Source: Serratia nematodiphila DZ0503SBS1
GTDB taxonomy: Bacteria; Pseudomonadota; Gammaproteobacteria; Enterobacterales; Enterobacteriaceae
Assembly: GCF_000738675.1 (NCBI RefSeq)
Contig: NZ_JPUX01000002.1
Location: forward strand, 186,001 to 250,000
DNA: 64,000 nt
Direction: 5' to 3'
The first letter of the stretch is position 1; the number at the start of each line of letters is the position of its first letter. Below the pieces are notes generated by a model that saw only the letters and a list, made by a program, of their open reading frames with translations, was not told the origin of the DNA and searched no databases. The translations under genes were made by a program, and so were the position numbers. Below, in pieces: positions 1 to 64,000 of the stretch.

Positions 1-58
1 GATGCTGCTGTTTTAGCTGGCGCAGCGTTTCCGCCGACGCCGGAGTGCCCGCTGTCAT
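1..58 (-). CDS. phnE2: second phosphonate ABC transporter permease, N-terminal fragment
   Basis: Only the first 19 codons lie in the window (MTAGTPASAETLRQLKQQH); the gene runs off the left edge. Its ATG overlaps the TGA of the upstream permease gene (ATGA), which indicates translational coupling in the phn operon. Many phosphonate/phosphite importers carry two PhnE-type permeases that form a heterodimeric channel. The second-permease assignment rests on position, since no diagnostic motif is visible in this fragment. Confidence 0.6.
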   Translation of the reverse strand, partial: MTAGTPASAETLRQLKQQH

Positions 59-957
59 TTTGCCCCCTCCACCACGCGCTTGCGCAGCTCGCCTGACACG
101 TAGTCGAGCACGGAAACCACCACGATGATCAGCAGCAGCGTCATGCTGACCTGATCGTAGCGGTCGAGTTTAATGTTGGTCATCAGCTCCTGGCCGATGC
201 CGCCCGCCCCCACCAGCCCCAAAATGGTCGACTGGCGAAAGTTGATCTCCAGCCGCATGAAGCTGTAGGAGAGAAACACCGGCTTCACCTGCGGCCACAG
301 GCCAAAGCGCATGCGCTGCAGCGGCGTGGCGCCGCAGGCCGCCAGCCCGCGCACCGGTTTGTTGGAGGCGGTTTCGATCGATTCGTAGAACAACTTGGTC
401 AGGCTGCCGATGGTGTGCAGCGCCAGCGCCAGGAAGCCGGGAATGGCGCCGATGCCGAACGCCATCACGAACATCACCGCCCACGCCAGCTCCGGCATGG
501 TGCGCAAGAACGCCACCAGCGTGCGGATCGCCAGCCGCACCGAGGCCGGGGTATAAGTGTTGCCGGCCGCCAGAAACGCCAGCACGGTCGCTACCAGCAC
601 CGAAAAAATGGTCGCCGCCAGCGCCAGCTGCAGGGTCTCCCAGATCAGCGGCAGCTGGATGTTCAGGCGATAGCCCCAATAGGCCAGCGAGCCTTCGGTG
701 CGCCCGTCGGCGAACAGCAGGTGCCAGTGCAGCGTCGGCACGGTTTCGGCCAAATAGTCGAAGAAGTGCGGAATAGACACCCAGACGGTGTGCAGGTTGA
801 ACTCGGCGAAGTTGCCGGCGCCCAGGTACAGCACCACCAGCCCGAGCGACCACAGCAGCGCTTCGCGCTTTTGCTTGCGGCGGATCCGTTGGTAATAGTG
901 TGCGAAATCGGTATTCAAAACAGGTCTTCCATCGTTATGGAACAAGGGGTTCAGCAT
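55..957 (-). CDS. phnE: phosphonate ABC transporter, inner-membrane permease PhnE
   Basis: About 300-residue integral membrane protein. A long polar N-terminus (about 40 residues with a basic RIRRKQKREA stretch) precedes the hydrophobic spans. The binding-protein-dependent permease signature is near the C-terminus (LRLEIN-type context, then GLVGAGGIGQELM), where the permease docks on the ATPase. It forms the channel for phosphonate or phosphite uptake with PhnC and PhnD. An ATG at 972 would add five residues, but ATG 957 has an AAGGGG Shine-Dalgarno six bases upstream and is preferred. That SD and start sit inside a 26-bp perfect palindrome. The gene lies 39 bp after phnD and overlaps the next permease by four bases. 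Confidence 0.9.
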   Translation of the reverse strand: MLNPLFHNDGRPVLNTDFAHYYQRIRRKQKREALLWSLGLVVLYLGAGNFAEFNLHTVWVSIPHFFDYLAETVPTLHWHLLFADGRTEGSLAYWGYRLNIQLPLIWETLQLALAATIFSVLVATVLAFLAAGNTYTPASVRLAIRTLVAFLRTMPELAWAVMFVMAFGIGAIPGFLALALHTIGSLTKLFYESIETASNKPVRGLAACGATPLQRMRFGLWPQVKPVFLSYSFMRLEINFRQSTILGLVGAGGIGQELMTNIKLDRYDQVSMTLLLIIVVVSVLDYVSGELRKRVVEGAK

Positions 958-969
958 GCTGAACCCCTT
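944..969. promoter_or_regulatory. 26-bp perfect palindrome over the phnE ribosome-binding site and start
   Basis: Two 13-base arms, AAGGGGTTCAGCA and TGCTGAACCCCTT, meet without a spacer. On the minus-strand transcript the palindrome contains the AAGGGG SD and the preferred phnE ATG at 957, between phnD and phnE. It could fold as an intercistronic hairpin that limits phnE translation or protects phnD mRNA, or it could be a protein-binding site. The palindrome is exact; the function is inferred. Confidence 0.6.
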
Positions 970-996
970 CATTCGGGCGGCCGAGGCAGCCGGGAA

Positions 997-1929
997 TCAA
1001 CGGTCGCCTTTGGTCAGCTCGCGCTTCATATCGATGATGGTCTGGTATTCCGCCAGGGTAGTGTCGCCGATGTGCTGTTTGCCGCCCATCGCTTTGATAA
1101 AGCACGCGTGATCGTCTTTATCCAGCTTCTTGATGGCGGTGACCACTTTGGCCTTGAAGTCGGCCGGCAGCGAGTTGCTCACCAGGATCGGGCCGTTCGG
1201 GATCAGCGGCGACTGCCAGATGATGCGGATCTGCTTCATCAGGTCCGGGTGATCCATGCGGATCATGCGGGTGAACGCGCCGCTGGTGTAGCCGGTGTTG
1301 TAGTCGCCGATCATCGACGCCCAGGTCACCGCGCCTTCAAACTGGCCGTTCAGCACGCCGAGGATGTCCTGCTCGTGGCCGCCGGAGAAGGTGACGCTGG
1401 AGAAGGTGTTGTTGTATTTGTTGTCGACCGTGCCGCCGAACAGCTTTTTAAACGCCTGGTTCGGGATCAGGAAGCCGGAGGTGGAATCCGGATCGGCGAA
1501 GCCGATGGCCTTGCCCTTCAGGTCTTCCAGTTTCTGGTACGGGCTGCCGGCCTTCACCACCACCACCGAGTGGTAGCCGCGCGACTGGTCGACGTCATCG
1601 ACCGCGATGCCGACGATGTCCACCGCTTTCGGATCCTTGATGTAGACCGAGGCGAACGACGACGGCGACATGCTCAGCACCAGGTCAATCTTGCCGCCCA
1701 GCAGGCCCTGGATCACGCCGGAATAGTCGGACGAGTTGCGCAGCTTGGTATCGACGTTCAGCTCTTTATCCAGGAACTGCTTCACGCACTGGTTATCGCC
1801 GATCTGCTGGGTGGCGTTCTGGCCGCCGAGAATGCCCAGGTTCAGCTCTTTCGGCGCATCCGCTGCGGCAGCATTAAATACCATCATCGCGCCGGCCATC
1901 AGGGTGGTCAGACTCAATACTTTTTTCAT
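997..1929 (-). CDS. phnD: phosphonate ABC transporter, periplasmic substrate-binding protein PhnD
   Basis: 310 residues with a clear Sec signal peptide (MKKVLSLTTLMAGAMMVFNA, cleavage near AAAADA). The mature protein has the type II periplasmic-binding fold of the PhnD/PtxB family: LNLGILGGQNATQQIGDN at the start, then GVIQGLLGGKIDLVLSMSPSS, and FADPDSTSGFLIPN, the segment that binds the phosphonate head group. It captures phosphonates (or phosphite) in the periplasm and delivers them to the PhnE permeases. It is the second gene of the minus-strand operon, 40 bp after phnC. No C-P lyase genes are present in the window, so the substrate's fate is not visible here. Confidence 0.9.
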   Translation of the reverse strand: MKKVLSLTTLMAGAMMVFNAAAADAPKELNLGILGGQNATQQIGDNQCVKQFLDKELNVDTKLRNSSDYSGVIQGLLGGKIDLVLSMSPSSFASVYIKDPKAVDIVGIAVDDVDQSRGYHSVVVVKAGSPYQKLEDLKGKAIGFADPDSTSGFLIPNQAFKKLFGGTVDNKYNNTFSSVTFSGGHEQDILGVLNGQFEGAVTWASMIGDYNTGYTSGAFTRMIRMDHPDLMKQIRIIWQSPLIPNGPILVSNSLPADFKAKVVTAIKKLDKDDHACFIKAMGGKQHIGDTTLAEYQTIIDMKRELTKGDR

Positions 1930-1969
1930 TAGGTGTGCCTTGTGTGTAAAGGATAAAGGTCAAAGTGCT

Positions 1970-2803
1970 TCAATGGATCTGATTGGCTTCTTCGCCATAC
2001 AGCTGGTGCAGGATCCGTTCGTTCAGTTGCGAAGGATGCCCGTCAAACACGATCTTCCCGTGGGCGATGCCGATCACCCGCGAGCAATACTCTTTCACCA
2101 GTTCGACCGAGTGCAGGTTCACCATCACCGCGATGCCGTCTTCGCTGATTTTCTGCAGCGCATCCATGATGCGGCGGGTGTTTTTCGGATCGAGCGACGC
2201 CACCGGCTCATCGGCCAGCAGGATTTGCGGATTTTGCATCAGCGCGCGGCAGATGGCGACGCGCTGCATCTGGCCGCCGGAGAGGTGCTCGGCGCGCTGC
2301 AGCGCGTGCGGCAGCATGTTGAGCCACTGCAACAGCTCAATGGCGCGAGCGCGATCGGCGTCATCGAACAGTTTGAAGAACGATTTCAGGGTGGAGGTGT
2401 GGCTCAGGCGCCCCAGCAGCACGTTGGTCATCACGTCCAGCCGCGGCACCAGGCAGAAGTCCTGGAAGATCATGCCGCAGCGCGCGCGCCACTGGCGCAT
2501 CTGGCGGCCGGCAAGCTGGGCGATATCCTGCGCCACGCCATCGTCTTCGAAGTGCAGCATCTCGCCGCAGCTGGAAGGAATAGTGCCGTTGAGGGTATGC
2601 AGCAGCGTGGACTTGCCCGCGCCGGAACGGCCGATCACCGCCACGAATTCGCCGGCGTGCAGATCGAAATTGATGTCATCCAGCACGCGCTGCTGCGCTT
2701 TGTAGGCCTTGCCGAGCCCCTTTACCGATAACACTTTGCGGGATGCGGCGGCGTGCTGCCCTGGAAAGTCGTGCTGCGCCAATTTTAACAGTGCCTGAGC
2801 CAT
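1970..2803 (-). CDS. phnC: phosphonate ABC transporter ATP-binding protein PhnC
   Basis: 277-residue ABC ATPase. Walker [10 protein letters not shown], signature LSGGQMQR, Walker B ILLADEP and switch histidine in MVNLHSVEL are all intact. About 23 polar residues precede the first beta strand ([11 protein letters not shown]), slightly longer than the usual PhnC. First gene of phnC-phnD-phnE-phnE2, preceded by a candidate Pho box, so induction by phosphate starvation is expected. It energises the PhnE channel at the cytoplasmic face. Confidence 0.92.
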
Positions 2804-2849
2804 ATGATTTCTCTGGTTTCAGTGGCTAATCATTATGGGCACCTATTAA

Positions 2850-2867
2850 CGGATAAGTTTATGACAG
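2850..2867 (-). promoter_or_regulatory. candidate Pho box upstream of phnC
   Basis: On the minus strand the sequence reads CTGTCATAAACTTATCCG. The first ten bases match the PhoB consensus CTGTCATAAA exactly; the second half-site is weak. A -10-like CATAAT follows 12 bases later, an arrangement typical of PhoB-activated promoters without a good -35. It lies 47 bp before the phnC start. The match is visible in the sequence; PhoB control is inferred. Confidence 0.5.
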
Positions 2868-2920
2868 TGGGATGATGGTTTTATGGCCGGGGCGTGACGC
2901 GTGCCGCCCCGGCGTGCGCA

Positions 2921-3961
<1,041 letters not shown>

Positions 3962-3971
3962 TCAACGCCAC

Positions 3972-4002
3972 AAAAAATAATGCCGCCAAACCGGCGGCAT
4001 TA
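3972..4002 (-). terminator. Rho-independent terminator of the trpS2 attenuator
   Basis: On the minus strand, a perfect stem TAATGCCGCC / GGCGGCATTA with a five-base GGTTT loop is followed by a six-T run. It lies between the leader peptide stop and the trpS2 start, so it must be read through for trpS2 expression. Its upstream arm (TGCCGCC) can pair instead with GGCGGCA at 4023-4029 just after the leader stop, forming an antiterminator. Confidence 0.88.
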
Positions 4003-4029
4003 AAAAGAGATGTGAATACTCGTGCCGCC

Positions 4030-4071
4030 TCAGAAGAGGCGCCACCATGACTGATTGTGGGTGGAGTGCAT
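4030..4071 (-). CDS. trpS2 leader peptide with tandem Trp codons
   Basis: A 13-codon ORF, MHSTHNQSWWRLF, too short for ordinary gene calling. An in-frame ATG at 4083 would give MNISMHSTHNQSWWRLF. Two consecutive TGG codons (4042-4047) abut segment 1 (GCCTC, 4036-4040), which pairs with segment 2 (GAGGC, 4027-4031). A ribosome stalled at the Trp codons would cover segment 1 and free segment 2 to pair with segment 3 of the terminator. This is the trpL arrangement. No strong SD precedes either start, the weakest part of the model. Confidence 0.8.
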   Translation of the reverse strand: MHSTHNQSWWRLF

Positions 4072-4091
4072 CGATATATTCATGGCATCAA

Positions 4092-4118
4092 GGTATACCC
4101 GCTGCGGCAGCACGTCAA
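4092..4118 (-). promoter_or_regulatory. candidate promoter of the trpS2 leader
   Basis: On the minus strand, TTGACG (4118-4113) is followed after 15 bases by TATACC (4097-4092), or after 17 bases by the poorer TACCTT. Either would start transcription just before the leader peptide. The match is moderate and the exact start is uncertain. Confidence 0.4.
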
Positions 4119-4215
4119 TAACCCGCCGCCGGTGCGTAAGACGACGTTACACTCCGGCATTTGCGTTCCTGGCCTGGCGCGCTAGGGTAAAACCTTCAAC
4201 CTGAAAAAGGAGCGC

Positions 4216-5094
4216 ATGATGAAGATCGGATTTGCCGGACTGGGTGGGATGGGCAGCGCCATGGCGGCCAACCTGTTGCAGGCGGGCTTCGCCTTAACGG
4301 TATGGAACCGCTCGCCGCAGGCGGCGCAGCCGCTGGTGAGCGCCGGCGCGCGGCAGGCCGAACGGCCGGAACAGTTGGCCGATGCCGAGGTGCTGATCAC
4401 CATGCTGGCTGACGATGCCGCCACGCAACAGGTGGTGGTGGACAGCGGATTGCTGCAGCGAATGAAACCGGGCGCGCTGCATATCAATATGGCGACCATC
4501 TCGGTCGAACTCGCCAAACGCCTGACGACGCTGCATGCGGAACACGGCATCGGCTATCTCGCCGCGCCGGTGCTGGGCCGGGTCGACGTGGCCGCCGCCG
4601 GCAAGCTGAATATTCTGGCGGCCGGCGATAGCGAGCGGCTGAAGCAAGCGCAGCCGCTGTTCGATGCCCTTGGCCAGAAAACCTGGCACTTCGGTGCCGA
4701 TCCGGCGCAGGCTAACGTGGTCAAAATCGCCACCAACTTTACCTTGGCCAGCGCCATTGAAGCGATGGCGGAAGGCAGCGCGCTGGTGCGCAACTACGGC
4801 GTGTCCGGCGCCGACTACCTGCAGATGCTGAGCAGCACCGTCTTCGCCGCCCCGGCCTATCAGGGCTATGGCGCGCTGATCGCCGCCGAGAAGTATTCAC
4901 CCGCCGGATTCCGGCTGGCGCTGGGGCTGAAGGACGTCGGGCTGGCGCTGGCCGCCGGCGCCGACAGCCATACGCCGATGCCGTTCGCCGGGGTGCTGAA
5001 AGACAACTTCCTCGACGCGATGGCGCAGGGGGATGCGGATCTGGACTGGGCGGCGCTGGCCAAGGTGGCGGCGCGGCGGGCGGGCCTGAAATAA
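4216..5094 (+). CDS. NAD(P)-dependent oxidoreductase, 3-hydroxyisobutyrate dehydrogenase family
   Basis: 292 residues. The N-terminal Rossmann motif IGFAGLGGMGSAMAANLL is the dinucleotide-binding hallmark of the beta-hydroxyacid dehydrogenase family. The catalytic lysine lies in VVKIATNF near residue 173, and the C-terminal all-helical domain is complete. Family members oxidise or reduce small beta-hydroxy acids (3-hydroxyisobutyrate, tartronate semialdehyde, succinic semialdehyde); the substrate cannot be read from sequence. AAGGAG precedes tandem ATGs at 4216 and 4219. The gene stands alone, between the divergent trpS2 leader and a strong terminator. Confidence 0.85.
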   Translation: MMKIGFAGLGGMGSAMAANLLQAGFALTVWNRSPQAAQPLVSAGARQAERPEQLADAEVLITMLADDAATQQVVVDSGLLQRMKPGALHINMATISVELAKRLTTLHAEHGIGYLAAPVLGRVDVAAAGKLNILAAGDSERLKQAQPLFDALGQKTWHFGADPAQANVVKIATNFTLASAIEAMAEGSALVRNYGVSGADYLQMLSSTVFAAPAYQGYGALIAAEKYSPAGFRLALGLKDVGLALAAGADSHTPMPFAGVLKDNFLDAMAQGDADLDWAALAKVAARRAGLK

Positions 5095-5096
5095 CG

Positions 5097-5120
5097 AACG
5101 GGGGCGTTGGCCCCCGTTTT
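5097..5120 (+). terminator. Rho-independent terminator
   Basis: Stem AACGGGGGC / GCCCCCGTT with loop GTTG, followed by TTTT. It sits between two convergent genes and ends the dehydrogenase transcript; the AA/TT-flanked stem may also work in reverse. Confidence 0.85.
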
Positions 5121-5126
5121 CCGTTA

Positions 5127-5654
5127 TCAGAACACGATGTCCGCCGCGGGCACCGCGCGGATCGGCACGCCGAAGCTGTCGATGTTCGACAGCGTCTCGT
5201 TATGGTGGGTGCGGATCAGCAGGCCATCGGCATAGGATTCGTCGTGGCAGGTATGCGCATCCGCCGCCAGCGTCACCGGATAGCCGCGCGCCGCCGCGCT
5301 GCGCACCGTGGTATCGATGCAAAACGGCGTGGAGTAGCCGCAAACCACCAGCTGCGATACGCCGTTGGCGATCAGTAACGCGCCGAGCGAGGTGCGCAGG
5401 AACGAGTCCGGCGTGGTTTTCTCCACCCGATGGTCGCCCGGCGCCACCGTCAGCGCCGCGAGCACTTGCCAGGCGGCGCTGCCGTGCGGCAACTCCTCGT
5501 CCGGCGTATGGTGCTGAATGACGACAACCGGCGCACCGGCCCGGCGGGCGCGCTCGCTCAGCTGATTGATGCGCGCAACGGTGCCCGCGGCATCCGCCGG
5601 CGGCGGCGTAAACAACCCTTCCTGCACATCGATAATCAACAGCGCGGTGGTCAT
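5127..5654 (-). CDS. isochorismatase-family cysteine hydrolase
   Basis: 175 residues. The catalytic triad of the family is visible: Asp in ALLIIDVQEGLF (residue 9), Lys in VEKTTPDSF, and the nucleophilic Cys in YSTPFCIDTTVRSAAARGY. Such enzymes hydrolyse small amides or vinyl ethers (nicotinamide, N-carbamoyl compounds, isochorismate); the substrate here is unknown. CAGGAG precedes the ATG. It is 28 bp downstream of the SUFU-like gene on the same strand and probably shares its transcript. Confidence 0.85.
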   Translation of the reverse strand: MTTALLIIDVQEGLFTPPPADAAGTVARINQLSERARRAGAPVVVIQHHTPDEELPHGSAAWQVLAALTVAPGDHRVEKTTPDSFLRTSLGALLIANGVSQLVVCGYSTPFCIDTTVRSAAARGYPVTLAADAHTCHDESYADGLLIRTHHNETLSNIDSFGVPIRAVPAADIVF

Positions 5655-5682
5655 GGCGGCTCCTGAAGAAAAGATAAGCGCG

Positions 5683-6786
5683 TCAGCACACCGGCTGGCG
5701 CGGGCGGAAAATATGGTCGACGCCCTGCTCGCGCAGCCTGTTCACCAGATCGTGCCCGCCATTCGGCGTGGCGTGCGCCAATTGGCGCTCGGCGGTAAAC
5801 ACCGGGCTGGCCCAGAACAGGTTAACCGGATCGCCATACTGCTGCGGCAGAGCCAGGTGCGCGTGATGCGGGTAGAAGGACGACGATAAAATATAGCCCT
5901 CATAGCCCAGCGGCGCCACGTCGGACTCCAGCGTATGCCCTTCGCCGATCCAGGTCAGCCGCGCCCACGGCGCATGAGCGAAACCGGCCAGCGCGCTGGC
6001 CATCTGCACCGCGTTGTCTTCAGTCATGTATTGGCTGTCGATGGCGATCGCCATCTCCATGCGGCGATAGCGCGAAGCCTCGTCGTTGAACAGGATCTCC
6101 ACCCACGGCATCGGCCGGATGCTGACCCCCATGGTGAGGAAGTAATAGATGCCGTCGCGTTCGTGCTGGGTGATGGCCATCGGCGGCCACTTGCCCTGAT
6201 CGATGGCGTAGTATTTTACCGAAGGGCCGAAATGCGGCTCATAGCGCGCCTGAAAATCGCGCTGCATCTTCGGCCAAGGATTGCCCTCTTCACGCTGCCA
6301 GCTGCGCCAAAACTGGCGGGTGCTTTCCGCCAGCGCATATTGCGTGTTGGTCGAGGCCGAACCGAGCGGATAGGCCAGTGGGCTCTCCTTGATACAGCTG
6401 GCCGAGTAGCACACCGAATGATCGATATACAGGCTCCAGCCGGGGATCACCGCCAACAGTTGGCCGTAATACCACAGGGCCGCGCCGTCGTCGCTTTCGC
6501 TCCACACCACCATCAGCCCTTCCGGGTTCAGCGGCGCTTCCCCTTCCAGGTTGCGGCAAAACTCCGCCGCCAGCATCGGCGGCTGCCCCTGCTCCAGCGC
6601 GGCGCGATCTTCCTGCAGCGGCGCGGCGGCCAGATTGCGCAGCCAGCAGGCGCGCACCTGATAGCGATCGCTGTAGGCTTCGGCGGGATAAATGTAAAAA
6701 TAGGCTGCCCGGTGATCTTGCTGAACCACCGCGACCAGCGTCTGGTTCTCATTGCTGACTTCAGCAAGTACGTATGACTCGTTCAT
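5683..6786 (-). CDS. suppressor-of-fused-domain-like protein
   Basis: 367-residue soluble protein without signal peptide or membrane span. The C-terminal half (about residues 185-360), with YYFLTMGVSIRPMP, WVEILF and a tail of NLFWASPVFTAERQLA, looks like the bacterial SUFU fold, a protein-interaction domain whose bacterial role is unknown. The N-terminal half is rich in Trp and Tyr and unassigned. ATG 6786 has a GAGGTGAT SD. It is likely co-transcribed with the isochorismatase-like gene. The family call is from remembered sequence style and is moderately sure; no enzymatic motif is evident. Confidence 0.6.
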   Translation of the reverse strand: MNESYVLAEVSNENQTLVAVVQQDHRAAYFYIYPAEAYSDRYQVRACWLRNLAAAPLQEDRAALEQGQPPMLAAEFCRNLEGEAPLNPEGLMVVWSESDDGAALWYYGQLLAVIPGWSLYIDHSVCYSASCIKESPLAYPLGSASTNTQYALAESTRQFWRSWQREEGNPWPKMQRDFQARYEPHFGPSVKYYAIDQGKWPPMAITQHERDGIYYFLTMGVSIRPMPWVEILFNDEASRYRRMEMAIAIDSQYMTEDNAVQMASALAGFAHAPWARLTWIGEGHTLESDVAPLGYEGYILSSSFYPHHAHLALPQQYGDPVNLFWASPVFTAERQLAHATPNGGHDLVNRLREQGVDHIFRPRQPVC

Positions 6787-6948
6787 ATCACCTCAATAGG
6801 GTCAGGGCGCGGCAGAATCGGCTGCGCGCCAAAAATGGAATGTGGCTTTGCCCCAAGTGTAAAACGCATTACTGGCCGGATCACCCGTAAAAGTCTCAAA
6901 AACGGCCGTAAACGAAGATAAACAAAGGCTAATTATAGCGGCTGCGGC

Positions 6949-7821
6949 TCATGACGGCTGAGTGATGCGCCGCACCGCACGCTGATAGGAACCGTTGCGC
7001 ATCGACGCGCCCAGCACCTTGCCCAAACCGGCGGCGCCCGTTCGCACCAGCCGCCGCCGCAGCGCGCCCGGATGAAAACCGAACTGCCGCTGCGCCCAAT
7101 CGGGCAACAGATCGATGCCCGCCTGCATCACCACCCCGCCGAGGGGGCGCGCCAATGCGCTCGGCGCCGGCGCCTTCAGCAGAATGCGCGCCACCTCTTG
7201 CGTGCGTTCATCGCACACCAGCTGCGGCCGCATCGCTTGCAGGTATTCTTCGACCTCCGCGCAGGACTGAGGAATTGCCGTCGCCCCCAGCGCGGCGGCC
7301 ACGCGCGCCGCTTCACGATAGTATTGATCCTGCAAATCGCGGGAAAGGTGCGGGTTGCGGTAGCGCAGGTGGCTGGCCAGAAAACGGCTGCTCTCCGCCA
7401 CGTGCACCCAGGTCAGCAGCGCCGGATCGCTGGCGGCATAAGGCGTGCCGTCGCTGCCGACGCCGGTCACCCGCAGATGGATGGCTTTGACTTTGGCGAT
7501 CAGCCGCTGCGCCTCGGCGGTCGGGCCGAAGGTGGTGACCGACACGAACTGGCTGGTGCGGCGCAGGCGGCCGATCATATCTTCGCGAAAATTGGAGTGA
7601 TCCCACACTCCGGCCAGCGCCAGCGGGTGCAGCATTTGCAGCAGCAAGGCGCTGACGCCGCCGCACAGCATCGGGGTGAAGTCGCGGTGTACCTGCCAGA
7701 TGACAGACTGCGGGCCGAACAAGCCCGGATCGCCCGGCGGGTTCTCAAAATCGACGCCGCCGAGCGCCAGCCCGGTCAGGCTGAGCACCTGTTTTTCTAT
7801 CGCTGCGCGTACCGCTTCCAT
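6949..7821 (-). CDS. oxygenase MpaB family protein (DUF2236)
   Basis: About 290 residues. Features of DUF2236/MpaB: GLFGPQSVIWQVHRDF near the N-terminus, LLLQMLHPLALAGVWDHS with the conserved His, then RLRRTSQFVSVTTFG and a WVHVAESSRF segment, the haem-linked histidine region. MpaB-type proteins are b-haem oxygenases (rubber oxygenase Lcp is the best-studied relative); the substrate here is unknown. A GTG at 7860 would add 13 residues, but ATG 7821 has GAGGGCGGCAGG immediately upstream and is preferred. It stands alone, with 160 bp of unremarkable sequence before the SUFU-like gene. Confidence 0.8.
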   Translation of the reverse strand: MEAVRAAIEKQVLSLTGLALGGVDFENPPGDPGLFGPQSVIWQVHRDFTPMLCGGVSALLLQMLHPLALAGVWDHSNFREDMIGRLRRTSQFVSVTTFGPTAEAQRLIAKVKAIHLRVTGVGSDGTPYAASDPALLTWVHVAESSRFLASHLRYRNPHLSRDLQDQYYREAARVAAALGATAIPQSCAEVEEYLQAMRPQLVCDERTQEVARILLKAPAPSALARPLGGVVMQAGIDLLPDWAQRQFGFHPGALRRRLVRTGAAGLGKVLGASMRNGSYQRAVRRITQPS

Positions 7822-8063
7822 CCTGCCGCCCTCTTGCTGGTTCAGCGGCCAGTGTATCACGCGACGGGCGCCTCATTGCGCCCTGCGGCGGTTGAAAGCA
7901 TTAACTTGCTGAATTACAGTTGTTATACCGCTTGCGAGAAGGCGGGCCTATTCGATCCACTGCAGAGGCGCTTTGCAGGGCGTTAACCCACGTTAATTCG
8001 GCACTAACCCCACAAAACCTCTATCTAGTTTCTTTTCCTTCAACTTAGATAGCAGAGAGTTCG

Positions 8064-8507
8064 ATGATTACCATCAGAGCACGCGCGGCGGAAGACAACG
8101 CGCAATTGGCAGATATCTGGCTGCGTTCGGTGCGCGCCACCCACCATTTTTTAACCGAAGACAACATCGCGCAGCTGTTCCCGCTGGTGCTGAACGACTA
8201 CCTGCCGGCGGTCAACGTTTGGGTGGCCGAAGACCGACCGGGGCATCCCTGCGGCTTTATCGGCCTGAACGGCAACAAGGTGGAGATGCTGTTTATCGAC
8301 GCCGATCAGCGCGGCCAAGGCGTGGGCAAAGCGCTGTTGACCCACGCGGAAACGCTGCACGATGAGCTGCAGCTGGACGTGAACGAGCAAAATCCGCAGG
8401 CCAGCGGTTTCTACCGCCACTACGGGTTTGTCATCACCGGCCGCTCGCCGCTCGACGGCCAGGGCAACCCGTTCCCGCTGCTGCACATGAAGCTGGACAA
8501 ACGCTAG
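8064..8507 (+). CDS. GNAT acetyltransferase, YjaB-like
   Basis: 147 residues, a single GNAT domain. The acetyl-CoA-binding motif A reads DQRGQGVGKALL (about residues 84-95), followed by LDVNEQNPQASGFYRHYGF and a C-terminal GRSPLDGQGNPFPLLHM. This order and wording closely match E. coli YjaB (VNEQNEQAVGFY, GRSEVDDLGKPYPLL). E. coli YjaB is a reported lysine acetyltransferase; the natural substrate is uncertain. The gene is monocistronic and followed by several hairpins. Confidence 0.85.
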   Translation: MITIRARAAEDNAQLADIWLRSVRATHHFLTEDNIAQLFPLVLNDYLPAVNVWVAEDRPGHPCGFIGLNGNKVEMLFIDADQRGQGVGKALLTHAETLHDELQLDVNEQNPQASGFYRHYGFVITGRSPLDGQGNPFPLLHMKLDKR

Positions 8508-8514
8508 CCCTCCG

Positions 8515-8533
8515 CCGGCCGCCCTGCGGCCGG
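8515..8533 (+). repeat. GC-rich hairpin, copy 1 of a repeated element
   Basis: CCGGCCGC-CCT-GCGGCCGG forms an eight-base stem directly after the YjaB-like gene. Essentially the same sequence recurs at 8680-8697. No T-run follows this copy. Confidence 0.6.
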
Positions 8534-8545
8534 TCAGTCTATTGA

Positions 8546-8581
8546 CAAAGAGGGGAAAAAGCGTGGTTTTTCCCCTCTTTG
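8546..8581. terminator. long bidirectional terminator hairpin
   Basis: Perfect 15-bp inverted repeat CAAAGAGGGGAAAAA / TTTTTCCCCTCTTTG around GCGTGG. The A and T tracts within the arms give U-rich tails on both strands. It ends the YjaB-like transcript. Confidence 0.75.
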
Positions 8582-8591
8582 TGGTGATCAG

Positions 8592-8627
8592 CCGAAAATC
8601 AATAATTTGATTTTCCTTGTTTTTTAT
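8592..8627 (+). terminator. AT-rich hairpin with T-tract
   Basis: GAAAATCA-ATAATT-TGATTTTC is followed by CTTGTTTTTT. It has terminator form, but no gene is visible between this and the hairpin just upstream, so it may be a back-up terminator or part of a small transcript. Confidence 0.5.
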
Positions 8628-8679
8628 TCGGTGCTCTCTGCCAACCCGGCAAGGGTATAAGGTTTGTCATCAATCTCGA

Positions 8680-8704
8680 CGGCCGCCCTGCGGCCGGTTT
8701 TCTT
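8680..8704 (+). terminator. GC-rich hairpin, copy 2, with T-tract
   Basis: CGGCCGC-CCT-GCGGCCG followed by GTTTTCTT, repeating the element at 8515. It lies between the terminators and the metN-like leader. I see no coding sequence in 8508-8908; the stretch holds four hairpins and the structured leader described separately. Confidence 0.5.
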
Positions 8705-8811
8705 CCCCCGCCTCCCCCGCCGCCTTATATATCAAATCAGAATAAGTAATAGATTTTACATTCTTCCTGTCACTATCAACCCTCGGTAGGATTGCCCGGT
8801 ATTCACCCGCA

Positions 8812-8881
8812 ACAGAGGTTCCGTCAGCCGAAAAGCCGAACGATCTCTGTCCGGCGCACCGCGCTCTGGACGGAATGCTGT
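8812..8881 (+). promoter_or_regulatory. structured 5' leader of the metNIQ-like operon
   Basis: A closing stem pairs ACAG (8812-8815) with CTGT (8878-8881) and TTCCGTC (8819-8825) with GACGGAA (8869-8875), enclosing a GC-rich region that can form an inner hairpin. It ends 27 bases before the metN-like ATG. It could be a riboswitch-like or protein-bound leader. I recognise no known class; the pairing is exact but the function is inferred. Confidence 0.35.
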
Positions 8882-8908
8882 GATGTATCGATAAGGATCC
8901 GCTTCGCT

Positions 8909-9934
8909 ATGATCGTTCTTTCGAACGTTTGCAAAACTTTTGACAGCACACAGGGCCGCGTCGTAGCGGTAGACAACGTCAGCCTGGCGGTAGAGGCCGG
9001 GCAAATTTACGGCATCATCGGCTACAGCGGCGCCGGCAAAAGCACCCTCATCCGCCTGCTCAACGGCCTGGAAACGCCCACCAGCGGCCGCATCGACGTC
9101 GGCGGCTTCGATATCGCCCGCGCCAAAGGCAGCCATCTGCGCCAGGCACGGCTGAAAATCAGCATGGTGTTTCAGCACTTCAATCTGCTGTGGTCGCGCA
9201 CCGTCAGCCAGAACATCGCGTTTTCCATGCAGATCGCCGGCGTGCCCAAGGCGCAGATTGCGCCGCGCGTGGCGGAACTGATCGCGCTGGTCGGCCTGCA
9301 GGGGCGCGAAAACGCCTACCCGTCGCAGCTCAGCGGCGGCCAAAAGCAGCGCGTCGGCATCGCCCGCGCGCTGGCCAATAACCCGAGCGTGCTGCTGTGC
9401 GACGAGGCCACCTCGGCGCTCGATCCGCAGACCACCGACGCCATTCTCGACCTGCTGTTGGACATCAACCGTCAGCTGAAATTGACCATCGTGCTGATCA
9501 CCCACGAGATGCACGTGGTGCGCAAAATCTGCCACCGCGTGGCGGTGATGGAAAACGGCCGCATCGTCGAAGAAGGCCCGGTGCTCGACGTGTTCACCCG
9601 GCCGCAGCAGCCGATCACCCGGCAGTTCGTCAAACAGGTGTCGCAGTATGCGGACACCGAAGAGAGCTTCAACCCGCAGCTCACCGCCCACCTGCCGGGG
9701 GCGATTTTCAAGTTGACCTTCGTCGGCGTGCAAACCCATCAGGCGGTGATTTCTGAAGTGATCCGGCGCTACGCCCTGACCGTCAACATTCTGCACGGCA
9801 AGATCAGCCACACCCTCAACGGTTCGTTCGGCGAACTGTACATCCACGCCGAAGGCAACGAACAACAAGTCGCCGACATGCTCAAGTTGCTGAACGAAAG
9901 AGACATCGCCGTCGAGGTTATCCAACATGATTGA
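8909..9934 (+). CDS. metN: methionine-type ABC transporter ATP-binding protein
   Basis: 341 residues. Walker [10 protein letters not shown], signature LSGGQKQR, Walker B LLCDEA with the Asp-Glu pair, D-loop SALDPQT and switch His in ITHEM are intact. The C-terminal 90 residues form the NIL regulatory domain that in MetN binds methionine and inhibits transport ([15 protein letters not shown] to the end). ATG 8909 was chosen because [11 protein letters not shown] begins the ABC fold; an upstream in-frame start would add an unrelated tail. It overlaps the permease gene by eight bases. It may be a second methionine importer or serve another amino acid. Confidence 0.88.
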
Positions 9935-10595
9935 ATCCCTGTTCCCCCACCTGCGTCTGGACCAACTGTGGGACGCCACCTGGGAAACGCTGTACATGAC
10001 CGGCATCGCCGGTTTGGCCACGCTGGTGCTGGGCATCGTGCTCGGCGTGCTGCTGTTTTTAACCTCGAAGGGCCAGCTGTTGCAGAACCGGGCGGTCTAC
10101 TCGCTGATCTCCGTGTTGGTCAACGTCTTCCGCTCCATTCCGTTCATCATTCTGATCGTGCTGCTGATCCCGTTCACCAAGTCGCTTATCGGCACCATTC
10201 TCGGCGCGGATGCGGCCCTGCCGGCGCTGATCGTCGGCGCGGCGCCGTTCTATGCCCGGCTGGTGGAGATCGCGCTGCGCGAGGTCGACAAAGGAGTGAT
10301 CGAAGCGGCGCGCTCGATGGGCGCCAAAAACCGCACCCTGATTTTCCGCGTATTGCTGCCGGAAAGCTCGCCGGCGCTGGTTTCCGGCATCACCGTCACC
10401 CTGATCGCGCTGGTGAGCTACACCGCGATGGCCGGGGTGATCGGCGCCGGCGGCCTGGGCAACCTGGCCTATCTGGAAGGCTTCCAACGCAACCACAGTG
10501 ACGTGACGCTGGTGGCGACGCTGACGATCCTGCTGATCGTTTTCGTCATTCAGTTCATTGGCGACACCCTGACAAGAACGCTCGATAAACGTTAA
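9927..10595 (+). CDS. metI: methionine-type ABC transporter permease
   Basis: 222 residues with five or six membrane spans. The permease-ATPase coupling loop is EVDKGVIEAARSMGAKNRTL near residue 120, followed by the family ending GVIGAGGLGNLAYLEGFQR. Length and motifs match MetI (217 residues in E. coli). It is coupled to the ATPase gene by an eight-base overlap and followed by the binding-protein gene after 16 bp. Confidence 0.9.
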   Translation: MIESLFPHLRLDQLWDATWETLYMTGIAGLATLVLGIVLGVLLFLTSKGQLLQNRAVYSLISVLVNVFRSIPFIILIVLLIPFTKSLIGTILGADAALPALIVGAAPFYARLVEIALREVDKGVIEAARSMGAKNRTLIFRVLLPESSPALVSGITVTLIALVSYTAMAGVIGAGGLGNLAYLEGFQRNHSDVTLVATLTILLIVFVIQFIGDTLTRTLDKR

Positions 10596-10611
10596 TTAAC
10601 CAAGGAAAACG

Positions 10612-11433
10612 ATGATGAAAAAGCACCTACTGATGTTGGCTTTCGCCTCCGTCGCCACTCTGGCTTCTTTTGGCGCCGCCGCGGCGACCAAGCTGGTGGT
10701 CGGCGCCTCCAACGTGCCGCACGCCGAGATCCTCGAACAGGCTAAACCGATACTGGCAAAAGAAGGCATCGATCTGCAGATCAAGCGCTTCCAGGACTAC
10801 ATCCTGCCGAACACTGCGCTGGCCAGCCATGACATTGACGCCAACTATTTCCAGCATGTGCCTTACCTGAACTCGGTGCTGAAAGACCACGCCGACGACA
10901 AGAGCTACGACTTCGTCAGCGCCGGCGCGATCCATATTGAGCCTATCGGTATCTACTCGAAGAAGTACAAGAGCCTGAAAGATCTGCCGGAAAACGGCAA
11001 AATCATCATGCGCGACGCGGTGGCGGAAGAAGGCCGCATCCTGTCTATTTTTGAACGGGAAGGCGTGATCAAGCTGAAGCCGGGGGTGAGCAAAGTGGAC
11101 GCGCGCATCACCGACGTGGTGGAAAACCCGAAACACCTGAAGTTCCAGGCCAACGTTGAGGGCGCGCTGCTGCCACAGATGTATAACAACAACGAAGGCG
11201 ACGCGGTGGTGATCAACGCCAACTACGCCATCGACGCCGGGCTGAATCCGACCAAGGATCCGATCGCGGTCGAAAGCGGCGAAAACAACCCGTACGCCAA
11301 CATCATCACCGTGCACAAAGCCGACGTGAACAAGCCGGAGATCGTGGCGCTGGTCAAAGTGCTGCACTCTAAACCGATTCAGGACTTTATCCGCGAGAAG
11401 TACCAGGGCGCGGTGATCCCGGTCAATCAGTAA
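10612..11433 (+). CDS. metQ: MetQ/NlpA-family substrate-binding protein, non-lipidated
   Basis: 273 residues. The signal peptide MKKHLLMLAFASVATLASF ends AAAA with no lipobox cysteine, unlike E. coli MetQ and the NlpA at 54 kb. The mature protein should therefore be soluble in the periplasm. NlpA-family landmarks are present: LVVGASNVPHAEILEQ, DANYFQHVPYLN, and NPYANIITV near the C-terminus. It binds the amino acid for the preceding MetNI-like pair. Tandem ATGs at 10612 and 10615 follow AAGGAAAA. Confidence 0.88.
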   Translation: MMKKHLLMLAFASVATLASFGAAAATKLVVGASNVPHAEILEQAKPILAKEGIDLQIKRFQDYILPNTALASHDIDANYFQHVPYLNSVLKDHADDKSYDFVSAGAIHIEPIGIYSKKYKSLKDLPENGKIIMRDAVAEEGRILSIFEREGVIKLKPGVSKVDARITDVVENPKHLKFQANVEGALLPQMYNNNEGDAVVINANYAIDAGLNPTKDPIAVESGENNPYANIITVHKADVNKPEIVALVKVLHSKPIQDFIREKYQGAVIPVNQ

Positions 11434-11442
11434 TGGGTTAAA

Positions 11443-11464
11443 CGGCCCGGTAAAAGCCGGGCCG
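11443..11464. terminator. hairpin between convergent metQ-like and tetR genes
   Basis: CGGCCCGG-TAAAAG-CCGGGCCG followed by GTTGT on the plus strand and preceded by AA. It sits ten bases after one stop and five before the other, so it probably ends both transcripts. The T-tract is poor. Confidence 0.6.
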
Positions 11465-11468
11465 GTTG

Positions 11469-12116
11469 TCACACCTTATTGCCAATCTGGCTGAGCCGCG
11501 GCCACACCAGCATCAACGCCTCCAGCAACCGCAGCAGATCGCTGCGGCTTGCCCCTTCGCGCGCCTGCACCGACATGCCTTCAATGGTGCAAATGACGTA
11601 TTTCGCCAGCAGCGCGGTGTCGGTCTTCGCCAGCAGTTCACCCTGCTGCACCTTGCGATCGAAACAGGCTTTCAGCGCCGCTTCCTGGGCATGATGTTTT
11701 TTGCGCAGCATCTGGGCGACGTCGTCGGACGCGGACGACAGCGCGGCCGAGGCGCACACCATAAAACAACCTGACGGCGTATCGGGATCGGTAAACACTT
11801 CGACGGAAGAACGCACGTAGGCCTCGACGATCTCGGCTACCGGCAACGCCTGTTCCAACAGTTGGTTGGTGCAGGTGGTGTATTTTTGCAGATAGCGTTC
11901 CACCGCCGCGCGGAACATCCCTTCCTTGTTGCCGAATTCCGCATACAGCGTCGGCGCTTTGGCGCCGGTCACTTCCACCAGATCGGCCAGCGAGGTGGCT
12001 TCATAGCCGTGCCGCCAGAACAGATCGAGCGCGCTTTCCAGCGCCCGGTCGCGATCAAATTGTTTCGGCCTGCCACGGCTCTTTTTGCCGCAGACCTCTT
12101 CATTGATGCTCATCAT
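11469..12116 (-). CDS. TetR-family transcriptional regulator
   Basis: 215 residues. The N-terminal DNA-binding domain is typical: ALDLFWRHGYEATSLADLVEVTG then APTLYAEFGNKEGMF (residues about 28-70). The C-terminal ligand domain resembles the TetR_C group of efflux and stress repressors. It is divergent from the first DUF1471 gene, with palindromic operators between them that recur before the second DUF1471 gene. Repression of both genes and of itself is a good inference. Tandem ATGs at 12116 and 12113 follow GGAGAGA. Confidence 0.85.
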   Translation of the reverse strand: MMSINEEVCGKKSRGRPKQFDRDRALESALDLFWRHGYEATSLADLVEVTGAKAPTLYAEFGNKEGMFRAAVERYLQKYTTCTNQLLEQALPVAEIVEAYVRSSVEVFTDPDTPSGCFMVCASAALSSASDDVAQMLRKKHHAQEAALKACFDRKVQQGELLAKTDTALLAKYVICTIEGMSVQAREGASRSDLLRLLEALMLVWPRLSQIGNKV

Positions 12117-12157
12117 TCTCTCCTGTCCCGCTCCACAGCAGGGTTAGCACAAATAAC

Positions 12158-12227
12158 TTAACGATCATTATAAAAAAATATTGCGCCCTCGTCGAGAACC
12201 GATTAGCATTTAGTTATCGATCGTTAA
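12158..12227. promoter_or_regulatory. operator pair A (candidate TetR sites)
   Basis: Two elements: TTAACGATCATTA at 12158-12170 and TTATCGATCGTTAA at 12214-12227, the latter palindromic in 12 of 14 positions around CGATCG. Both recur with the same order and spacing upstream of the second DUF1471 gene. They lie in the tetR/DUF1471 divergent region. Confidence 0.65.
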
Positions 12228-12288
12228 GATAATTTAGCGAAGCGGATTAAACCCCTCTATTCACCGTTATCGGAAAGGAATTAACATT

Positions 12289-12546
12289 ATGAAAAACTTA
12301 AAATTAACCTTAGCAGCCCTCACTCTGGCCAGCATTTCCTTCGGCAGCTTCGCCGCTGATTTGGTCCAGAACCAACCGGCTGACCAGCAGAAAGTGGGCG
12401 TCATCACCGTCAGCGGCGCATCCGATCTGACCTCGCTGGAAAGCAGCCTGGCCGCCAAAGCCGATCAGGCCGGTGCAAAATCCTTCCGTATCATCGGCGC
12501 CGGCGGTAACAACCAGCTGCACGGCACCGCAGAAATCTATCAATAA
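12289..12546 (+). CDS. YdgH/BhsA/McbA-like (DUF1471) periplasmic protein, copy 1
   Basis: 85 residues. Signal peptide MKNLKLTLAALTLASISFGS ends at FAA-D. The mature domain has the DUF1471 pattern: KVGVITVSGASDLTSLESSL, then AKADQAGAKSFRIIGAGG and HGTAEIYQ at the C-terminus. Family members such as BhsA and McbA act in envelope stress, copper or biofilm responses through unknown mechanisms. It is divergent from the TetR gene and 193 bp before a tandem paralogue. AAAGGAA precedes the ATG. Confidence 0.88.
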   Translation: MKNLKLTLAALTLASISFGSFAADLVQNQPADQQKVGVITVSGASDLTSLESSLAAKADQAGAKSFRIIGAGGNNQLHGTAEIYQ

Positions 12547-12612
12547 CAAGGGATTAAACCAGCGGATCGCGATAAGTTGTGCTCCCGACGCCAGGGCGTC
12601 AAAAAAAATTAA

Positions 12613-12681
12613 TTAACGAGCATTAAAAAAATACTTGCAATCCGTCAAACCGGCATCTAACATTAAATTATCGATCGTTAA
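12613..12681. promoter_or_regulatory. operator pair B, duplicate of pair A
   Basis: TTAACGAGCATTA at 12613-12625 and TTATCGATCGTTAA at 12668-12681. The second element is identical to that in pair A, and the intervening AAAAAAATA tract is also kept. The promoter was apparently duplicated together with the gene. Confidence 0.65.
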
Positions 12682-12739
12682 TTAATTTAACGACCTTACA
12701 AAACAAACATCGTAAAGAACAAAGATAGGAAATAAGACC

Positions 12740-12997
12740 ATGAAAAACCTGAAAATGACCATCGCCGCCATCGCACTGGCTTCCGTCTCCTTCGGCAGCT
12801 TCGCCGCCGAACTGGTTAACGCACAACCCGCCGACCTGCAAAAAGCCGGCGTCGTCACCGTCAGCGGCGCGTCCGACCTGAGCAGCCTGGAAAACAAACT
12901 GGCGGCCAAAGCCGATGCGGCGGGCGCAAAATCCTTCCAGATCATCGCCACTACCGGTGACAATAAACTGCACGGCACCGCGATCATCTACAATTAA
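12740..12997 (+). CDS. YdgH/BhsA/McbA-like (DUF1471) periplasmic protein, copy 2
   Basis: 85 residues, the same length and architecture as the gene before it: signal peptide MKNLKMTIAAIALASVSFGS, then GVVTVSGASDLSSLENKL, AGAKSFQIIATTGDN, HGTAIIYN. It is a tandem duplicate that has diverged mainly in the mature C-terminal half. A monocistronic unit with its own operator pair and a terminator. Confidence 0.88.
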   Translation: MKNLKMTIAAIALASVSFGSFAAELVNAQPADLQKAGVVTVSGASDLSSLENKLAAKADAAGAKSFQIIATTGDNKLHGTAIIYN

Positions 12998-13017
12998 TGG
13001 CCGGATCGGCAATCGTG

Positions 13018-13044
13018 CAAAAGGGCGGCTCAGGCCGCCTTTTG
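13018..13044 (+). terminator. Rho-independent terminator
   Basis: CAAAA plus GGCGGC pairs with GCCGCC plus TTTTG with a single bulged G, followed by TTTGC. It ends the second DUF1471 transcript before the DapF-like gene. Confidence 0.75.
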
Positions 13045-13110
13045 TTTGCTTTAACGCCAACGTTCTGTTGTAAGCTGTAGCGACCTTTTTCCGCTGAGCC
13101 GAGCAACGCC

Positions 13111-13986
13111 ATGACTCCCCTGCTGTTCCACAAATATCACGGTCTGGGCAACGACTACCTGGTATGCCACCGTTCGGTCGCCGATCGGCTGAGCCATGAA
13201 CAGATCCGTCTGCTGTGCCACCCGCATTACGGCATCGGTTCCGACGGCCTGCTGATCGACAGCGGCGACGCCGTCAATCCCACCCTGCGCATCATCAACC
13301 CGGACGGTTCCGAAGCGGAGAAGAGCGGCAACGGCCTGCGCATCTACGCGCGCTATCTGTTTGACAGCGGCCGCGTGGGCCATCAACCGTTTTTGGTGCA
13401 CACCGCCGGCGGCGACGTGCGCTGCCAGGTGGCGCAAGACGCGCATCAGATAACGGTGGAAATGGGGCGCGCCAATTTCAGCCCGGCGGCGCTGCCGGCG
13501 TTGATCGATCTGCCGGAGGCGCTGAACTATCCGCTGCCCCTGAGGGAGGAGACGTTAAGCGTTTCGCTGGTGTCGATGGGCAACCCGCACTGCGTGGTGC
13601 CGGTGGAAAAACTGGATCTGGCGCAGGTGCATCGGCTCGGACCGCAGATTGAACGCCATCCGCTGTTCCCGAAACGCACCAATGTACAACTGGTGGAAGT
13701 GGTCGATCGCCAGACGCTGCGCATCGGCATCTGGGAGCGCGGCGCCGGTTTTACCCTCGCCTCCGGCAGCAGCAGCTGCGCCGCCGCCAGCGTGATGCGC
13801 AAGTTGGGACGAGTCGGCGATCGGGTTAGCGTGCGGATGCCAGGCGGCGAGCTGCAGATCGCCTTCAGCGGCGATTTTCAGGTCAGCATGCGCGGACCGG
13901 TGCATAAAATCGCCACTCTGACGCTGGACGAAGATTGTTTCGCCGGCGGCGCAGGGCTGTTTACGGGATCCACCCCAGCAGCCTGA
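13111..13986 (+). CDS. diaminopimelate-epimerase-like protein lacking both catalytic cysteines
   Basis: 291 residues with the full DapF fold: FHKYHGLGNDYLV at the N-terminus, NPDGSEAEKSGNGLRIYARY and GNPHCVV in the middle, ERGAGFTLASGSSSCAAASV near residue 210. In DapF the acid-base pair is two cysteines (QCGNGARC and ACGSGAC contexts). Here they are Ser72 and Ser218, while the flanking glycines and substrate loops are kept. Classical thiolate racemisation should be lost or changed, so it is unlikely to be the lysine-pathway DapF. It overlaps the convergent SLC13-type gene by 26 bp. Confidence 0.82.
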   Translation: MTPLLFHKYHGLGNDYLVCHRSVADRLSHEQIRLLCHPHYGIGSDGLLIDSGDAVNPTLRIINPDGSEAEKSGNGLRIYARYLFDSGRVGHQPFLVHTAGGDVRCQVAQDAHQITVEMGRANFSPAALPALIDLPEALNYPLPLREETLSVSLVSMGNPHCVVPVEKLDLAQVHRLGPQIERHPLFPKRTNVQLVEVVDRQTLRIGIWERGAGFTLASGSSSCAAASVMRKLGRVGDRVSVRMPGGELQIAFSGDFQVSMRGPVHKIATLTLDEDCFAGGAGLFTGSTPAA

Positions 13987-15259
13987 ACCACAGATAGTCC
14001 AACGGCACCAGCAGTGCGAAGCTGAGCGCGGCCAACAGCAGACACAGCTTCAACCCTTCACGCGCCGGCACTTTGCCCATCCCCATCGCCACCACGATCG
14101 GCGAAGCCTGATACGGCAGCAGCGGCGTGGCGTAACCGATCACCTGGGTCATCAGCACCGTCAGCAGCGGCAAGCCGCTGCCTGCGGACAACGCCTGCGC
14201 CAGCGGGGTAAACAGCGCCGGCACGCCGTTGGCGGTCACCACGAAATTCAACAGTGCGGTGATCCCCACCAGAGAACCGAACGCAGCGAACGGCTTGCCG
14301 TGCAGATCCGGCATCATCGCCAGCAGCGCGCCGCCCAACCGATCGCCGAGCCCCGAGTGGCTGACCAATGCGGTCAGCCCCAGGATCCCCGCCACGTAGA
14401 TACAGGTGCGCACGTTAACCCCGGCGGCGAACTGCTCGCCGTTGAGAAAACCGATGCGCGGCAGCAGGCAGAAGCAGGCTGCCGCCAACCCTATCCAGGC
14501 GGGAGCGATGCCGTGCCAGCTGTCGGTCATCCACAACAGCACCGTGGCGCCCAACAGCGCGATCAGCCGCCATTCGGCGGCGCTGAGCGGGGTTTGCGCC
14601 GCCTCGGCCGCCACCGGCTGCGGCCGCGCACGGAACAGGCCGCAGATGCACAGCGTCAGCAGCGCGCCTTTGGCTACCCCGAGTACCGGGGCGTGCAGCA
14701 GCAGGTAAGAAAGATAAGCGAAGTGGCTGCCATAGGCGCTTTCCGCCGCGCCGCTCATCACCAGATTGGGTACGTTGGCCGGCAGGATGCTGGCGGAGAG
14801 CTGGAAGGTGCCGAACCCCACCGCCAGCGCCAAACCGATGCGGCCGCGCGAGCCTTCCGCCAGGCCGGCGCGCTCGGCCAACGCCATAACGATCGGCATC
14901 AGCAGCGTAATCCGCCCCATATTGGAAGGCATGACAAACGCCAGCGCGTAGCTTATCGCCACCACGCCGCCCACCAGGCGCGGCCAGGAACCGGCCAGAT
15001 GCGGCAAGAGTCGGTTGGCCAGGCGATCCGCCAAACCGGTGCTGCGGATGGCGGAGCCCAGCACGAAACCGCTGAGCACCAGCCAGAATGCGGAAGACGC
15101 GAAACCGGAAAAGGTCACCGCGGCGGGCGCCAGCTGCAAGACCATCACCGCCGTAAAGAATAGCAGCGCGACCACATACTCCGGCAAGCGGGCGCTGGCC
15201 CATAGCGCGATGACCACCAGCGTGACCAGCGCGGGCAGCGCCATCGGATCCCCCAACAT
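13961..15259 (-). CDS. SLC13-type (DASS) anion permease
   Basis: 432 residues with about 11 hydrophobic spans. Motifs of the divalent-anion:sodium symporter family include SGFVLGSAIRSTGLADRLA, YALAFVMPSNMGRITLLMPI (an SNT-like loop variant) and VTANGVPALFTPLAQ in the second repeat. Members import dicarboxylates, sulfate or tartrate; the substrate is unknown. ATG 15259 has a strong GGGAGGAAA SD. It ends inside the DapF-like gene, a tail-to-tail overlap. Confidence 0.8.
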   Translation of the reverse strand: MLGDPMALPALVTLVVIALWASARLPEYVVALLFFTAVMVLQLAPAAVTFSGFASSAFWLVLSGFVLGSAIRSTGLADRLANRLLPHLAGSWPRLVGGVVAISYALAFVMPSNMGRITLLMPIVMALAERAGLAEGSRGRIGLALAVGFGTFQLSASILPANVPNLVMSGAAESAYGSHFAYLSYLLLHAPVLGVAKGALLTLCICGLFRARPQPVAAEAAQTPLSAAEWRLIALLGATVLLWMTDSWHGIAPAWIGLAAACFCLLPRIGFLNGEQFAAGVNVRTCIYVAGILGLTALVSHSGLGDRLGGALLAMMPDLHGKPFAAFGSLVGITALLNFVVTANGVPALFTPLAQALSAGSGLPLLTVLMTQVIGYATPLLPYQASPIVVAMGMGKVPAREGLKLCLLLAALSFALLVPLDYLWFRLLGWIP

Positions 15260-15343
15260 AGTTTCCTCCCTGATAAAACGTTGTGATTGTTATCAAACGG
15301 TTAACAGGGTGACACAAGGCGCGGGCGCTAACCTTGAAACCGC

Positions 15344-16273
15344 TCACATATCGTCGCTCTGGAGATTTTTCAGCATGCATACGTTGCAGCCGTGGTGGCC
15401 GGTATTGCCGCGCCGTTCCGTCAACAGCGTGAACCCCAGCGCATAGTACAACCCGATCGCCTCTTTCAACTGTTCGGTGGTTTCCAGGTAGCAGTAGCGA
15501 TACCCCGCCGCCCGCGCCGCCTTCAGCGCCTGCACCACCATATGGCGCGCCATGCCCAACCCGCGCGCGCCGGGTTTGAAAAACAGTTTTTGCAGCTCGC
15601 AATAGCCGGGCTCTTCGCCGGCCAGCGGCGCCATGCCGACGCCCCCCACCACCTGTCCGTCCCGCTCCAGCACCCAGTAGTGGCCGCCGTTGTCGCGATA
15701 CAGACCGGTCAGCCGATCGAGATCCGGATCGTGCAGACTGACCCCTTCCATTTTGTCCATGCCGTACTCGCGAAACACGTCGCGAATGATCGCCGCCATC
15801 GCCGCATCGTCGCGCTCGGCGATCGGCCGCACCCGCAGATTGGCGTCGCGCTGTTTGCGCGCGCTGCGCAGCGCCGCGGTCATCTTTTTCATCGCCGCGG
15901 TGGTGCTCGCCAGCTCATCGTCGTCCAACTGCGCCAGCGCCGCCTGCATAAAACCGTCGGCGTCGCTCTCGATGCCGGCCAGCGTCTTGCCGCCCTGCTT
16001 ACTCAGCCGATGCAGGTTGTGCCGCTTGTCATCAGGATGATCCACCGTTTCTATCACGCCGGCGGCCACCAGGCTGCGCAGCGCCCGGCTGGCGCTGGCC
16101 TTGTCGATGCAAAGCCGGGCCGCCAGTTCAGTGACGCCCAGCGGCTGCTCGCTGACTTCGATCATCAGATGGATCTGCAGCGGCGAAAAGCGCGAGCCGT
16201 TGCTCTGCTTGTTCAACATGCCGAATTCTCTGACCAAACTGCGCGCCAATGCTCTGAAATCCCTGATGTTCAC
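15344..16273 (-). CDS. bifunctional MarR-type regulator / GNAT acetyltransferase
   Basis: 309 residues, a fusion. Residues 1-145 form a winged helix of the MarR type: LGVTELAARLCIDKASASRALRSL followed by the wing DHPDDKRHNLHRL. Residues about 147-309 form a GNAT domain: LRVRPIAERDDAAMAAII, then GARGLGMARHMVVQAL as the acetyl-CoA loop, and YYALGFTLL. This architecture is known in proteobacteria, but its ligand and substrate are not. It faces a long AT-rich region. Confidence 0.85.
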   Translation of the reverse strand: MNIRDFRALARSLVREFGMLNKQSNGSRFSPLQIHLMIEVSEQPLGVTELAARLCIDKASASRALRSLVAAGVIETVDHPDDKRHNLHRLSKQGGKTLAGIESDADGFMQAALAQLDDDELASTTAAMKKMTAALRSARKQRDANLRVRPIAERDDAAMAAIIRDVFREYGMDKMEGVSLHDPDLDRLTGLYRDNGGHYWVLERDGQVVGGVGMAPLAGEEPGYCELQKLFFKPGARGLGMARHMVVQALKAARAAGYRYCYLETTEQLKEAIGLYYALGFTLLTERRGNTGHHGCNVCMLKNLQSDDM

Positions 16274-16319
16274 GGCGTTATGCTCCCCTGTTCTCCCACC
16301 TTCAGGCTACGTTGGATGG

Positions 16320-16635
16320 GTTATTGGTTGATAGTGTTATCTAATTTTAAACATAACGATAACGCATAAACAATTGCGAATTAATAACCAATCCGGCACC
16401 TGAATATGTCAAAATATTTCATGCAACAGCATTTAAATCTAACTAAAAACAAATTAATAAAATTAAAAATCATATTAAGATTTAAGGCTGAAATAAAAAC
16501 CCAATAAAAGTGAGCATAAAAACGGCAAAAGTGGGTAAAACAAAAAATAAAACAAATATCTATTTGAAATTTAAAAGATAATATTTAAAACGTAAAAACT
16601 TGATAGCAACAACTCAAGCGCTACCTCGTCAACGT
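16320..16635. other. AT-rich intergenic island
   Basis: About 300 bp with only about a quarter G+C and frequent A and T tracts, in a region otherwise near 60% G+C. It lies between the MarR-GNAT gene and amyA, which are transcribed divergently. I find no ORF with a credible start in it. It is a good candidate for H-NS binding, and it probably holds the promoters of both flanking genes. Confidence 0.55.
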
Positions 16636-16749
16636 CGGTTACATATTTACGCCTGCCTTCGCGCGCTTCCCTGCGCCATTGTCCCTTTTGCCAAAAGTAG
16701 CCCATGCTTTAACTGCTTCTCTCCTTCTGGCTAACCGGGACGCTGGCTC

Positions 16750-18240
16750 ATGACGAAAAAAACCACCCTGCTGCAATTCTTCCACTGGTACTACCCCGAC
16801 GGCGGCAAACTGTGGCAGGAGGCCGCCGAGCGCGCCCCGCACCTGGCCGAACTGGGCATCACCGATCTGTGGCTGCCGCCCGCCTGCAAGGGCGCTTCCG
16901 GCGGCTACTCCGTCGGCTACGATACTTACGATCTGTTCGATCTGGGCGAGTTTGACCAGAAAGGCAGCGTGGCGACCAAATACGGCGACAAGGCGGCGCT
17001 GGAACACGCCGCCAATACGCTGCGCGAACACGGCGTGGGCGTGATTTACGATGTGGTGTTCAACCACAAGCTCGGCGCGGACGAGAAAGAACGGGTGCAC
17101 GTGTTCAAGGTGGACGCCAACAACCGCAACGACATCGACGATCAGGGCTTCGACGCGCTGGCCTACACCCGCTTCACCTTCCCCGGCCGCCAGGGCGTGC
17201 ATTCCGAATTTATCTGGGATTACAAATGCTTCAGCGGCGTCGACTATGTTGAGCAGCCGGACGACAAAGGGGTGTTCAAAATCGCCAACGACTATGGCGA
17301 CGACGGTTGGAACGATCAGGTCGACGACGAGAAAGGCAACTACGACTATCTGATGGGCGCCGACGTGGAGTTCCGCAACGCCGCCGTGACGGAGGAACTC
17401 AAATACTGGGCGCGCTGGCTGTTGGAAACCTTGCCGTGCGACGGCTTCCGCCTCGACGCCGCCAAACACATTCCCGCCTGGTTCTTCAAAGAGTGGGCGG
17501 ATCACGTGCGCGGCAGCGCGCAACGCGACCTGTTTATCGTTGCTGAATACTGGTCGCACGATCTCGGCGCGCTGCAACAATACATCGAGTTGGTGGACGG
17601 CAAGGTGATGCTGTTCGACGTGGCGCTGCACCTGAAGTTTCATCAGGCGTCGAAGCAGGGCGACGGCTTCGACATGGCGCAGATCTTCACCGATACCCTG
17701 ACCGCCGCCGATCCGGCCCACGCGGTGACGCTGGTCGCCAACCACGATACCCAGCCGCTGCAATCGCTGGAAGCGCCGGTGGAACCCTGGTTCAAACCGC
17801 TGGCCTACGCGCTGATCCTGCTGCGCGAACAGGGCGTGCCCTGCGTGTTTTACCCCGACCTGTATGGCGCCAGCTACCGCGACAAGGGGCGCGACGGCGG
17901 CGAATACCAGATCGACATGCCGGCGATCCCGGAACTGGAGAAGCTGATTGCCGCCCGCCAGCGCTTCGCCAACGGCCCGCAAACCGACTACTTCGACGAC
18001 AGCCACTGCGTGGCCTTCAGCCGCGCCGGCACTGCCGAGGCTCCCGGCTGCGTGGTGGTGCTGACCAACGGCGGCGAGAGCGGCAAGACGGTTACGCTCG
18101 GCGCCGATCTCGCGCACACCGCCTGGCGCGATTTCCTCGGCAACCGCCCGGAGGAAATCACCGCCGACGACCAGGGCAGCGCCCATTTCCCGGTTAACGC
18201 CGGCAGCGTCAGCGTCTGGGTGCCGGCCGCCAGCCTCTGA
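16750..18240 (+). CDS. amyA: cytoplasmic alpha-amylase (GH13)
   Basis: 496 residues, no signal peptide, matching E. coli AmyA in length and style. GH13 regions in order: DVVFNHK (region I), GFRLDAAKH with nucleophile Asp near residue 236, VAEYW with acid/base Glu near 265, and VANHDTQ with the transition-state Asp near 333. It hydrolyses alpha-1,4 links in maltodextrins or glycogen in the cytoplasm. Monocistronic; the SD is weak. Confidence 0.93.
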
Positions 18241-18246
18241 GCGCCC

Positions 18247-18273
18247 GCCGCCGCGTAATGATGACGCGGCGGC
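18247..18273 (+). terminator. hairpin after amyA
   Basis: GCCGCCGCGT-AATGATG-ACGCGGCGGC, a perfect ten-base stem beginning six bases after the amyA stop. No T-run follows, so termination may be weak or Rho-assisted. Confidence 0.5.
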
Positions 18274-18360
18274 AAAACTAATGTTTGCCTTTCGGGTCTA
18301 ACTTACGCTATCAACTGCGCAAGCCATTCACACCGGAGCCTAAATAGGGTACAAGGCTGC

Positions 18361-19209
18361 ATGAAAATTCCAAAACGACTCCAGCCGCTGGTGGATGACG
18401 GGTTAATCGACGACGTAATCCGCCGGTTGAAAAGCGGCAAAGAAGCCGACGTGTTTATCGTGCGCTGCGGCGATGAGATCCGCTGCGCCAAAGTGTACAA
18501 AGAGGCCGAGAAGCGCAACTTCAAGCAGGCCGTCCACTATCAGGAAGGGCGCAAGGTGCGCAACAGCCGCGACGCGCGCGCCATGAGCAAAGGCTCCAAA
18601 TTCGGCCGCCAGCAGCAGGAAGAAGCCTGGCAAAACACCGAAGTGGACGCGCTGTATCTGCTGGCCAAGGCCGGGGTGCGGGTGCCGCAGCCGGATATCT
18701 GCCTGGACGGCGTGCTGCTGATGGAGCTGATCACCGACGAAGAAGGCCTGGTGGCGCCGCGCCTGAGCGATGTCATCCTGACGCCGGAACAGGCGCGCGC
18801 CGATCACGCCCTGATGATGAACTACGCGGTGCGCATGCTGTGCGCCGGGCTGGTGCACGGCGACCTGTCGGAATTCAACGTGCTGATGGATAAAGACGGA
18901 CCGGTGATCATCGATCTGCCGCAGGTGGTGGACGCCGCCGCCAACAACCACGCCAAAAGCATGTTCGAGCGCGATATCGGCAATCTGGCCGAATATTACG
19001 GCCAGTTCGCGCCGGAACTGCGCGACAGCCAATACGCCAAAGAGATTTGGGCGCTGTATCAGGAAGGCAACCTGACGCCGGACAGCGCCCTCAGCGGCCG
19101 ATTCAACGAAATCCAGAAGCGCGCCGACGTCGGCTCGGTGCTGGAAGAAATCCAGGCCGCCAGCGAGGAACACCAGCGCCGCCTCATGGCGCGCAATACG
19201 GAAGAGTAA
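18361..19209 (+). CDS. RIO1-family serine protein kinase
   Basis: 282 residues. Kinase landmarks: GKEADVFIV as the nucleotide loop with CAKVYK supplying the ATP-binding lysine, catalytic loop VHGDLSEFNVLM near residue 166, and metal-binding IIDLPQ near 183. A long flexible loop rich in Arg and Lys (YQEGRKVRNSRDARAM) is typical. In eukaryotes and archaea RIO kinases mature ribosomes; in Enterobacterales the target is not established. ATG 18361 follows AAGG. Monocistronic. Confidence 0.88.
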   Translation: MKIPKRLQPLVDDGLIDDVIRRLKSGKEADVFIVRCGDEIRCAKVYKEAEKRNFKQAVHYQEGRKVRNSRDARAMSKGSKFGRQQQEEAWQNTEVDALYLLAKAGVRVPQPDICLDGVLLMELITDEEGLVAPRLSDVILTPEQARADHALMMNYAVRMLCAGLVHGDLSEFNVLMDKDGPVIIDLPQVVDAAANNHAKSMFERDIGNLAEYYGQFAPELRDSQYAKEIWALYQEGNLTPDSALSGRFNEIQKRADVGSVLEEIQAASEEHQRRLMARNTEE

Positions 19210-19217
19210 CGCCCGCG

Positions 19218-19436
19218 CTATTCGACGCGAAACACCTCCGGCCGCTGCGGCGTCGCGGCCTCGTGATAAATATCCCCCAGATAGCCGGCGATCTCCTCTT
19301 CGCGCAGATCCGCCGGCAGCACGATATCGTAGCTGGGAGCATATTTGCGCTCCGGCAGCGTCACGCGGAACAGCCGCCATTCGCCCCCGATGCGCTTCAC
19401 GCCCAGCAGACGGCCGAACACGTTAAAAATCATCAT
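19218..19436 (-). CDS. conserved small protein of unknown function
   Basis: 72 residues, soluble: MMIFNVFGRLLGVKR at the start, then WRLFRVTLPERKYAPSYDIVLPADLREEEIAGYLGDIYHE in pieces typical of a small conserved enterobacterial family (possibly DUF7661). A GTG at 19451 would add five residues, but the ATGs at 19436 and 19433 lie eight bases after GGGGGAA. It is convergent with the RIO kinase and divergent from the AraC gene. No catalytic motif is seen. Confidence 0.65.
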   Translation of the reverse strand: MMIFNVFGRLLGVKRIGGEWRLFRVTLPERKYAPSYDIVLPADLREEEIAGYLGDIYHEAATPQRPEVFRVE

Positions 19437-19505
19437 CCGCCATTCCCCCACTCGTCGCTTTCAGGCTATAACACTGTGATGCCGCCGCAGTGAAAAGGAA
19501 AGCGT

Positions 19506-20333
19506 ATGAGTGAAAAAACGCCGCAGTTCTGGCGCGATCCGCAGTTGCCGTTCGTCGAAGCCCGCGCCATCGCGGATGGCCGCCAGGTGTGCTACAGCCT
19601 GCACAGCCACGAATTCTTTTCCATCGGCGCCATCACCGGCGGCGTCAGCACCTATGTCAACGGCGAACGACGCATGCAGGTCAGCGCCGGCGATCTGGTT
19701 GTCATCAACCCGCAGCAGGCACACGCCTGCAACCCCATCGCCGATCGCCGTTGGTCGTACGTCATGTTCTATCTCGATCTCGCCTGGCTCGGCGCGCTGC
19801 AGCAGGAGCTGCTCGGCGGTGAGGGCGACCGTTTTGTTCCGTTCAGCCAGCCGCTCAGCCGCGATCCGGCGCTGTTCCACGGGCTGAACCGGCTTTATGC
19901 GCTGCTGACGGATCCGCTGTGCAGCGCGCTGGAAAAACAGATCGCCATGGTGGAGTATTTCAGCGCCCTGCAGCTCGGGCTGGGCGATGTCCGCCAGCCG
20001 GAGACGCCGCCACATACCCGGCTGGAGACGGCGGCGGCGTTTATCGACGCGCACTGCACCCGGCCGCTGACGCTGGACGACATTTGCCGCGCCGCCGCGC
20101 TCTCCCCTTCTTACCTGATCCGCGCCTTCCGCCAGCGTTACGGCATGACGCCGCACGCCTATCTGGTCAACCGCCGCGTACAGCACGGCCATCGGCTATT
20201 GAAAAGCGGCCTGCCGATCGCCGCGGCCGCCAGCGAAAGCGGCTTTGCCGATCAGGCGCACTTTCAGCGCACCTTCAAACAGCTGTTGGCCGCCACGCCC
20301 GGCCAGTATCAAAAACCCTCCGCCAACAGATAG
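19506..20333 (+). CDS. AraC-family transcriptional regulator
   Basis: 275 residues. The N-terminal cupin-like sensing domain (HSHEFFSIGAITGGVSTYVN, then GDLVVINPQQAHACNP) is followed by two HTH motifs: LTLDDICRAAALSPSYLIRAF and IAAAASESGFADQAHFQRTFK. The domain order fits AraC proteins that control amino-acid or drug exporters. It is convergent with and overlaps by 25 bp the LysE-type exporter, which it may regulate. Confidence 0.85.
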   Translation: MSEKTPQFWRDPQLPFVEARAIADGRQVCYSLHSHEFFSIGAITGGVSTYVNGERRMQVSAGDLVVINPQQAHACNPIADRRWSYVMFYLDLAWLGALQQELLGGEGDRFVPFSQPLSRDPALFHGLNRLYALLTDPLCSALEKQIAMVEYFSALQLGLGDVRQPETPPHTRLETAAAFIDAHCTRPLTLDDICRAAALSPSYLIRAFRQRYGMTPHAYLVNRRVQHGHRLLKSGLPIAAAASESGFADQAHFQRTFKQLLAATPGQYQKPSANR

Positions 20334-20899
20334 CAAGCGCTGGCCGCCAGCAACGCCGCCATCGCGCGATTAAAGCGCTGTACGTTGCGCGCCTGCCCGA
20401 ACAGGCCGCGCAGCATCGCGCCGACATAGGCCCAGCAGGCTACCGAGGCATAGCAAATCACGAAGTAGAGCCCGGCGAACTGCCATAGCAACAGCATGTC
20501 GCCATCGCCGACAAAGGCGCCGAGGCTGGCCACCGACGCCAGCCATGCCTTGGGATTCAGCCATTGCATCAGCGCGCCGTACCAGCAGGAAGGCGCTTGC
20601 GCCGCGCCGTTGCCCAGCCTGCCATCGTCAAACGCCAGCCGATAGGCCATAAACAGCAGAAAGGCCACGCCGGCCCACTGGATCAAGCGGGTCAGCCCCG
20701 GCCACAGGATCAGCAGTTGGTGCATGCCCAATCCCAACAGCACCAGCAACAGGGTAAACCCCAGCGTGGCGCCAAACACATGGCGCTGGGTCGCGCCAAA
20801 GCCGAATTGCGCCCCGGCGCTCAATGCGACGATGTTGACCGGGCCGGGAGTGATGGAGGCCGCCAGCGCAAACGCGGCCATGGAAAGGTAGATATTCAT
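20309..20899 (-). CDS. LysE/RhtB-family amino-acid exporter
   Basis: 196 residues with six predicted spans. The family signature is SITPGPVNIVALSAGAQFG at the N-terminus, with GATLGFTLLLVLLGLG and WLNPKAWLASVA further on. It exports amino acids by proton exchange; the substrate is unknown. ATG 20899 has AGGTG about nine bases upstream; a GTG at 20908 adds three residues. Its 3' end overlaps the AraC gene tail to tail. Confidence 0.85.
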   Translation of the reverse strand: MNIYLSMAAFALAASITPGPVNIVALSAGAQFGFGATQRHVFGATLGFTLLLVLLGLGMHQLLILWPGLTRLIQWAGVAFLLFMAYRLAFDDGRLGNGAAQAPSCWYGALMQWLNPKAWLASVASLGAFVGDGDMLLLWQFAGLYFVICYASVACWAYVGAMLRGLFGQARNVQRFNRAMAALLAASACYLLAEGF

Positions 20900-20982
20900 G
20901 ATGGACACCTGAGAAAATATTCACAGGCGCCAGAATGCCGACCGCCGCCGACAGCGTATTGAACAGAATTACCCTATTCGGT

Positions 20983-21888
20983 TTAGCGCACGGCGACGGC
21001 CCGGCGGCGCGGCAGCCCGAAGGTGTTGACCGCCATGCCGGCCAGCACCAGCAATGCGCCGCCGAACTGCGCCGGCGACAACGCTTCGTCCAGCAGCAGC
21101 CAGGCGGCGAACAGCCCGACCAGCGGCACCAGCAGCGTCAGCGGCGCAACGCGCCAGGTTTCATAGCGCCCCAGCAGGCTGCCCCACACCGAATAACCGA
21201 ACAGCGTGGCGGCGAACGCCAGATAGGCCACCGCCAGCCAGGTGCCAACCTGCACATGGCTCAGGCTGCTCAGCACCACCTCAGGGCCGTCGAACAGCCA
21301 GCTGCAGGCCAGGAACGGCACGACCGGGATCGGCGCGCTCCACACCACCAGCGATAAGATATTACGCTGCGGGAAACCGGCCAGGATCTTCTTGTTGGTC
21401 AGGTTTCCCAGCGCCCAGGAAAACGCCGCCGCCAGCGTCAACAGCAGGCCCGCCAGGGGGACCGCGCCGCTGCCCGGCTTATGCAGGCTGGCCTGCGCCA
21501 GCACCAGCATGCCGCCGCTGGCGATAGCGATGCCGACGAAATGGTTGATCCGCAGCTTTTCGCCCATCAGCACAACGCCCAACAGCAGGGTGAAGAACAC
21601 CTGCGCCTGCAGCACCAGCGAGGCCAGCCCCGCCGGCATGCCCACCTTGATGGCGACGAACAAAAACGCGAACTGCGCGAAGCTCATGGTCATGCCGTAC
21701 AGCAGCAGCCATCTCCACGGAATAGTCGGGCGCGGGATAAAGAAGATCGCCGGCAACGCCACCAGCAAAAAACGCATCCCGGCCAGCAGAAACGGCGGCA
21801 TACCCTGTAAACCGAACTTGATCACGACGAAATTCACGCCCCAGATCACCACCACCAACAGCGCCAACAGCCGATCGCGCAATGTCAT
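20983..21888 (-). CDS. eamA: O-acetylserine/cysteine exporter EamA
   Basis: 301 residues with ten spans and two EamA repeats. It closely follows E. coli EamA: LLALLVVVIWGVNFVVIK at the start, GMPAGLASLVLQAQVFFT, LTLAAAFSWALGNLTNKK and GRYETWRVAPLTLLVP. EamA exports cysteine-pathway metabolites. An upstream start at 21942 would add 18 residues unlike the family, so ATG 21888 is used. Monocistronic. Confidence 0.88.
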   Translation of the reverse strand: MTLRDRLLALLVVVIWGVNFVVIKFGLQGMPPFLLAGMRFLLVALPAIFFIPRPTIPWRWLLLYGMTMSFAQFAFLFVAIKVGMPAGLASLVLQAQVFFTLLLGVVLMGEKLRINHFVGIAIASGGMLVLAQASLHKPGSGAVPLAGLLLTLAAAFSWALGNLTNKKILAGFPQRNILSLVVWSAPIPVVPFLACSWLFDGPEVVLSSLSHVQVGTWLAVAYLAFAATLFGYSVWGSLLGRYETWRVAPLTLLVPLVGLFAAWLLLDEALSPAQFGGALLVLAGMAVNTFGLPRRRAVAVR

Positions 21889-21975
21889 CCTCGCCCCGCT
21901 TATCCCATTGAAAATTCGCTTTGCCTTGCAGGTTACAACCAAACCGGGCGCATGGACACCGGCAAACGCCGGCGA

Positions 21976-22269
21976 TTATTCCGGCATCAGGCCGATAAAG
22001 GTGGTCTTCTTGCGCGGGCCGGTCATCAGCGCTTCCAGCTTCTCCACGCACTGCAGGTAGTGCGGGGTCTGCTTGTGCGCCGCCACCGCCTGCTCGTCGC
22101 GATAGGCTTCGTAGATGTAAAACCGCGTCGGGATCTGTTCATCCTGCAGCACATCGAAGCGCAGGTTGCCCGGCTCTTCGATCGCGCCCAGGTGATTGGC
22201 GCGGAAAACATCGATAAATTCGTCGATTTTGTCTTGTTTAACGTTGATCTCAACCAATGTGACGTGCAT
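21976..22269 (-). CDS. lsrG: autoinducer-2-phosphate isomerase LsrG
   Basis: 97 residues, one ABM-fold domain. The sequence closely follows E. coli Lsr[53 protein letters not shown] and MTGPRKK. LsrG isomerises phospho-AI-2 (P-HPD) to 3-hydroxy-2,4-pentadione-5-phosphate in the cytoplasm. In E. coli it ends the lsrACDBFG operon. Here no transporter or LsrF gene adjoins it; only lsrK, divergent and frameshifted, lies next door. Confidence 0.9.
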
Positions 22270-22462
22270 GGCAACTCCTTGTTTAAACGGCGCGCCGTAA
22301 CATGGCGCTTTCCAACCATAGGTTTATTCCCGTCGATTGCCCTGCCGCAACGGCAATTTTGCCGCCTGGCTCACAAATCGCGTCGGCGACGCCCACTCCT
22401 CCCCCGGCGGGGTAAGGCGGCGGCATCTATAGTTAACATTCCTCCCCCTGAGAGCATAGGCT

Positions 22463-24027
22463 ATGGATAACTACTTGATGGCGCTGGACGCAGGAACGGG
22501 CAGCATTCGCGCGGTGATCTTCGATCTGGCGGGTAACCAGATCGCGCACGGCCAGGCGGAGTGGCAACACCTCGCGGTGCCGGGCGTGCCCGGCTCGATG
22601 GAGTTTGACCTCAGCCGCAACTGGCAGCTGGCCTGCCAGTGCATCCGCCAGGCGATGCAACGTGCAGGATTGAGCGCTCAGGCGATCCGCGCGGTGGCCT
22701 GCTGCTCGATGCGTGAAGGCATCGTGCTGTACGACCGCAACGGCGTGCCGATCTGGGCCTGCGCCAACGTCGACGCACGCGCCAGCCACGAAGTCAGCGA
22801 GCTGAAAGAGCTGCACAACCACGGCTTCGAACGCGAGGTGTACCAGCACTCCGGCCAGACGCTGGCGCTGAGCGCCATGCCGCGTCTGCTGTGGCTGGCG
22901 CACCATCGGCCGGACATCTACCGCCAGGCGGCGACGCTGACCATGATCAGCGACTGGCTGGCCAACATGCTGAGCGGCGAACTGGCGGTCGATCCTTCCA
23001 ACGCCGGCACTACCGGCATGCTGGATCTGACCAGCCGCGATTGGCGGCCGGCATTGCTCGACATGGCCGGCCTGCGCGCCGATATTCTGTCGCCGGTGAA
23101 AGAGACCGGCAGCGTGCTGGGGCGCGTCACCGAACAGGCGGCGCAGGAGAGCGGGCTGCTGCGCGGCACCCCGGTGGTGATGGGCGGCGGCGACGTGCAG
23201 CTCGGCAGCCTGGGGCTCGGCATCGTGCGCGCCGGGCAGACGGCGGTGCTCGGCGGCACCTTCTGGCAGCAAATCGTCAACCTGCCGGAGCCGGCCATCG
23301 ATCCGGAGATGAACATCCGCATCAACCCCCACGTCATTCCCGGCATGGCGCAGGCGGAATCCATCAGCTTCTTTACCGGCCTGACCATGCGCTGGTTCCG
23401 CGACGCCTTCTGCGCGGAAGAAAAACTGCTGGCGGAGCGGCTGGGGGTCGACGCCTACAGCCTGCTGGAAGAGATGGCGGCCAGAGTGCCGCCGGGCGCC
23501 TACGGCGTGATGCCGATTTTCTCCGACGCCATGCATTTCAAAACCTGGTATCACGCGGCGCCGTCGTTCATCAACATGTCGATCGACCCGGAGCGCTGCA
23601 ACAAACAGACGCTGTTTCGCGCGCTGGAGGAGAATGCCGCCATCGTCTCCGCCTGCAATCTGGAACAGATCGCCGCCTTCTCCGGCGTGCAGGCCCGTTC
23701 GCTGGTGTTCGCCGGCGGCGGGCCAAGGGCAAGCTGTGGAGCCAAATCCTCAGCGACGTCACCGGGCTGACGGTGCGGGTGCCGGTGGTGAAAGAGGCCA
23801 CCGCGCTGGGCTGCGCGATCGCCGCCGGCGTCGGCGCCGGGCTGTATGCATCGCTGGCCGAAACCGGCGAGCGCCTGGTGCGCTGGGAGCGCGAGCATCA
23901 GCCGGACATGACCCACCACGCGCTGTATCAGGAACAGAAAGAAACCTGGCGGCGGGTCTACGCCGATCAGTTGACGCTGGTGGACAACGGCCTGACCACC
24001 TCGCTGTGGAAAGCGCCGGGGCTGTAA
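22463..24027 (+). pseudogene. lsrK: autoinducer-2 kinase LsrK, frameshifted
   Basis: FGGY-family kinase closely resembling E. coli LsrK from [17 protein letters not shown] to [10 protein letters not shown]. The first frame encodes about 420 correct residues to SLVFAGGG near 23722, then loses the match. The next frame resumes at [14 protein letters not shown] and continues to 24027. A single missing base in the GGCGGCGGG tract explains both. The predicted product stops at residue 435 and lacks the last part of the ATP-binding domain, so AI-2 phosphorylation is probably lost, unless this is a sequencing error in a G-rich tract. Intact length would be about 521 residues. Confidence 0.88.
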
Positions 24028-24247
24028 GCGCCACGCGGCATTCGGTCATAACCTTATGCCGTTTTATTCCTTTCCCCTCGGCGCGGCGCAAGCCGCGCTT
24101 TAACTCACTGCCGCGATTGTTTCCCCTCAGAAACAGTGTAACCACCGCAGATGGATTTATCCGCGACTTGCACCTGCCGTAGATTGTGACTTCGGTCACA
24201 CCGCGCCCCGCGCGCGGCCTGCGCATTCACCTGAGACGAGCGGCATT

Positions 24248-25432
24248 ATGCTGAATAATAAAGATAACCCTGCATCATCCCCGTGGCCGGCGATCTTCTC
24301 GCTGACGGTCGCCTGTTTTGTCATGGTCACCACCGAGTTTCTGCCGATCGGCCTGCTGACCAACATCGCCCCTTCGCTCGGTGTCAGCACCGGCACCGCC
24401 GGGCTGATGGTCACCATGCCCGGCATCGTGGCGGCGGTGGCCGCACCGGTATTGAGCCTGGCTTCCGGCCGGCTGGACAGACGCCTGCTGATGCTGGGGC
24501 TGTCGCTGCTGCTGATGGTGTCCAACCTGGTGGCGGCGCTGGCCGTCAACTTCCCGATGATGCTGCTGGGCCGCGTGCTGCTGGGCATCTGCGTCGGCGG
24601 CTTCTGGTCGTTCGCCGCCAACTACGGCCGCCATCTGGTGCCGGAAGCCAGCCAGGGCCGCGCCACCGCGCTGATCCTCAGCGGCATCTCGGTCGGCGCG
24701 GTGTGCGGCGTGCCGGCCGGGGCGCTGATCGGCGATCTGTTTGGCTGGCGCGCCGCCTTCTTCGGCGGTGCGGCGCTGGCGGTCGGCGTACTGTTGGCGC
24801 AGCTGCGTTTGCTGACCTCGGTGCCACCGTCCCGGCCGGTCACGCCGCGCGATCTGGTACTGCCGCTGCGCCTGCCGATGGCGCGCATCGGCCTGATCGC
24901 CATCGTGCTGTTGTTCATCGGCCACTTCGCCGCCTACACCTATCTGCGGCCCCTGCTGCAGCAGGTGTTCGTGCTCAGCCCGTCGGCGATCTCGCTGCAG
25001 CTGTTGGCCTATGGCGCCATCGGCCTGCTGGGCACTTTCCTCGGCGAGCGTCTGGGGGAATACAGCCTGCGCGCCACCTTTATTCTGATCGCCGCCATGC
25101 TGGCGGGCATTTTGATCGTTTCGCCGCTGCTCAGCGGCCTCGCCGGCGCCACGCTGATGGTGCTGGTGTGGGGGCTGGCCTTTGGCGCCGTCCCGGTGTG
25201 CGCCACCAACTGGATGTTCGCCGCGGTGCCGCAGGCGCCGGAAGCCGGCCAGGCGCTGTTGGTGTGCGTCATCCAGATCGCGCTGGCCTCCGGCGCGCTG
25301 CTGGGCGGCGAGGTGGTGGACTGGCAGGGCGTCAGCAGCGCCATGCTGTTCGGCGGCGCGCTGATCCTCTCCGCCACGCTGGTGTTCGGCCTCAGCTTGC
25401 GCTCCGGCGCGATTGGCGCTAAACAGTGTTAA
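24248..25432 (+). CDS. MFS sugar/drug exporter (DHA1, YdhP/AraJ-like)
   Basis: 394 residues with 12 predicted spans. The N-terminus carries FVMVTTEFLPIGLL, typical of the arabinose-efflux DHA1 group. Motif A-like ASGRLDRRLLM joins TM2 and TM3, and GRVLLGICVGGFWSFAA is the TM4 region. The substrate is unknown. A perfect inverted repeat and a LysR gene follow on the same strand, so the regulator may not be co-transcribed. Confidence 0.82.
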   Translation: MLNNKDNPASSPWPAIFSLTVACFVMVTTEFLPIGLLTNIAPSLGVSTGTAGLMVTMPGIVAAVAAPVLSLASGRLDRRLLMLGLSLLLMVSNLVAALAVNFPMMLLGRVLLGICVGGFWSFAANYGRHLVPEASQGRATALILSGISVGAVCGVPAGALIGDLFGWRAAFFGGAALAVGVLLAQLRLLTSVPPSRPVTPRDLVLPLRLPMARIGLIAIVLLFIGHFAAYTYLRPLLQQVFVLSPSAISLQLLAYGAIGLLGTFLGERLGEYSLRATFILIAAMLAGILIVSPLLSGLAGATLMVLVWGLAFGAVPVCATNWMFAAVPQAPEAGQALLVCVIQIALASGALLGGEVVDWQGVSSAMLFGGALILSATLVFGLSLRSGAIGAKQC

Positions 25433-25452
25433 TCATTATCTATCTGCAGAAA

Positions 25453-25478
25453 CATGCCCCGGTCACCGCCGGGGCATG
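25453..25478 (+). terminator. inverted repeat between MFS gene and lysR
   Basis: CATGCCCCGG-TCACCG-CCGGGGCATG, a perfect ten-base stem 20 bp after the MFS stop and 14 bp before the lysR start. No T-run follows, so it may be a weak terminator or a structure affecting LysR translation. Confidence 0.45.
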
Positions 25479-25492
25479 GCGTTGAGAATCCT

Positions 25493-26410
25493 ATGGACCA
25501 TCATTTGCTCGCTATCCGGGTATTTAACCGCGTGGTGGAAACCGGCGGCTTTACCCGCACCGCCGATTCGCTGGGCATGCCGAAAGCGACGGTCACCAAG
25601 CTGATCCAAAATCTGGAGGATCACCTGCAGACCAAGCTGTTTCAGCGCACCACTCGCAGCGTGTCGGTCACCCGCGAAGGCGAATGCTATTACCAAAATA
25701 CGGTGAAATGGCTGGCGGATTTGGAGCAGATGGAAGGCTGCCTGACCGAGTCGCAAAGTTCTCCGCAGGGCGTGCTGCGCATCGACACCGGCAGCGGCAC
25801 CGCTCGCCAACTGCTGTTGCCGGCGCTGCCCGGCTTTTTGGAACGCTACCCGCAAATCCAAATCGATCTCAGCATCGGCGATCGCGTTATCGATCTGATC
25901 AGCGACAGCGCCGACTGCGTGATCCGCAGCGGCCCATTGGCCGACTCCAGCCTGATCGCCCGGCGTCTGTTCGATCTGGACTGGGTCAGTTGCGCCACCC
26001 CGGCCTATCTGGCGCGCCACGGCACTCCGCGCCACCCGTGCGATCTGGAACAGGGCTTTCCGATGGTGCACTACCGCCATCCGGTCAACGACCGCATCCA
26101 TCCGCAACGCTATGTCGAGCGCGGCAAAGAGATCGCCATCCAGCAGCGCTACCCGGTCAGCATCAATGAAGGCAACGCGCTGCTGGCGGCGAGCCTGGCC
26201 GGATTAGGCATCATCCAGATTTATCGGTTTATGGCGCAGCCACACCTCGAGCGCGGCGAGCTGATCAGCCTGCTGCACGACTGGCAGCCGCCGCCGGAGC
26301 AGATGTACGTGGTCTACCCGTCCAATCGCCACCTCAGCGGCAAGCTGCGGGCGTTCATCGACTGGGCGGTGGAGACTTTTGACAGCGGCAAGATGAGCCG
26401 CACGTTGTAG
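25493..26410 (+). CDS. LysR-family transcriptional regulator
   Basis: 305 residues. The HTH covers FNRVVETGGFTRTADSLGMP then KATVTKLIQNLEDHLQTKLF, followed by RTTRSVSVTREG. The effector domain resembles the CrgA/DmlR subgroup (VLRIDTGSGTARQLLLPALP, DCVIRSGPLADSSLIARRLF). The upstream in-frame start at 25454 would lie inside an inverted repeat, so ATG 25493, which begins MDHHLLAIRVF, is used. It may control the MFS exporter just upstream. Confidence 0.85.
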   Translation: MDHHLLAIRVFNRVVETGGFTRTADSLGMPKATVTKLIQNLEDHLQTKLFQRTTRSVSVTREGECYYQNTVKWLADLEQMEGCLTESQSSPQGVLRIDTGSGTARQLLLPALPGFLERYPQIQIDLSIGDRVIDLISDSADCVIRSGPLADSSLIARRLFDLDWVSCATPAYLARHGTPRHPCDLEQGFPMVHYRHPVNDRIHPQRYVERGKEIAIQQRYPVSINEGNALLAASLAGLGIIQIYRFMAQPHLERGELISLLHDWQPPPEQMYVVYPSNRHLSGKLRAFIDWAVETFDSGKMSRTL

Positions 26411-26464
26411 CCGCACGCACTGTGGTATTATTGGCCGCATATTGATTCCCGACGGACAACCACC

Positions 26465-26806
26465 ATGGCCTATATCCCCAAAAACTATGCGAAGCTGGAA
26501 ACCGGCTACCGCGAAAAAGCGCTGAAACTGTTCCCCTGGGTGTGTGGGCGCTGCTCACGCGAATTCGTTTATTCCAACCTGCGCGAGCTGACGGTGCACC
26601 ATATCGATCACGATCACAGTAACAACCCGGAAGACGGCAGCAACTGGGAAATGCTGTGCCTGTATTGCCACGACCACGAACACTCGAAATACACCGAGGC
26701 CGATCAATACGGTTCGACGGTGGTGGCCGGTGAAGATGCGCAAAAAGATATCGGCGTCGCCACCCACAACCCGTTCGCCAACCTGAAGGCGATGATGAAG
26801 AAATAA
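26465..26806 (+). CDS. yajD: HNH nuclease-family protein YajD
   Basis: 113 residues, nearly identical in style to E. coli YajD: IPKNYAKLETGYREKALKLF, WVCGRCSREFVYSNLRELTV, HHIDHDHSNNPEDGSNWEML and CLYCHDHEHSKYTEADQYG. Two CxxC pairs bind zinc and the HH...N...H set forms the HNH active site. The cellular function is unknown. Confidence 0.95.
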   Translation: MAYIPKNYAKLETGYREKALKLFPWVCGRCSREFVYSNLRELTVHHIDHDHSNNPEDGSNWEMLCLYCHDHEHSKYTEADQYGSTVVAGEDAQKDIGVATHNPFANLKAMMKK

Positions 26807-26814
26807 TGTCGACA

Positions 26815-26847
26815 ACAGCTTAATGAGCTACTAACTTATTAAGCTGT
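26815..26847. repeat. AT-rich inverted repeat sharing a 14-mer with a distant site
   Basis: ACAGCTTAAT and ATTAAGCTGT, perfect ten-base arms 13 bases apart, start nine bases after yajD. Bases 26832-26845 (TAACTTATTAAGCT) are the exact reverse complement of 45170-45183, ahead of dld. It might end yajD transcription, but its likeness to the repeats before parA suggests a protein-binding site. Confidence 0.5.
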
Positions 26848-27020
26848 TAAATTAATAAAATCCCCCTCCGCATCGCCACTTCCCAGAGAATTCCTACTTA
26901 CCCATCCGGGCCATCCAGCGCAAAATAAGCTGCACAGTTAACGACATACTGGCTTGGCAAGCCGCCGCAGTTGGTGCATATTGTTCGCGAGTTGTTCTTG
27001 TTAACCTGTTTGATTATCAA

Positions 27021-27065
27021 CCTAATAAGCACATTAACTTAATAAGTTACCTGCTTAATAACTTG
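27021..27065. repeat. iteron-like AT-rich repeats before the ParA gene
   Basis: Three copies related to CTTAATAAG begin at 27021 (CCTAATAAGC), 27038 (CTTAATAAGTTA) and 27054 (CTTAATAACTTG), 16-17 bases apart. The middle one extends to TAACTTA-A-TAAGTTA. They end 12 bases before the parA ATG, a place expected for operator or centromere sites of Par systems. The 26848-27020 interval holds nothing else I can support. Confidence 0.55.
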
Positions 27066-27077
27066 AGAGATGGCAGC

Positions 27078-27713
27078 ATGATTGTTCTGATTGGCTCGCA
27101 AAAAGGCGGTGTCGGCAAGTCGACGAAAGCGGTGAATATCGCCGGGTATCTGATTCTTAAGCAAGGCAAGACGGCGATCATCGTCGATGCCGACGACCAG
27201 AAATCGATCATGACCTGGTACAACGACCGTCAGAACGTCGAGGGACTGCCGCACATTCCGGTGGTGGCCGCGTCGGGCAAAATCAAGGAAACGCTGCTGG
27301 AGCTAGATCGCCATTACGACTACGTGATCGTCGACACCGCCGGCCGCGACAGCGCCGAACTGCGCTCAGGCCTGCTGGCCGCCGATCTGTTCCTCTCGCC
27401 GCTGCGCCCTTCGCAGATGGATCTCGACACCATCGGCTACCTGTCGGAGATGTTCTCCACCGCGCAGGAATATAACGAGAAGGTCAAAGGCTACATCGTG
27501 CTGAACATGTGCCCGACCAATATCTTCATTAATGAAGCCAACGAAGCGGCGCAGGTGCTGAGCGAATACCCGGAGTTCACCCTGGTGAGCCACCGCCTGT
27601 GCGATCGCAAAATTTACCGCGACGCCTGGGGCGAAGCCATCACCGTGCATGAGGCGAACAACGAAAAGGCGCAGGCCGAGATCGAATGCCTGGTGAAAGA
27701 GGTGATCCTGTGA
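27078..27713 (+). CDS. parA: ParA-family partition ATPase
   Basis: 211 residues. The deviant Walker A motif QKGGVGKSTKAVNIA is at the N-terminus, Walker A' IIVDADDQKSIM follows near residue 38, and Walker B VIVDTAGRDS near 82. With no N-terminal HTH it is a small ParA of the type Ib or MinD-like class. ATG 27078 starts the fold directly. Its stop overlaps the GTG of the next gene (GTGA), giving a coupled two-gene cassette. Such chromosomal cassettes may derive from plasmids or integrative elements or may position protein cargo. Confidence 0.88.
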   Translation: MIVLIGSQKGGVGKSTKAVNIAGYLILKQGKTAIIVDADDQKSIMTWYNDRQNVEGLPHIPVVAASGKIKETLLELDRHYDYVIVDTAGRDSAELRSGLLAADLFLSPLRPSQMDLDTIGYLSEMFSTAQEYNEKVKGYIVLNMCPTNIFINEANEAAQVLSEYPEFTLVSHRLCDRKIYRDAWGEAITVHEANNEKAQAEIECLVKEVIL

Positions 27714-28012
27714 AGAAGCGCACCCCCACCCACCGCATGTCGGAAGACGAATTCATCAACAGCGCCACCTCGCATACGTTGCCGGTTGCGGCGCCCGCGC
27801 CGGAAGCCAAGCCGGCCGGCCGCAAGCGCACCTATAAGGCGATTTCCGTCAGCCTGACGGACAATCACATCGAAGCCATCGATGAGGTGATCGTGCAGGC
27901 GGCGCGCAACGGCATCGTGCGCATCACCCGCTCCGACATCATCAAGCTCGCCATCGACGGGCTGGCGGAGAAAAGCGAAACGCAGCTGCTGGCATTGCTG
28001 AAAAAACTCTGA
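27710..28012 (+). CDS. small basic ParA-partner protein, probable ribbon-helix-helix DNA binder
   Basis: 100 residues from GTG 27710 (VKKRTPTHRMSEDEF). A disordered Pro/Ala-rich N-terminus leads to a basic stretch (AGRKRTYKAISVSLTD), then helical HIEAIDEVIVQAARNGIVRITRSDIIKLAI. A beta strand followed by two helices with TRSDIIKLAI is the usual ribbon-helix-helix layout. Translationally coupled to parA, it occupies the ParB/ParG position and should bind the repeats upstream. The family is inferred from pattern and context. Confidence 0.7.
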   Translation: MKKRTPTHRMSEDEFINSATSHTLPVAAPAPEAKPAGRKRTYKAISVSLTDNHIEAIDEVIVQAARNGIVRITRSDIIKLAIDGLAEKSETQLLALLKKL

Positions 28013-28050
28013 CCGCACGGCAGCCGCCGGCTGACTACGCCGGCGGGCCG

Positions 28051-30294
28051 TTAAACGGATGAAAACTGGCGCGGGAACGGCATAGTACGATAGGTTTTGC
28101 CTGTGGCCTTATGCAGCGCGCTGGCCATCGCCGGAGCGACCACCGCAGTCGACACTTCCCCGCATCCCTGCGGCGCACGCGCGCTGTCGAGCACCACCAC
28201 TTCCACCTTGGGCATTTCGGCGATCGCGAGCAGCGGATAACGATCGAAATTCCCTTCCACCACGCCGCCCCGTTCAAAATGCAGTTCGCTGTGCAGACAG
28301 GTGGTCAGCGCAAAGCCGATGCCGCCCTCTACGTTGGCGCGCACCAGGTTCGGGTTTATCACCTTGCCGCAGTCAATCGCGCATATCGCGCGGAGCACCC
28401 GCAGTCGCCCCTCTTGAATGGCGATTTCAACCACCAAACAGACGTAAGTGGTGAAAGCGTTATTGCGGCCAACCCAAATATTGCACGACATCCCGCGATA
28501 AACGCCCGGCGGCGGTTCATGCTGCCAACCAGACGCCGCCGCGGTGGCGTCCAGTACGCGCAACGCTTCCGGGGTGTCCTGCAACAGATGCCGCCGATAC
28601 TGGTACTCGTCCCGGTTGGCCTTATGGCTGAGTTCGCTGATAAAGCTTTCCAAAAAGAATAGGCTGGCGACGCTGCCGACGCCGCGCAGATAGCTCAGGG
28701 AAATCGGTTGTTCGACGATGCCGGCCTCCACTTTCAGATGAGGGATGCAATACGGCGTGCTGTAAACGCACTCCACCATACTTTCATCCCATCCCCCGGC
28801 CTCGTGTACCGTTTCGCGCCGCATTTGCCAGAAGAGCGACTGCCCGGCATAGCGCGCCCACAGTGCCTGCGGGTAGCCGTTTTCATCCAACAGCGCCCGA
28901 TAATGGCTGATGCAGGCCGGACGATAGTATTCATGCCGCATGTCGATCTCGCGCGGATAGATCACTTTGACCGGTTTCCCCACCGCCCGGGAGGCGGCGG
29001 TAGCATGCATCACGGCATCCGGCAGATATTTGCGCCCAAAGCTGCCCCCCAGGTAGGTCGTATTCACCACCACATCCGTCGGCTTCAGCCCGAACATTTT
29101 CGCCAGAACGTTGCGCACCATGTCCTGCCCCTGGAAAGGGCCCCAGGTTTCGATACGGCCCTCTTCATAATGGCTGGTGGCGTTGCAAGGCTCCAGGGTG
29201 GCATGCGCCACATAGGGCGCGCTGTAACGCGCCTCATGCAGGCGCGAATCCTGCTCAGCGTTATGAATCAACGCCGACGCCTCGCCGCGATCGACCGCCG
29301 GCACCAAGGTATCGCCGTCCAGCATCGCCAGATTCTCCGCCGCAATCGCGCTGCCGGTCAGCGCTTGCCCTGCGCCCGGCAGCCAGTCGACCTCCAGCAA
29401 ATCCGCCGCCTTTTTGGCCTGCCAGTAGCTCGCCGCCACCACGATCACCGTATTGAGTGACATATCGTGATCCAATCCGACCATGTTGTTCATCGACCAC
29501 TGCCGGGTCAGCACCAGATCCACCACGCCCGGCATGGCCCGAATCTGCCGTTCATTACGCACGGCGACCAGCTTTCCGCTGAGGTCGGGCACCATCCAGG
29601 GGACGCCGATCAGCATCTCCGGCAGATCGATATCGATACCGTAAATCGCACTGCCGTCCACTTTCTCCGGCGTATCGACCCGCAACAGCGGCTTGCCGAT
29701 GAAACTCTCTTGCTCTTGCGCTTCGCTCTTTAAAGCAGGCTGCGGATCCAACGGCAGCTCGGCGGCATAGCGCACCAGATCGCCATAGGCGACCTTGCGC
29801 TGCCCGCCCTCCTCAAGCACCCAGCCTTTCTCCGTGCGGCACTGCTGCGGTGAAAGCGCGAAATGTTTTGCGCCGGCGCGCAGAAAGAAATCTCTCGCCT
29901 GTGCACCGGCCAGCCGGGTGCGCTGATAAAATTTGGTCATTGAGGTTGAAGCGGCGACAAATTGCGCGAAAGCCTCGCCCCCGGCAACCTGACGGTAAGC
30001 ATCACGCCCGGTGACGAATTTCACCGTCACCTGTGCCCAATCGGCATCCATCTCCGCCGCCACCACTTCGGCCAGGCCGGTGTAAATCCCCTGCCCGACC
30101 TCACATTGCGACACGCCGATGACGATGCGGCCACCGCGATCGATCCAGATCCAATCGTTCAATTCGTACTGACCGTCCGGTGGCGCCGCGTCCTGTGAAA
30201 CCACGGCCGCCAGGCTGCGCGTCGATATCGGCAGCAGCATGGCGGCCACTGCCAACGTGCTGCCTTTTAACAAGGTTCTGCGGGTGATCGCCAT
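28051..30294 (-). CDS. xanthine-oxidase-family aldehyde/N-heterocycle dehydrogenase, molybdopterin subunit
   Basis: 747 residues. It begins MAITRRTLLKGSTLAVAAML, a twin-arginine signal, so the folded cofactor-loaded enzyme is exported to the periplasm. The rest matches IorB-type molybdopterin cytosine dinucleotide subunits: GVSQCEVGQGIYTGLAEVVA, TLGGSFGRK-like YLGGSFGRKYLPDAV and the terminal GCGEVSTAVVAPAMASALH with the catalytic Glu. A longer frame reaching 30582 overlaps the 2Fe-2S gene and lacks a signal, so ATG 30294 is used. It oxidises an aldehyde or aromatic N-heterocycle; the substrate is unknown. Confidence 0.9.
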   Translation of the reverse strand: MAITRRTLLKGSTLAVAAMLLPISTRSLAAVVSQDAAPPDGQYELNDWIWIDRGGRIVIGVSQCEVGQGIYTGLAEVVAAEMDADWAQVTVKFVTGRDAYRQVAGGEAFAQFVAASTSMTKFYQRTRLAGAQARDFFLRAGAKHFALSPQQCRTEKGWVLEEGGQRKVAYGDLVRYAAELPLDPQPALKSEAQEQESFIGKPLLRVDTPEKVDGSAIYGIDIDLPEMLIGVPWMVPDLSGKLVAVRNERQIRAMPGVVDLVLTRQWSMNNMVGLDHDMSLNTVIVVAASYWQAKKAADLLEVDWLPGAGQALTGSAIAAENLAMLDGDTLVPAVDRGEASALIHNAEQDSRLHEARYSAPYVAHATLEPCNATSHYEEGRIETWGPFQGQDMVRNVLAKMFGLKPTDVVVNTTYLGGSFGRKYLPDAVMHATAASRAVGKPVKVIYPREIDMRHEYYRPACISHYRALLDENGYPQALWARYAGQSLFWQMRRETVHEAGGWDESMVECVYSTPYCIPHLKVEAGIVEQPISLSYLRGVGSVASLFFLESFISELSHKANRDEYQYRRHLLQDTPEALRVLDATAAASGWQHEPPPGVYRGMSCNIWVGRNNAFTTYVCLVVEIAIQEGRLRVLRAICAIDCGKVINPNLVRANVEGGIGFALTTCLHSELHFERGGVVEGNFDRYPLLAIAEMPKVEVVVLDSARAPQGCGEVSTAVVAPAMASALHKATGKTYRTMPFPRQFSSV

Positions 30295-30296
30295 AC

Positions 30297-30749
30297 TCAG
30301 GGTTCTCCCTTGTCGGCGGCGCGGTGCACCGCCGCACGGATACGGTGGTAAGTGGCGCAGCGGCACAGATTGGTCAGGCCCGTATCTATCTGTCGATCGT
30401 CCGGCCTCGGGTGTTCCGCCAGCAGCGCGCTGACCGCCATGATCATGCCTGATTGGCAGTAGCCGCACTGCGGCACGTCCTCCGCAATCCAGGCCTGCTG
30501 CACCGGATGACTGCGATCGGTGGACAACCCTTCGATAGTGGTCACCTGCCGGTCGCGTACCAATTGCAGCGGATAGCAACATGAACGCACTGCCTTACCG
30601 TCGACATGTACCGTACAGGCGCCACAGGCGCCGATACCGCAGCCGAACTTGGTGCCGGTCAACTTAAAATGTTCTCGGATCACCCATAGCAGCGGCGTAT
30701 CCGGCTCGCCGTTAAATTCGACCGCCTGGCCGTTCAGATTGAACTTCAT
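30297..30749 (-). CDS. 2Fe-2S subunit of the molybdenum dehydrogenase
   Basis: 150 residues with two iron-sulfur motifs: plant-type [15 protein letters not shown] plus a downstream CC, and CGYCQSGM with [12 protein letters not shown]. This matches IorA/XdhC-type electron-transfer subunits. It has no signal peptide of its own and would be exported in complex with the Tat-bearing large subunit, whose start is two bases after its stop. Electrons pass from the Mo centre to the cytochrome encoded just upstream. Confidence 0.92.
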
Positions 30750-30765
30750 GCCATCCTCTCTTAGA

Positions 30766-32097
30766 TCAATGCTTCATCCGACGTTTCACCCACGCCCCGA
30801 TGACGATCAATGCCAGCAATACACCGCCCCAGAACACATAAGGCAATGACGCGATCAACAGCGGTTTTTCACCGCCCGCCCGCTGCCGAGCCACTTGCTC
30901 CGGCGTTATCCTGACTGCCGGATTGCCGAATTGCTGCAATACATAGTTGCCCAACTCGGCCAGTTGTCGGTCATCCAGGCTATCGGCGAATCCCGGCATC
31001 CAGGTTTGCAGCGTCTCTCCCTGGCGCTGCACGCCATGCAGCATCACCATGATCAGGTTATTGACCCGCTCGCTGCCTACGGTGGAATTGTGAGTCAAAG
31101 CAGGGAAATGGCCGTCATAGGCGCCTTCGCCGCCCAGGCGATGGCAGCTGGCGCAGGCAGCGGCATACAGCGCCTGCCCGGCTGCACGGCCTTCACCGCC
31201 TCCCTGATAGTCATAGGCCGCTTTCGTTCCTTGCACGGTGACGATCGGCGGCGTCTGTTTAAGCCAGTCGGCGATGGCGTTGAGATCGTCGTCACTCAGG
31301 AAACGCAGGCTATGCTCCACCGCCTCCGCCATGCCGCCGGCCGCCTGGGCTTTGTCATTGCGCCCGGTGCGCAGATACTGCACCAACTCTTTCCGGCTCC
31401 AGCCGCCGATGCCGCTGACGGGATCCGAGGTGATATTCGGCGCGATCCAACCGCCGGCCTCCCCTCCCGCCAGATAGCGATCGTCGCGTTCGGCCATCAT
31501 CCCGTTACGCGGGCTGTGACACGCCGAGCAATGCCCCAAAACATCCACCAGATAGCGACCCCGCGCTTTTTTCTCATCTTCATCGCCGGGCCTTTTTTTC
31601 AGAAACAGCCAGTTCCAGCCGTGGATCGCATAACGCCAGGAAAAAGGGAACGTCAGTTGGGTCTCAGGCACCGCACGATCGACCGGTGCGACCCCGGTCA
31701 TAAAATAACGATACAGCGCGTGCAGATCGTCATCGCTCAACCCCTGATAAGCGGTATAAGGCATGGCGGGATACAAGGGTTGGCCGTCCCGCCGGATGCC
31801 CTGCGTTAACGCGCGGCGAAACTCGGGTTCACTGTAGTCGCCAATGCCGGTTCCTTTGGCGGGCGTGATATTGCTGGCGATGATATCGCCCATCGGCGAA
31901 GCGATGGCATAACCGCCGACGTAGGGGGCGTCCTGTTGGCTGCTGCCGCGGTGACAAGCCGCGCAATCTGCGGCGATCGCCAGGTATTTTCCGCGTGCGA
32001 TGACCTGTTGGTCATTCTGGCTGGCGAAGACCGAGCAGGAGAAGATCCCCAACGCGATAACGCACAGCTGTTGTGCTCTCCGCCAGCGGCCGATCAC
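30766..32097 (-). CDS. membrane-anchored tri-haem cytochrome c subunit
   Basis: 443 residues starting at GTG 32097, which overlaps the MarR stop (GTGA). A signal peptide ([17 protein letters not shown]) is followed by three CxxCH haem sites, CAACH, CSACH and CASCH, and a C-terminal span [18 protein letters not shown] with a basic tail. This is the architecture of the cytochrome subunit of periplasmic alcohol/aldehyde dehydrogenases. It carries electrons from the molybdenum enzyme to the respiratory chain. Confidence 0.9.
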
Positions 32098-32618
32098 GCT
32101 TCACCTTCCGGCTTCATCGCTCCCACGCGCTCCTCCGCCAGCAGCGCAAACTCGTCCGGCAATAGATTTTCCTGTTCGAGCATCGCTATCGCGTTATGTT
32201 TGATGCCAAACAATACGCGATAAAAAGCCTCCAGATCGTCGGCCGAAATGCCGCTAAGCAGCTTTTGCCGCGCCTGTTGGCTGGAGTGATCCAACTGCGC
32301 CAGCATCTCCTGCCCGGCCACGGTCATTCTCACGCCTTTAGCGCGCTTATCTTCAGACAGGGCATCGCGAGCGATCAGCCGATTTTTTTCCAAAAACAGC
32401 AACGCACGCGACATCGTCGAAACTTCGGCGTTCAAATGCTGCGAAACGTCTTTCAACGTGCAGCCATCACCCAGATCGGCAATCGCACTCAGCGCCAGCC
32501 AGTGCGGGCGCGTTAGATTGGTCATTTTCACCGACTGGTCCATCGCCGTGCGCCACAGGCGATTGGTGACATCCAGATGGATGCCCAGTGCAGCAGGAAG
32601 TTTGCGTGGTTGTGACAT
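32094..32618 (-). CDS. MarR-family regulator of the molybdenum dehydrogenase operon
   Basis: 174 residues from ATG 32618. Winged-helix motifs: GCTLKDVSQHLNAEVSTMSRAL, then the wing LSEDKRAKGVRMT. It is the first gene of the operon, coupled by GTGA to the cytochrome gene, with a palindrome 22 bp upstream of its start. It is therefore likely an autorepressor relieved by an aromatic or aldehyde substrate. A TTG at 32654 would add 12 residues and overlap the palindrome, so it is not preferred. Confidence 0.85.
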   Translation of the reverse strand: MSQPRKLPAALGIHLDVTNRLWRTAMDQSVKMTNLTRPHWLALSAIADLGDGCTLKDVSQHLNAEVSTMSRALLFLEKNRLIARDALSEDKRAKGVRMTVAGQEMLAQLDHSSQQARQKLLSGISADDLEAFYRVLFGIKHNAIAMLEQENLLPDEFALLAEERVGAMKPEGEA

Positions 32619-32640
32619 ACCGGATTGCTCTCGATTATTT

Positions 32641-32660
32641 ATTTGCTTGTGCAAACAAAT
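32641..32660. promoter_or_regulatory. candidate MarR operator
   Basis: ATTTGCTTGTGCAAACAAAT matches its own reverse complement at 16 of 20 positions (ATTTG-N-TTG-NN-CAA-N-CAAAT). Size and position just upstream of the marR start fit a MarR dimer site. Confidence 0.65.
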
Positions 32661-32787
32661 AATAGATCGGACGTTATGACGGGATCAAGCAGATGAGGGA
32701 GAATAAAATAAAAACGATTTAATACATTTGGTTAGTTCATATCGCACGGCATACGCTCCCCAACGACGGGGGAGCGATAAGAAAAAC

Positions 32788-33543
32788 TCAGTTCCCCGCG
32801 ACCTCGCACCGGTAGTCCTGAATTTCGCCGGCCGAGCCCAGGTTCAGATCGGTCAGCTTCAAACGGTTCGCCAACAGCAGCATCTCGCCCTGCGGGCTGA
32901 CCGCCAGCGCCAGGCCGTAATTGCCGATGCTGTCGCCCTGCTCGACCACATAGTTCTGCAGTAAACGGAAAGGATCTTCCTGGGTTAAATCGGTGCCCGC
33001 CAATTTTCTGGCCAGATATTGGTGGCCGACCAATTTCACCGCCAGCGGCCGCCACTGTTGATCTAATTGTTCCGCCTGCTGCCCCAGCGCGTTATAGACA
33101 TCCTGGCGCAAGCAGGCAACGTGAATATGCAGCTGATTCTGAGAGCGACCATATTTCGAATTGACCGCCAGAGAAACCCATGCGTCTTTTAACGGTTTAC
33201 CCAGCTCGCTGGATATATGTTCGCGGTTATTCCAGGCCTGGGCGAAATAAGGCGGCGTTCGCTCCGCTTGCAATATCGGGCTCTCGATGCCGCTGACCTT
33301 TTCGGTCGGCATCACCAGATCGTGATAGGGGCCTTTGCTGTCCTTAAACAGCACATAACCCTCGGTTAAATCAACCTTTAAGCAGGGCGCCGGATCGTTG
33401 TTCTGCTGCTGATTGGGCACGCACTGTTGGCTGACGATTTGCCACAGCGCATTCGGATTACCGCGCCCGAAGAACCACCACAGCACCGCCGCCAGCAGCA
33501 AAATGACAAGCAAAATAATTAATAGTCTGAAAAGTCTTTTCAT
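32788..33543 (-). CDS. cdh: CDP-diacylglycerol diphosphatase
   Basis: 251 residues. An N-terminal membrane anchor (LFRLLIILLVILLLAAVLWW) precedes QCVPNQQQNNDPAPCLKV. The HIT-like active site QNQLHIHVACLR (near residue 138) and EIQDYRCEV near the end match E. coli Cdh. It hydrolyses CDP-diacylglycerol to phosphatidic acid and CMP at the periplasmic face or membrane. Monocistronic. Confidence 0.92.
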   Translation of the reverse strand: MKRLFRLLIILLVILLLAAVLWWFFGRGNPNALWQIVSQQCVPNQQQNNDPAPCLKVDLTEGYVLFKDSKGPYHDLVMPTEKVSGIESPILQAERTPPYFAQAWNNREHISSELGKPLKDAWVSLAVNSKYGRSQNQLHIHVACLRQDVYNALGQQAEQLDQQWRPLAVKLVGHQYLARKLAGTDLTQEDPFRLLQNYVVEQGDSIGNYGLALAVSPQGEMLLLANRLKLTDLNLGSAGEIQDYRCEVAGN

Positions 33544-33677
33544 CGCGACGCCCTGCTTACCTATTCCATCTTGAAAGAAGCGCCAGCATAAACCAAGGCT
33601 CTTATCGTCACCAGAATATTATCCTTAGCGTCACCTTTCATTGACGTCTTGTTATCAATAAAAATTAAAAATAAGGG

Positions 33678-33701
33678 TTTACCTAAGTAATTTAAGGTAA
33701 A
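33678..33701. promoter_or_regulatory. inverted repeat between cdh and the alpha/beta hydrolase
   Basis: TTTACCT and AGGTAAA, perfect seven-base arms ten bases apart, centred about 80 bp before the hydrolase start in an AT-rich divergent promoter region. Its form suggests an operator; no regulator is adjacent. Confidence 0.4.
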
Positions 33702-33770
33702 TTAATACCGCAGGTTGAATATGAGTGTGATATAAGCAGCCGGACTCTCTTTATATAAGGAACCGACAAG

Positions 33771-34580
33771 ATGCCAACGATGGGCAAATCCCTGCATTAC
33801 CTCGACGTGGGTTCGGGCTTTCCGTTGCTGCTGGGCCACAGCTATCTGTTCGATCTGAACATGTGGGCACCGCAGTTCGAGGCGCTGGCGAAACGCTACC
33901 GCCTGATCGTGCCTGATCTCTGGGGCCACGGCGACTCCCCGGCGCTGCCGCCTGGACGAAACAGCCTGTCGGATATCGCCGCCGATCATTTGGCGCTGAT
34001 GGATCATTTGGATATTGCAGAGTTCGGCATCGTCGGCCTGTCCGTCGGCGGCATGTGGGGCGCGGAACTGGCGGCGCTGGCGCCGGAGCGGGTGAAAGTG
34101 CTGGCGCTGCTGGACAGCTACCTGGGCGACGAAACGCCGGAGGCGCGGCAGCGCTATATGGGCATGCTGGCCGCCGTGGAACAGGCCGGCGCCATCACGT
34201 CACCGCTGCTGGAATATATCGCCGCGCAGTTCTATTCCGACGACGTGCCCGCTGCTCTGTCGCAGCCTTTGCTGGCCCATCTGCAAAGCCTGCCCGCCGA
34301 GCGCCTGCGCGACAGCATCGTGCCACTGGGCCGGATGATCTTCGGCCGCCCCGACAAGCTGGCGCTGCTGGAAAACATCACTGCCGCCAGCATCGTCATC
34401 ACCGGCGCGCAGGATAAGCCGCGCCCGCCGGCGGAAGGCCAGCGCATGGCGGATATTCTCGGCTGCCGACATGTGCTGATCCCCAACGCCGGGCATATCA
34501 GCAACAAGGAAAATCCGGCGGCGGTCAATGAAACGCTGCTGGCGTTTCTGGCTGAAAACACTACGCCACTATTCTGGTAA
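33771..34580 (+). CDS. alpha/beta hydrolase
   Basis: 269 residues. The nucleophile elbow is GIVGLSVGGMWG (Ser near residue 94), with the oxyanion region LLLGHSYLFD near the N-terminus. The acid lies in VITGAQDKPRPP and the catalytic His in NAGHISNKENP near residue 244. No signal peptide. It hydrolyses an ester, lactone or C-C bond; the substrate is unknown. Monocistronic with a good terminator. Confidence 0.85.
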   Translation: MPTMGKSLHYLDVGSGFPLLLGHSYLFDLNMWAPQFEALAKRYRLIVPDLWGHGDSPALPPGRNSLSDIAADHLALMDHLDIAEFGIVGLSVGGMWGAELAALAPERVKVLALLDSYLGDETPEARQRYMGMLAAVEQAGAITSPLLEYIAAQFYSDDVPAALSQPLLAHLQSLPAERLRDSIVPLGRMIFGRPDKLALLENITAASIVITGAQDKPRPPAEGQRMADILGCRHVLIPNAGHISNKENPAAVNETLLAFLAENTTPLFW

Positions 34581-34583
34581 GAT

Positions 34584-34607
34584 TCTCCGGGCCGCCTGGC
34601 CCGGAGA
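34584..34607 (+). terminator. hairpin after the alpha/beta hydrolase
   Basis: TCTCCGGGCC-GCCT-GGCCCGGAGA, a perfect ten-base stem just after the stop, followed by TTCCCTT. The T-tract is interrupted. Confidence 0.65.
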
Positions 34608-34653
34608 TTCCCTTCAGACGAAGCCTTAGGGAGGGGGAGGCTACATCCGGCGT

Positions 34654-35046
34654 TTATTGACCAATAGACGTCAGACCCTGGCGGATCCCTTCGTCAGCCT
34701 GCTGGCACCATGTCTGCAGACCCTGTGGCGCTTCCTTTTCCAACGCAACCACGTTGCCGTCGTCGTTCAGCACATTGCCTTCACGGCCCATCGCTTCACG
34801 CTTGTCGCCGTCGCGGGTGTCGACGCCGCCGGGAATAGCCGCCACGTAGGCCACCATTTTCTTGGCGTTGTCGATGCTGTCCGCTTTCAGAAAACCTTTA
34901 TCGACGCAGTAAGACATCAGCCCGCTGGTATTACGCGTAATGTCATAGACGTTTTTCAATGCAGCAGGGTCCATCCCTTCGGCATTAGCGGTATTGAACA
35001 GGCCCAGAATCGCGGCAATCATGCCGGTCAGAATGCTCTTTTTCAT
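34654..35046 (-). CDS. small secreted protein of unknown function
   Basis: 130 residues. Signal peptide MKKSILTGMIAAILGLFNTA is cleaved near NAEG. The mature protein is mostly helical and polar with two cysteines (LMSYCVDKGFL and LQTWCQQADEG), probably disulfide-linked. I recognise no family with confidence. It is preceded by a long AT-rich region and stands alone. Confidence 0.7.
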   Translation of the reverse strand: MKKSILTGMIAAILGLFNTANAEGMDPAALKNVYDITRNTSGLMSYCVDKGFLKADSIDNAKKMVAYVAAIPGGVDTRDGDKREAMGREGNVLNDDGNVVALEKEAPQGLQTWCQQADEGIRQGLTSIGQ

Positions 35047-35399
35047 TGTTATCTCGTTTTAATAATGAATTATTTAGCTTTGAATTATTCACAAAAATAA
35101 TGTGAATATCGGTACGGTATAACGGCGACTCAGATTAACACAACCCTAACGCGTTAATAACTGTGATTAAGTTAACCTCCAGTAAAATAAAAATGCATGA
35201 TGGGGTTATTACTCCGCCCGACGTCAGTTTTTACGTTCGACATTAACCGCGCCCAATTCAATTTTAAAATAGTCTCACTATGGAATTATTTACAACGTAA
35301 GCGTTGGCCTGCGGTCAATCGCGCCCCCGTCCTTTGCTAAAACCACAGGCGTAACATAGCCTGTTAAGACGCGCCATGCCTTAGTGGGAGAGGATTCAC
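35047..35399. other. AT-rich intergenic region
   Basis: About 350 bp, clearly poorer in G+C than its surroundings, between the divergent secreted-protein and methyltransferase genes. It must carry both promoters. A 17-codon ORF at 35191 lacks a ribosome-binding site and is not credited. I see no strong palindrome. Confidence 0.45.
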
Positions 35400-36428
35400 A
35401 TGAACCATTCCGTCCGGCCGCCGCAATGCGACGACAAAACCATTCTCGATATCACGATGAATTTATATCTCTATCCGGCGGCGCTTATTGCGCACCGCCT
35501 GGGCATCTTTGAATTTATTGCATTGCACCCCCGCAACCTGACCGATATATGCGCTCAGGCCAATGTGGAAAGACGCCCGGCAGAGACGCTGGTCATGGCG
35601 CTAGTGGCATTGAAATTGATAGACAGAGACAGCGAAACATTCTCTCTGACGCCGGAAGCGGAAACCTTTTTGTTAAAAAACAACCCGCATTATTTCGGCT
35701 ATTTTTGGGATTTGATGATTGAAAACAGCGAGATTTTCACGCTGAAAAACCTGGAAAGCGCCATCAGAAAGAATGCCTCGCAGGTGTACGGCGAGCAGGG
35801 GCTGTTTGAAACCCATACGCTCGACGCCGACAGAATGCGGCTGTTTACCCACGCCATGCACAGCCTGAGCATGGGATCGGCCAGCGTTTGGCCTACGCTG
35901 TTGCCCCTCGGTGCCTGCCGCACGGCGCTGGATATCGGCGGCGCCTCCGGCGCCCATGCCATCAGTCTGGCGACCCATTGGCCGGCACTCACGTGCACCG
36001 TGTTCGATCTGCCGGAGGTGTGCCCGCTCGCCGCCGACTACGCGCACGATTACGGCCTCAGTCAGCGCATCGGCACCCACAGCGGCGATATGTGGCGCGA
36101 TCCCTACCCGGCGGCGGATCTGCACCTGTACTCCAATATTTTCCACGACTGGCCGATGAACAAGAACCGCTTCCTGGCGCAAAAGAGCTATGCGGCCCTC
36201 CCGCCCGGGGGCAGGATCGTGATCCACGAAGTGCTGTACAACGATGACGGCGACGGCCCACCTGCCGCCGCGGGGTACAGCCTGATGATGATGGGATGGA
36301 CGCAGGGCCGCCAATACTCCGGCAAGGAAATCGGCGACCTGCTGCGCGACGTCGGCTTCGGGCCTGCTCAGGTGCTGCCGTCGCTCGGCTATTTCAGCAT
36401 CGTCACGGCGCAAAAACCCCAGGCTTAG
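35400..36428 (+). CDS. SAM-dependent O-methyltransferase (acetylserotonin/COMT type)
   Basis: 342 residues. An N-terminal dimerisation winged helix (LIAHRLGIFEFIAL, LVALKLIDRDSETFSLTPEA) precedes the Rossmann methyltransferase domain. SAM motif I is ALDIGGASGAHAISLA near residue 178, with HLYSNIFHDWP (catalytic His) and PPGGRIVIHEVLYND. Such enzymes tailor small aromatic or polyketide molecules; no other biosynthetic gene is near. The first third is more AT-rich than neighbours, hinting at later acquisition. Its stop overlaps the convergent gene by four bases. Confidence 0.85.
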   Translation: MNHSVRPPQCDDKTILDITMNLYLYPAALIAHRLGIFEFIALHPRNLTDICAQANVERRPAETLVMALVALKLIDRDSETFSLTPEAETFLLKNNPHYFGYFWDLMIENSEIFTLKNLESAIRKNASQVYGEQGLFETHTLDADRMRLFTHAMHSLSMGSASVWPTLLPLGACRTALDIGGASGAHAISLATHWPALTCTVFDLPEVCPLAADYAHDYGLSQRIGTHSGDMWRDPYPAADLHLYSNIFHDWPMNKNRFLAQKSYAALPPGGRIVIHEVLYNDDGDGPPAAAGYSLMMMGWTQGRQYSGKEIGDLLRDVGFGPAQVLPSLGYFSIVTAQKPQA

Positions 36429-37348
36429 CGGTTCACCGATCTCGCCATGCGGCTGTAGGTGTGGCGCACGCCGCGGATCGCCACGCTGTAGGCGAAGATG
36501 TTTTCCGGCAGCGCCAACCCCAGATAGCCGGTATCGCCGATATGGTGCAGATCGGCGCCGGCCATTTTGCTCATCAGCGCAATCTGCCGCACGGTCTGCA
36601 CGTCGGCCCCCTCTTGCGAGGTGCCGATCGCCGTCATCGCCAGCGCGCCCTGCCGCTGGGCATAGGCGATCAGCGCCGCCACTTTCTCCTGCGACATGCC
36701 GGGAATGGTGCCCGGCGCCGGCAACAGCACGATGTCCGCGCCGTTCTCCACGAACAGCGCGATATCCTGCTCGCCGATCAGCTGGCTGCCGCTTTCGCGC
36801 ACGATACCGGCGCCGTGCATCTTGCCGGTCACCAGCACCATCTCGTCGCCTACCTCATCGCGGATCGCTTTCAGCGCGGCGGCGATCGCCTGATTGCTGA
36901 CGCCGTTGTTCGGGTTGCCGGTCAGCACCAGCATGCGCGCGCCGAGCTGATACAGCTTGCGCGCATTCTCGGCGGTGGCGGCGCGGCCCGCCGTCATCTG
37001 CCAGAAGTCGTTATGTTCGGTGGCGAAGGCCGGATCGACGGCCTCCAGATTCACCCCGATCACTCGTCCGGTCAGCCGCTGCAGCGTGCGCAGCGCCTCC
37101 TGCGGCGGCACGTCGGCGGGCAGGCCCGCGATGTGCGGACGATCGACGTCGAACAGGTTCAACAGCAGCAGATCGGCGCCCTGGCTGGCCGCCAGTTCGG
37201 CGTTGGTGACGTTATTGAGCAGCGGCTGAGTGACCGCGATGGTTTCGCTGACCAAGATGCGCCCTTCGCTGGCGCGGATGGCATAGAGCAGATCGGCTTT
37301 GCCGATATCGGCCAGATCGCTGGCGCTGCAGTCCAGATAACGTTTCAT
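36425..37348 (-). CDS. TIM-barrel-like protein of unknown function (DUF7916-type)
   Basis: 307 residues, soluble. Repeated strand-helix units are visible: EGRILVSETIAV, GADLLLLNLFDVDRPHIAGL, RVIGVNLEAVD, RMLVLTGNPNNGVSN, EMVLVTGKMHGAG, GADIVLLPAPGTIPG, consistent with a (beta/alpha)8 barrel of the phosphoenolpyruvate-mutase or BtpA type. I recall related proteins as conserved and uncharacterised. It lies 72 bp downstream of bglX on the same strand and may be co-transcribed, hinting at sugar metabolism. Confidence 0.65.
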   Translation of the reverse strand: MKRYLDCSASDLADIGKADLLYAIRASEGRILVSETIAVTQPLLNNVTNAELAASQGADLLLLNLFDVDRPHIAGLPADVPPQEALRTLQRLTGRVIGVNLEAVDPAFATEHNDFWQMTAGRAATAENARKLYQLGARMLVLTGNPNNGVSNQAIAAALKAIRDEVGDEMVLVTGKMHGAGIVRESGSQLIGEQDIALFVENGADIVLLPAPGTIPGMSQEKVAALIAYAQRQGALAMTAIGTSQEGADVQTVRQIALMSKMAGADLHHIGDTGYLGLALPENIFAYSVAIRGVRHTYSRMARSVNR

Positions 37349-37420
37349 GAGACAGGCTCCGATGACGTTGGCGGGAATGGATGGTACCCCTCTCCCACCG
37401 CAGTGAAAGAGGGGGAAGAC

Positions 37421-39718
37421 TTACTTCAGGGTAAAGCTTTGCGACTGCACGTTGTCGGAATCCAGGCCGACAAACACGTTGAATTTGCCCGGCTCCGTCC
37501 CCCACTTCAGGCTGGCGTTGTAGAACTTCAGATCCTCTTCGCTAATCGGCAGCTCAACCTGCTGCGACTGACCGGCCTTCAGCGTCACTTTCTTGAAGTT
37601 GCGCAGCTCTTTCACCGGGCGGCTGACCGACGCGGTGACGTCCTGCAGATACAGCTGCACCACCGTGGCGCCGTCGTACTTGCCGGTATTCTTCAGCGTG
37701 ACGCTGGCGGTTAACTTGCCGTTGCGCGCCATCGTCGGGCTGGACAATTTCAGATCCGACAGGCTGAAGGTGGTGTAGCTCAGGCCGTAACCAAACGGAT
37801 ACAGCGGGCCATTCGGCGAATCGAAGTAGCGTGAGGTGTACTTGCCCGGATTCTCCTTGCCGAACGGCCGGCCGGTGTTCAGGTGGTTGTAGTACATCGG
37901 GATCTGGCCGACCGAGCGCGGGAAGGTCATCGGCAGCTTGCCCGACGGGTTGTAGTCGCCGAACAGCACGTCCGCCACCGCGTTGCCGCCTTCGGTGCCG
38001 CTGTACCAGGTTTCCAGCATCGCGTCCGCCTGCTCGCTCTCCCAGCTCAGCGCCAGCGGCCGGCCGTTCATCAGCACTAGCACCAGCGGCTTGCCGGTGG
38101 CTTTCAGCGCGGCGATCAGATCGCGCTGGCTCTGCGGAATAGTGATGTCGGCGCGGCTGGAGGCCTCATGCGCCATGCCCTGCGATTCCCCCACCACCGC
38201 CACCACCACGTCGGCCTTGTTCGCCGCCTGCACCGCTTCGTCGATCATCTGCTGCGGCGAGCGGGTATCGAACGCCACCGCCGGCTCATACTCGTTCAGA
38301 TAGTCGATGATGCCTTTATCTTGCGTGACGTTGGCGCCCTTGGCGTACAGAATGCGCGCCTTGTCGCCCACCGCCCGCTCCAGCCCTTCGCGCAGGGTGA
38401 CCGACTGCTTGACCACCCCGGCGGCCGACCAACTGCCCATCACGTCGTGCTGGCTGTCGGCCATCGGCCCGACCAGCGCAATGGTCGCCTGCTTGCTCAG
38501 CGGCAGCGTCTGCTTATCGTTCTTCAGCAGCACCATCGTCTTGCGCGCCACCACCCGCGCTTCGGCGCGGTGCAGGCGGCTTTCGGCGTTGGTGTCCTGC
38601 GGATCGGAACCCGCCGGGCCCAGATGCACGTAAGGATTGGTGAACAGCCCCATGTCGTATTTGGTGTTCAGTACGTCGCGGCAGGCGCGGTCGATATCGC
38701 TTTCAGACACCAGTCCGTCCTTCACCAGACCCGGCAGGTATTTGTCGTAGAACTCGTCGCTCATGCTCATGTCGACGCCGGAGGTGATCGCCAGGCGCAC
38801 CGCGTCGCGCGCGTCGGCGGCCACGCCGTGTTTAATCAGCTCTTTGATCGCGCCGTGGTCGCTGATGGTGATGCCTTTAAAGCCCCACTGGTCGCGCAGC
38901 AGATCTTTCAGCAGCCACGGGTTGGCGGTGGCCGGCACGCCGTTGATCGCGTTGAGCGACACCATCACCCCGCCGCTGCCGGCGTCCACCGCCGCTTTGT
39001 AAGGCGGCAGATAGTCCTGATGCATGCGCAGCGGGCTCATGTCGACGGTGTTGTAATCGCGGCCGCCTTCGACGGCGCCGTACAATGCAAAGTGCTTGAC
39101 GCTGGCCATCACCGAACCGGGTTTGGCCGGATCGCCGTTCTGGAAACCGTCGACCATCACCTTGGCGATTTTCGATACCAGCCAGGTGTCTTCGCCGAAG
39201 CCTTCGGAGACCCGGCCCCAGCGAGGATCGCGGGTAATATCGACCATCGGCGCGAAGGTCATGTTCAGGCCATCGTCGCTGGCCTCCTGCGCCGCCACGC
39301 GGGCGCTGAGCGCAATGGCTTCCAGATCGAAACTGGCCGCCAGCCCCAGGCTGATCGGGAACACGGTGCGCTGGCCATGCACCACGTCATAGGCGAAGAA
39401 CAACGGGATTTTCAGGCGGCTGAGCTGCATCGCCTGATCCTGCATCACCCGGATATCCGGCCGGGTGACGGTATTGAAGATGGCGCCGATCTGCCCTTTG
39501 CGGATCCCCTCGCGGATCGCTTCTTTCGGGTTATCCGGCCCGACGCTGATCAGCCGCAGCTGGCCGATCTTCTCTTCCAGCGTCATCTGCTTCATCAAAT
39601 TGGACACGAAGGCGTCGCGCTGCTGGGCGTGAATGCCCTGCGTTATCGGCGTTTCCTGCGCAAAAGCCGGGCTGAGGGCCAGACCGGACAACATACTCAC
39701 CACACAAAGCCATTTCAT
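37421..39718 (-). CDS. bglX: periplasmic beta-glucosidase BglX (GH3)
   Basis: 765 residues, the same length as E. coli BglX, with signal peptide MKWLCVVSMLSGLALSPAFA. The GH3 barrel contains KHFALYGAVEGGRDYN and the nucleophile region GITISDHGAIKEL (Asp near residue 285). The second domain follows, then a C-terminal fibronectin-type domain beginning near PFGYGLSYTTFSL. It releases glucose from beta-glucosides in the periplasm. Monocistronic or leading the downstream DUF7916-type gene. Confidence 0.94.
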   Translation of the reverse strand: MKWLCVVSMLSGLALSPAFAQETPITQGIHAQQRDAFVSNLMKQMTLEEKIGQLRLISVGPDNPKEAIREGIRKGQIGAIFNTVTRPDIRVMQDQAMQLSRLKIPLFFAYDVVHGQRTVFPISLGLAASFDLEAIALSARVAAQEASDDGLNMTFAPMVDITRDPRWGRVSEGFGEDTWLVSKIAKVMVDGFQNGDPAKPGSVMASVKHFALYGAVEGGRDYNTVDMSPLRMHQDYLPPYKAAVDAGSGGVMVSLNAINGVPATANPWLLKDLLRDQWGFKGITISDHGAIKELIKHGVAADARDAVRLAITSGVDMSMSDEFYDKYLPGLVKDGLVSESDIDRACRDVLNTKYDMGLFTNPYVHLGPAGSDPQDTNAESRLHRAEARVVARKTMVLLKNDKQTLPLSKQATIALVGPMADSQHDVMGSWSAAGVVKQSVTLREGLERAVGDKARILYAKGANVTQDKGIIDYLNEYEPAVAFDTRSPQQMIDEAVQAANKADVVVAVVGESQGMAHEASSRADITIPQSQRDLIAALKATGKPLVLVLMNGRPLALSWESEQADAMLETWYSGTEGGNAVADVLFGDYNPSGKLPMTFPRSVGQIPMYYNHLNTGRPFGKENPGKYTSRYFDSPNGPLYPFGYGLSYTTFSLSDLKLSSPTMARNGKLTASVTLKNTGKYDGATVVQLYLQDVTASVSRPVKELRNFKKVTLKAGQSQQVELPISEEDLKFYNASLKWGTEPGKFNVFVGLDSDNVQSQSFTLK

Positions 39719-39830
39719 CTTGTTTTATCTCAGGCGTGTTTCCGCCGCCAACGCCGCGGAGTTTAATCGGAGTGAAGAAACAGTTTGCCACACTCTGTTT
39801 CATCGCCAAGGGAATTCGCATCGCTAATGT

Positions 39831-40751
39831 TTACAAAGCATTACAGGTTATCGGCAGGTAATTCTGCAGCCGGGCGCGGCTGTCGGCGGCCTCCGCCGCC
39901 AGAAAATCGACCAGCGCGGTTAACATCGGCGGCGCCACCGTGCGTTCAGGATAGACCAAATAATAGGCCGCGCCGCTGCTGACGCAGAGCGGGAACGGCG
40001 TGACGATGCGCTGCGCCTGAATATCTTCCTCCAGCAGGCACAGATCGCCGATGGCGATGCCGAATCCCTGCAGCGCGGCGCTCATCGCCAGATCGAGGGT
40101 ATCGAAATGCTGGGCCTTACCGGACGGCAACGCATCGGCGCCCGCCGCCTTCAGCCAGCGCAGCCAGTCGCGCCGATCGCGCGTCGGGTGCAGCAGAGTT
40201 TTGTCCGTCAAGTCCGTCAACCGGGCCGCCGGAGGCAGGAACGTCGGCGTGCAGACCGGCGTGAGGATTTCATCGAACAGCAAGTGCGCGGTCAGCTTTT
40301 TACCCGGCGGCCGGCCGAATACCACCGCGGCGTCAAACTGCTCGGTACTGAAATCCAGGCCGTGCGACACCGAGGCGGTCAGCTCGATATGCATGTCCGG
40401 CCGTTCATTTTGCAGGCGAATGATGCGCGGCAGCACCCAACGCATGGCGCAGGTCGGGCATTTGATACGCAGCGCCCCCGGCGGAGCGGCGGCCCGCGTC
40501 AGGGCTTCATCCAACTGCCCCAGCGCCTGCTGTACCGGCGCCAGCAGCTGCGCGCCCTGCGGCGTCAGCGCCAGACCACGCGCCTGGCGGCTGAACAGCG
40601 GATAGCCCAGGCGCTGTTCCAGCCCGAGGATTTGCCGGCTGACCGCTCCCTGCGTCAGGTGCAACTGCCGGGCGGCATGGGTAAAGTTAAGGCGTTGCGC
40701 CACCACCACGAAGGTTTTCAACACGTCGAGCGACGGCAGGGATATCGGCAT
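39831..40751 (-). CDS. LysR-family regulator (GcvA-like)
   Basis: 306 residues. The HTH is LNFTHAARQLHLTQGAVSRQIL with the following QRLGYPLFSRQARGLALTPQG, the arrangement of GcvA-like LysR proteins. The effector domain is complete. It is divergent from the aminotransferase gene, whose expression it probably controls, with 118 bp between the two starts. Confidence 0.88.
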   Translation of the reverse strand: MPISLPSLDVLKTFVVVAQRLNFTHAARQLHLTQGAVSRQILGLEQRLGYPLFSRQARGLALTPQGAQLLAPVQQALGQLDEALTRAAAPPGALRIKCPTCAMRWVLPRIIRLQNERPDMHIELTASVSHGLDFSTEQFDAAVVFGRPPGKKLTAHLLFDEILTPVCTPTFLPPAARLTDLTDKTLLHPTRDRRDWLRWLKAAGADALPSGKAQHFDTLDLAMSAALQGFGIAIGDLCLLEEDIQAQRIVTPFPLCVSSGAAYYLVYPERTVAPPMLTALVDFLAAEAADSRARLQNYLPITCNAL

Positions 40752-40869
40752 AGCGTGCCTCGATTAGGTATGATCGTAGTGCATGGCAAGTATGACAAAC
40801 TTTCCCTTGTCCGCCTACGCCGCCTGATGCTTAATCGCTCAACACTTCCCTGTTTGCCTGGAGCCCATC

Positions 40870-42024
40870 ATGCAGAGCGCCTGCTCATCCCGCTCGAAGC
40901 TGCCGGACGTCGGCACCACTATCTTCACCGTCATTGGCCAACTCAGCGCCGAACATCAGGCCCTCAACCTGTCGCAGGGCGCGCCCAACTTCGCCGGTGA
41001 TCCGCAGCTGATCGAGGCAACGGCGCAAGCCATGCGCGCAGGTCATAACCAATACGCGCCGATGAGCGGCGTGGCGGCATTACGTGCTGCCCTGGCGGAA
41101 AAAGCTGAACGATTGTATGGCGCGCGCTATGACGCCGACGAAGAAATCACGGTGATCGCCAGCGCCAGCGAAGGGCTGTACTCGGCGATCAGCGCGCTGG
41201 TACACCCCGGCGACGAGGTGATCTATTTCGAACCGGCGTTCGACAGCTATGCGCCGATCGTGCGCCTGCAGGGCGCCACGCCGGTGGCGATCAAACTGTC
41301 GCTGCAGGATTTTCGCGTCGACTGGGACGAAGTGGCCGCCGCCATCAACGGCAAAACGCGCATGATCATCGTCAACACGCCGCACAACCCGACCGGTGCG
41401 GTGTTTGACGCGCAGGATATCGACCGCCTGACCGCCCTGACCCGCGACACCGACATCGTGATCCTGTCCGACGAGGTCTACGAGCACGTGGTGTTCGACG
41501 GTGAAATTCACCACAGCATGGCGCGCTATCCGCAGCTGGCGGAACGCAGCGTGATCGTGTCGTCGTTCGGCAAAACCTACCACGTCACCGGCTGGCGCGT
41601 CGGCTATTGCCTGGCGCCGGCGGCGTTGATGGACGAGATCCGCAAGGTGCACCAGTTCATGGTGTTCTCCGCCGATACGCCGATGCAGCACGCCTTCGCC
41701 GCCGCGCTCGCCAACCCGCAGAGTTACCTGGGGCTGGCGGCGTTTTACCAACAAAAGCGCGATCTGCTGGCCAGCGCCCTGCAGGATTCGCGCTTTGAGC
41801 TGCTGCCCAGCCGCGGCAGCTTCTTCATGCTGGCCCGCTTTAGCGGCTTCAGTCACGAAAGCGACAATGATTTCGCCGTGCGCTTGATCCGCGAAGCGAA
41901 GGTGGCGACGATCCCGCTGTCGGCGTTCTACAGCGACGGCACCGATACCGGCCTTATTCGGCTGAGTTTTTCCAAAGATAACGAGACCCTGCTGGAAGGC
42001 GCGCGCCGCCTGAGCCAGGTGTAA
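40870..42024 (+). CDS. PLP-dependent methionine/aromatic aminotransferase (YbdL-like)
   Basis: 384 residues, fold type I. NTPHNPTGAVFD contains the PLP-ring contact, LSDEVYEHVVFDG the pyridine Asp/Tyr pair, and SSFGKTYHVTGWRVGY the Schiff-base lysine (near residue 238). The C-terminal Arg is in LIRLSFSKD. It resembles E. coli YbdL, which transaminates methionine, histidine and phenylalanine with 2-keto acids. The amino-acid binding protein follows after 34 bp and may be co-transcribed. Confidence 0.85.
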   Translation: MQSACSSRSKLPDVGTTIFTVIGQLSAEHQALNLSQGAPNFAGDPQLIEATAQAMRAGHNQYAPMSGVAALRAALAEKAERLYGARYDADEEITVIASASEGLYSAISALVHPGDEVIYFEPAFDSYAPIVRLQGATPVAIKLSLQDFRVDWDEVAAAINGKTRMIIVNTPHNPTGAVFDAQDIDRLTALTRDTDIVILSDEVYEHVVFDGEIHHSMARYPQLAERSVIVSSFGKTYHVTGWRVGYCLAPAALMDEIRKVHQFMVFSADTPMQHAFAAALANPQSYLGLAAFYQQKRDLLASALQDSRFELLPSRGSFFMLARFSGFSHESDNDFAVRLIREAKVATIPLSAFYSDGTDTGLIRLSFSKDNETLLEGARRLSQV

Positions 42025-42058
42025 TTTTTTGTCCGACCATGGGAAAGGGGCACTGCCT

Positions 42059-42838
42059 ATGAAAGCTTTGAAAACGCTGTTCGCCGCCGGATGCCTGCTG
42101 GCCGCCGGCTCTTCTCTGGCGGCGGAAAACAGCCTGCGCTTCGGTCTGGAAGCGCTCTATCCGCCGTTCGAATCCAAATCCGCCAGCGGCAAACTGGAAG
42201 GGTTCGACATTGAACTGGGCGACGCGGTGTGCGCCGCCGCGCAGTTGCAATGCAGCTGGGTGGAAACCTCGTTCGACAGCCTGATCCCGGCGCTGCAGGC
42301 GCGCAAGTTCGACGCCATCAACTCGGCGATGAACGTGACCGAACAGCGGCGCCAGGCGATCGCCTTTACTGACGCCATCTATCAGGTGCCGAACCGCCTG
42401 ATCGCCAAGGCCGACAGCGGCCTGCTGCCGGACGCCAAAGCGCTGGCGGGCAAACACGTGGGCGTGCTGCAAGGCTCGATTCAGGAGATTTACGCCAAAA
42501 CCCATTGGGCGCCGGCGGGCGTGGATGTGGTGTCTTATCAGGATCAGAATCAGGTGTATCTCGATCTGGCGGCCGGTCGGCTCGACGCCACGCTGGTGAT
42601 GGCGCCCTCGGGGCAAAGCGGCTTCCTGTCGCAGCCGGACGGGAAAGGCTTCGCCTTCGTCGGCGAGGCGGTGCGCGACGACAAGATCCTCGGTGAAGGC
42701 ATCGCCTTCGGCCTGCGCAAAGGGGATGAGGCGCTGAAGAAGAAACTGGATGCCGCCATCGCCAAAGTGAAACAGCAAGGCACGGTGACGGCGCTGTCGA
42801 AGAAGTATTTCGGCGATATCGACGTGACGGTGAAGTGA
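42059..42838 (+). CDS. amino-acid ABC transporter substrate-binding protein
   Basis: 259 residues from ATG 42059 (AAAGGGG SD). Signal peptide MKALKTLFAAGCLLAAGSSL is cleaved near AAE. Type II binding fold of the Lys/Arg/Orn (ArgT/HisJ) family: LRFGLEALYPPFESKSASGK, GFDIELGDAVC, AINSAMNVTEQRRQAIAFT. Neither permease nor ATPase is nearby, so it probably uses a transporter elsewhere or acts as a scavenger linked to the aminotransferase. Confidence 0.88.
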   Translation: MKALKTLFAAGCLLAAGSSLAAENSLRFGLEALYPPFESKSASGKLEGFDIELGDAVCAAAQLQCSWVETSFDSLIPALQARKFDAINSAMNVTEQRRQAIAFTDAIYQVPNRLIAKADSGLLPDAKALAGKHVGVLQGSIQEIYAKTHWAPAGVDVVSYQDQNQVYLDLAAGRLDATLVMAPSGQSGFLSQPDGKGFAFVGEAVRDDKILGEGIAFGLRKGDEALKKKLDAAIAKVKQQGTVTALSKKYFGDIDVTVK

Positions 42839-42843
42839 TGGAC

Positions 42844-42864
42844 GGGGGCGGCACCGCCGCCCCC
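42844..42864. terminator. hairpin between convergent genes
   Basis: GGGGGCGGC-ACC-GCCGCCCCC, a nine-base perfect stem between the binding protein and ddl stops. It lacks a T-tract on either strand. Confidence 0.5.
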
Positions 42865-42872
42865 TGCCGCGT

Positions 42873-43976
42873 TTAGCGATCGAACACCGAGCTGTTCAGC
42901 GCGCGATCCTGCTGGTGGCGCTCCAGCGCCAATTCTATCAGGCGCGTGATCAGCGCCTGGTAGCTGACGCCGCTGGCAGCCCACAGCTTGGGATACATGC
43001 TGATGTTGGTGAAGCCCGGCAGCGTGTTGATCTCGTTGATTACCACCTGGTTGTCCGGCGTCAGGAACACATCCACCCGCGCCAGCCCGAAGCACTCCAG
43101 CGCGCGGAACGCCTTCAGCGCCACCTCGCGGATGTGGTCGCTTACTTCCGGCGCGATCGCCGCCGGCACCACCACCTGAGCGCCCTGCTCATTGATGTAT
43201 TTGGTGTCGTAGGAGTAGAAGGCGTCACTCAGCACGATCTCGCCGCACACGCTGGCCTGCGGATCGTCGTTGCCCAGCACCGCGCACTCGATCTCGCGGC
43301 CGACGATCGCCGACTCCACCAGCACCTTGTGATCGAAACTGAAGGCCAGCGCCACCGCCGCGTCAAACTCGGCGCGGTTTTCCACCTTGCTGACCCCGAC
43401 CGACGAGCCCTGGTTGGCCGGCTTGACGAACAGCGGCAGGCCGAGACGCTCGCTCAGTTGCTCAAACGTGAACCCGGCGCGGTTGGCGCGCGTCAGGGTG
43501 ACGAACGGCGCCACCGCCAGCCCGGCGTCGCGCAGCAGGCGTTTGGTCACATCTTTATCCATGCTGACCGCCGAGCCGAGCACGCCGGCGCCGACAAACG
43601 GCATATTGGCCATGCGCAGCAGCCCCTGCAGCGAGCCGTCCTCCCCCAGCGTGCCGTGCACGATCGGGAAAATGACGTCGAGCTGGCCCAGCGCGCCGGC
43701 GCTGCCCGCTTCGATCAGCTGCTGTTTTTCCTGGCCCGGGATCAGCGCCACGTTCTTGTTCGAGCGGTTCAGCGCGATCAGCGCCGGATTCTCGGCGTTG
43801 AGCAGGTAATTGGAGGCGTCGTTGATGTGCCACTGCCCCTGTTTGTCGATCCCCAGCAGCGTGACGTCAAACTTCTCTTTGTCGATTGCATCCACAATGT
43901 TTTTGGCTGACTGCAGCGACACCTCATGCTCCGCCGATTTACCGCCAAAAATCACCCCAACACGTAGTTTAGTCAC
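42873..43976 (-). CDS. ddlA: D-alanine--D-alanine ligase
   Basis: 367 residues, the DdlA length. [20 protein letters not shown] at the N-terminus, [34 protein letters not shown] for ATP binding and [27 protein letters not shown] for magnesium binding are all intact, written here in parts. GTG 43976 follows GAAGGATTT. It joins two D-Ala for peptidoglycan precursor synthesis in the cytoplasm. Monocistronic. Confidence 0.95.
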
Positions 43977-44105
43977 GCCTTAAATCCTTCTGAAAAATCA
44001 TGGCAAAAAAGTCGTTCATCACAATAAACGCATTGCCTGGCGGCGGCAATCGTTGTTGCCAGAATCTTCTTACGCCACAGAATGCCACATCGCAACCATC
44101 CAAAA

Positions 44106-44122
44106 CGTATACACTTCGTATA
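44106..44122 (+). promoter_or_regulatory. CGTATA direct repeats before the ParD-like/MAP operon
   Basis: CGTATA at 44106-44111 and 44117-44122, 11 bases apart, that is one helical turn, in the promoter region 23 bp before the ParD-like start. Closely spaced direct repeats are typical of ribbon-helix-helix operators, which suggests autoregulation. Confidence 0.45.
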
Positions 44123-44144
44123 TTGTTCATTTATGGAGACGCCG

Positions 44145-44348
44145 ATGGGCATCGTAAAAATTTCGGACGTGCTGCATGACGATCTGCGCCTCGCCAGCCT
44201 GACCATGACGCGTTCGATCAACGCGCAGGCCGAGTACTGGATCAGGATCGGCATGCTGGCAGAGTTCCATCCGGAACTGACTTACCCGCAACTGGTAAAA
44301 AAAATGATGAAAGATAATGCGCTGACGCTGAAGGAGATTGTCGGGTGA
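44145..44348 (+). CDS. ParD-like ribbon-helix-helix antitoxin-type protein
   Basis: 67 residues: MGIVKISDVLHDDLRLASL, then MTRSINAQAEYWIRIGMLAE, a strand-helix-helix with the SINAQAEYW pattern of the ParD-like family. The longer frame from 44082 or ATG 44133 is less likely; ATG 44145 follows GGAGACGCC. Its TGA overlaps the GTG of a methionine aminopeptidase gene, so the two are coupled like a toxin-antitoxin pair, but no ParE-type toxin is present. Confidence 0.82.
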   Translation: MGIVKISDVLHDDLRLASLTMTRSINAQAEYWIRIGMLAEFHPELTYPQLVKKMMKDNALTLKEIVG

Positions 44349-45139
44349 AACAGATTGTGATTAAAACGCCGGAAGAGATTGCCAAAATGCGCCATTCCGG
44401 CGCTCTGCTGGCCAAAGTGTTTGCTATGCTCGATGAGGTCATCGTCGAAGGCATCTCCACCATGGAGATCAACGAACGCGCCGAGGCGTTTATCGTCGAA
44501 GAACTGAAGTCACGCCCGGCCAGCAAGGGGCAGTATGATTTCCCCTATGTGCTCAACACCTCCGTAGACGACGTGGTGTGCCACGGGGTGCCGTCGGCCA
44601 GCAAGATCCTGCGTTCCGGCATGATTGTCAACGTGGATATCACGCTGGAAAACGGCGGCTATATCGCCGACTCCAGCAAGATGTACTGCATCGGCCAGGT
44701 GACGCCGCTGGCCAAACGGTTGGTGAACAACGTCTATGAATCGATGTGGCAAGGCATTCGCGCGGTCAAACCGGGCGCCACTCTGGGGGATATCGGCCAC
44801 GCCATCCAGCGCCACGCCGAACAGGCCGGCTACAGCATCGTGCGGGAATATTGCGGCCACGGCATCGGCCGCGACATGCACGAAGAGCCGGCGGTGCTGC
44901 ACTACGGCCAACCCGGCAGCGGCATGGCGCTGCAGGAAGGCATGGTGTTCACCATCGAGCCGATGATCAATCAGGGCGACCGCCGCATCAAGCAGAAGAA
45001 GGACGGCTGGACGGTGGTGACGCGCGACAAAAAACTGTCGGCGCAGTGGGAGCACACCGTGGCGGTCACCGCCGACGGCGTGGAGATCCTGACGCTGCGC
45101 GACGAAGAGCGCCGGGCCGGCTACGCCGAGCGCTACTAA
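44345..45139 (+). CDS. map: type I methionine aminopeptidase, second copy type
   Basis: 264 residues from GTG 44345. All five metal ligands and the substrate His are present: VCHGVP, VNVDITLENGGYIADSS (two Asp), GHGIGRDMHEEP, FTIEPMI and QWEHTVAV. It should remove N-terminal Met from proteins. The usual E. coli map lies beside rpsB, not here, so this is probably an additional enzyme. Its coupling to a ParD-like gene is unusual. Confidence 0.9.
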   Translation: MKQIVIKTPEEIAKMRHSGALLAKVFAMLDEVIVEGISTMEINERAEAFIVEELKSRPASKGQYDFPYVLNTSVDDVVCHGVPSASKILRSGMIVNVDITLENGGYIADSSKMYCIGQVTPLAKRLVNNVYESMWQGIRAVKPGATLGDIGHAIQRHAEQAGYSIVREYCGHGIGRDMHEEPAVLHYGQPGSGMALQEGMVFTIEPMINQGDRRIKQKKDGWTVVTRDKKLSAQWEHTVAVTADGVEILTLRDEERRAGYAERY

Positions 45140-45160
45140 ACCCGCAAGCCATTAGCCCAC

Positions 45161-45208
45161 TAAGCTGATAGCTTAATAAGTTATTTAATTGATAACCTCT
45201 TAGCTTAT
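45161..45208. repeat. AT-rich repeat cluster before dld, related to the parA-region repeats
   Basis: Contains the palindrome TAAGCTGATAGCTTA (45161-45175), then AGCTTAATAAGTTA (45170-45183), identical in reverse complement to 26832-26845 and sharing 12 bases with 27038-27049. A further TTAGCTTA follows at 45200. It lies between map and dld, where it may be an operator for dld or a distant binding site for the ParA partner protein. Confidence 0.5.
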
Positions 45209-45265
45209 TGCGCGGCACTCCGGCGCCGCGGTTAAGGCGACGGGGATGACAGGGAGACAGGCAGC

Positions 45266-46972
45266 ATGCAGTCAGGCAATCAGACGTTTATCAATCAGCT
45301 CAAGGACATCGTCGGCGGCCCGCAGCTGTTGACCGGCGATCGCAACACCGAGCGTTATCGCAAGGGCTTCCGCTCCGGCGAAGGCCAGGCGTTGGCGGTG
45401 GTGTTTCCCACCAGCCTGCTGCAGCTGTGGCGCATTCTGCAGGCCTGCGTGGCCGCCGACAAAATCGTCATCATGCAGGCCGCCAATACCGGCCTGACCG
45501 AAGGCTCAACCCCCAGCGGCAACGACTATGACCGTGATATCGTCATCGTCAGCACCCTGCGCCTCGATCATATTCAGGTGCTGGACAACGGCAAGCAGGT
45601 GGTCGGTTTTCCCGGCAGCACCCTGCACCACCTCGAGAAATTGCTCAAACCCTACGGCCGCGAACCGCATTCGGTGATCGGCTCTTCCTGCATCGGCGCC
45701 TCGGTGATTGGCGGCGTGTGCAACAACTCCGGCGGCTCGCTGGTGAAACGCGGCCCGGCCTATACCGAAATGGCGCTGTACGCCCAGCTAGGGGAAGACG
45801 GCCAGCTGCGCCTGGTGAACCATCTGGGCATCCGGCTTGGCGACACGCCGGAAGAGATCCTCACCCGGCTGGAAAAAGGCGACTATCGCCCGGAGGACGT
45901 CGAATACGGTGAGCTGCGCGCCTCGGATAACGAATACGCCAGCCGGGTGCGCGACGTCGATGCCGACACCCCTTCCCGCTTCAACGCCGACAAACGCCGC
46001 CTGTACGAGGCCTCCGGCTGCGCCGGCAAGCTGGCAGTGTTCGCGGTGCGGCTTGACACCTTCGAGAAAGAGGGCAAAGAACAGGTGTTCTATATCGGCA
46101 CCAACGACACCGCGGTGCTGACCGAACTGCGCCGCCACATGCTGAGCAAATTCGAAAACCTGCCGGTGGCCGGTGAATACATGCACCGCGATATCTTCGA
46201 CATCGCCGAGGTGTACGGCAAAGACACCTTCATGATGATCGACAAGCTCGGCACCGATCAGATGCCGCGCTTCTTCACCCTGAAAGGCCGCATGGACGCC
46301 AGCCTCAACAAGCTGCCGCTGCTGCCGCACAACCTGACCGATCGGCTGATGCAGGGCCTGAGCCATCTGGCGCCGAGCCACCTGCCGAGGCGCATGAAGG
46401 AATACCGCGAACGTTTCGAACACCACCTGCTGCTGAAGATGGCCGGCCCCGGCGTAGACGAAGCGCAGCGCTACCTGACCGACTATTTCGCCCAGGCCGA
46501 AGGCGCCTTCTTCGCCTGCACGCCTGACGAAGGCAAAAAGGCCTTCCTGCACCGCTTCGCCGCCGCCGGCGCCGCGGTGCGCTACCACGCGGTGCACGCC
46601 GACAAGGTGGAGGATATTCTGGCGCTGGACATCGCCCTGCGCCGCAACGACACCGACTGGTTCGAAACGCTGCCGCCGGAAATCGACAGTCAGTTGGTGC
46701 ATAAGCTGTATTACGGCCACTTTATGTGCCACGTCTTCCACCAGGACTACGTGGTGAAAAAAGGCGTGGACAGCCACGCGCTGAAGGAAAAGATGCTCGA
46801 GATCCTCAACCGGCGCGGCGCCGAGTACCCGGCGGAGCATAACGTCGGCCACCTGTACCACGCCAAACCGGATCTGCAGGCGTTCTACCGCACCGCCGAT
46901 CCGACCAACAGCTTCAACCCCGGCATCGGCAAAACCAGCAAACGCAAAGGCTGGGCCGAAGACCCCCGCTAA
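45266..46972 (+). CDS. dld: quinone-dependent D-lactate dehydrogenase
   Basis: 568 residues (571 in E. coli). FAD-binding segment MQAANTGLTEGSTPSGNDYD and SSCIGASVIGGVCNNSGGSL are conserved, as is the C-terminal membrane-association and cap domain (EIDSQLVHKLYYGHFMCHVF, NVGHLYHAKPDL, NPGIGKTSKRKGW). It is a peripheral inner-membrane flavoprotein that oxidises D-lactate to pyruvate and reduces quinone. In E. coli dld adjoins bglX; here five genes separate them. Confidence 0.95.
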   Translation: MQSGNQTFINQLKDIVGGPQLLTGDRNTERYRKGFRSGEGQALAVVFPTSLLQLWRILQACVAADKIVIMQAANTGLTEGSTPSGNDYDRDIVIVSTLRLDHIQVLDNGKQVVGFPGSTLHHLEKLLKPYGREPHSVIGSSCIGASVIGGVCNNSGGSLVKRGPAYTEMALYAQLGEDGQLRLVNHLGIRLGDTPEEILTRLEKGDYRPEDVEYGELRASDNEYASRVRDVDADTPSRFNADKRRLYEASGCAGKLAVFAVRLDTFEKEGKEQVFYIGTNDTAVLTELRRHMLSKFENLPVAGEYMHRDIFDIAEVYGKDTFMMIDKLGTDQMPRFFTLKGRMDASLNKLPLLPHNLTDRLMQGLSHLAPSHLPRRMKEYRERFEHHLLLKMAGPGVDEAQRYLTDYFAQAEGAFFACTPDEGKKAFLHRFAAAGAAVRYHAVHADKVEDILALDIALRRNDTDWFETLPPEIDSQLVHKLYYGHFMCHVFHQDYVVKKGVDSHALKEKMLEILNRRGAEYPAEHNVGHLYHAKPDLQAFYRTADPTNSFNPGIGKTSKRKGWAEDPR

Positions 46973-47035
46973 GAGCGCCCGATTGGCCTGCCGACGCGGG
47001 CCACCTCACCTTCCTGTTGACCTTCAATGACCCAT

Positions 47036-48043
47036 TCAGCGTTCCGCGCGCAGCAGCAAGGAGACGATGAACGCGCCCCCCAGCCCCGCCGTAATGATGC
47101 CGATGGGCAGCTCCTGATTGGGGATCAGGCTGCGGCTGAGCATGTCGCCGCCGGTCAGCAGCATCGCCCCCAGCAGGCCGCACATCGGCACGGACAAGCG
47201 GTGGCGCACGCCCACCAGGCGCCGGGCCAGATAAGGCACCATCAGCCCGACAAAACCGATCACGCCCGTCAGCGAAACGAGAAACGCCGTGGACAGTGCG
47301 CAGCACAGAAAGGTCTCGGTGCGCAGGCGCGCGACGTTGACCCCCATCGAATGGGCGGTGTGCTCGCCCGCCAGCAGCGCGTCCAGCGCCCGCCAACGCA
47401 GCGCCGTAAACCCGGCCAGCAGCGCGAAACTCGCCAACGGAATGAACAGATTATCCCAACGCGCCAGCCCCAGCCCGCCCAGCGACCAGAACAACACCGA
47501 ACCGGCCGCCCGCTGATCGCCGGAAAACACCAGGTAGCTGGTGAGCGCGCTGAACAAAAACGAGACCGCCAGGCCGCAGACGATCAGCTGCTCGGCGCGC
47601 CTGACCCGGCTGACGCGAAACAGGATCATCACCGCCATCGCGGACAAAATGCCGCCGGCGAAAGCGGACAGCGGCAACGTCAGCGCGCCCAGCGCATCGC
47701 CGAAGCGCGTGATGACCAGCACCGCGCCGGCGGAGGCGCCGGAGGAGAGCCCAAACAGAAAAGGATCGGCCAGCTCATTGCGGGTGGTGGTCTGCAGCAA
47801 CGCGCCGGTCATCGCCAGCCCGGCGCCGGTCAACGCCGCCAACAGGGCTCTGGGCATTCGCAGTTGCACGACGATGGTATCCAGCATGCCGGAGAGGGGC
47901 GCCGAACCGAGCCCTAACGCCGCCAATGCCTGCCGCCATGACAGCGCGACACTGCCCAGCTGCAGGCTCCAGATCATTAGCCCACACAATACCGACAGCG
48001 CCAGCGGCGCGAGCAGCATAAATCGCCGGGTCGGCGAGTTCAT
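47036..48043 (-). CDS. FecCD-family iron(siderophore) ABC permease
   Basis: 335 residues with nine or ten spans. Family motifs include RMPRALLAALTGAGLAMTGA, NELADPFLFGLSSGASAGAV, and the C-terminal GVIGFVGLMVPYLARRLVG that docks on the ATPase. Its ATG overlaps the stop of the binding-protein gene (ATGA). It is the last gene of a three-gene importer operon; no TonB-dependent receptor is in the window. Confidence 0.9.
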   Translation of the reverse strand: MNSPTRRFMLLAPLALSVLCGLMIWSLQLGSVALSWRQALAALGLGSAPLSGMLDTIVVQLRMPRALLAALTGAGLAMTGALLQTTTRNELADPFLFGLSSGASAGAVLVITRFGDALGALTLPLSAFAGGILSAMAVMILFRVSRVRRAEQLIVCGLAVSFLFSALTSYLVFSGDQRAAGSVLFWSLGGLGLARWDNLFIPLASFALLAGFTALRWRALDALLAGEHTAHSMGVNVARLRTETFLCCALSTAFLVSLTGVIGFVGLMVPYLARRLVGVRHRLSVPMCGLLGAMLLTGGDMLSRSLIPNQELPIGIITAGLGGAFIVSLLLRAER

Positions 48044-49002
48044 TCAGCCTCCGGCGCGTACAGCGCCCGCGCCAGCTTTTCCACCGCGCCGATGTTGGCC
48101 GGCCCCGGCGTCAGCTCCGCATACTGCAGTTTCAGATAACGGTGGTGCCGTACCGCGGGGGTCAATTTCATCAACGGGTGAGACTCGAGGAAGCGCCGCA
48201 GCGCATCGGCCCCCGAACCGGTCTGGTAATCCAGCAGAATAATGAAGTCGGGCTCGGCCGCCGCCACCGCCTCCCAGGACGCCGTCGTCCAGCTCGCCGG
48301 CAAATCGTCCATCACGTTGCGGCCGCCCGCCGCTTCGATGATCGCCGTCGGCATGGCGTAATTGCCGCTGGTAAAAGGCTTCTCCTCCCCCGAGTCATAG
48401 ACGAACACCTTGAGCGGCGTCTGACCCGCCGGTCTGACTGGCAGCGCGGCCAACCGGCGCCGCCAGCCTTCAACCAACGCGGCGGCCTCTTGCGGCTTGC
48501 CGAAAATCTTGCCGAGCTTCAGCTCATCGTCATACAGCAGGTTCATATCGGCCTTCTGCGGCCGCCCGCCGGCCTGCACGCAGCTCTCGCTCAACACCAG
48601 CGTTTTGATGCCGAACGGGGCGAGCTTCTCCGGCGTGACGTCGCCGCCGATCTTCATACCGTAATTCCAGCCGGCGAAGAAGAAATCCGGCTGCGCCGCC
48701 AGCAACGTTTCCAAAGCGGGATATTTCGGCGCCAGTTCGGGAATGGCGCCCATCGCCGCCTTGAAGTCGGGCGTCAGTTTGTACCAGCCGGTGATACCGG
48801 TCAGCCCGACAATGCGATCCTGCAGATGGAGCGCAAAGGCCATCTCGGCCATGTTGATGTCGTTGATGACGGCGCGTTGAGGCGCCTGGTTGAAGGTGAT
48901 CGGCGAACCGCAGCTGTCTACGGTGACGGGAAATTTTTCGGCCGCCGCCGCCCCACCGGCCAGCAGCAGGAGCAGGAGCAGGGGGAATACGCGTGTGTTC
49001 AT
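48040..49002 (-). CDS. iron-type ABC transporter periplasmic binding protein
   Basis: 320 residues from ATG 49002, which starts a signal peptide (MNTRVFPLLLLLLLAGGAAA); an in-frame start at 49041 adds 13 polar residues and is less likely. Type III (BtuF/FhuD-like) binding fold: VDSCGSPITFNQAPQRAVI, DRIVGLTGI, and EPDFIILLDYQTG. The substrate (ferric siderophore, haem or cobalamin) cannot be read from sequence. Second gene of the operon. Confidence 0.85.
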   Translation of the reverse strand: MNTRVFPLLLLLLLAGGAAAAEKFPVTVDSCGSPITFNQAPQRAVINDINMAEMAFALHLQDRIVGLTGITGWYKLTPDFKAAMGAIPELAPKYPALETLLAAQPDFFFAGWNYGMKIGGDVTPEKLAPFGIKTLVLSESCVQAGGRPQKADMNLLYDDELKLGKIFGKPQEAAALVEGWRRRLAALPVRPAGQTPLKVFVYDSGEEKPFTSGNYAMPTAIIEAAGGRNVMDDLPASWTTASWEAVAAAEPDFIILLDYQTGSGADALRRFLESHPLMKLTPAVRHHRYLKLQYAELTPGPANIGAVEKLARALYAPEAE

Positions 49003-49018
49003 ATTTCTCTCTGGTTTA

Positions 49019-49798
49019 TCAAGCGCAATGGGGAACGTCAAAAATACGCAGCGTTTTCCCGCTGACGGGGTGCGCCACCTTGAAACTGTTCATGCCGAAC
49101 ACCGGCAAAATCACCGGGGTCTGCAACACCGCCTCGGGCGTACCACAGGCTACCTGGCGGCTTTCGTTGAGCACCAGGATCCGATCGGCAAACGCCTCCG
49201 CCACGGGCAAATCGTGCAGCACCGCAATCACGGCGATATCTTTATTTTTCACTAACGACAGCAGCGCCGAGCGCCCGGGCGGATCGAGATGATTGGTCGG
49301 TTCATCCAGCAACAACAGCTCGGGAGACTGCGCCAACGCCCGGGCCAGTGCGGCGCGCTGGCGCTGGCCGCCCGAGAGCCGCCCTAACGGGTGGTGCCTG
49401 AGCGGCGCCAGCCCGGTTTCCCCGATGGCCTCGTCAACGATGCGCCTTCCCGTCGCAGAGCGTTCGCCATGCGGTAAACGGCCCAACGCCACGTAATCCT
49501 CAACCGACAGCCGCAAATCCGGCAGATCGTTTTGCGCCAGAAAGGCGATGCTTCTGGCGCGCTCCGCCGCCGGCCACGCGGACAAGGCGCGCCCTCGCCA
49601 GTAAATGCCGCCGCTGTCCGGCCGCGTTTCGCCGATCAGGGTGCGCAACAGGCTGGACTTGCCGCTGCCGTTGGGGCCGATCACCGCCAGCTTCTCACCG
49701 GCGCGGAGCGCGAAATGGATGTTGTCGAGTATCAATTCCCCGCCGTGGCCGGTCAGGCTAACTCCATCAACATGGAGGATGTCGTGAGCTGAATTCAT
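49019..49798 (-). CDS. iron-type ABC transporter ATP-binding protein
   Basis: 259 residues. Walker A GPNGSGKSS, signature LSGGQRQR, Walker B LLLLDEPTNHLD and switch AVLHDL are present, the FepC/BtuD type. ATGs at 49801 and 49798 are adjacent and neither has a good SD. First gene of the operon; a perfect Fur box lies about 175 bp upstream. Confidence 0.9.
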   Translation of the reverse strand: MNSAHDILHVDGVSLTGHGGELILDNIHFALRAGEKLAVIGPNGSGKSSLLRTLIGETRPDSGGIYWRGRALSAWPAAERARSIAFLAQNDLPDLRLSVEDYVALGRLPHGERSATGRRIVDEAIGETGLAPLRHHPLGRLSGGQRQRAALARALAQSPELLLLDEPTNHLDPPGRSALLSLVKNKDIAVIAVLHDLPVAEAFADRILVLNESRQVACGTPEAVLQTPVILPVFGMNSFKVAHPVSGKTLRIFDVPHCA

Positions 49799-49809
49799 CA
49801 TGCATAAAT

Positions 49810-49824
49810 TGTTATATTATAACA
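49810..49824 (-). promoter_or_regulatory. palindromic -10 region before the iron ABC operon
   Basis: TGTTATA-T-TATAACA is a perfect palindrome containing TATAAT in the minus-strand reading. It lies ten bases before the ATPase start, so a transcript from it would have almost no leader. It may be a promoter with an overlapping operator. Confidence 0.4.
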
Positions 49825-49970
49825 TATCAGTGTTTTTTACCACGATTGCTCGCCTTCTGCAAAAGCGAATCGCAAACTCTTCTGCCGCACGCGCTGCGTG
49901 AAGCAAGGCAGAGGGCAAGCCGCGCCCTGCGTCAAAACGGCGTGATTAAAGCAACATAGCACACCTTTTT

Positions 49971-50001
49971 ATTAATGATAATGATTTTCATTATCATTAA
50001 T
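49971..50001. promoter_or_regulatory. perfect Fur box
   Basis: Arms ATTAATGATAATGA and TCATTATCATTAAT, 14 bases each, around TTT. They contain the GATAATGAT and ATCATTATC halves of the Fur consensus. On the minus strand a -35-like TTATCA overlaps it, followed after 17 bases by TATGTT, giving a Fur-repressed promoter for the iron ABC operon. On the plus strand a second promoter begins 18 bp away, so the divergent small ORF and exporter may also respond to iron. Confidence 0.8.
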
Positions 50002-50018
50002 ATCTCTGTGATTTCCGA

Positions 50019-50047
50019 TTGCACGCCCCGCTGAACTTGGTTATGTT
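50019..50047 (+). promoter_or_regulatory. sigma-70-type promoter for the small ORF and EamA-type exporter
   Basis: TTGCAC, 17-base spacer, TATGTT. Transcription would begin near 50053, about 34 bp before the small ORF and 280 bp before the exporter. Confidence 0.6.
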
Positions 50048-50086
50048 TGAGGCGACTGGTTTCATTCACGGTTTTCAGGAACTCAC

Positions 50087-50233
50087 ATGACCTACCTGGC
50101 GCACAGCACAGATCCGACAAACGCGACCGTTCCGGCCGTCGTTTTGCTGTGTGCTTCCTCCGCCCCACCCGCCGTTTCTTCTGTCGTTTCTGCGGTTGCC
50201 GCTTACCCGCCACGCCTTGTGGTTGTGCGTTAA
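50087..50233 (+). CDS. putative 48-residue leader peptide, Val/Ala-rich
   Basis: ATG 50087 has AGGA seven bases upstream and a good promoter. The 48 residues include ten Val and many Ala, Ser and Pro (PAVVLLCASSAPPAVSSVV, ending PPRLVVVR). Its TAA overlaps TAAGCC, one arm of a set of alternative hairpins leading to the exporter start. This is the layout of a leader peptide whose translation controls a downstream gene. No homologue is recognised. Confidence 0.5.
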   Translation: MTYLAHSTDPTNATVPAVVLLCASSAPPAVSSVVSAVAAYPPRLVVVR

Positions 50234-50329
50234 GCCAAACCGACTTTTTACCTCCGGCTTAGTGATCTGTTGCGTTCATGCGTAGACCGCCGCGCGCGCC
50301 GGAGCCTGTAATTTTCACGACAGGTGAAA
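50231..50329 (+). promoter_or_regulatory. mutually exclusive hairpins before the EamA-type exporter
   Basis: TAAGCC (50231-50236, at the leader stop) pairs with GGCTTA (50256-50261). The overlapping CTCCGGC (50252-50258) pairs instead with GCCGGAG (50298-50304). Downstream, TTTCAC/GTGAAA (50313-50318 and 50324-50329) or CCTGT/ACAGG (50305-50309 and 50320-50324) hides the exporter SD AGGTGA. Ribosomes on the leader could switch these pairings. Confidence 0.5.
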
Positions 50330-50334
50330 TTGAT

Positions 50335-51186
50335 ATGCGATTACCTTCTCTCTGGGCCAATGCCGGCCTGGCTACGCTGTTCGTCCTGCTCTGGAGCAGC
50401 GGCGCGATCTTCTCCCGTTGGGGATTGGAGCACGCCTCCGCCTTCGCTTTTCTGTTCTTCCGCTGCGCCATCGCGCTGGCGGTGCTGTTGGCCATCGGCC
50501 TGTGGCGGCGCCAGTGCCTGCCCGCCCCCGGCACCCGCCGGCGCGTCGCGCTGATCGGCGTGTTGATGATCGGCAGCTATCAGATCTGCTATCTGCTGGC
50601 GTTGGAACAGGGCATTACGCCCGGCGTGCTGGCCACATTGCTCGGCGTACAGCCGATCCTCACCCAGTTCATCACCGAACGGCGCTGCACCGGGCTGCGC
50701 GCATTCGGGCTGGCGCTGGCGATGGCCGGGCTGACGCTGGTGGTGTACCAAAGCCTGATGGTGGCTCATTTCTCGCCGAGCGGCATGCTGTTCGCCTTTA
50801 TCGCATTGGGGAGCATGACCGCCGGCACCCTGCTGCAAAAGGGCATGACGCAGCCGCCGCTGGCGGTCTTGCCGCTGCAGTATGCCATCGGGCTATTGAT
50901 GTGTACGCTGGCGCTGCCGTTTGAGCCGCTGCGGGTCGACTGGCGGCCTGAGTTCGTGCGGCCGCTGCTGTGGATGGCGGTGGTGATCTCGGTGCTGGCG
51001 ACGTTCTTGCTGTATCACCTGATCCAGCGCGGCAACCTGGTGCAGGTCACCAGCCTGTTCTATCTGATCCCGGCGGTGACCGCCCTGCTGGATTATCTGC
51101 TGCTCGGCCACGCGCTGGCCGCGCTGAGCCTGTTGGGGATGGCGGGCATCGTGCTCGGCGTGATGCTGGTTTTCCGCCGCGCATAA
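50335..51186 (+). CDS. EamA/DMT-family exporter
   Basis: 283 residues with ten spans and two EamA repeats: WANAGLATLFVLLWSSGAIF and RWGLEHASAFAFLFFR at the start, LGVQPILTQFITERR between repeats. ATG 50335 follows AGGTGA by seven bases and opens the first span; ATG 50278 would add 19 residues without SD. The substrate is unknown. It is preceded by a small ORF and alternative hairpins and may be Fur-linked by the divergent region. Confidence 0.83.
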   Translation: MRLPSLWANAGLATLFVLLWSSGAIFSRWGLEHASAFAFLFFRCAIALAVLLAIGLWRRQCLPAPGTRRRVALIGVLMIGSYQICYLLALEQGITPGVLATLLGVQPILTQFITERRCTGLRAFGLALAMAGLTLVVYQSLMVAHFSPSGMLFAFIALGSMTAGTLLQKGMTQPPLAVLPLQYAIGLLMCTLALPFEPLRVDWRPEFVRPLLWMAVVISVLATFLLYHLIQRGNLVQVTSLFYLIPAVTALLDYLLLGHALAALSLLGMAGIVLGVMLVFRRA

Positions 51187-51190
51187 AAGC

Positions 51191-51224
51191 AAAAGCCCCC
51201 GCGCCGTTCCACCGGCGCGGGGGC
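51191..51224 (-). terminator. Rho-independent terminator of yohC
   Basis: GCCCCCGCGCC and GGCGCGGGGGC, 11-base stem, followed on the minus strand by TTTTGCTTTT. It ends yohC 20 bp after its stop and probably also the exporter on the plus strand. Confidence 0.85.
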
Positions 51225-51243
51225 GACAACAACAGCCGTTAAC

Positions 51244-51834
51244 TCAGAATAACCAGGAACCGTACCCCCACAGCAGCACCGTCACCCCAAGCAGCAGCTC
51301 GAGCAACAGAATGCCGATAGCGAAGGTCGAGCTGGAGAAGATGAACCCTTCCTTACTGTCGATATTCAGGAAGTGCGGGATCCCCAGATTCAGCAGATAG
51401 CCCGAATAGCACAGGCCGATAATGCCGACAAACAGACACAGCCAGACGACCGGATAAAGCGCCACTACCCCGCTGAGGAACATCGGGGTCGCCACGTAGC
51501 CGGCGAACACCATGCAGCGGTGCAGGCTGGGGCGCGATTCATAACGCCGCGCCATCCAGTGAATGACTTTCCCCATGGCCGCTACGCCCGCCAGCATCAG
51601 CAGGTAGAACGCCACGGCGGTATAAAGCGCGGTAAACATGTCGAGCCTGATGGCATGTCCCTCGCCGGAGAGCCAGCCCAACTGGGTGGTGCCGATAAAG
51701 GCGCAGACCACCGGGATGGCTGCCAAGAGCAACACGTGATGGGTGTATAGGTGCGAGACGCTTTCATTCTCGCTTTTGATCTGTTCGAACTCGGCGCTGG
51801 GATGCGCCAGAAGTCCCCAAACATGACTGACCAT
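51244..51834 (-). CDS. yohC: YIP1-family inner-membrane protein YohC
   Basis: 196 residues with five spans, closely following E. coli YohC: SHVWGLLAHPSAEF, YTHHVLLLAAIPVVCAFIGT, LHRCMVFAGYVATPMFLSG, SSSTFAIGILLLELLLGVT and ending in GYGSWLF. Function unknown. The gene has a leader of about 100 bases with alternative hairpins. Confidence 0.93.
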   Translation of the reverse strand: MVSHVWGLLAHPSAEFEQIKSENESVSHLYTHHVLLLAAIPVVCAFIGTTQLGWLSGEGHAIRLDMFTALYTAVAFYLLMLAGVAAMGKVIHWMARRYESRPSLHRCMVFAGYVATPMFLSGVVALYPVVWLCLFVGIIGLCYSGYLLNLGIPHFLNIDSKEGFIFSSSTFAIGILLLELLLGVTVLLWGYGSWLF

Positions 51835-51837
51835 GAG

Positions 51838-51950
51838 ACACCTCCAATCTCGCCGTAGGCCGCGATCGGCGAACGAATTTCACACCTCTGACGGACTGCT
51901 ACCCGTGCGAGGATTGCGGCCACGGGGCTCTCTCCCCTGTACTAATTATA
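51838..51950 (-). promoter_or_regulatory. yohC promoter and structured leader
   Basis: A perfect TATAAT (51950-51945) starts a leader of about 100 bases. GGGG-AGAGAG-CCCC (51937-51924) competes with CCCGTG/CACGGG (51926-51921 with 51907-51902), since both use the same CCC. GGAGGTGT precedes the ATG. The alternative pairing suggests a regulatory RNA of no class I recognise. Confidence 0.4.
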
Positions 51951-52039
51951 GTCTTTCGGCGAAAAAACGTGCGGAAAGCGCAACGCCGCGGCGCTTTGTC
52001 TTATACTCCCACCATGAAAACCAGGCTGTGAGGAAGGTC

Positions 52040-52507
52040 ATGTCATCCGTTATCACCACCCGCCAGGCGGGGATCGTCGACGTCGAAGCCGGGCGCAACG
52101 TTACCGTGATCGAACCCTGCAATCTGTACGGTTGCCGGCTCGGTGACGATGTCTTCGTCGGCCCGTTCGTCGAGATCCAGCGCCACGTCAGCATCGGCGC
52201 GCGCAGTAAAATTCAGTCGCACAGCTTTATCTGCGAATACGTCACCCTCGGCGAAGCGTGCTTTGTCGGCCATGGCGTCACCTTCGCCAACGATCTGTTC
52301 AAAGACGGCGCGCCCAATGCCGATCCGGCCAGCTGGGGGCGCACCTGCATCGGCGATCGGGTGTCCATCGGCTCCGGCGCCACGATCCTGGCGGTGGAGA
52401 TCTGCAGCGACGCGGTGATCGGCGCCGGGGCGGTCGTGACCCGCGACATCACCCGCAAGGGGATCTACGCCGGCAACCCGGCGCGCCTGCTGCGGGAGCT
52501 GCCGTAA
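52040..52507 (+). CDS. hexapeptide-repeat acyltransferase (WbbJ/WbpD-like)
   Basis: 155 residues of left-handed beta-helix repeats: VIEPCNLYGCRLGDDVFVGP, VSIGARSKIQSHSFI, VSIGSGATILAVEICSDAVI and GAGAVVTRDITRKGIYAGNP. This end motif is typical of sugar N- or O-acetyltransferases such as UDP-amino-sugar N-acetyltransferases. ATG 52040 follows GAGGAAGG. Its TAA overlaps the ATG of the next gene by one base. No polysaccharide cluster is nearby. Confidence 0.82.
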   Translation: MSSVITTRQAGIVDVEAGRNVTVIEPCNLYGCRLGDDVFVGPFVEIQRHVSIGARSKIQSHSFICEYVTLGEACFVGHGVTFANDLFKDGAPNADPASWGRTCIGDRVSIGSGATILAVEICSDAVIGAGAVVTRDITRKGIYAGNPARLLRELP

Positions 52508-53049
52508 TGATCCCGGCCATCCGCATCGTGGCCATTGAGGCGCTGCCCGATGATTACCTGACGCGCGGCGATTTCGGCTTTACCATCGCCTGTTACGCCC
52601 TGCCGCAGTTCGACAGCCCGGTCGACAGCTGGCCAACCCGCCCGGTGGCGCCGTTTCGCAAACGCTATCCCCTGGCGCCGTTCGCCAACGAAGACAGCGT
52701 GACCTTCCTGGCTTATCGCCAGGACGACGCCGTTGGCCACATCACGCTGAGCAAAAACTGGAACGGCTACACCCTGATCGACGAGATCGCCGTCAGCGCT
52801 GACGCGCGCCGCCAGGGCATCGCCGGGGCGCTGCTGGACTGCGCCAAACAGTGGGCGCGGCAGCAGGAAACCTCAGGTATGATGCTCGAAACGCAGAACA
52901 ACAATCTGGCGGCCTGCCGCTGCTACCAGCACTATGGGTTTATCCTCGGCGGCATCGATCGTTTGCTGTACCGCGCCGAGCCGGAGATCGCCGATCACGA
53001 GATCGCGCTGTTCTGGTATTTGCCGTTCAATAACGAAATCGGTTACTGA
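52507..53049 (+). CDS. GNAT acetyltransferase, streptothricin-acetyltransferase-like
   Basis: 180 residues. The acetyl-CoA loop is ARRQGIAGALLDCAKQWA, followed by MMLETQNNNLAACRCYQHYG and FILGGIDRLLY, wording typical of the SatA/Sat group that acetylates streptothricin. No extended resistance locus surrounds it, and chromosomal relatives may have other substrates. Translation is coupled (TAATG) to the preceding acyltransferase. Confidence 0.8.
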   Translation: MIPAIRIVAIEALPDDYLTRGDFGFTIACYALPQFDSPVDSWPTRPVAPFRKRYPLAPFANEDSVTFLAYRQDDAVGHITLSKNWNGYTLIDEIAVSADARRQGIAGALLDCAKQWARQQETSGMMLETQNNNLAACRCYQHYGFILGGIDRLLYRAEPEIADHEIALFWYLPFNNEIGY

Positions 53050-53153
53050 TTTATCGGGCCTCATTGAGGTTATGTTTACTTTTTAACCCCTACCATCGGA
53101 TGAGAACTGTTATCACTTACTCTGATAAGCCAGCGACACCCATGGAGGGCCGT

Positions 53154-53996
53154 ATGAACAAGAACAAGGCTGTTTTACTGATGTTAGCTATCGCCATGAG
53201 CGGATGCGCCGAGCCCCCCACCCCGGCAACGCCGCCGACCGACGCCACCGTTGCGCCGCCGAACCTGCAGCCGCAGATGGACGCCAGCACCCGCAGCAAG
53301 CTGCGTGAGATCCTCGCGCTGCGCGCCGGTTGGCCCGCCGCGCAGCCGCATGGCCGCACCGTCGATTTGATTTCGCGCGAATTCCTCGGCACGCCCTACC
53401 TCGCCAACCGCCTGATCGGCTCGCAGAGCACGCCCGAGCAGCTGGTGATCGACTTCCGCGGGCTGGATTGCTTCACCTACATCGATTATGTGGAAGCGCT
53501 CAGCACCGCCCGCAGCGAGGGCGAGTTCGTACAGCGGCTGATAGACATCCGCTACGTCGATGGCAAAATCGCCTTCCCGCAACGCAAGCACTTCTTCACC
53601 GACTGGGCGCAGCGGCCGCACCAGGTGGCCGAAGACATCACCGCGCAGCTCAGCCCGCACGCCGTCAGCCTCGTGAAAACCCTCAACCAGAAGGCGGACG
53701 GCAGCAGCTACCTGCCCGGCTTGCCCGACGTACAGCGCAGCGTGACCTATATCCCCAGCGACAGCGTCGACGACAAGGTGCTGGCCCAACTGCGCACCGG
53801 CGATTACATCGGCATTTACACCAATCTCGCCGGGCTGGACGTGACCCACACCGGCATCTTCGTGATGACCGACAACGGCCCGGTGCTGCGCAACGCCTCA
53901 TCGCGCAAAGCCAACATGCGGGTGGTCGATTCGCCCTTTATGGATTACGTGATGGCTACGCCGGGCATCGTCGTGCTGCGTTCGCTCAGCCGATAA
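53154..53996 (+). CDS. DUF1460 lipoprotein (N-acetylmuramoyl-L-alanine amidase-like)
   Basis: 280 residues from ATG 53154 with a GGAGGG SD. The lipobox is LAIAMSGC (Cys near residue 18), so it is a lipoprotein. The DUF1460 domain has FLGTPYLANRLIG, the catalytic Cys in FRGLDCFTYIDYVEAL and His in LDVTHTGIFVM, a papain-like (NlpC/P60-related) pair. It probably cleaves cell-wall peptides or amides. Confidence 0.85.
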   Translation: MNKNKAVLLMLAIAMSGCAEPPTPATPPTDATVAPPNLQPQMDASTRSKLREILALRAGWPAAQPHGRTVDLISREFLGTPYLANRLIGSQSTPEQLVIDFRGLDCFTYIDYVEALSTARSEGEFVQRLIDIRYVDGKIAFPQRKHFFTDWAQRPHQVAEDITAQLSPHAVSLVKTLNQKADGSSYLPGLPDVQRSVTYIPSDSVDDKVLAQLRTGDYIGIYTNLAGLDVTHTGIFVMTDNGPVLRNASSRKANMRVVDSPFMDYVMATPGIVVLRSLSR

Positions 53997-54003
53997 CTCC
54001 CCG

Positions 54004-54040
54004 CAGCATAAACGGCTATAAGCTATAGCCGTTTATGCTG
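54004..54040 (+). terminator. 17-bp perfect hairpin between the DUF1460 gene and nlpA
   Basis: CAGCATAAACGGCTATA-AGC-TATAGCCGTTTATGCTG, perfect arms of 17 bases with a three-base loop, beginning eight bases after the stop. No T-run follows. It may be a factor-assisted terminator or a protein site. Confidence 0.5.
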
Positions 54041-54127
54041 AACGAGCGTTTGACTTCATCGGCGGTTCAGGCTTAGCTGTAAGAACAAAAACCAACTGAT
54101 TTTATTGTTCTTTTCAGGGAGACTTCG

Positions 54128-54940
54128 ATGACCTTACGCTGGCGTATCACCCCTCTGGCGGCGGCCTTCGCCGCCGTATTGGCGCTACAGGGCTGCGATC
54201 AAAAAACCGACCAAAACCATATCAAAGTCGGCGTCATCAACGGCGCGGAACAGGACGTGGCGGAAGTCGCCAGGCAGGTGGCGAAAGAGAAATATGGGCT
54301 GGACGTCGAGCTGGTCGGCTTCAGCGGCTCGCTGCTGCCGAACGACGCCACCGACAAGGGCGAACTGGACGCCAACGTGTTCCAACACCGCCCATTCCTC
54401 GAACAGCAAAACAAAGATCACGGCTACAAGCTGGTGGCGGTCGGCAATACCTTCGTCTTCCCGATGGCCGGCTACTCCAAAAAGATAAAATCGCTGAAAG
54501 AGCTGCCGGACGGCGCGGTGATCGCCATCCCGCTCGATCCGACCAACCTGGGGCGCGCCCTGCTGCTGCTGGAAAAAACCGGGCTGATTAGCCTGAAGCC
54601 TGGTAAGGGGCTGCTGCCTACCGCCCTGGACATCAGCGCCAACCCGCATCGTTATCAGATCATGGAGCTGGAAGGCGCGCAACTGCCGCACGTGCTGGAC
54701 GATCCGAAAGTCACCGTCGCCGTCATCAGCACCACCTACATCAACCAGACCGGCCTGTCGCCGACCAAAGACGGCATCTTCATCGAGGATAAAGACTCAC
54801 CGTACACCAACATCATCGTCACCCGCGAAGACAACAAGGACGCGCCGAACGTGCAGAACTTCATCAAGGCCTATGAGTCGGATGAAGTGGCCAAAGCCGC
54901 CGAAAAAATCTTCAACGGCGGCGCGGTGAAAGACTGGTAA
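54128..54940 (+). CDS. nlpA: lipoprotein NlpA (MetQ family)
   Basis: 270 residues, closely following E. coli NlpA: lipobox LALQGC near residue 23, then HIKVGVINGAEQDVAEVARQ, LVGFSGSLLPNDATDKGELD, FVFPMAGYSKKIKSLKEL and ending AEKIFNGGAVKDW. It is an inner-membrane lipoprotein of the methionine-binding family, not required for MetNI in E. coli. Monocistronic. Confidence 0.94.
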   Translation: MTLRWRITPLAAAFAAVLALQGCDQKTDQNHIKVGVINGAEQDVAEVARQVAKEKYGLDVELVGFSGSLLPNDATDKGELDANVFQHRPFLEQQNKDHGYKLVAVGNTFVFPMAGYSKKIKSLKELPDGAVIAIPLDPTNLGRALLLLEKTGLISLKPGKGLLPTALDISANPHRYQIMELEGAQLPHVLDDPKVTVAVISTTYINQTGLSPTKDGIFIEDKDSPYTNIIVTREDNKDAPNVQNFIKAYESDEVAKAAEKIFNGGAVKDW

Positions 54941-54957
54941 ATTCGGCCACCATCAAG

Positions 54958-54980
54958 GCGGATTCTGCGTACGAATCCGC
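54958..54980 (+). terminator. hairpin after nlpA
   Basis: GCGGATTC-TGCGTAC-GAATCCGC, perfect eight-base stem, followed by AATATTTC. A plausible terminator with a poor U-tract. Confidence 0.55.
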
Positions 54981-55091
54981 AATATTTCACTTTCATTCCC
55001 CGTTTCCTTAGCCACACCTTTCTCTAAAAGCAAAACGCCCGCATGCTCATTCCTCCATAACACGGATTGTTCACAACAAAGGAGTGTCTCG

Positions 55092-55541
55092 ATGCCGATC
55101 AAATTTGCCCCCAAGGTCGGGGAAATTCTTGAGTGCAACTATGGCAACTATCCCCTATCAGTCTGCCAACCGCATGAAGCCGGCTTTTATGATGGCCACA
55201 TTCCACCAGAAATGGTGAAGAACCGTTTAGTTGTTGTGTTAAACGGCAAAATTAACGGCAATGCCTGCATTATCGTACCGCTGTCGACCACCAGAGATTC
55301 GAACAAGATCGAACGGGGATTGCACATCGAAATTACGCGTGAACTCATCGAAGATATGAGATTCTTTCATCCGCAAACCCGCTGGGCAAAGGGCGATCTG
55401 GTGCAGCAAGTCAGCCGCCAACGGCTGAACAGAGCCCGTAAAGAGAGAGGCTTTCTTACCCAGTGTCTGTCGCGCGAGCTTGTTGCTGACATACAACGCG
55501 CCGTCATTAAGTCGATCAATGCCAAAAATATGCTGTTCTGA
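55092..55541 (+). CDS. solitary PemK/MazF-like endoribonuclease toxin
   Basis: 149 residues. PemK/MazF features: KVGEILECNYG as the first strand, then KNRLVVVLNG, CIIVPLSTTRDSNK and WAKGDLVQQVSRQRLNR. The family cleaves mRNA at short sequences. No antitoxin precedes it (54981-55091 has no ORF) or follows it. The gene is more AT-rich than its neighbours, suggesting transfer. It may be inactive, self-limiting or served by a distant antitoxin. Confidence 0.8.
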   Translation: MPIKFAPKVGEILECNYGNYPLSVCQPHEAGFYDGHIPPEMVKNRLVVVLNGKINGNACIIVPLSTTRDSNKIERGLHIEITRELIEDMRFFHPQTRWAKGDLVQQVSRQRLNRARKERGFLTQCLSRELVADIQRAVIKSINAKNMLF

Positions 55542-55639
55542 CCAGTACGCTGTTGTTGACAAAACAGACAAATCAGGTGAAATTGTCGCCGTAGCCGATA
55601 AAGGCCCTTATGCTATACCCTCCCTTTCAGGGACCTGCG

Positions 55640-55665
55640 AAGCCCAGCCATCCAGCTGGGCTTTT
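55640..55665 (+). terminator. Rho-independent terminator
   Basis: AAGCCCAGC-CATCCA-GCTGGGCTT followed by TT and a TTGCC tail. Just before it TCCCT-TTC-AGGGA forms another small hairpin. It ends the PemK-like transcript, or a short untranslated RNA in 55542-55665. Confidence 0.78.
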
Positions 55666-55774
55666 GCCTATCAAGCGCCCACCGATTTTTAAAACGTCAT
55701 CTTTTCTTCCCGCTCTTGACCCTTACGTGGCGTCAGGCTTTAGTATCCCGGCACGCACAAGGGAGGAGCTACAT

Positions 55775-56800
55775 ATGTTATTGAAAGTCGGCGAACTGGC
55801 GCGCCGTTCCGGCATTACCGTTCGCACACTGCATCACTACGACAGCATTGGCTTGCTGGTCCCTTCTGCGCGTTCCGACGCCGGTTATCGTTTATACAAC
55901 CGGGCTGACATCACCCGCTTGCACCACATCCAGGCGCTGCGCCGGATGGGCGTTTCGCTGGCGGAAGTCGGGGCAATTCTGGCGCGTTCAGGGCTGGCGC
56001 TTCCGGCGGTGATTGAGCAGCAGATCGCCATGTTGGACCAGCAGTTGGCACAGATCGCCGCATTGCGCGGCCGGCTGCAATACATGCATGCCCAACTCTC
56101 CACCGGGCACGAACCAGAACTGAACGACTGGCTAACTACGTTGGAGTTAATGACCATGTACGATAAATACTTTACCGCCGATGAGCTGGCGCAACTGCCG
56201 TTCTACCAGGCCGATCCCGCCCGCAATCAGGAATGGGCTGCATTGGTGAGCAGCGTGGGACAACTGATGGCGGAAGGCGTCGAACCTCAGGCGCCACAGG
56301 CACAGGCGCTGGCGCGCCGCTGGATGCTGATGCTGGAGCGCGACACCGCCGGCAACCCGGCCTTTCTCACCCGGCTGAACGCCATGCACGCCGACGAACC
56401 GTCGATGCGCGAACAGACCGGCATTACACCGACGATGACGGACTACATCACCCGCGCCTTTGCCGAAACCAAGCTGGCTGTCTATCAAAAATACCTGTCG
56501 GCGGAAGAGTACGCCTATGTGCGTCAACACTATTTCACCCGCCTGCAGGAGTGGCCGGCTCTGATCGCTCAATTCCATCAAGCGATGAACGACGGCATAC
56601 CGTCCGATTCGCCGGAGGCGGTGCGATTGGCGGCCAGTTGGCTGGCGCTGTTCCAATCCTATGCAGGCACCAACCCGGCGACGCAAATGAAGATCCGCGA
56701 AGCGATGGAACGGGAACCCTCGCTGACCGAGGGCACCTGGATGACTCCGCCGCTTCTGGCCTATCTGCGCCAGGCCGTGACCCGGCTGATGCGCGGTTGA
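55775..56800 (+). CDS. MerR-family regulator with TipA-type effector domain
   Basis: 341 residues. N-terminal MerR HTH: VGELARRSGITVRTLHHYD, then SIGLLVPSARSDAGYRLY, with a coiled-coil near residues 90-125. The C-terminal part contains two TipAS-like repeats rich in YLSAEEYAYVRQHY and WPALIAQFHQAM. TipAS binds thiopeptide antibiotics in Streptomyces. A longer upstream start would overlap the terminator; ATG 55775 with GGGAGGAG is used. A terminator-like hairpin follows. Confidence 0.88.
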   Translation: MLLKVGELARRSGITVRTLHHYDSIGLLVPSARSDAGYRLYNRADITRLHHIQALRRMGVSLAEVGAILARSGLALPAVIEQQIAMLDQQLAQIAALRGRLQYMHAQLSTGHEPELNDWLTTLELMTMYDKYFTADELAQLPFYQADPARNQEWAALVSSVGQLMAEGVEPQAPQAQALARRWMLMLERDTAGNPAFLTRLNAMHADEPSMREQTGITPTMTDYITRAFAETKLAVYQKYLSAEEYAYVRQHYFTRLQEWPALIAQFHQAMNDGIPSDSPEAVRLAASWLALFQSYAGTNPATQMKIREAMEREPSLTEGTWMTPPLLAYLRQAVTRLMRG

Positions 56801-56810
56801 CGACCCCATA

Positions 56811-56840
56811 GGGTTTTCTTATCTCACCATAAGAAAACCC
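56811..56840 (+). terminator. hairpin after the MerR gene
   Basis: GGGTTTTCTTA-TCTCACCA-TAAGAAAACCC, a perfect 11-base stem starting ten bases after the stop. No further T-run is present, so termination is likely but not certain. Confidence 0.6.
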
Positions 56841-56911
56841 GATTTACCCCGACGGCGAGCGGCGCGCATAATGGCGTTTATCCGCTGATTTTCAAGGTGA
56901 ACAGACCCGCC

Positions 56912-57451
56912 ATGACGCTCTCCGCTCCCGTACTCAGCCTCCTTGACGCCACACCGGACGATATGGCCGCCGTGCAGCGTATTTACACCCACCACGTGCT
57001 GCACGGAGCCGCCTCGTTTGAAGAACAACCGCCGACGCGGGCGGAAATGCAGCTGCGGTTGGCCAAGGTGCAAGCAGCCGGGCTGCCCTGGCTGGTGGCG
57101 AAAAGCGAAGGCCGTATTGTGGGCTACTGCTATGCCACGCCGTATCGCCCCCGGCCGGCCTATCGCTTTACCGTGGAAGACTCGGTGTATATCGCCGAAG
57201 GGCAGCAGGGCAAAGGCGTCGGCAAGGCGCTGCTGAGCGCGCTGATCGCCCGCTGCGAGCAAGGTCCCTGGCGCCAGATGCTGGCGATCGTCGGCGATTC
57301 CGCCGCCAACCGCGGCTCGCTGGCGCTGCACCAGTCGCTCGGCTTTACCAGCGTCGGGACGTTAAAGGCCGTGGGATTCAAGCTGGGGGAATGGCGCGAC
57401 ACCCACATCATGCAGCGCACGCTGGGCGCGGGCGACAATCAGCATCCTTGA
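56912..57451 (+). CDS. GNAT acetyltransferase, phosphinothricin-acetyltransferase-like
   Basis: 179 residues. DMAAVQRIYTHHVLHGAASFE near the N-terminus, then YRFTVEDSVYIAEGQQGKGV with the acetyl-CoA loop QQGKGVGKALL, and HQSLGFTSVGTLKAVGFKLG. This is the PAT/Bar group, which acetylates phosphinothricin or methionine sulfoximine and sulfone. A GTG at 56897 would add five residues. Monocistronic. Confidence 0.85.
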   Translation: MTLSAPVLSLLDATPDDMAAVQRIYTHHVLHGAASFEEQPPTRAEMQLRLAKVQAAGLPWLVAKSEGRIVGYCYATPYRPRPAYRFTVEDSVYIAEGQQGKGVGKALLSALIARCEQGPWRQMLAIVGDSAANRGSLALHQSLGFTSVGTLKAVGFKLGEWRDTHIMQRTLGAGDNQHP

Positions 57452-57554
57452 AGGCATGGCGACGCACGATAGGGAGTTAGCGTCTATAGTGAAGAGTGAT
57501 TTCATTGAGTTAACGCCAATCGCGCGCCAGCTTTAACCGGTAAGGGAGAATCAA

Positions 57555-57638
57555 ATGAAAATTATTCTGTGGATAGTCGCCATCATCTTTATCGTGGGTT
57601 TGTTGACGATTACCGGCGTTCTCAAACTGATCTTTTAA
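57555..57638 (+). CDS. yohP: small membrane protein YohP
   Basis: 27 residues, MKIILWIVAIIFIVGLLTIT then GVLKLIF, against E. coli YohP MKIILWAVLIIFLIGLL and a VTGVFKMIF end. A single transmembrane helix. AAGGGAGAA precedes the ATG. It is too short for ordinary ORF calling. E. coli YohP is known for mRNA targeting to the membrane; its function is unknown. Confidence 0.92.
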   Translation: MKIILWIVAIIFIVGLLTITGVLKLIF

Positions 57639-57650
57639 TGCGCTTAATAC

Positions 57651-57678
57651 GTCCCGCCCCTTCCGGGGCGAGACTTTT
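57651..57678 (+). terminator. Rho-independent terminator of yohP
   Basis: GTCCCGCCCC-TTCC-GGGGCGAGAC with one mismatch, followed by TTTTC. It sits between the convergent yohP and yedI genes. Confidence 0.75.
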
Positions 57679-57680
57679 CA

Positions 57681-58601
57681 TCATGCCTTGAAACGCGCGC
57701 GTACCGCCCCCAGCGCCGATACCACCGCCAGCACCACGCCGCCGGCCACCAGCCCGAACGCCACGTTCAGCAGGGCCGGAACCACACCCTGCAAAAGATG
57801 GCCAAACGTCGGCACCACGGTGGTGTACGAGGCCCAATCTTCGAACAGGTGATGCACCGGCGGCAAACCGTGGGTCAGAATACCGCCGCCGACCATAAAC
57901 ATGGCGACAGTGCCGACGATCGACAGCGTTTTCATCAGATAAGGCGCGGCGCGCACGATGCCGCTGCCGATGGCGCGCGCCAACGCGCTGCCTTTGCGGC
58001 TCAGATACAGCCCCAGATCGTCCAGCCTGACGATGCCGGCAACAATGCCGTACACGCCGAGCGTCATCACGACGGCGATGCCGCACAAGACGATCACCTG
58101 TTGGCTGAAGGTGGCGCCGGCGACGGTGCCCAGCGTGATGGCGATGATCTCGGCAGACAGCACAAAGTCGGTGCGTATCGCCCCTTTCACCTTGCGCTTC
58201 TCATAGGCTGCGGCATCCTCATTGGCGCCGGGCCCGTCCGATTTCTCCTCCTGCACCGCCTTGCCGGGGCTCAGGCTGTGGAACACCTTTTCGAACCCTT
58301 CGTAGCACAGGTAGGCGCCGCCCACCATCAGCAGCGGCGTAATCGCCCAGGGCGCGAAGGCACTGATCAAGAGCGCCAATGGCACCAGGATCGCCTTGTT
58401 GATCAACGAGCCTTTGGCGACGCTCCACACCACCGGCAGTTCACGGTCGGCTTTAACGCCGGTGACCTGCTGCGCGTTGAGCGCCAGATCGTCCCCCAGC
58501 ACCCCGGCGGTTTTTTTTGCCGCCATCTTGCTCATTAAAGAGACGTCGTCCAACAACGAGGCGATGTCGTCGATAAGGGTAAGTAAGCTACTTCCTGCCA
58601 A
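57681..58601 (-). CDS. yedI: DUF808 inner-membrane protein YedI
   Basis: 306 residues. [20 protein letters not shown] starts the protein, followed by [16 protein letters not shown] and [20 protein letters not shown], as in E. coli YedI. About six to eight hydrophobic spans follow, with a soluble loop near residue 115-140 rich in Glu and Lys. Function unknown. Monocistronic. Confidence 0.92.
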
Positions 58602-58703
58602 AATGATTCATCCTTTTCATATTCACGGGCCATTCTATGTTTAGCATAGCGGTAAAGCGTCATAAAAGGATATGGGAGGATCTCGGAAAATGCCGGGCGG
58701 GCG

Positions 58704-59648
58704 TTAAGCCCCCTCGCCCGCCAGCCCCTCATCGGATCCGATAGCGGACACACGCGAGATATGTTGAAGGACAAGGCGATGGGCATCAAAGACGCACGAT
58801 AAATGCGTGCTGCCTTCAAGCAAACCAAATGCCACATGCACGCTGCCATGCTGTTCGACGAAGCGCTGCATGGATTGCGCATTGAACAACTCATCCTGCG
58901 CTGCCGCCAGCAGCAAGGTCGGCAATCGCAGCGCCGCCAGCTGCTTCGCCGGGGCACGCGGCGTCAGCGCGTTAGCCATATTGACGCTGTATTGGCAGAC
59001 AAAATCGGGGGCGGCGGCCAGCACAGGCGGGGGAAAATTCAGGCTGACCGCCCGAGATTGCCCAAACCATCGCCCACCGCTGAGCGCATTGGCCACAAAG
59101 GGCCATTGGCGCACCTGAGCAAAACGGGCCGCCGCCGTCAGATCGCGGGCTATCCCGGAAAATGGCCCCAGCTCCGGCGCCAGCATGATCAGGCTGTCCG
59201 CCTGCTGCTCGCCAGGATAACGGGTCAGGTAGTTGAGCAACATCCCGGCGCCGCTGGAATGGCCCAGCAGGTGCCTGCGCGCCAACGGAAAACGGCGGCG
59301 CATTTCCGCCAGGATGACATCGACATCGCGCCAAATACGCTCAGGCCGCTCAACCGTCCCCCGCTCTCCCGCGGAATCGCCGTGCCCGCGGATGTCCACC
59401 AGGCACACCGCGAGCGTCGGCACGGCGGCCAACTGGCGCGCAAGAACGTCATACCCGGCGGCGCTGTTAACCCCGCCGCCGTGATAAACCACGATCGCGT
59501 CTTCACTCTCGGCAGCGTGCCGATACAGGCGATAGCTCACCCCCTCGACGCAACCGGGCGACATGTCCACATGCCCGCCCGGCCACTCGCCGTAAGACTT
59601 CGCTTGCTCAACATAGCGGTCAAAATCAATCAAAGCGCACCTTTCCAT
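58704..59648 (-). CDS. alpha/beta hydrolase
   Basis: About 314 residues from ATG 59648; an in-frame start at 59711 has no SD. IVVYHGGGVNSAAGYDVLA is the oxyanion region, HLLGHSSGAGMLLNYL the nucleophile elbow (Ser near residue 127), LLLAAQDELF the acid region and STHLSCVFD the terminal catalytic His. Lysophospholipase or serine aminopeptidase (S33) style. Substrate unknown. The SD is 13 bases from the chosen start, which leaves it uncertain. Confidence 0.75.
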   Translation of the reverse strand: MERCALIDFDRYVEQAKSYGEWPGGHVDMSPGCVEGVSYRLYRHAAESEDAIVVYHGGGVNSAAGYDVLARQLAAVPTLAVCLVDIRGHGDSAGERGTVERPERIWRDVDVILAEMRRRFPLARRHLLGHSSGAGMLLNYLTRYPGEQQADSLIMLAPELGPFSGIARDLTAAARFAQVRQWPFVANALSGGRWFGQSRAVSLNFPPPVLAAAPDFVCQYSVNMANALTPRAPAKQLAALRLPTLLLAAAQDELFNAQSMQRFVEQHGSVHVAFGLLEGSTHLSCVFDAHRLVLQHISRVSAIGSDEGLAGEGA

Positions 59649-59752
59649 GATGTTGTCGGTATTTCCTACGGCAGAGAACCCTGCCGCCATGGCGATAAAC
59701 ATATGAAACAACAGCAGGCGCTACCATGCCTTTTGCACGCCGCGCGCTGAGT

Positions 59753-60157
59753 TCAGGGCAGATCGCCCGCCGGCACATTGAGCTGCCAGGAGAGGCCGAA
59801 ACGATCGTTCAGCCAACCGAAACGGGCGCTGAAGCCGTAGTCATCGAGCGGCATCAGCACCTTGCCGCCCTCCGCCAGCCGGTGAAAGGCCTGTTCAAGC
59901 GCCTCTTCGTTAGGCAGGTTGATGAACAACGACACCGCCGGGGTAAAGCTGAAGTCATGGCTGATCGGGCTATCGGTAAACACCAGGTTCTGCCGATCAA
60001 AATCGATGGACGCATGCTTGATCAACCGCCGGCCGTCCGGCGTCGGATCGTAATGCTGCACCTGCATGAGCCGAAAACGCTCGAACACCTGGCTGTAAAG
60101 GTCGATCGCCCGCTGCGCCTCTCCCTGGAACATGACAAAGGTCGAAACCTGACTCAT
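59753..60157 (-). CDS. VOC-superfamily protein, PhnB/YjdN-like
   Basis: 134 residues from ATG 60157. MSQVSTFVMFQGEAQRAIDL then YSQVFERFRLMQVQHYDPTP form the first beta-alpha-beta unit, and LFINLPNEEALEQAFHRLAE the second, ending in DRFGLSWQLNV. This is the glyoxalase/PhnB fold. The typical H...E metal ligands are not clearly present, so catalysis is uncertain. A longer frame from 60244 overlaps the divergent GNAT gene and is rejected. Confidence 0.82.
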   Translation of the reverse strand: MSQVSTFVMFQGEAQRAIDLYSQVFERFRLMQVQHYDPTPDGRRLIKHASIDFDRQNLVFTDSPISHDFSFTPAVSLFINLPNEEALEQAFHRLAEGGKVLMPLDDYGFSARFGWLNDRFGLSWQLNVPAGDLP

Positions 60158-60233
60158 AACATCCCCTCCGACAATCGTTGTGGTATTAATGGAGGATAGC
60201 GGATTACCGTTGAAGCGGCGGAAAGGAGCAATC

Positions 60234-60689
60234 ATGAGCATCATTCATCGCCTGGCGCAGCCGGACGATCTCAACGGCCTGTTAGCCTTGTATCGCGAGC
60301 TGCGCCCGCAGGACGCGCCGCTGCGCGCCGACGACGCGCGCCGTGCCCTGCAACGCCTGCTGGACGATCCGGCGATCCGCCTGGTGGTGGCGGCGGACGA
60401 GGAACAGCCGATCGCCACCTGCATGCTGGCGCTGATCCCGGGGCTGGCGCATCAGGCGCAGCCGTTCGGCGTCATCGAGCACGTGGTGACGGCGGAGCCC
60501 TATCGCGGCCACGGCGTGGCGCTCGCGATGGTCGAATACGCGCTGCAGCTGGCCTGGCGCAAGGGCTGTTACAAGGTGATGCTGCTGTCGGGGCAGCAAC
60601 GCACCGGCGCGCACCAGCTTTATCTCAAAGCGGGTTTCGACGGCGATCGCGAGCGGGGATTTGTCATCAGGCGGCCCGAGGGCCGATAG
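60234..60689 (+). CDS. GNAT acetyltransferase
   Basis: 151 residues. IHRLAQPDDLNGLLALYREL opens the fold, EPYRGHGVALAMVEYAL is the acetyl-CoA loop, and AHQLYLKAGFDGDRERGFVI closes it. ATG 60234 follows AAAGGAG. Substrate unknown. It is divergent from the VOC gene and convergent with pbpG. Confidence 0.85.
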   Translation: MSIIHRLAQPDDLNGLLALYRELRPQDAPLRADDARRALQRLLDDPAIRLVVAADEEQPIATCMLALIPGLAHQAQPFGVIEHVVTAEPYRGHGVALAMVEYALQLAWRKGCYKVMLLSGQQRTGAHQLYLKAGFDGDRERGFVIRRPEGR

Positions 60690-60715
60690 CGGCCTGCAGC
60701 AAAAGAGCAGGCCGC
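60689..60715. terminator. hairpin between convergent GNAT and pbpG genes
   Basis: GCGGCCTGC-AGCAAAAGA-GCAGGCCGC, a nine-base stem overlapping the GNAT stop. It lacks a T-run on either strand. Confidence 0.5.
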
Positions 60716-60723
60716 CAGGCGGG

Positions 60724-61653
60724 TTATTCGCTGTCGTTCTTCGCCAGACGGGCGTCTTTTTGGCGGCGATAGTCGCGGGCGGCGGCCGGGATCGGCGTCA
60801 CCTTGCCGGTTTCAATCCAGCTGCGCAGCCGGTTGGCATCGGCGAAGTGAGTGTATTTGCCGAAGGCGTCCAGCACCACCAGCGACACCGAGCGGTTGCC
60901 GATCATGGTGCGCATCGCCAGGCAGTGCCCCGCCTGGTTGGTGAAGCCGGTCTTGGTCAGCTGAATGTTCCATTTCGGGTTGTACACCAGGTGGTTGGTG
61001 TTGCGGAACGGCAGCGTGTAGTTCGGATCCTTGAAGCTGGCCATGCGTTCGGTGGTGGTGCTGAGCTGGCCGATCAACGGATATTGCTTGGTGGCGATCA
61101 GCAGTTTGGTCAGATCGCGCGCCGTCGACACGTTATGAATAGAGAGCCCGGTCGGTTCCACGTAATGGGTGTTGGTCATACCCAGCGCCCTGGCCTTGGC
61201 GTTCATCGCTTTGATGAAGGCGTTGTAGCCCCCCGGATAGTGGTGCGCCAGGCTGGCGGCCGCGCGGTTTTCCGACGACATCAGCGCCAGCAGCAGCATA
61301 TCCTTGCGGCTGATTTCGCTGTTCAGCCGCACCCGTGAATACACCCCTTTCATCTCCGGCGTCTGGTGGATGTCCACCGACAGCATCTCGTCGAGCGGCA
61401 GGTGCGCGTCCAACGTGACCATGGCGGTCATCAGCTTGGTGATCGAGGCAATCGGCACCACTTCATCCGGGTTGCGCGCGTACATCACCTTATGGGTTTG
61501 CATATCGACGACCATCGCGCTGCCGGAGGCCAGCTCAGGCTGGGTGGCGTGCAGGGCGGCAGCGTTGTCGCTGGCCAGCGCGCGCGGCGCAAAGCCTGCG
61601 CCCGCCTGCAAAGCGAGCAGGGTCAGAACCAAAACACGTATTTTCACAGGCAT
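60724..61653 (-). CDS. pbpG: D-alanyl-D-alanine endopeptidase (PBP7)
   Basis: 309 residues. Signal peptide ends near ALASDN. Penicillin-binding motifs: SITK with Ser70 and Lys73, SEN at 127-129 and KTG at 234-236. The length and C-terminus match PBP7 (PbpG). It cleaves D-Ala-meso-DAP cross-links in the periplasmic peptidoglycan. Monocistronic. Confidence 0.95.
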
Positions 61654-61804
61654 TACTCTGAAATGGGGGCTTGAACTCAGCGAATTATATGTGAGGGTTC
61701 AGCGCTTGGCACTGGGATTATAGGGCGGATTTGTGACAAATTCTGTCGGCCGAAAATCGGCACAGCCCGCGGGCGCTCTGGGATGAACGCCCGCGTAGAA
61801 AAAG

Positions 61805-62908
61805 TTACAGCGCCGGCTGCCAGGCCGACTGCGGCAACAGGTACAACCCCGGCGTTTGCCGCGCCCCTGCGCCGACGATATGGCCGATGCCGGCCGCCAT
61901 CACCGCCAGCGTGACGTCGAAGGCATTGAGGCTGTCGCCGTAGCCGGCGGTCAGGTTGAACATCGAACCGTTGGCCAGCAAATAGACCGTCTTCTCATTG
62001 AGTTGGTAAGCGTTCACATAAGGCATCGGCTCGTGGTGCGGCAGGCCTTTGAGGAAGCCGACGTCGATCTCTTCCGCCACGTGTCCGACGTTGAGGATAA
62101 ACACGCCGTCCTGCGCCTGCTGCAGATGCTGCGCCGAGAGCACGTTTTTCGCGCCGGTCGCGGTGGCGATCACGTCCGCCTGCGCGACCCCGCTCGCCAG
62201 ATCCACCACCTGCCAGCCGTCATAACGCGCCTGCAGCGCACGCGCCGGATCGATTTCCGCCACCATCACCTGGCCGCCGTAGGCCCTGGCCGCGGCCGCC
62301 GTTCCCTGCCCGACCAGACCGTAGCCAATCACCAGCACGCGCTTTTCATGCAGCGTCAAATGGGTGGTCTGGAAGAAGGTGTGCCAGGCGGTCAGCCCAA
62401 CCATATGCCGATTGTGCAGCCCTTCTTTCACCGGCAGATCGTCCCAGTTGAAGATCGGGTAGCGCGGCGCCACGCCGTTTAACCGATTGATGCCCGATCC
62501 GGTGGCCTCCAGCCCGGCGACGATCTGCGGGCCGTTCGGCGATTGGTGCAAACGGGTGGTCAAATCCGCTCCCATTTCACACAGGTGGGTCGGCTGCCAG
62601 GCCAACGCGCGATCGAAAGATTCCGACCATTCGCCGGCGCTCATGTCACGCCAGGCATAGGCCTGCGCGCCCCGCCGTTCCAGCCAGGCCACCACGTCGT
62701 CCTGCACCGTAGTGGGATTGCAGGTAGTCAGGAAGATCGCTGCGCCCTTGTCCAGCAGGCCGGCCACCAGCGGCGCCATTTTCAGATCCAGGTGCATATT
62801 GCACGCCAGCCGCACCCCGTGCAGGTCCGGCAACGCCGCCACCGCCGCCCGGGTGCGCGGCATATGACGCGTCGCCCAGCTCAATTCGCTCTCAAAATCC
62901 TGATACAT
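61805..62908 (-). CDS. divergent S-adenosylhomocysteine-hydrolase-like protein
   Basis: 367 residues, shorter than true SAHH (about 430-480). The NAD site is LVIGYGLVGQGTAAAARAYG near residue 196, and ILNVGHVAEEIDV is the equivalent of NIGHFDVEID. The substrate domain differs: the usual LDDGGDLT reads CEMGADLTTRL, and the catalytic SKFDN region reads KEGLHNR, losing the lysine and aspartate. A similar mutated protein could act as a dehydrogenase-like sensor or a modified hydrolase. Enterobacteria normally recycle SAH via Pfs/LuxS. GAGGAG SD at the start. Confidence 0.8.
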   Translation of the reverse strand: MYQDFESELSWATRHMPRTRAAVAALPDLHGVRLACNMHLDLKMAPLVAGLLDKGAAIFLTTCNPTTVQDDVVAWLERRGAQAYAWRDMSAGEWSESFDRALAWQPTHLCEMGADLTTRLHQSPNGPQIVAGLEATGSGINRLNGVAPRYPIFNWDDLPVKEGLHNRHMVGLTAWHTFFQTTHLTLHEKRVLVIGYGLVGQGTAAAARAYGGQVMVAEIDPARALQARYDGWQVVDLASGVAQADVIATATGAKNVLSAQHLQQAQDGVFILNVGHVAEEIDVGFLKGLPHHEPMPYVNAYQLNEKTVYLLANGSMFNLTAGYGDSLNAFDVTLAVMAAGIGHIVGAGARQTPGLYLLPQSAWQPAL

Positions 62909-62953
62909 CCGTTGCTCCTCTGATGCGCCCCGCCGCCAGGCGTGGCAAAAAAG

Positions 62954-63898
62954 TTATCCCGCGCGGCCGAGCCGGCGGATCGCCTGCGGCGACAGGCCAA
63001 ATACGCGGATAAACGCCCGCCTCATGCGTTCCGGATCGCTGAACCCCACCGAACGGGCGATCGCTTCCAGCGGCTCGGCGCTCTCTTCGATGCGCACCCT
63101 GGCCGCCTCGACCCGCAATTGCTCGACCACCTTGGCCGGCGTCTGCCCGGTTTCAGCGCGGAACAGCCGACCGAACTGACGCTCGCTCAGGCAGGCGACG
63201 TCGGCCAGATCCGCCACCGACAGCGGCTGGTGCAAATGTTCGCGCGCGTACGACAGCGCGGCGCGCATGCGATCCGACGACGGGTTCAGCGCCAGCAACA
63301 GCGAATACTGCGACTGCCCGCCGGGGCGGCGGTGATAGACCACCAGCTGCCGCGCCACGGCCGCCGCCAGGGTGGCGCCCAGATCGTCCTCGATCAGCGC
63401 CAGCGCCAGATCGATGCCGGCGCTGATGCCCGCCGAGGTCCAGATATCGCCGTCGCGGATGAAAATGCGGTTGCTGTCGACGCGGATACGCGGATAACTC
63501 TGCTGCAGCCGCGCCGCATGATACCAGTGAGTGGTGGCGCGTTTGCCGTCCAGCAGCCCGCAGGCCGCCAGAATAAACGCCCCGGTGCACACGCTGGCGA
63601 TGCGCCGCGCTCGTCGGCGTTGGTTGGCCAGGAACGCCGCCAGCGCCGGTGACTGCGCCGCCATCACGTTGCCGCTGCCGCCGGACACCACCAACGTATC
63701 AAAACGCTCGTCGCCGCACGGCTGCGTGGCGATTTCCACCCCGGCCGAGCTGGCGACCATACCGCCCTGCGGCGAAATCGCCACGCAGCGGTAGGCCGAC
63801 GGGTCAGTGAACTGGTTGACGTTATCGAACGCCGCCAGCGGGCCGGCAAAGTCCAGCAGGTTGAAACCGGGAAAAACCACAAAACCGATCGTTTTCAT
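62954..63898 (-). CDS. GlxA-type transcriptional regulator (DJ-1/PfpI plus AraC)
   Basis: 314 residues. The N-terminal DJ-1/PfpI domain has IGFVVFPGFNLLDFAGPLAA and the elbow RIASVCTGAFILAACGLLDG near residue 99. The C-terminal AraC domain has two HTHs: LSVADLADVACLSERQFGRLF and LEAIARSVGFSDPERMRRAF. It lies 45 bp upstream of the SAHH-like gene on the same strand and may control it and itself. Confidence 0.88.
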   Translation of the reverse strand: MKTIGFVVFPGFNLLDFAGPLAAFDNVNQFTDPSAYRCVAISPQGGMVASSAGVEIATQPCGDERFDTLVVSGGSGNVMAAQSPALAAFLANQRRRARRIASVCTGAFILAACGLLDGKRATTHWYHAARLQQSYPRIRVDSNRIFIRDGDIWTSAGISAGIDLALALIEDDLGATLAAAVARQLVVYHRRPGGQSQYSLLLALNPSSDRMRAALSYAREHLHQPLSVADLADVACLSERQFGRLFRAETGQTPAKVVEQLRVEAARVRIEESAEPLEAIARSVGFSDPERMRRAFIRVFGLSPQAIRRLGRAG

Positions 63899-63989
63899 GA
63901 TGGCGCTTTTTGAGGGTTATCTGTCATATCAGCCAAATGCAGGGCGGCTATTATGGCTCAGGTCCAACGATAAAAATGAGGCGAATGTC

Positions 63990-64000
63990 ATGTCTGAACC
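63990..64000 (+). CDS. start of a gene cut by the window edge
   Basis: ATG 63990 begins M-S-E and runs off the right end. GAGGCG lies eight bases upstream, and the gene is divergent from the GlxA-type regulator. Identity cannot be determined from four codons; ATG 63976 is an alternative. Confidence 0.3.

Follow-up and report, generated by a model that had tools for sequence, protein, structure and literature searches.

Putative tryptophan-codon leader with a fifth, ribosome-binding-site-proximal segment upstream of an auxiliary tryptophanyl-tRNA synthetase gene in Serratia nematodiphila

The leader trpL is the textbook parent of attenuation logic. In the erm and cat translational attenuators, a stalled ribosome alters the pairing by which the next ribosome-binding site (RBS) is concealed or exposed. 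An attenuator of the auxiliary, indolmycin-resistant trpS gene of Streptomyces was reportedly described by Vecchione and Sello in 2010. Experimental work on this auxiliary gene is cited in the available part of PMC4787780. A candidate attenuator upstream of S. avermitilis trpS2, and predicted attenuators of Streptomyces trpS and leuS that are compared with gammaproteobacterial pheST, are given in the accessible text of PMC1262725. According to the available sections of PMC8079986, Streptomyces trpL1 and trpL2 are leaderless and S. lividans trpL2 has no uridine-rich stretch. The accessible parts of two further papers mention a small leader coding sequence ahead of trpS in Caulobacter (PMC4117421) and discuss switching between the sensing systems of synthetase genes (PMC2965389). 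No description of the leader presented here upstream of an auxiliary trpS in proteobacteria, or of a fifth segment, was found in the available texts of the open PMC literature; subscription literature lay outside this scope and may hold a prior mention. The word trpS is absent from the main text, as far as accessible, of a Shewanella RNA screen.

A region with a related layout is present in the window, which is the whole stretch of 64,000 nucleotides of S. nematodiphila DNA that was analysed. Between 4118 and 3917 of the minus strand it contains, in the 5' to 3' direction, a candidate promoter, a leader open reading frame (ORF), the 1:2 pairing, a spacer, a terminator, segment 5, a Shine-Dalgarno sequence and the ATG of trpS2 (3928). 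The features are as follows.

4113..4118, minus strand: candidate -35 hexamer TTGACG, of which TTGAC is kept in the listed Serratia relatives
4092..4097, minus strand: candidate -10 TATACC, 8 nt upstream of the leader ATG
4030..4083, minus strand: predicted leader ORF MNISMHSTHNQSWWRLF, 17 codons and stop; relatives share an MN/MK-type start and carry WW close to the C-terminus
4042..4047, minus strand: tandem Trp codons TGG TGG, read in the sequence
4036..4045, minus strand: segment 1 GTGGCGCCTC, whose partner is segment 2
4022..4031, minus strand: segment 2 GAGGCGGCAC, alternative partner of segment 3
3992..4002, minus strand: segment 3 TAATGCCGCCG, 5' arm of the terminator, pairing with segment 4
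3978..3988, minus strand: segment 4 TGGCGGCATTA, 3' arm of the terminator, pairing with segment 3
3972..3977, minus strand: T-run (T6) of the intrinsic terminator, tallied across relatives below
3953..3960, minus strand: segment 5 CCGGCGGT, complementary to segment 3 and loop GCCGCCGG (3991-3998)
3959..3968, minus strand: anti-RBS arm GCGTTGATCC, sharing two bases with segment 5 and facing the trpS2 Shine-Dalgarno
3936..3940, minus strand: trpS2 Shine-Dalgarno AGGAG, read in the sequence
2921..3928, minus strand: trpS2, auxiliary tryptophanyl-tRNA synthetase (TrpRS) of 335 aa, TrpRS-II-type by sequence, from profile and structure-relative matches

Pairing 1:2 consists of CGCCTC/GAGGCG (4036-4041 with 4026-4031) with flanking GTG/CAC, and pairing 2:3 of GGCGGCA (4023-4029) with TGCCGCC (3993-3999). 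The terminator TAATGCCGCCG/TGGCGGCATTA spans 4002-3978 with 11 pairs and is followed by T6 at 3972-3977. The tandem Trp codons, the hairpin 1:2, the antiterminator 2:3 and the terminator 3:4 with its T-run had been noted upstream of trpS2 in a sequence-only reading of this DNA, and all were found where it had placed them. Its 13-codon leader is replaced here: some relatives (e.g., L012, MNIFPQFTSCFSWWRLF) lack the start at 4071, and the leader ORF probably starts at the ATG at 4083, which is common to the relatives and gives 17 codons. Segment 5 is an addition to that reading, which had only segments 1-4; the likely ORF, the breadth of the leader, its tie to a second TrpRS and the probable division between transcriptional and translational output are also added. 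For the 103-nt leader, the folding energy is -37.7 kcal/mol compared with -24.6 ± 3.2 in 200 dinucleotide-shuffled sequences (z -4.1), none of which reached so low a value. The Trp codons themselves (TGGTGGCG, 4040-4047, minus strand) are complementary to segment 3 (TGCCGCCG, 3992-3999, minus strand). This pairing is chosen in the no-ribosome fold of window RNA ending at segment 3, and such helices are also among those listed for many other loci.

Like trpL (Rfam RF00513), the window element has a short tandem-Trp ORF, competing 1:2, 2:3 and 3:4 pairings and a T-run terminator, and the logic is the same. It differs in preceding a TrpRS gene and in having a fifth, RBS-proximal segment, and the trpS2 leaders of other lineages mostly have no clear terminator. 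Membership of Rfam Trp_leader RF00513 was rejected, as the window element scored 25.0 bits (E 0.0048) with a gathering threshold of 41; in the same genome the true trpL (MNTYISLHGWWRTSLLRAV) scored 81.4 bits, and five further places also outscored the trpS2 leader. The attenuator of the Streptomyces auxiliary trpS likewise has a Trp leader peptide before a TrpRS gene, but it is actinobacterial, has one Trp codon (MMTRTCTQLWRAA) and, in the texts available, is described with no RBS-proximal partner segment, whereas the window element has a pair of Trp codons, to which the Serratia form adds a canonical terminator. S. lividans trpL2, as the accessible text presents it, resembles most relatives of the window element in being leaderless and having no uridine-rich stretch. 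The erm/cat type senses antibiotics, whereas the window element would sense Trp-tRNA charging; this likeness follows the general description of those attenuators. Control by a T-box, which was expected for related Firmicutes trpS genes, was rejected: no Rfam T-box match at the gathering score was found in the window or in 18 related loci, which include six enterococcal/lactobacillar trpS loci.

The trpS2 product matches TIGR00233 (trpS) with 232.6 bits (cut-off 176.75), and a second trpS, 32% identical to trpS2, is encoded elsewhere in the genome. The closest solved structures of TrpS2 are 2a4m and 1yi8 ('Tryptophanyl-tRNA synthetase II', about 415 bits; next TrpRS 218), which we take to be the Deinococcus radiodurans protein, so that the D. 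radiodurans TrpRS II would be the closest solved relative. Sequence comparison aligns DLHAIT in TrpS with DLQGLT in TrpS2. That histidine matters for indolmycin, and the change may serve as a lead, but only a lead, to indolmycin resistance of TrpS2. No paper containing both 'indolmycin' and 'H43N' was found in the open PMC literature. TrpRS II has been linked to nitric-oxide synthase (PMC9437257, in the part available), and no description of the purpose of a spare proteobacterial TrpRS was found in the accessible texts of open PMC papers. Downstream of trpS2, beyond a gap of 117 nt, the same strand carries genes for a phnC-, phnD- and phnE-like ABC transporter (55-2803, minus strand).

The trpS2 protein was detected at E ≤ 1e-80 in 65 of 394 genomes sampled from the order (own genome included), with 22 carriers among 30 genomes of the genus. 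The sequence-only reading had named relatives without the Trp codons or the paired segments as evidence against itself; when the upstream DNA of all 65 carriers was read, a WW leader was present in 58 of them and in 22/22 Serratia carriers. The seven carriers without it are L131, L138, L142 and L143-L146. In the class-level set (369 genomes), the protein was found in the own genome and in three others at 46-56% identity, and those three have no leader. WW leaders were found in six loci of the non-Serratia set (L016, L017, L021, L028, L031 and L076), and the upstream DNA of the Cupriavidus loci L019, L020, L022, L024-L026 and L029 and of the enterococcal loci contained none. Caballeronia L043, L053, L061, L070 and L072 retain the segments and have a Cys codon in place of the second Trp codon (TGGTGC, ..WCRS); judged by its codons, this WC leader is a single-Trp version of the sensor. 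In an Elusimicrobia MAG, a TrpRS-II-type gene has an Rfam 2dG-II riboswitch (L035:1239-1309, minus strand) nearby.

In the plasmid collection, 94 records matched and 15 were examined. The leader is present in 14 of these 15 loci and absent from Acinetobacter L180. The 14 carriers are Aeromonas, Photobacterium (2), E. coli plasmids (2), Klebsiella, Burkholderia, Proteus, Vibrio (2), Salinivibrio, Rhizobium, Variovorax and Methylocystis. On the E. coli plasmid pB379_2 (L172), trpS2 and its WW leader have IS26 upstream and IS1 further downstream, and on the E. coli plasmid pKTa005_5 (L173) an IS3000 transposase and a predicted FosA8 feature lie close to them. The gene trpS2 thus seems to move together with its switch. 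The locus search in E. coli genomes gave no match.

A covariance model was built from segments 1-4 only, with a training set that includes the window and several of the compared loci. On the own genome the trpS2 leader scored 63.0 bits and the next hit 23.2. Among 398 genomes of the phylum, 22 contained matches at E ≤ 0.001, and 19 of the 22 matches precede a TrpRS: nine directly before trpS2 places known in the order and ten by a visible TrpRS start. Three of the 19 (L204, L206 and L209) were recognised by reading the DNA after the automatic flag had missed them; the same flag rang falsely for L212, which looks like a chance match, and L213 was left unjudged. Nine of the 19 are new loci. A further match, L208 (G1049), has a WWW leader MKKTMIKIGNWWWRP and a T-run terminator ahead of a gene unlike TrpRS, and is perhaps a trp biosynthetic attenuator. 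These comparisons place the predicted leader device far beyond Serratia, with counts that are less independent than they look, as many loci are congeneric and the locus sets overlap (e.g., L012/L084).

The presence of the leader follows the spare status of trpS2. A search for the housekeeping TrpS in the 64 other trpS2 carriers found both enzymes in 58 and the TrpS2 type alone in six, one of which (G285) is 79% complete. The WW leader occurs in 57/58 genomes with two TrpRS versus 0/6 with TrpS2 alone; the single exception is the truncated L131, whose contig begins 231 nt before the match. In the non-Serratia set, 40 of 67 genomes were checked, namely all 11 leader-bearing ones (five WC, six WW) and 29 of the 56 leaderless ones, with genome completeness not given. 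A second TrpRS was found in 11/11 leader-bearing genomes, two of which (L016 and L076) belong to the order of the window or near it. The 29 leaderless genomes have a single TrpRS in 24 cases and two in five (L018, L033, L034, L035 and L065). The association has the same direction in both genome sets, in which the counts are not independent trials because the genomes are related. By this comparison the leader appears to track an auxiliary trpS2. In L142 (G186), where TrpS2 is the sole TrpRS, the GCGGC and GCCGCC segments (2 and 3) remain together with a single Trp codon, and a WW ORF is absent; this looks like a leader decaying after loss of the housekeeping gene.

The start of the leader mRNA was compared across 98 distinct loci. 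In 70/98 loci, versus 10% of shuffles, the best-scoring -10 sits 6-8 nt upstream of the leader ATG. A Shine-Dalgarno core ahead of the leader ATG occurs in 7/98 loci versus 13% of shuffled sequences, which is no enrichment, and one ahead of the trpS2 start in 29/33. A strict promoter consensus scan of the window region gave no hit at threshold. The placement of the -10 and the scarcity of the Shine-Dalgarno core point to a near-leaderless mRNA that would begin at, or a few bases from, the leader ATG, for which the leaderless Streptomyces trpL1 and trpL2 offer a precedent.

Folding with the ribosome in different states was modelled for 33 loci, with RNA ending at segment 3 for the 2:3 probabilities. 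When segment 1 was covered by a ribosome at either Trp codon, the probability of 2:3 exceeded 0.5 in 32/33 loci (exception L108), consistent with the trpL-type ribosome-mediated attenuation that the sequence-only reading had proposed. With no ribosome, 2:3 exceeded 0.5 in 9/33 loci, 1:2 prevailed and the window value was 0.03. With the ribosome at the stop codon, 2:3 was at most 0.5 in 22/33 loci and above it in 11/33; the values in Serratia were 0.51 (window), 0.97 (L008), 0.99 (L012) and 0.51 (L157). As a stop-codon ribosome does not clearly suppress 2:3 in Serratia, the modelled OFF state requires the ribosome to leave and 1:2 to form again, rather than a ribosome that conceals segment 2. 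P12 is 97% paired with two both-sided changes in the Vibrio/Shewanella-like alignment, and P23 is 93% paired there with one; P34 is 94% paired with three in the Enterobacteriaceae-like alignment. The covariation score of P12 (0.153) is insecure because a version slid by +3 scores higher (0.204). Relatives and modelled pairings together did not refute the sequence-only reading, which is supported in outline.

Segment 5 lies before the trpS2 RBS, and its sequence complements the apex of hairpin 3:4; the window pair is GCCGCCGG:CCGGCGGT. The 3:5 pairing and the anti-Shine-Dalgarno pairing were assessed by shuffle tests in 36 loci, chosen from the 93 distinct leader sequences so as to be diverse. 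Compared with 300 dinucleotide shuffles of the distal region, 3:5 reached p ≤ 0.05 in 32/36 loci and in 16/18 cluster representatives, in a test that was not blind because the loci were chosen after a helix listing, incomplete in its middle part, had been inspected. The window gave p 0.003, and L016, L101, L102 and L171 failed. Examples are GCCGAAAGGCG:CGTCTTTCGGC in Kluyvera L076, GCCGGAAGGCG:CGTCTTCCGGC in L122 and GCCATAAGGCG:CGTCTTATGGC in L108, and the helix reaches 13 bp in L017 and 16 bp in L174.

Covariation of 3:5 was examined in two alignments made from sequence only, A1 (12 Enterobacteriaceae-like sequences) and A2 (20 Vibrio/Shewanella-like sequences). In A1 the helix is 92.4% paired, 2/11 pairs are changed on both sides and covariation is 0.205 (shuffled 0.132, best slid 0.102). 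In A2 it is 95.8% paired, 6/12 pairs are changed on both sides and covariation is 0.331 (shuffled 0.202, best slid 0.132); further pair types in A2 are fewer than in shuffles (10 vs 11.8). Among the Serratia-type sequences 3:5 is kept in 13/14, without covariation; the exception to the kept register is L016, where a shifted pairing has p 0.073. In the nine new loci found by the model, 3:5 passed the test automatically in seven and in 9/9 after two start codons were corrected by hand, both misses having come from an in-frame ATG inside segment 5.

On the RBS side, the trpS2 RBS is a possible partner of the anti-RBS arm, which overlaps segment 5; the pairing takes the form GTATCTCC:GGAGATAC in Vibrio L176 and that of a 16-pair helix in L008. 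The anti-Shine-Dalgarno pairing reached p ≤ 0.05 in 20/36 loci and 9/18 representatives and failed in 16/36. The window gave p 0.083, and Serratia L008, L012 and L157 gave p 0.000-0.007. The helix is 94.2% paired in A2 with one both-sided change, and 80.7% paired in the Serratia alignment without covariation. Equilibrium folding, like the 2:3 modelling above, was carried out for 33 of the 36 loci, L021, L028 and L102 having been left out by hand. The mean free Shine-Dalgarno rose from 0.27 unconstrained to 0.36 with segment 1 covered and 3:4 barred (13 loci up, 2 down, 18 within 0.05; Wilcoxon 0.006), and that of the window from 0.43 to 0.49 in the modelled ON state. When 3:5 was additionally barred, the mean was 0.24, with a drop of more than 0.05 in 15/33 loci. 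The modelled states give supportive but weak backing to a freeing of the RBS.

The terminator differs between Serratia and the other lineages. For the T-run tally, 81 of the 93 distinct sequences were grouped as 14 Serratia-type (including L016, an Aeromonadaceae MAG) and 67 others; L094 has no hairpin. A T-run of at least five after the hairpin occurs in 13/14 Serratia-type sequences versus 2/67 others, and six T in eight in 14/14 versus 16/67. Ten of these 16 are Vibrio-like, so a weak terminator is possible there; the Shewanella-like group has 0/9 by either measure. As Serratia has a strong terminator and the other lineages have a doubtful one or none, translational control is likelier in those lineages, and the output is probably split into a transcriptional form in Serratia and a translational form in the other lineages.

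The region is likely a ribosome-mediated Trp-codon leader that switches on a spare TrpRS as the charging of Trp-tRNA(Trp) drops. Sequence and comparison establish the segments and their complementarity, the covariation of 3:5 outside Serratia, the retention of WW and the association with a second TrpRS. From these we infer the following order of folding and direction of response. The leader mRNA would start at or close to the leader ATG. When Trp-tRNA is charged, the ribosome would complete the leader and depart, 1:2 would re-form, 2:3 would not, and 3:4 would form. In Serratia, transcription would then stop at the T-run, and in transcripts that escape, the stretch ahead of the trpS2 RBS may fold onto it. 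When charged Trp-tRNA is short, the ribosome would stall at the tandem TGG codons and cover segment 1, segment 2 would capture segment 3, and the terminator would not form. Segment 5 could then pair with the free segment 3 and loop, pulling the anti-RBS arm off the Shine-Dalgarno.

A plain transcription attenuator, in which segments 1-4 suffice for Serratia and the genus has segment 5 and the anti-RBS arm as relics or by chance, is the less probable account, though one to be taken seriously. It agrees with the strong Serratia terminator and its T-run in 13/14 sequences, with 3:5 and anti-RBS helices that do not covary within Serratia, with the small predicted effect on the RBS and with the anti-RBS p of 0.083 in the window. 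However, the complementarity of segment 5 is kept in 13/14 Serratia-type sequences and stands out from shuffles in the window (p 0.003), and 3:5 covaries in other genera. The position of segment 5 next to the RBS makes a purely transcriptional account incomplete for the relatives, and perhaps for Serratia. It is rather improbable that 3:5 is instead an OFF structure that occludes the RBS side or stabilizes the mRNA. The unconstrained fold already favours 3:5 in L017, L043, L179 and L181, so this pairing may be the default state in some lineages. Barring it nevertheless leaves the Shine-Dalgarno less free in the 15 loci named above, and segment 5 overlaps the best anti-Shine-Dalgarno arm in 36/36 loci, an overlap that is partly by construction because the arm was sought around segment 5.

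A main action in trans of the leader peptide or of the terminated leader RNA, with the cis switch secondary, has a parallel in rhizobial peTrpL, a Trp leader peptide with a trans role in Sinorhizobium (PMC7298713, as far as its text is available). It is very unlikely here: the leaders share WW and a few following residues, but their N-termini diverge between genera, which is what a ribosome trap should show. GC-rich DNA often contains small ORFs and hairpins, and the window region (1501 bases) has 2 terminator-like sites versus 1.7 expected; an ordinary terminator beside an accidental small ORF is nonetheless hardly credible, being contradicted by the conservation, the covariation, the shuffle tests and the tie to a second TrpRS. 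The best reading of the Serratia form is a transcriptional attenuator apparently built on a more widespread RBS switch. On a wider scale, the case is evenly balanced for an RNA class, absent from the papers and the Rfam families searched, of five-segment, near-leaderless Trp-codon leaders in alpha-, beta- and gammaproteobacteria, found only with a second, TrpRS-II-type synthetase in the genomes checked. Such leaders would act primarily in translation through an anti-anti-Shine-Dalgarno, the Serratia terminator would add two-level control, and the leader would be lost when the housekeeping TrpRS is lost.

If this reading of the leader holds, one RNA device would have shifted between transcriptional and translational control, with a terminator of a single genus placed around a shared RBS switch. 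The spare TrpRS would serve as a reserve that is produced only once the main enzyme fails to keep tRNA(Trp) charged, and the trpS2 leader would provide a native, ready-made sensor of such failure. The link between the leader and the second copy offers a rule for separating auxiliary from housekeeping TrpRS genes.
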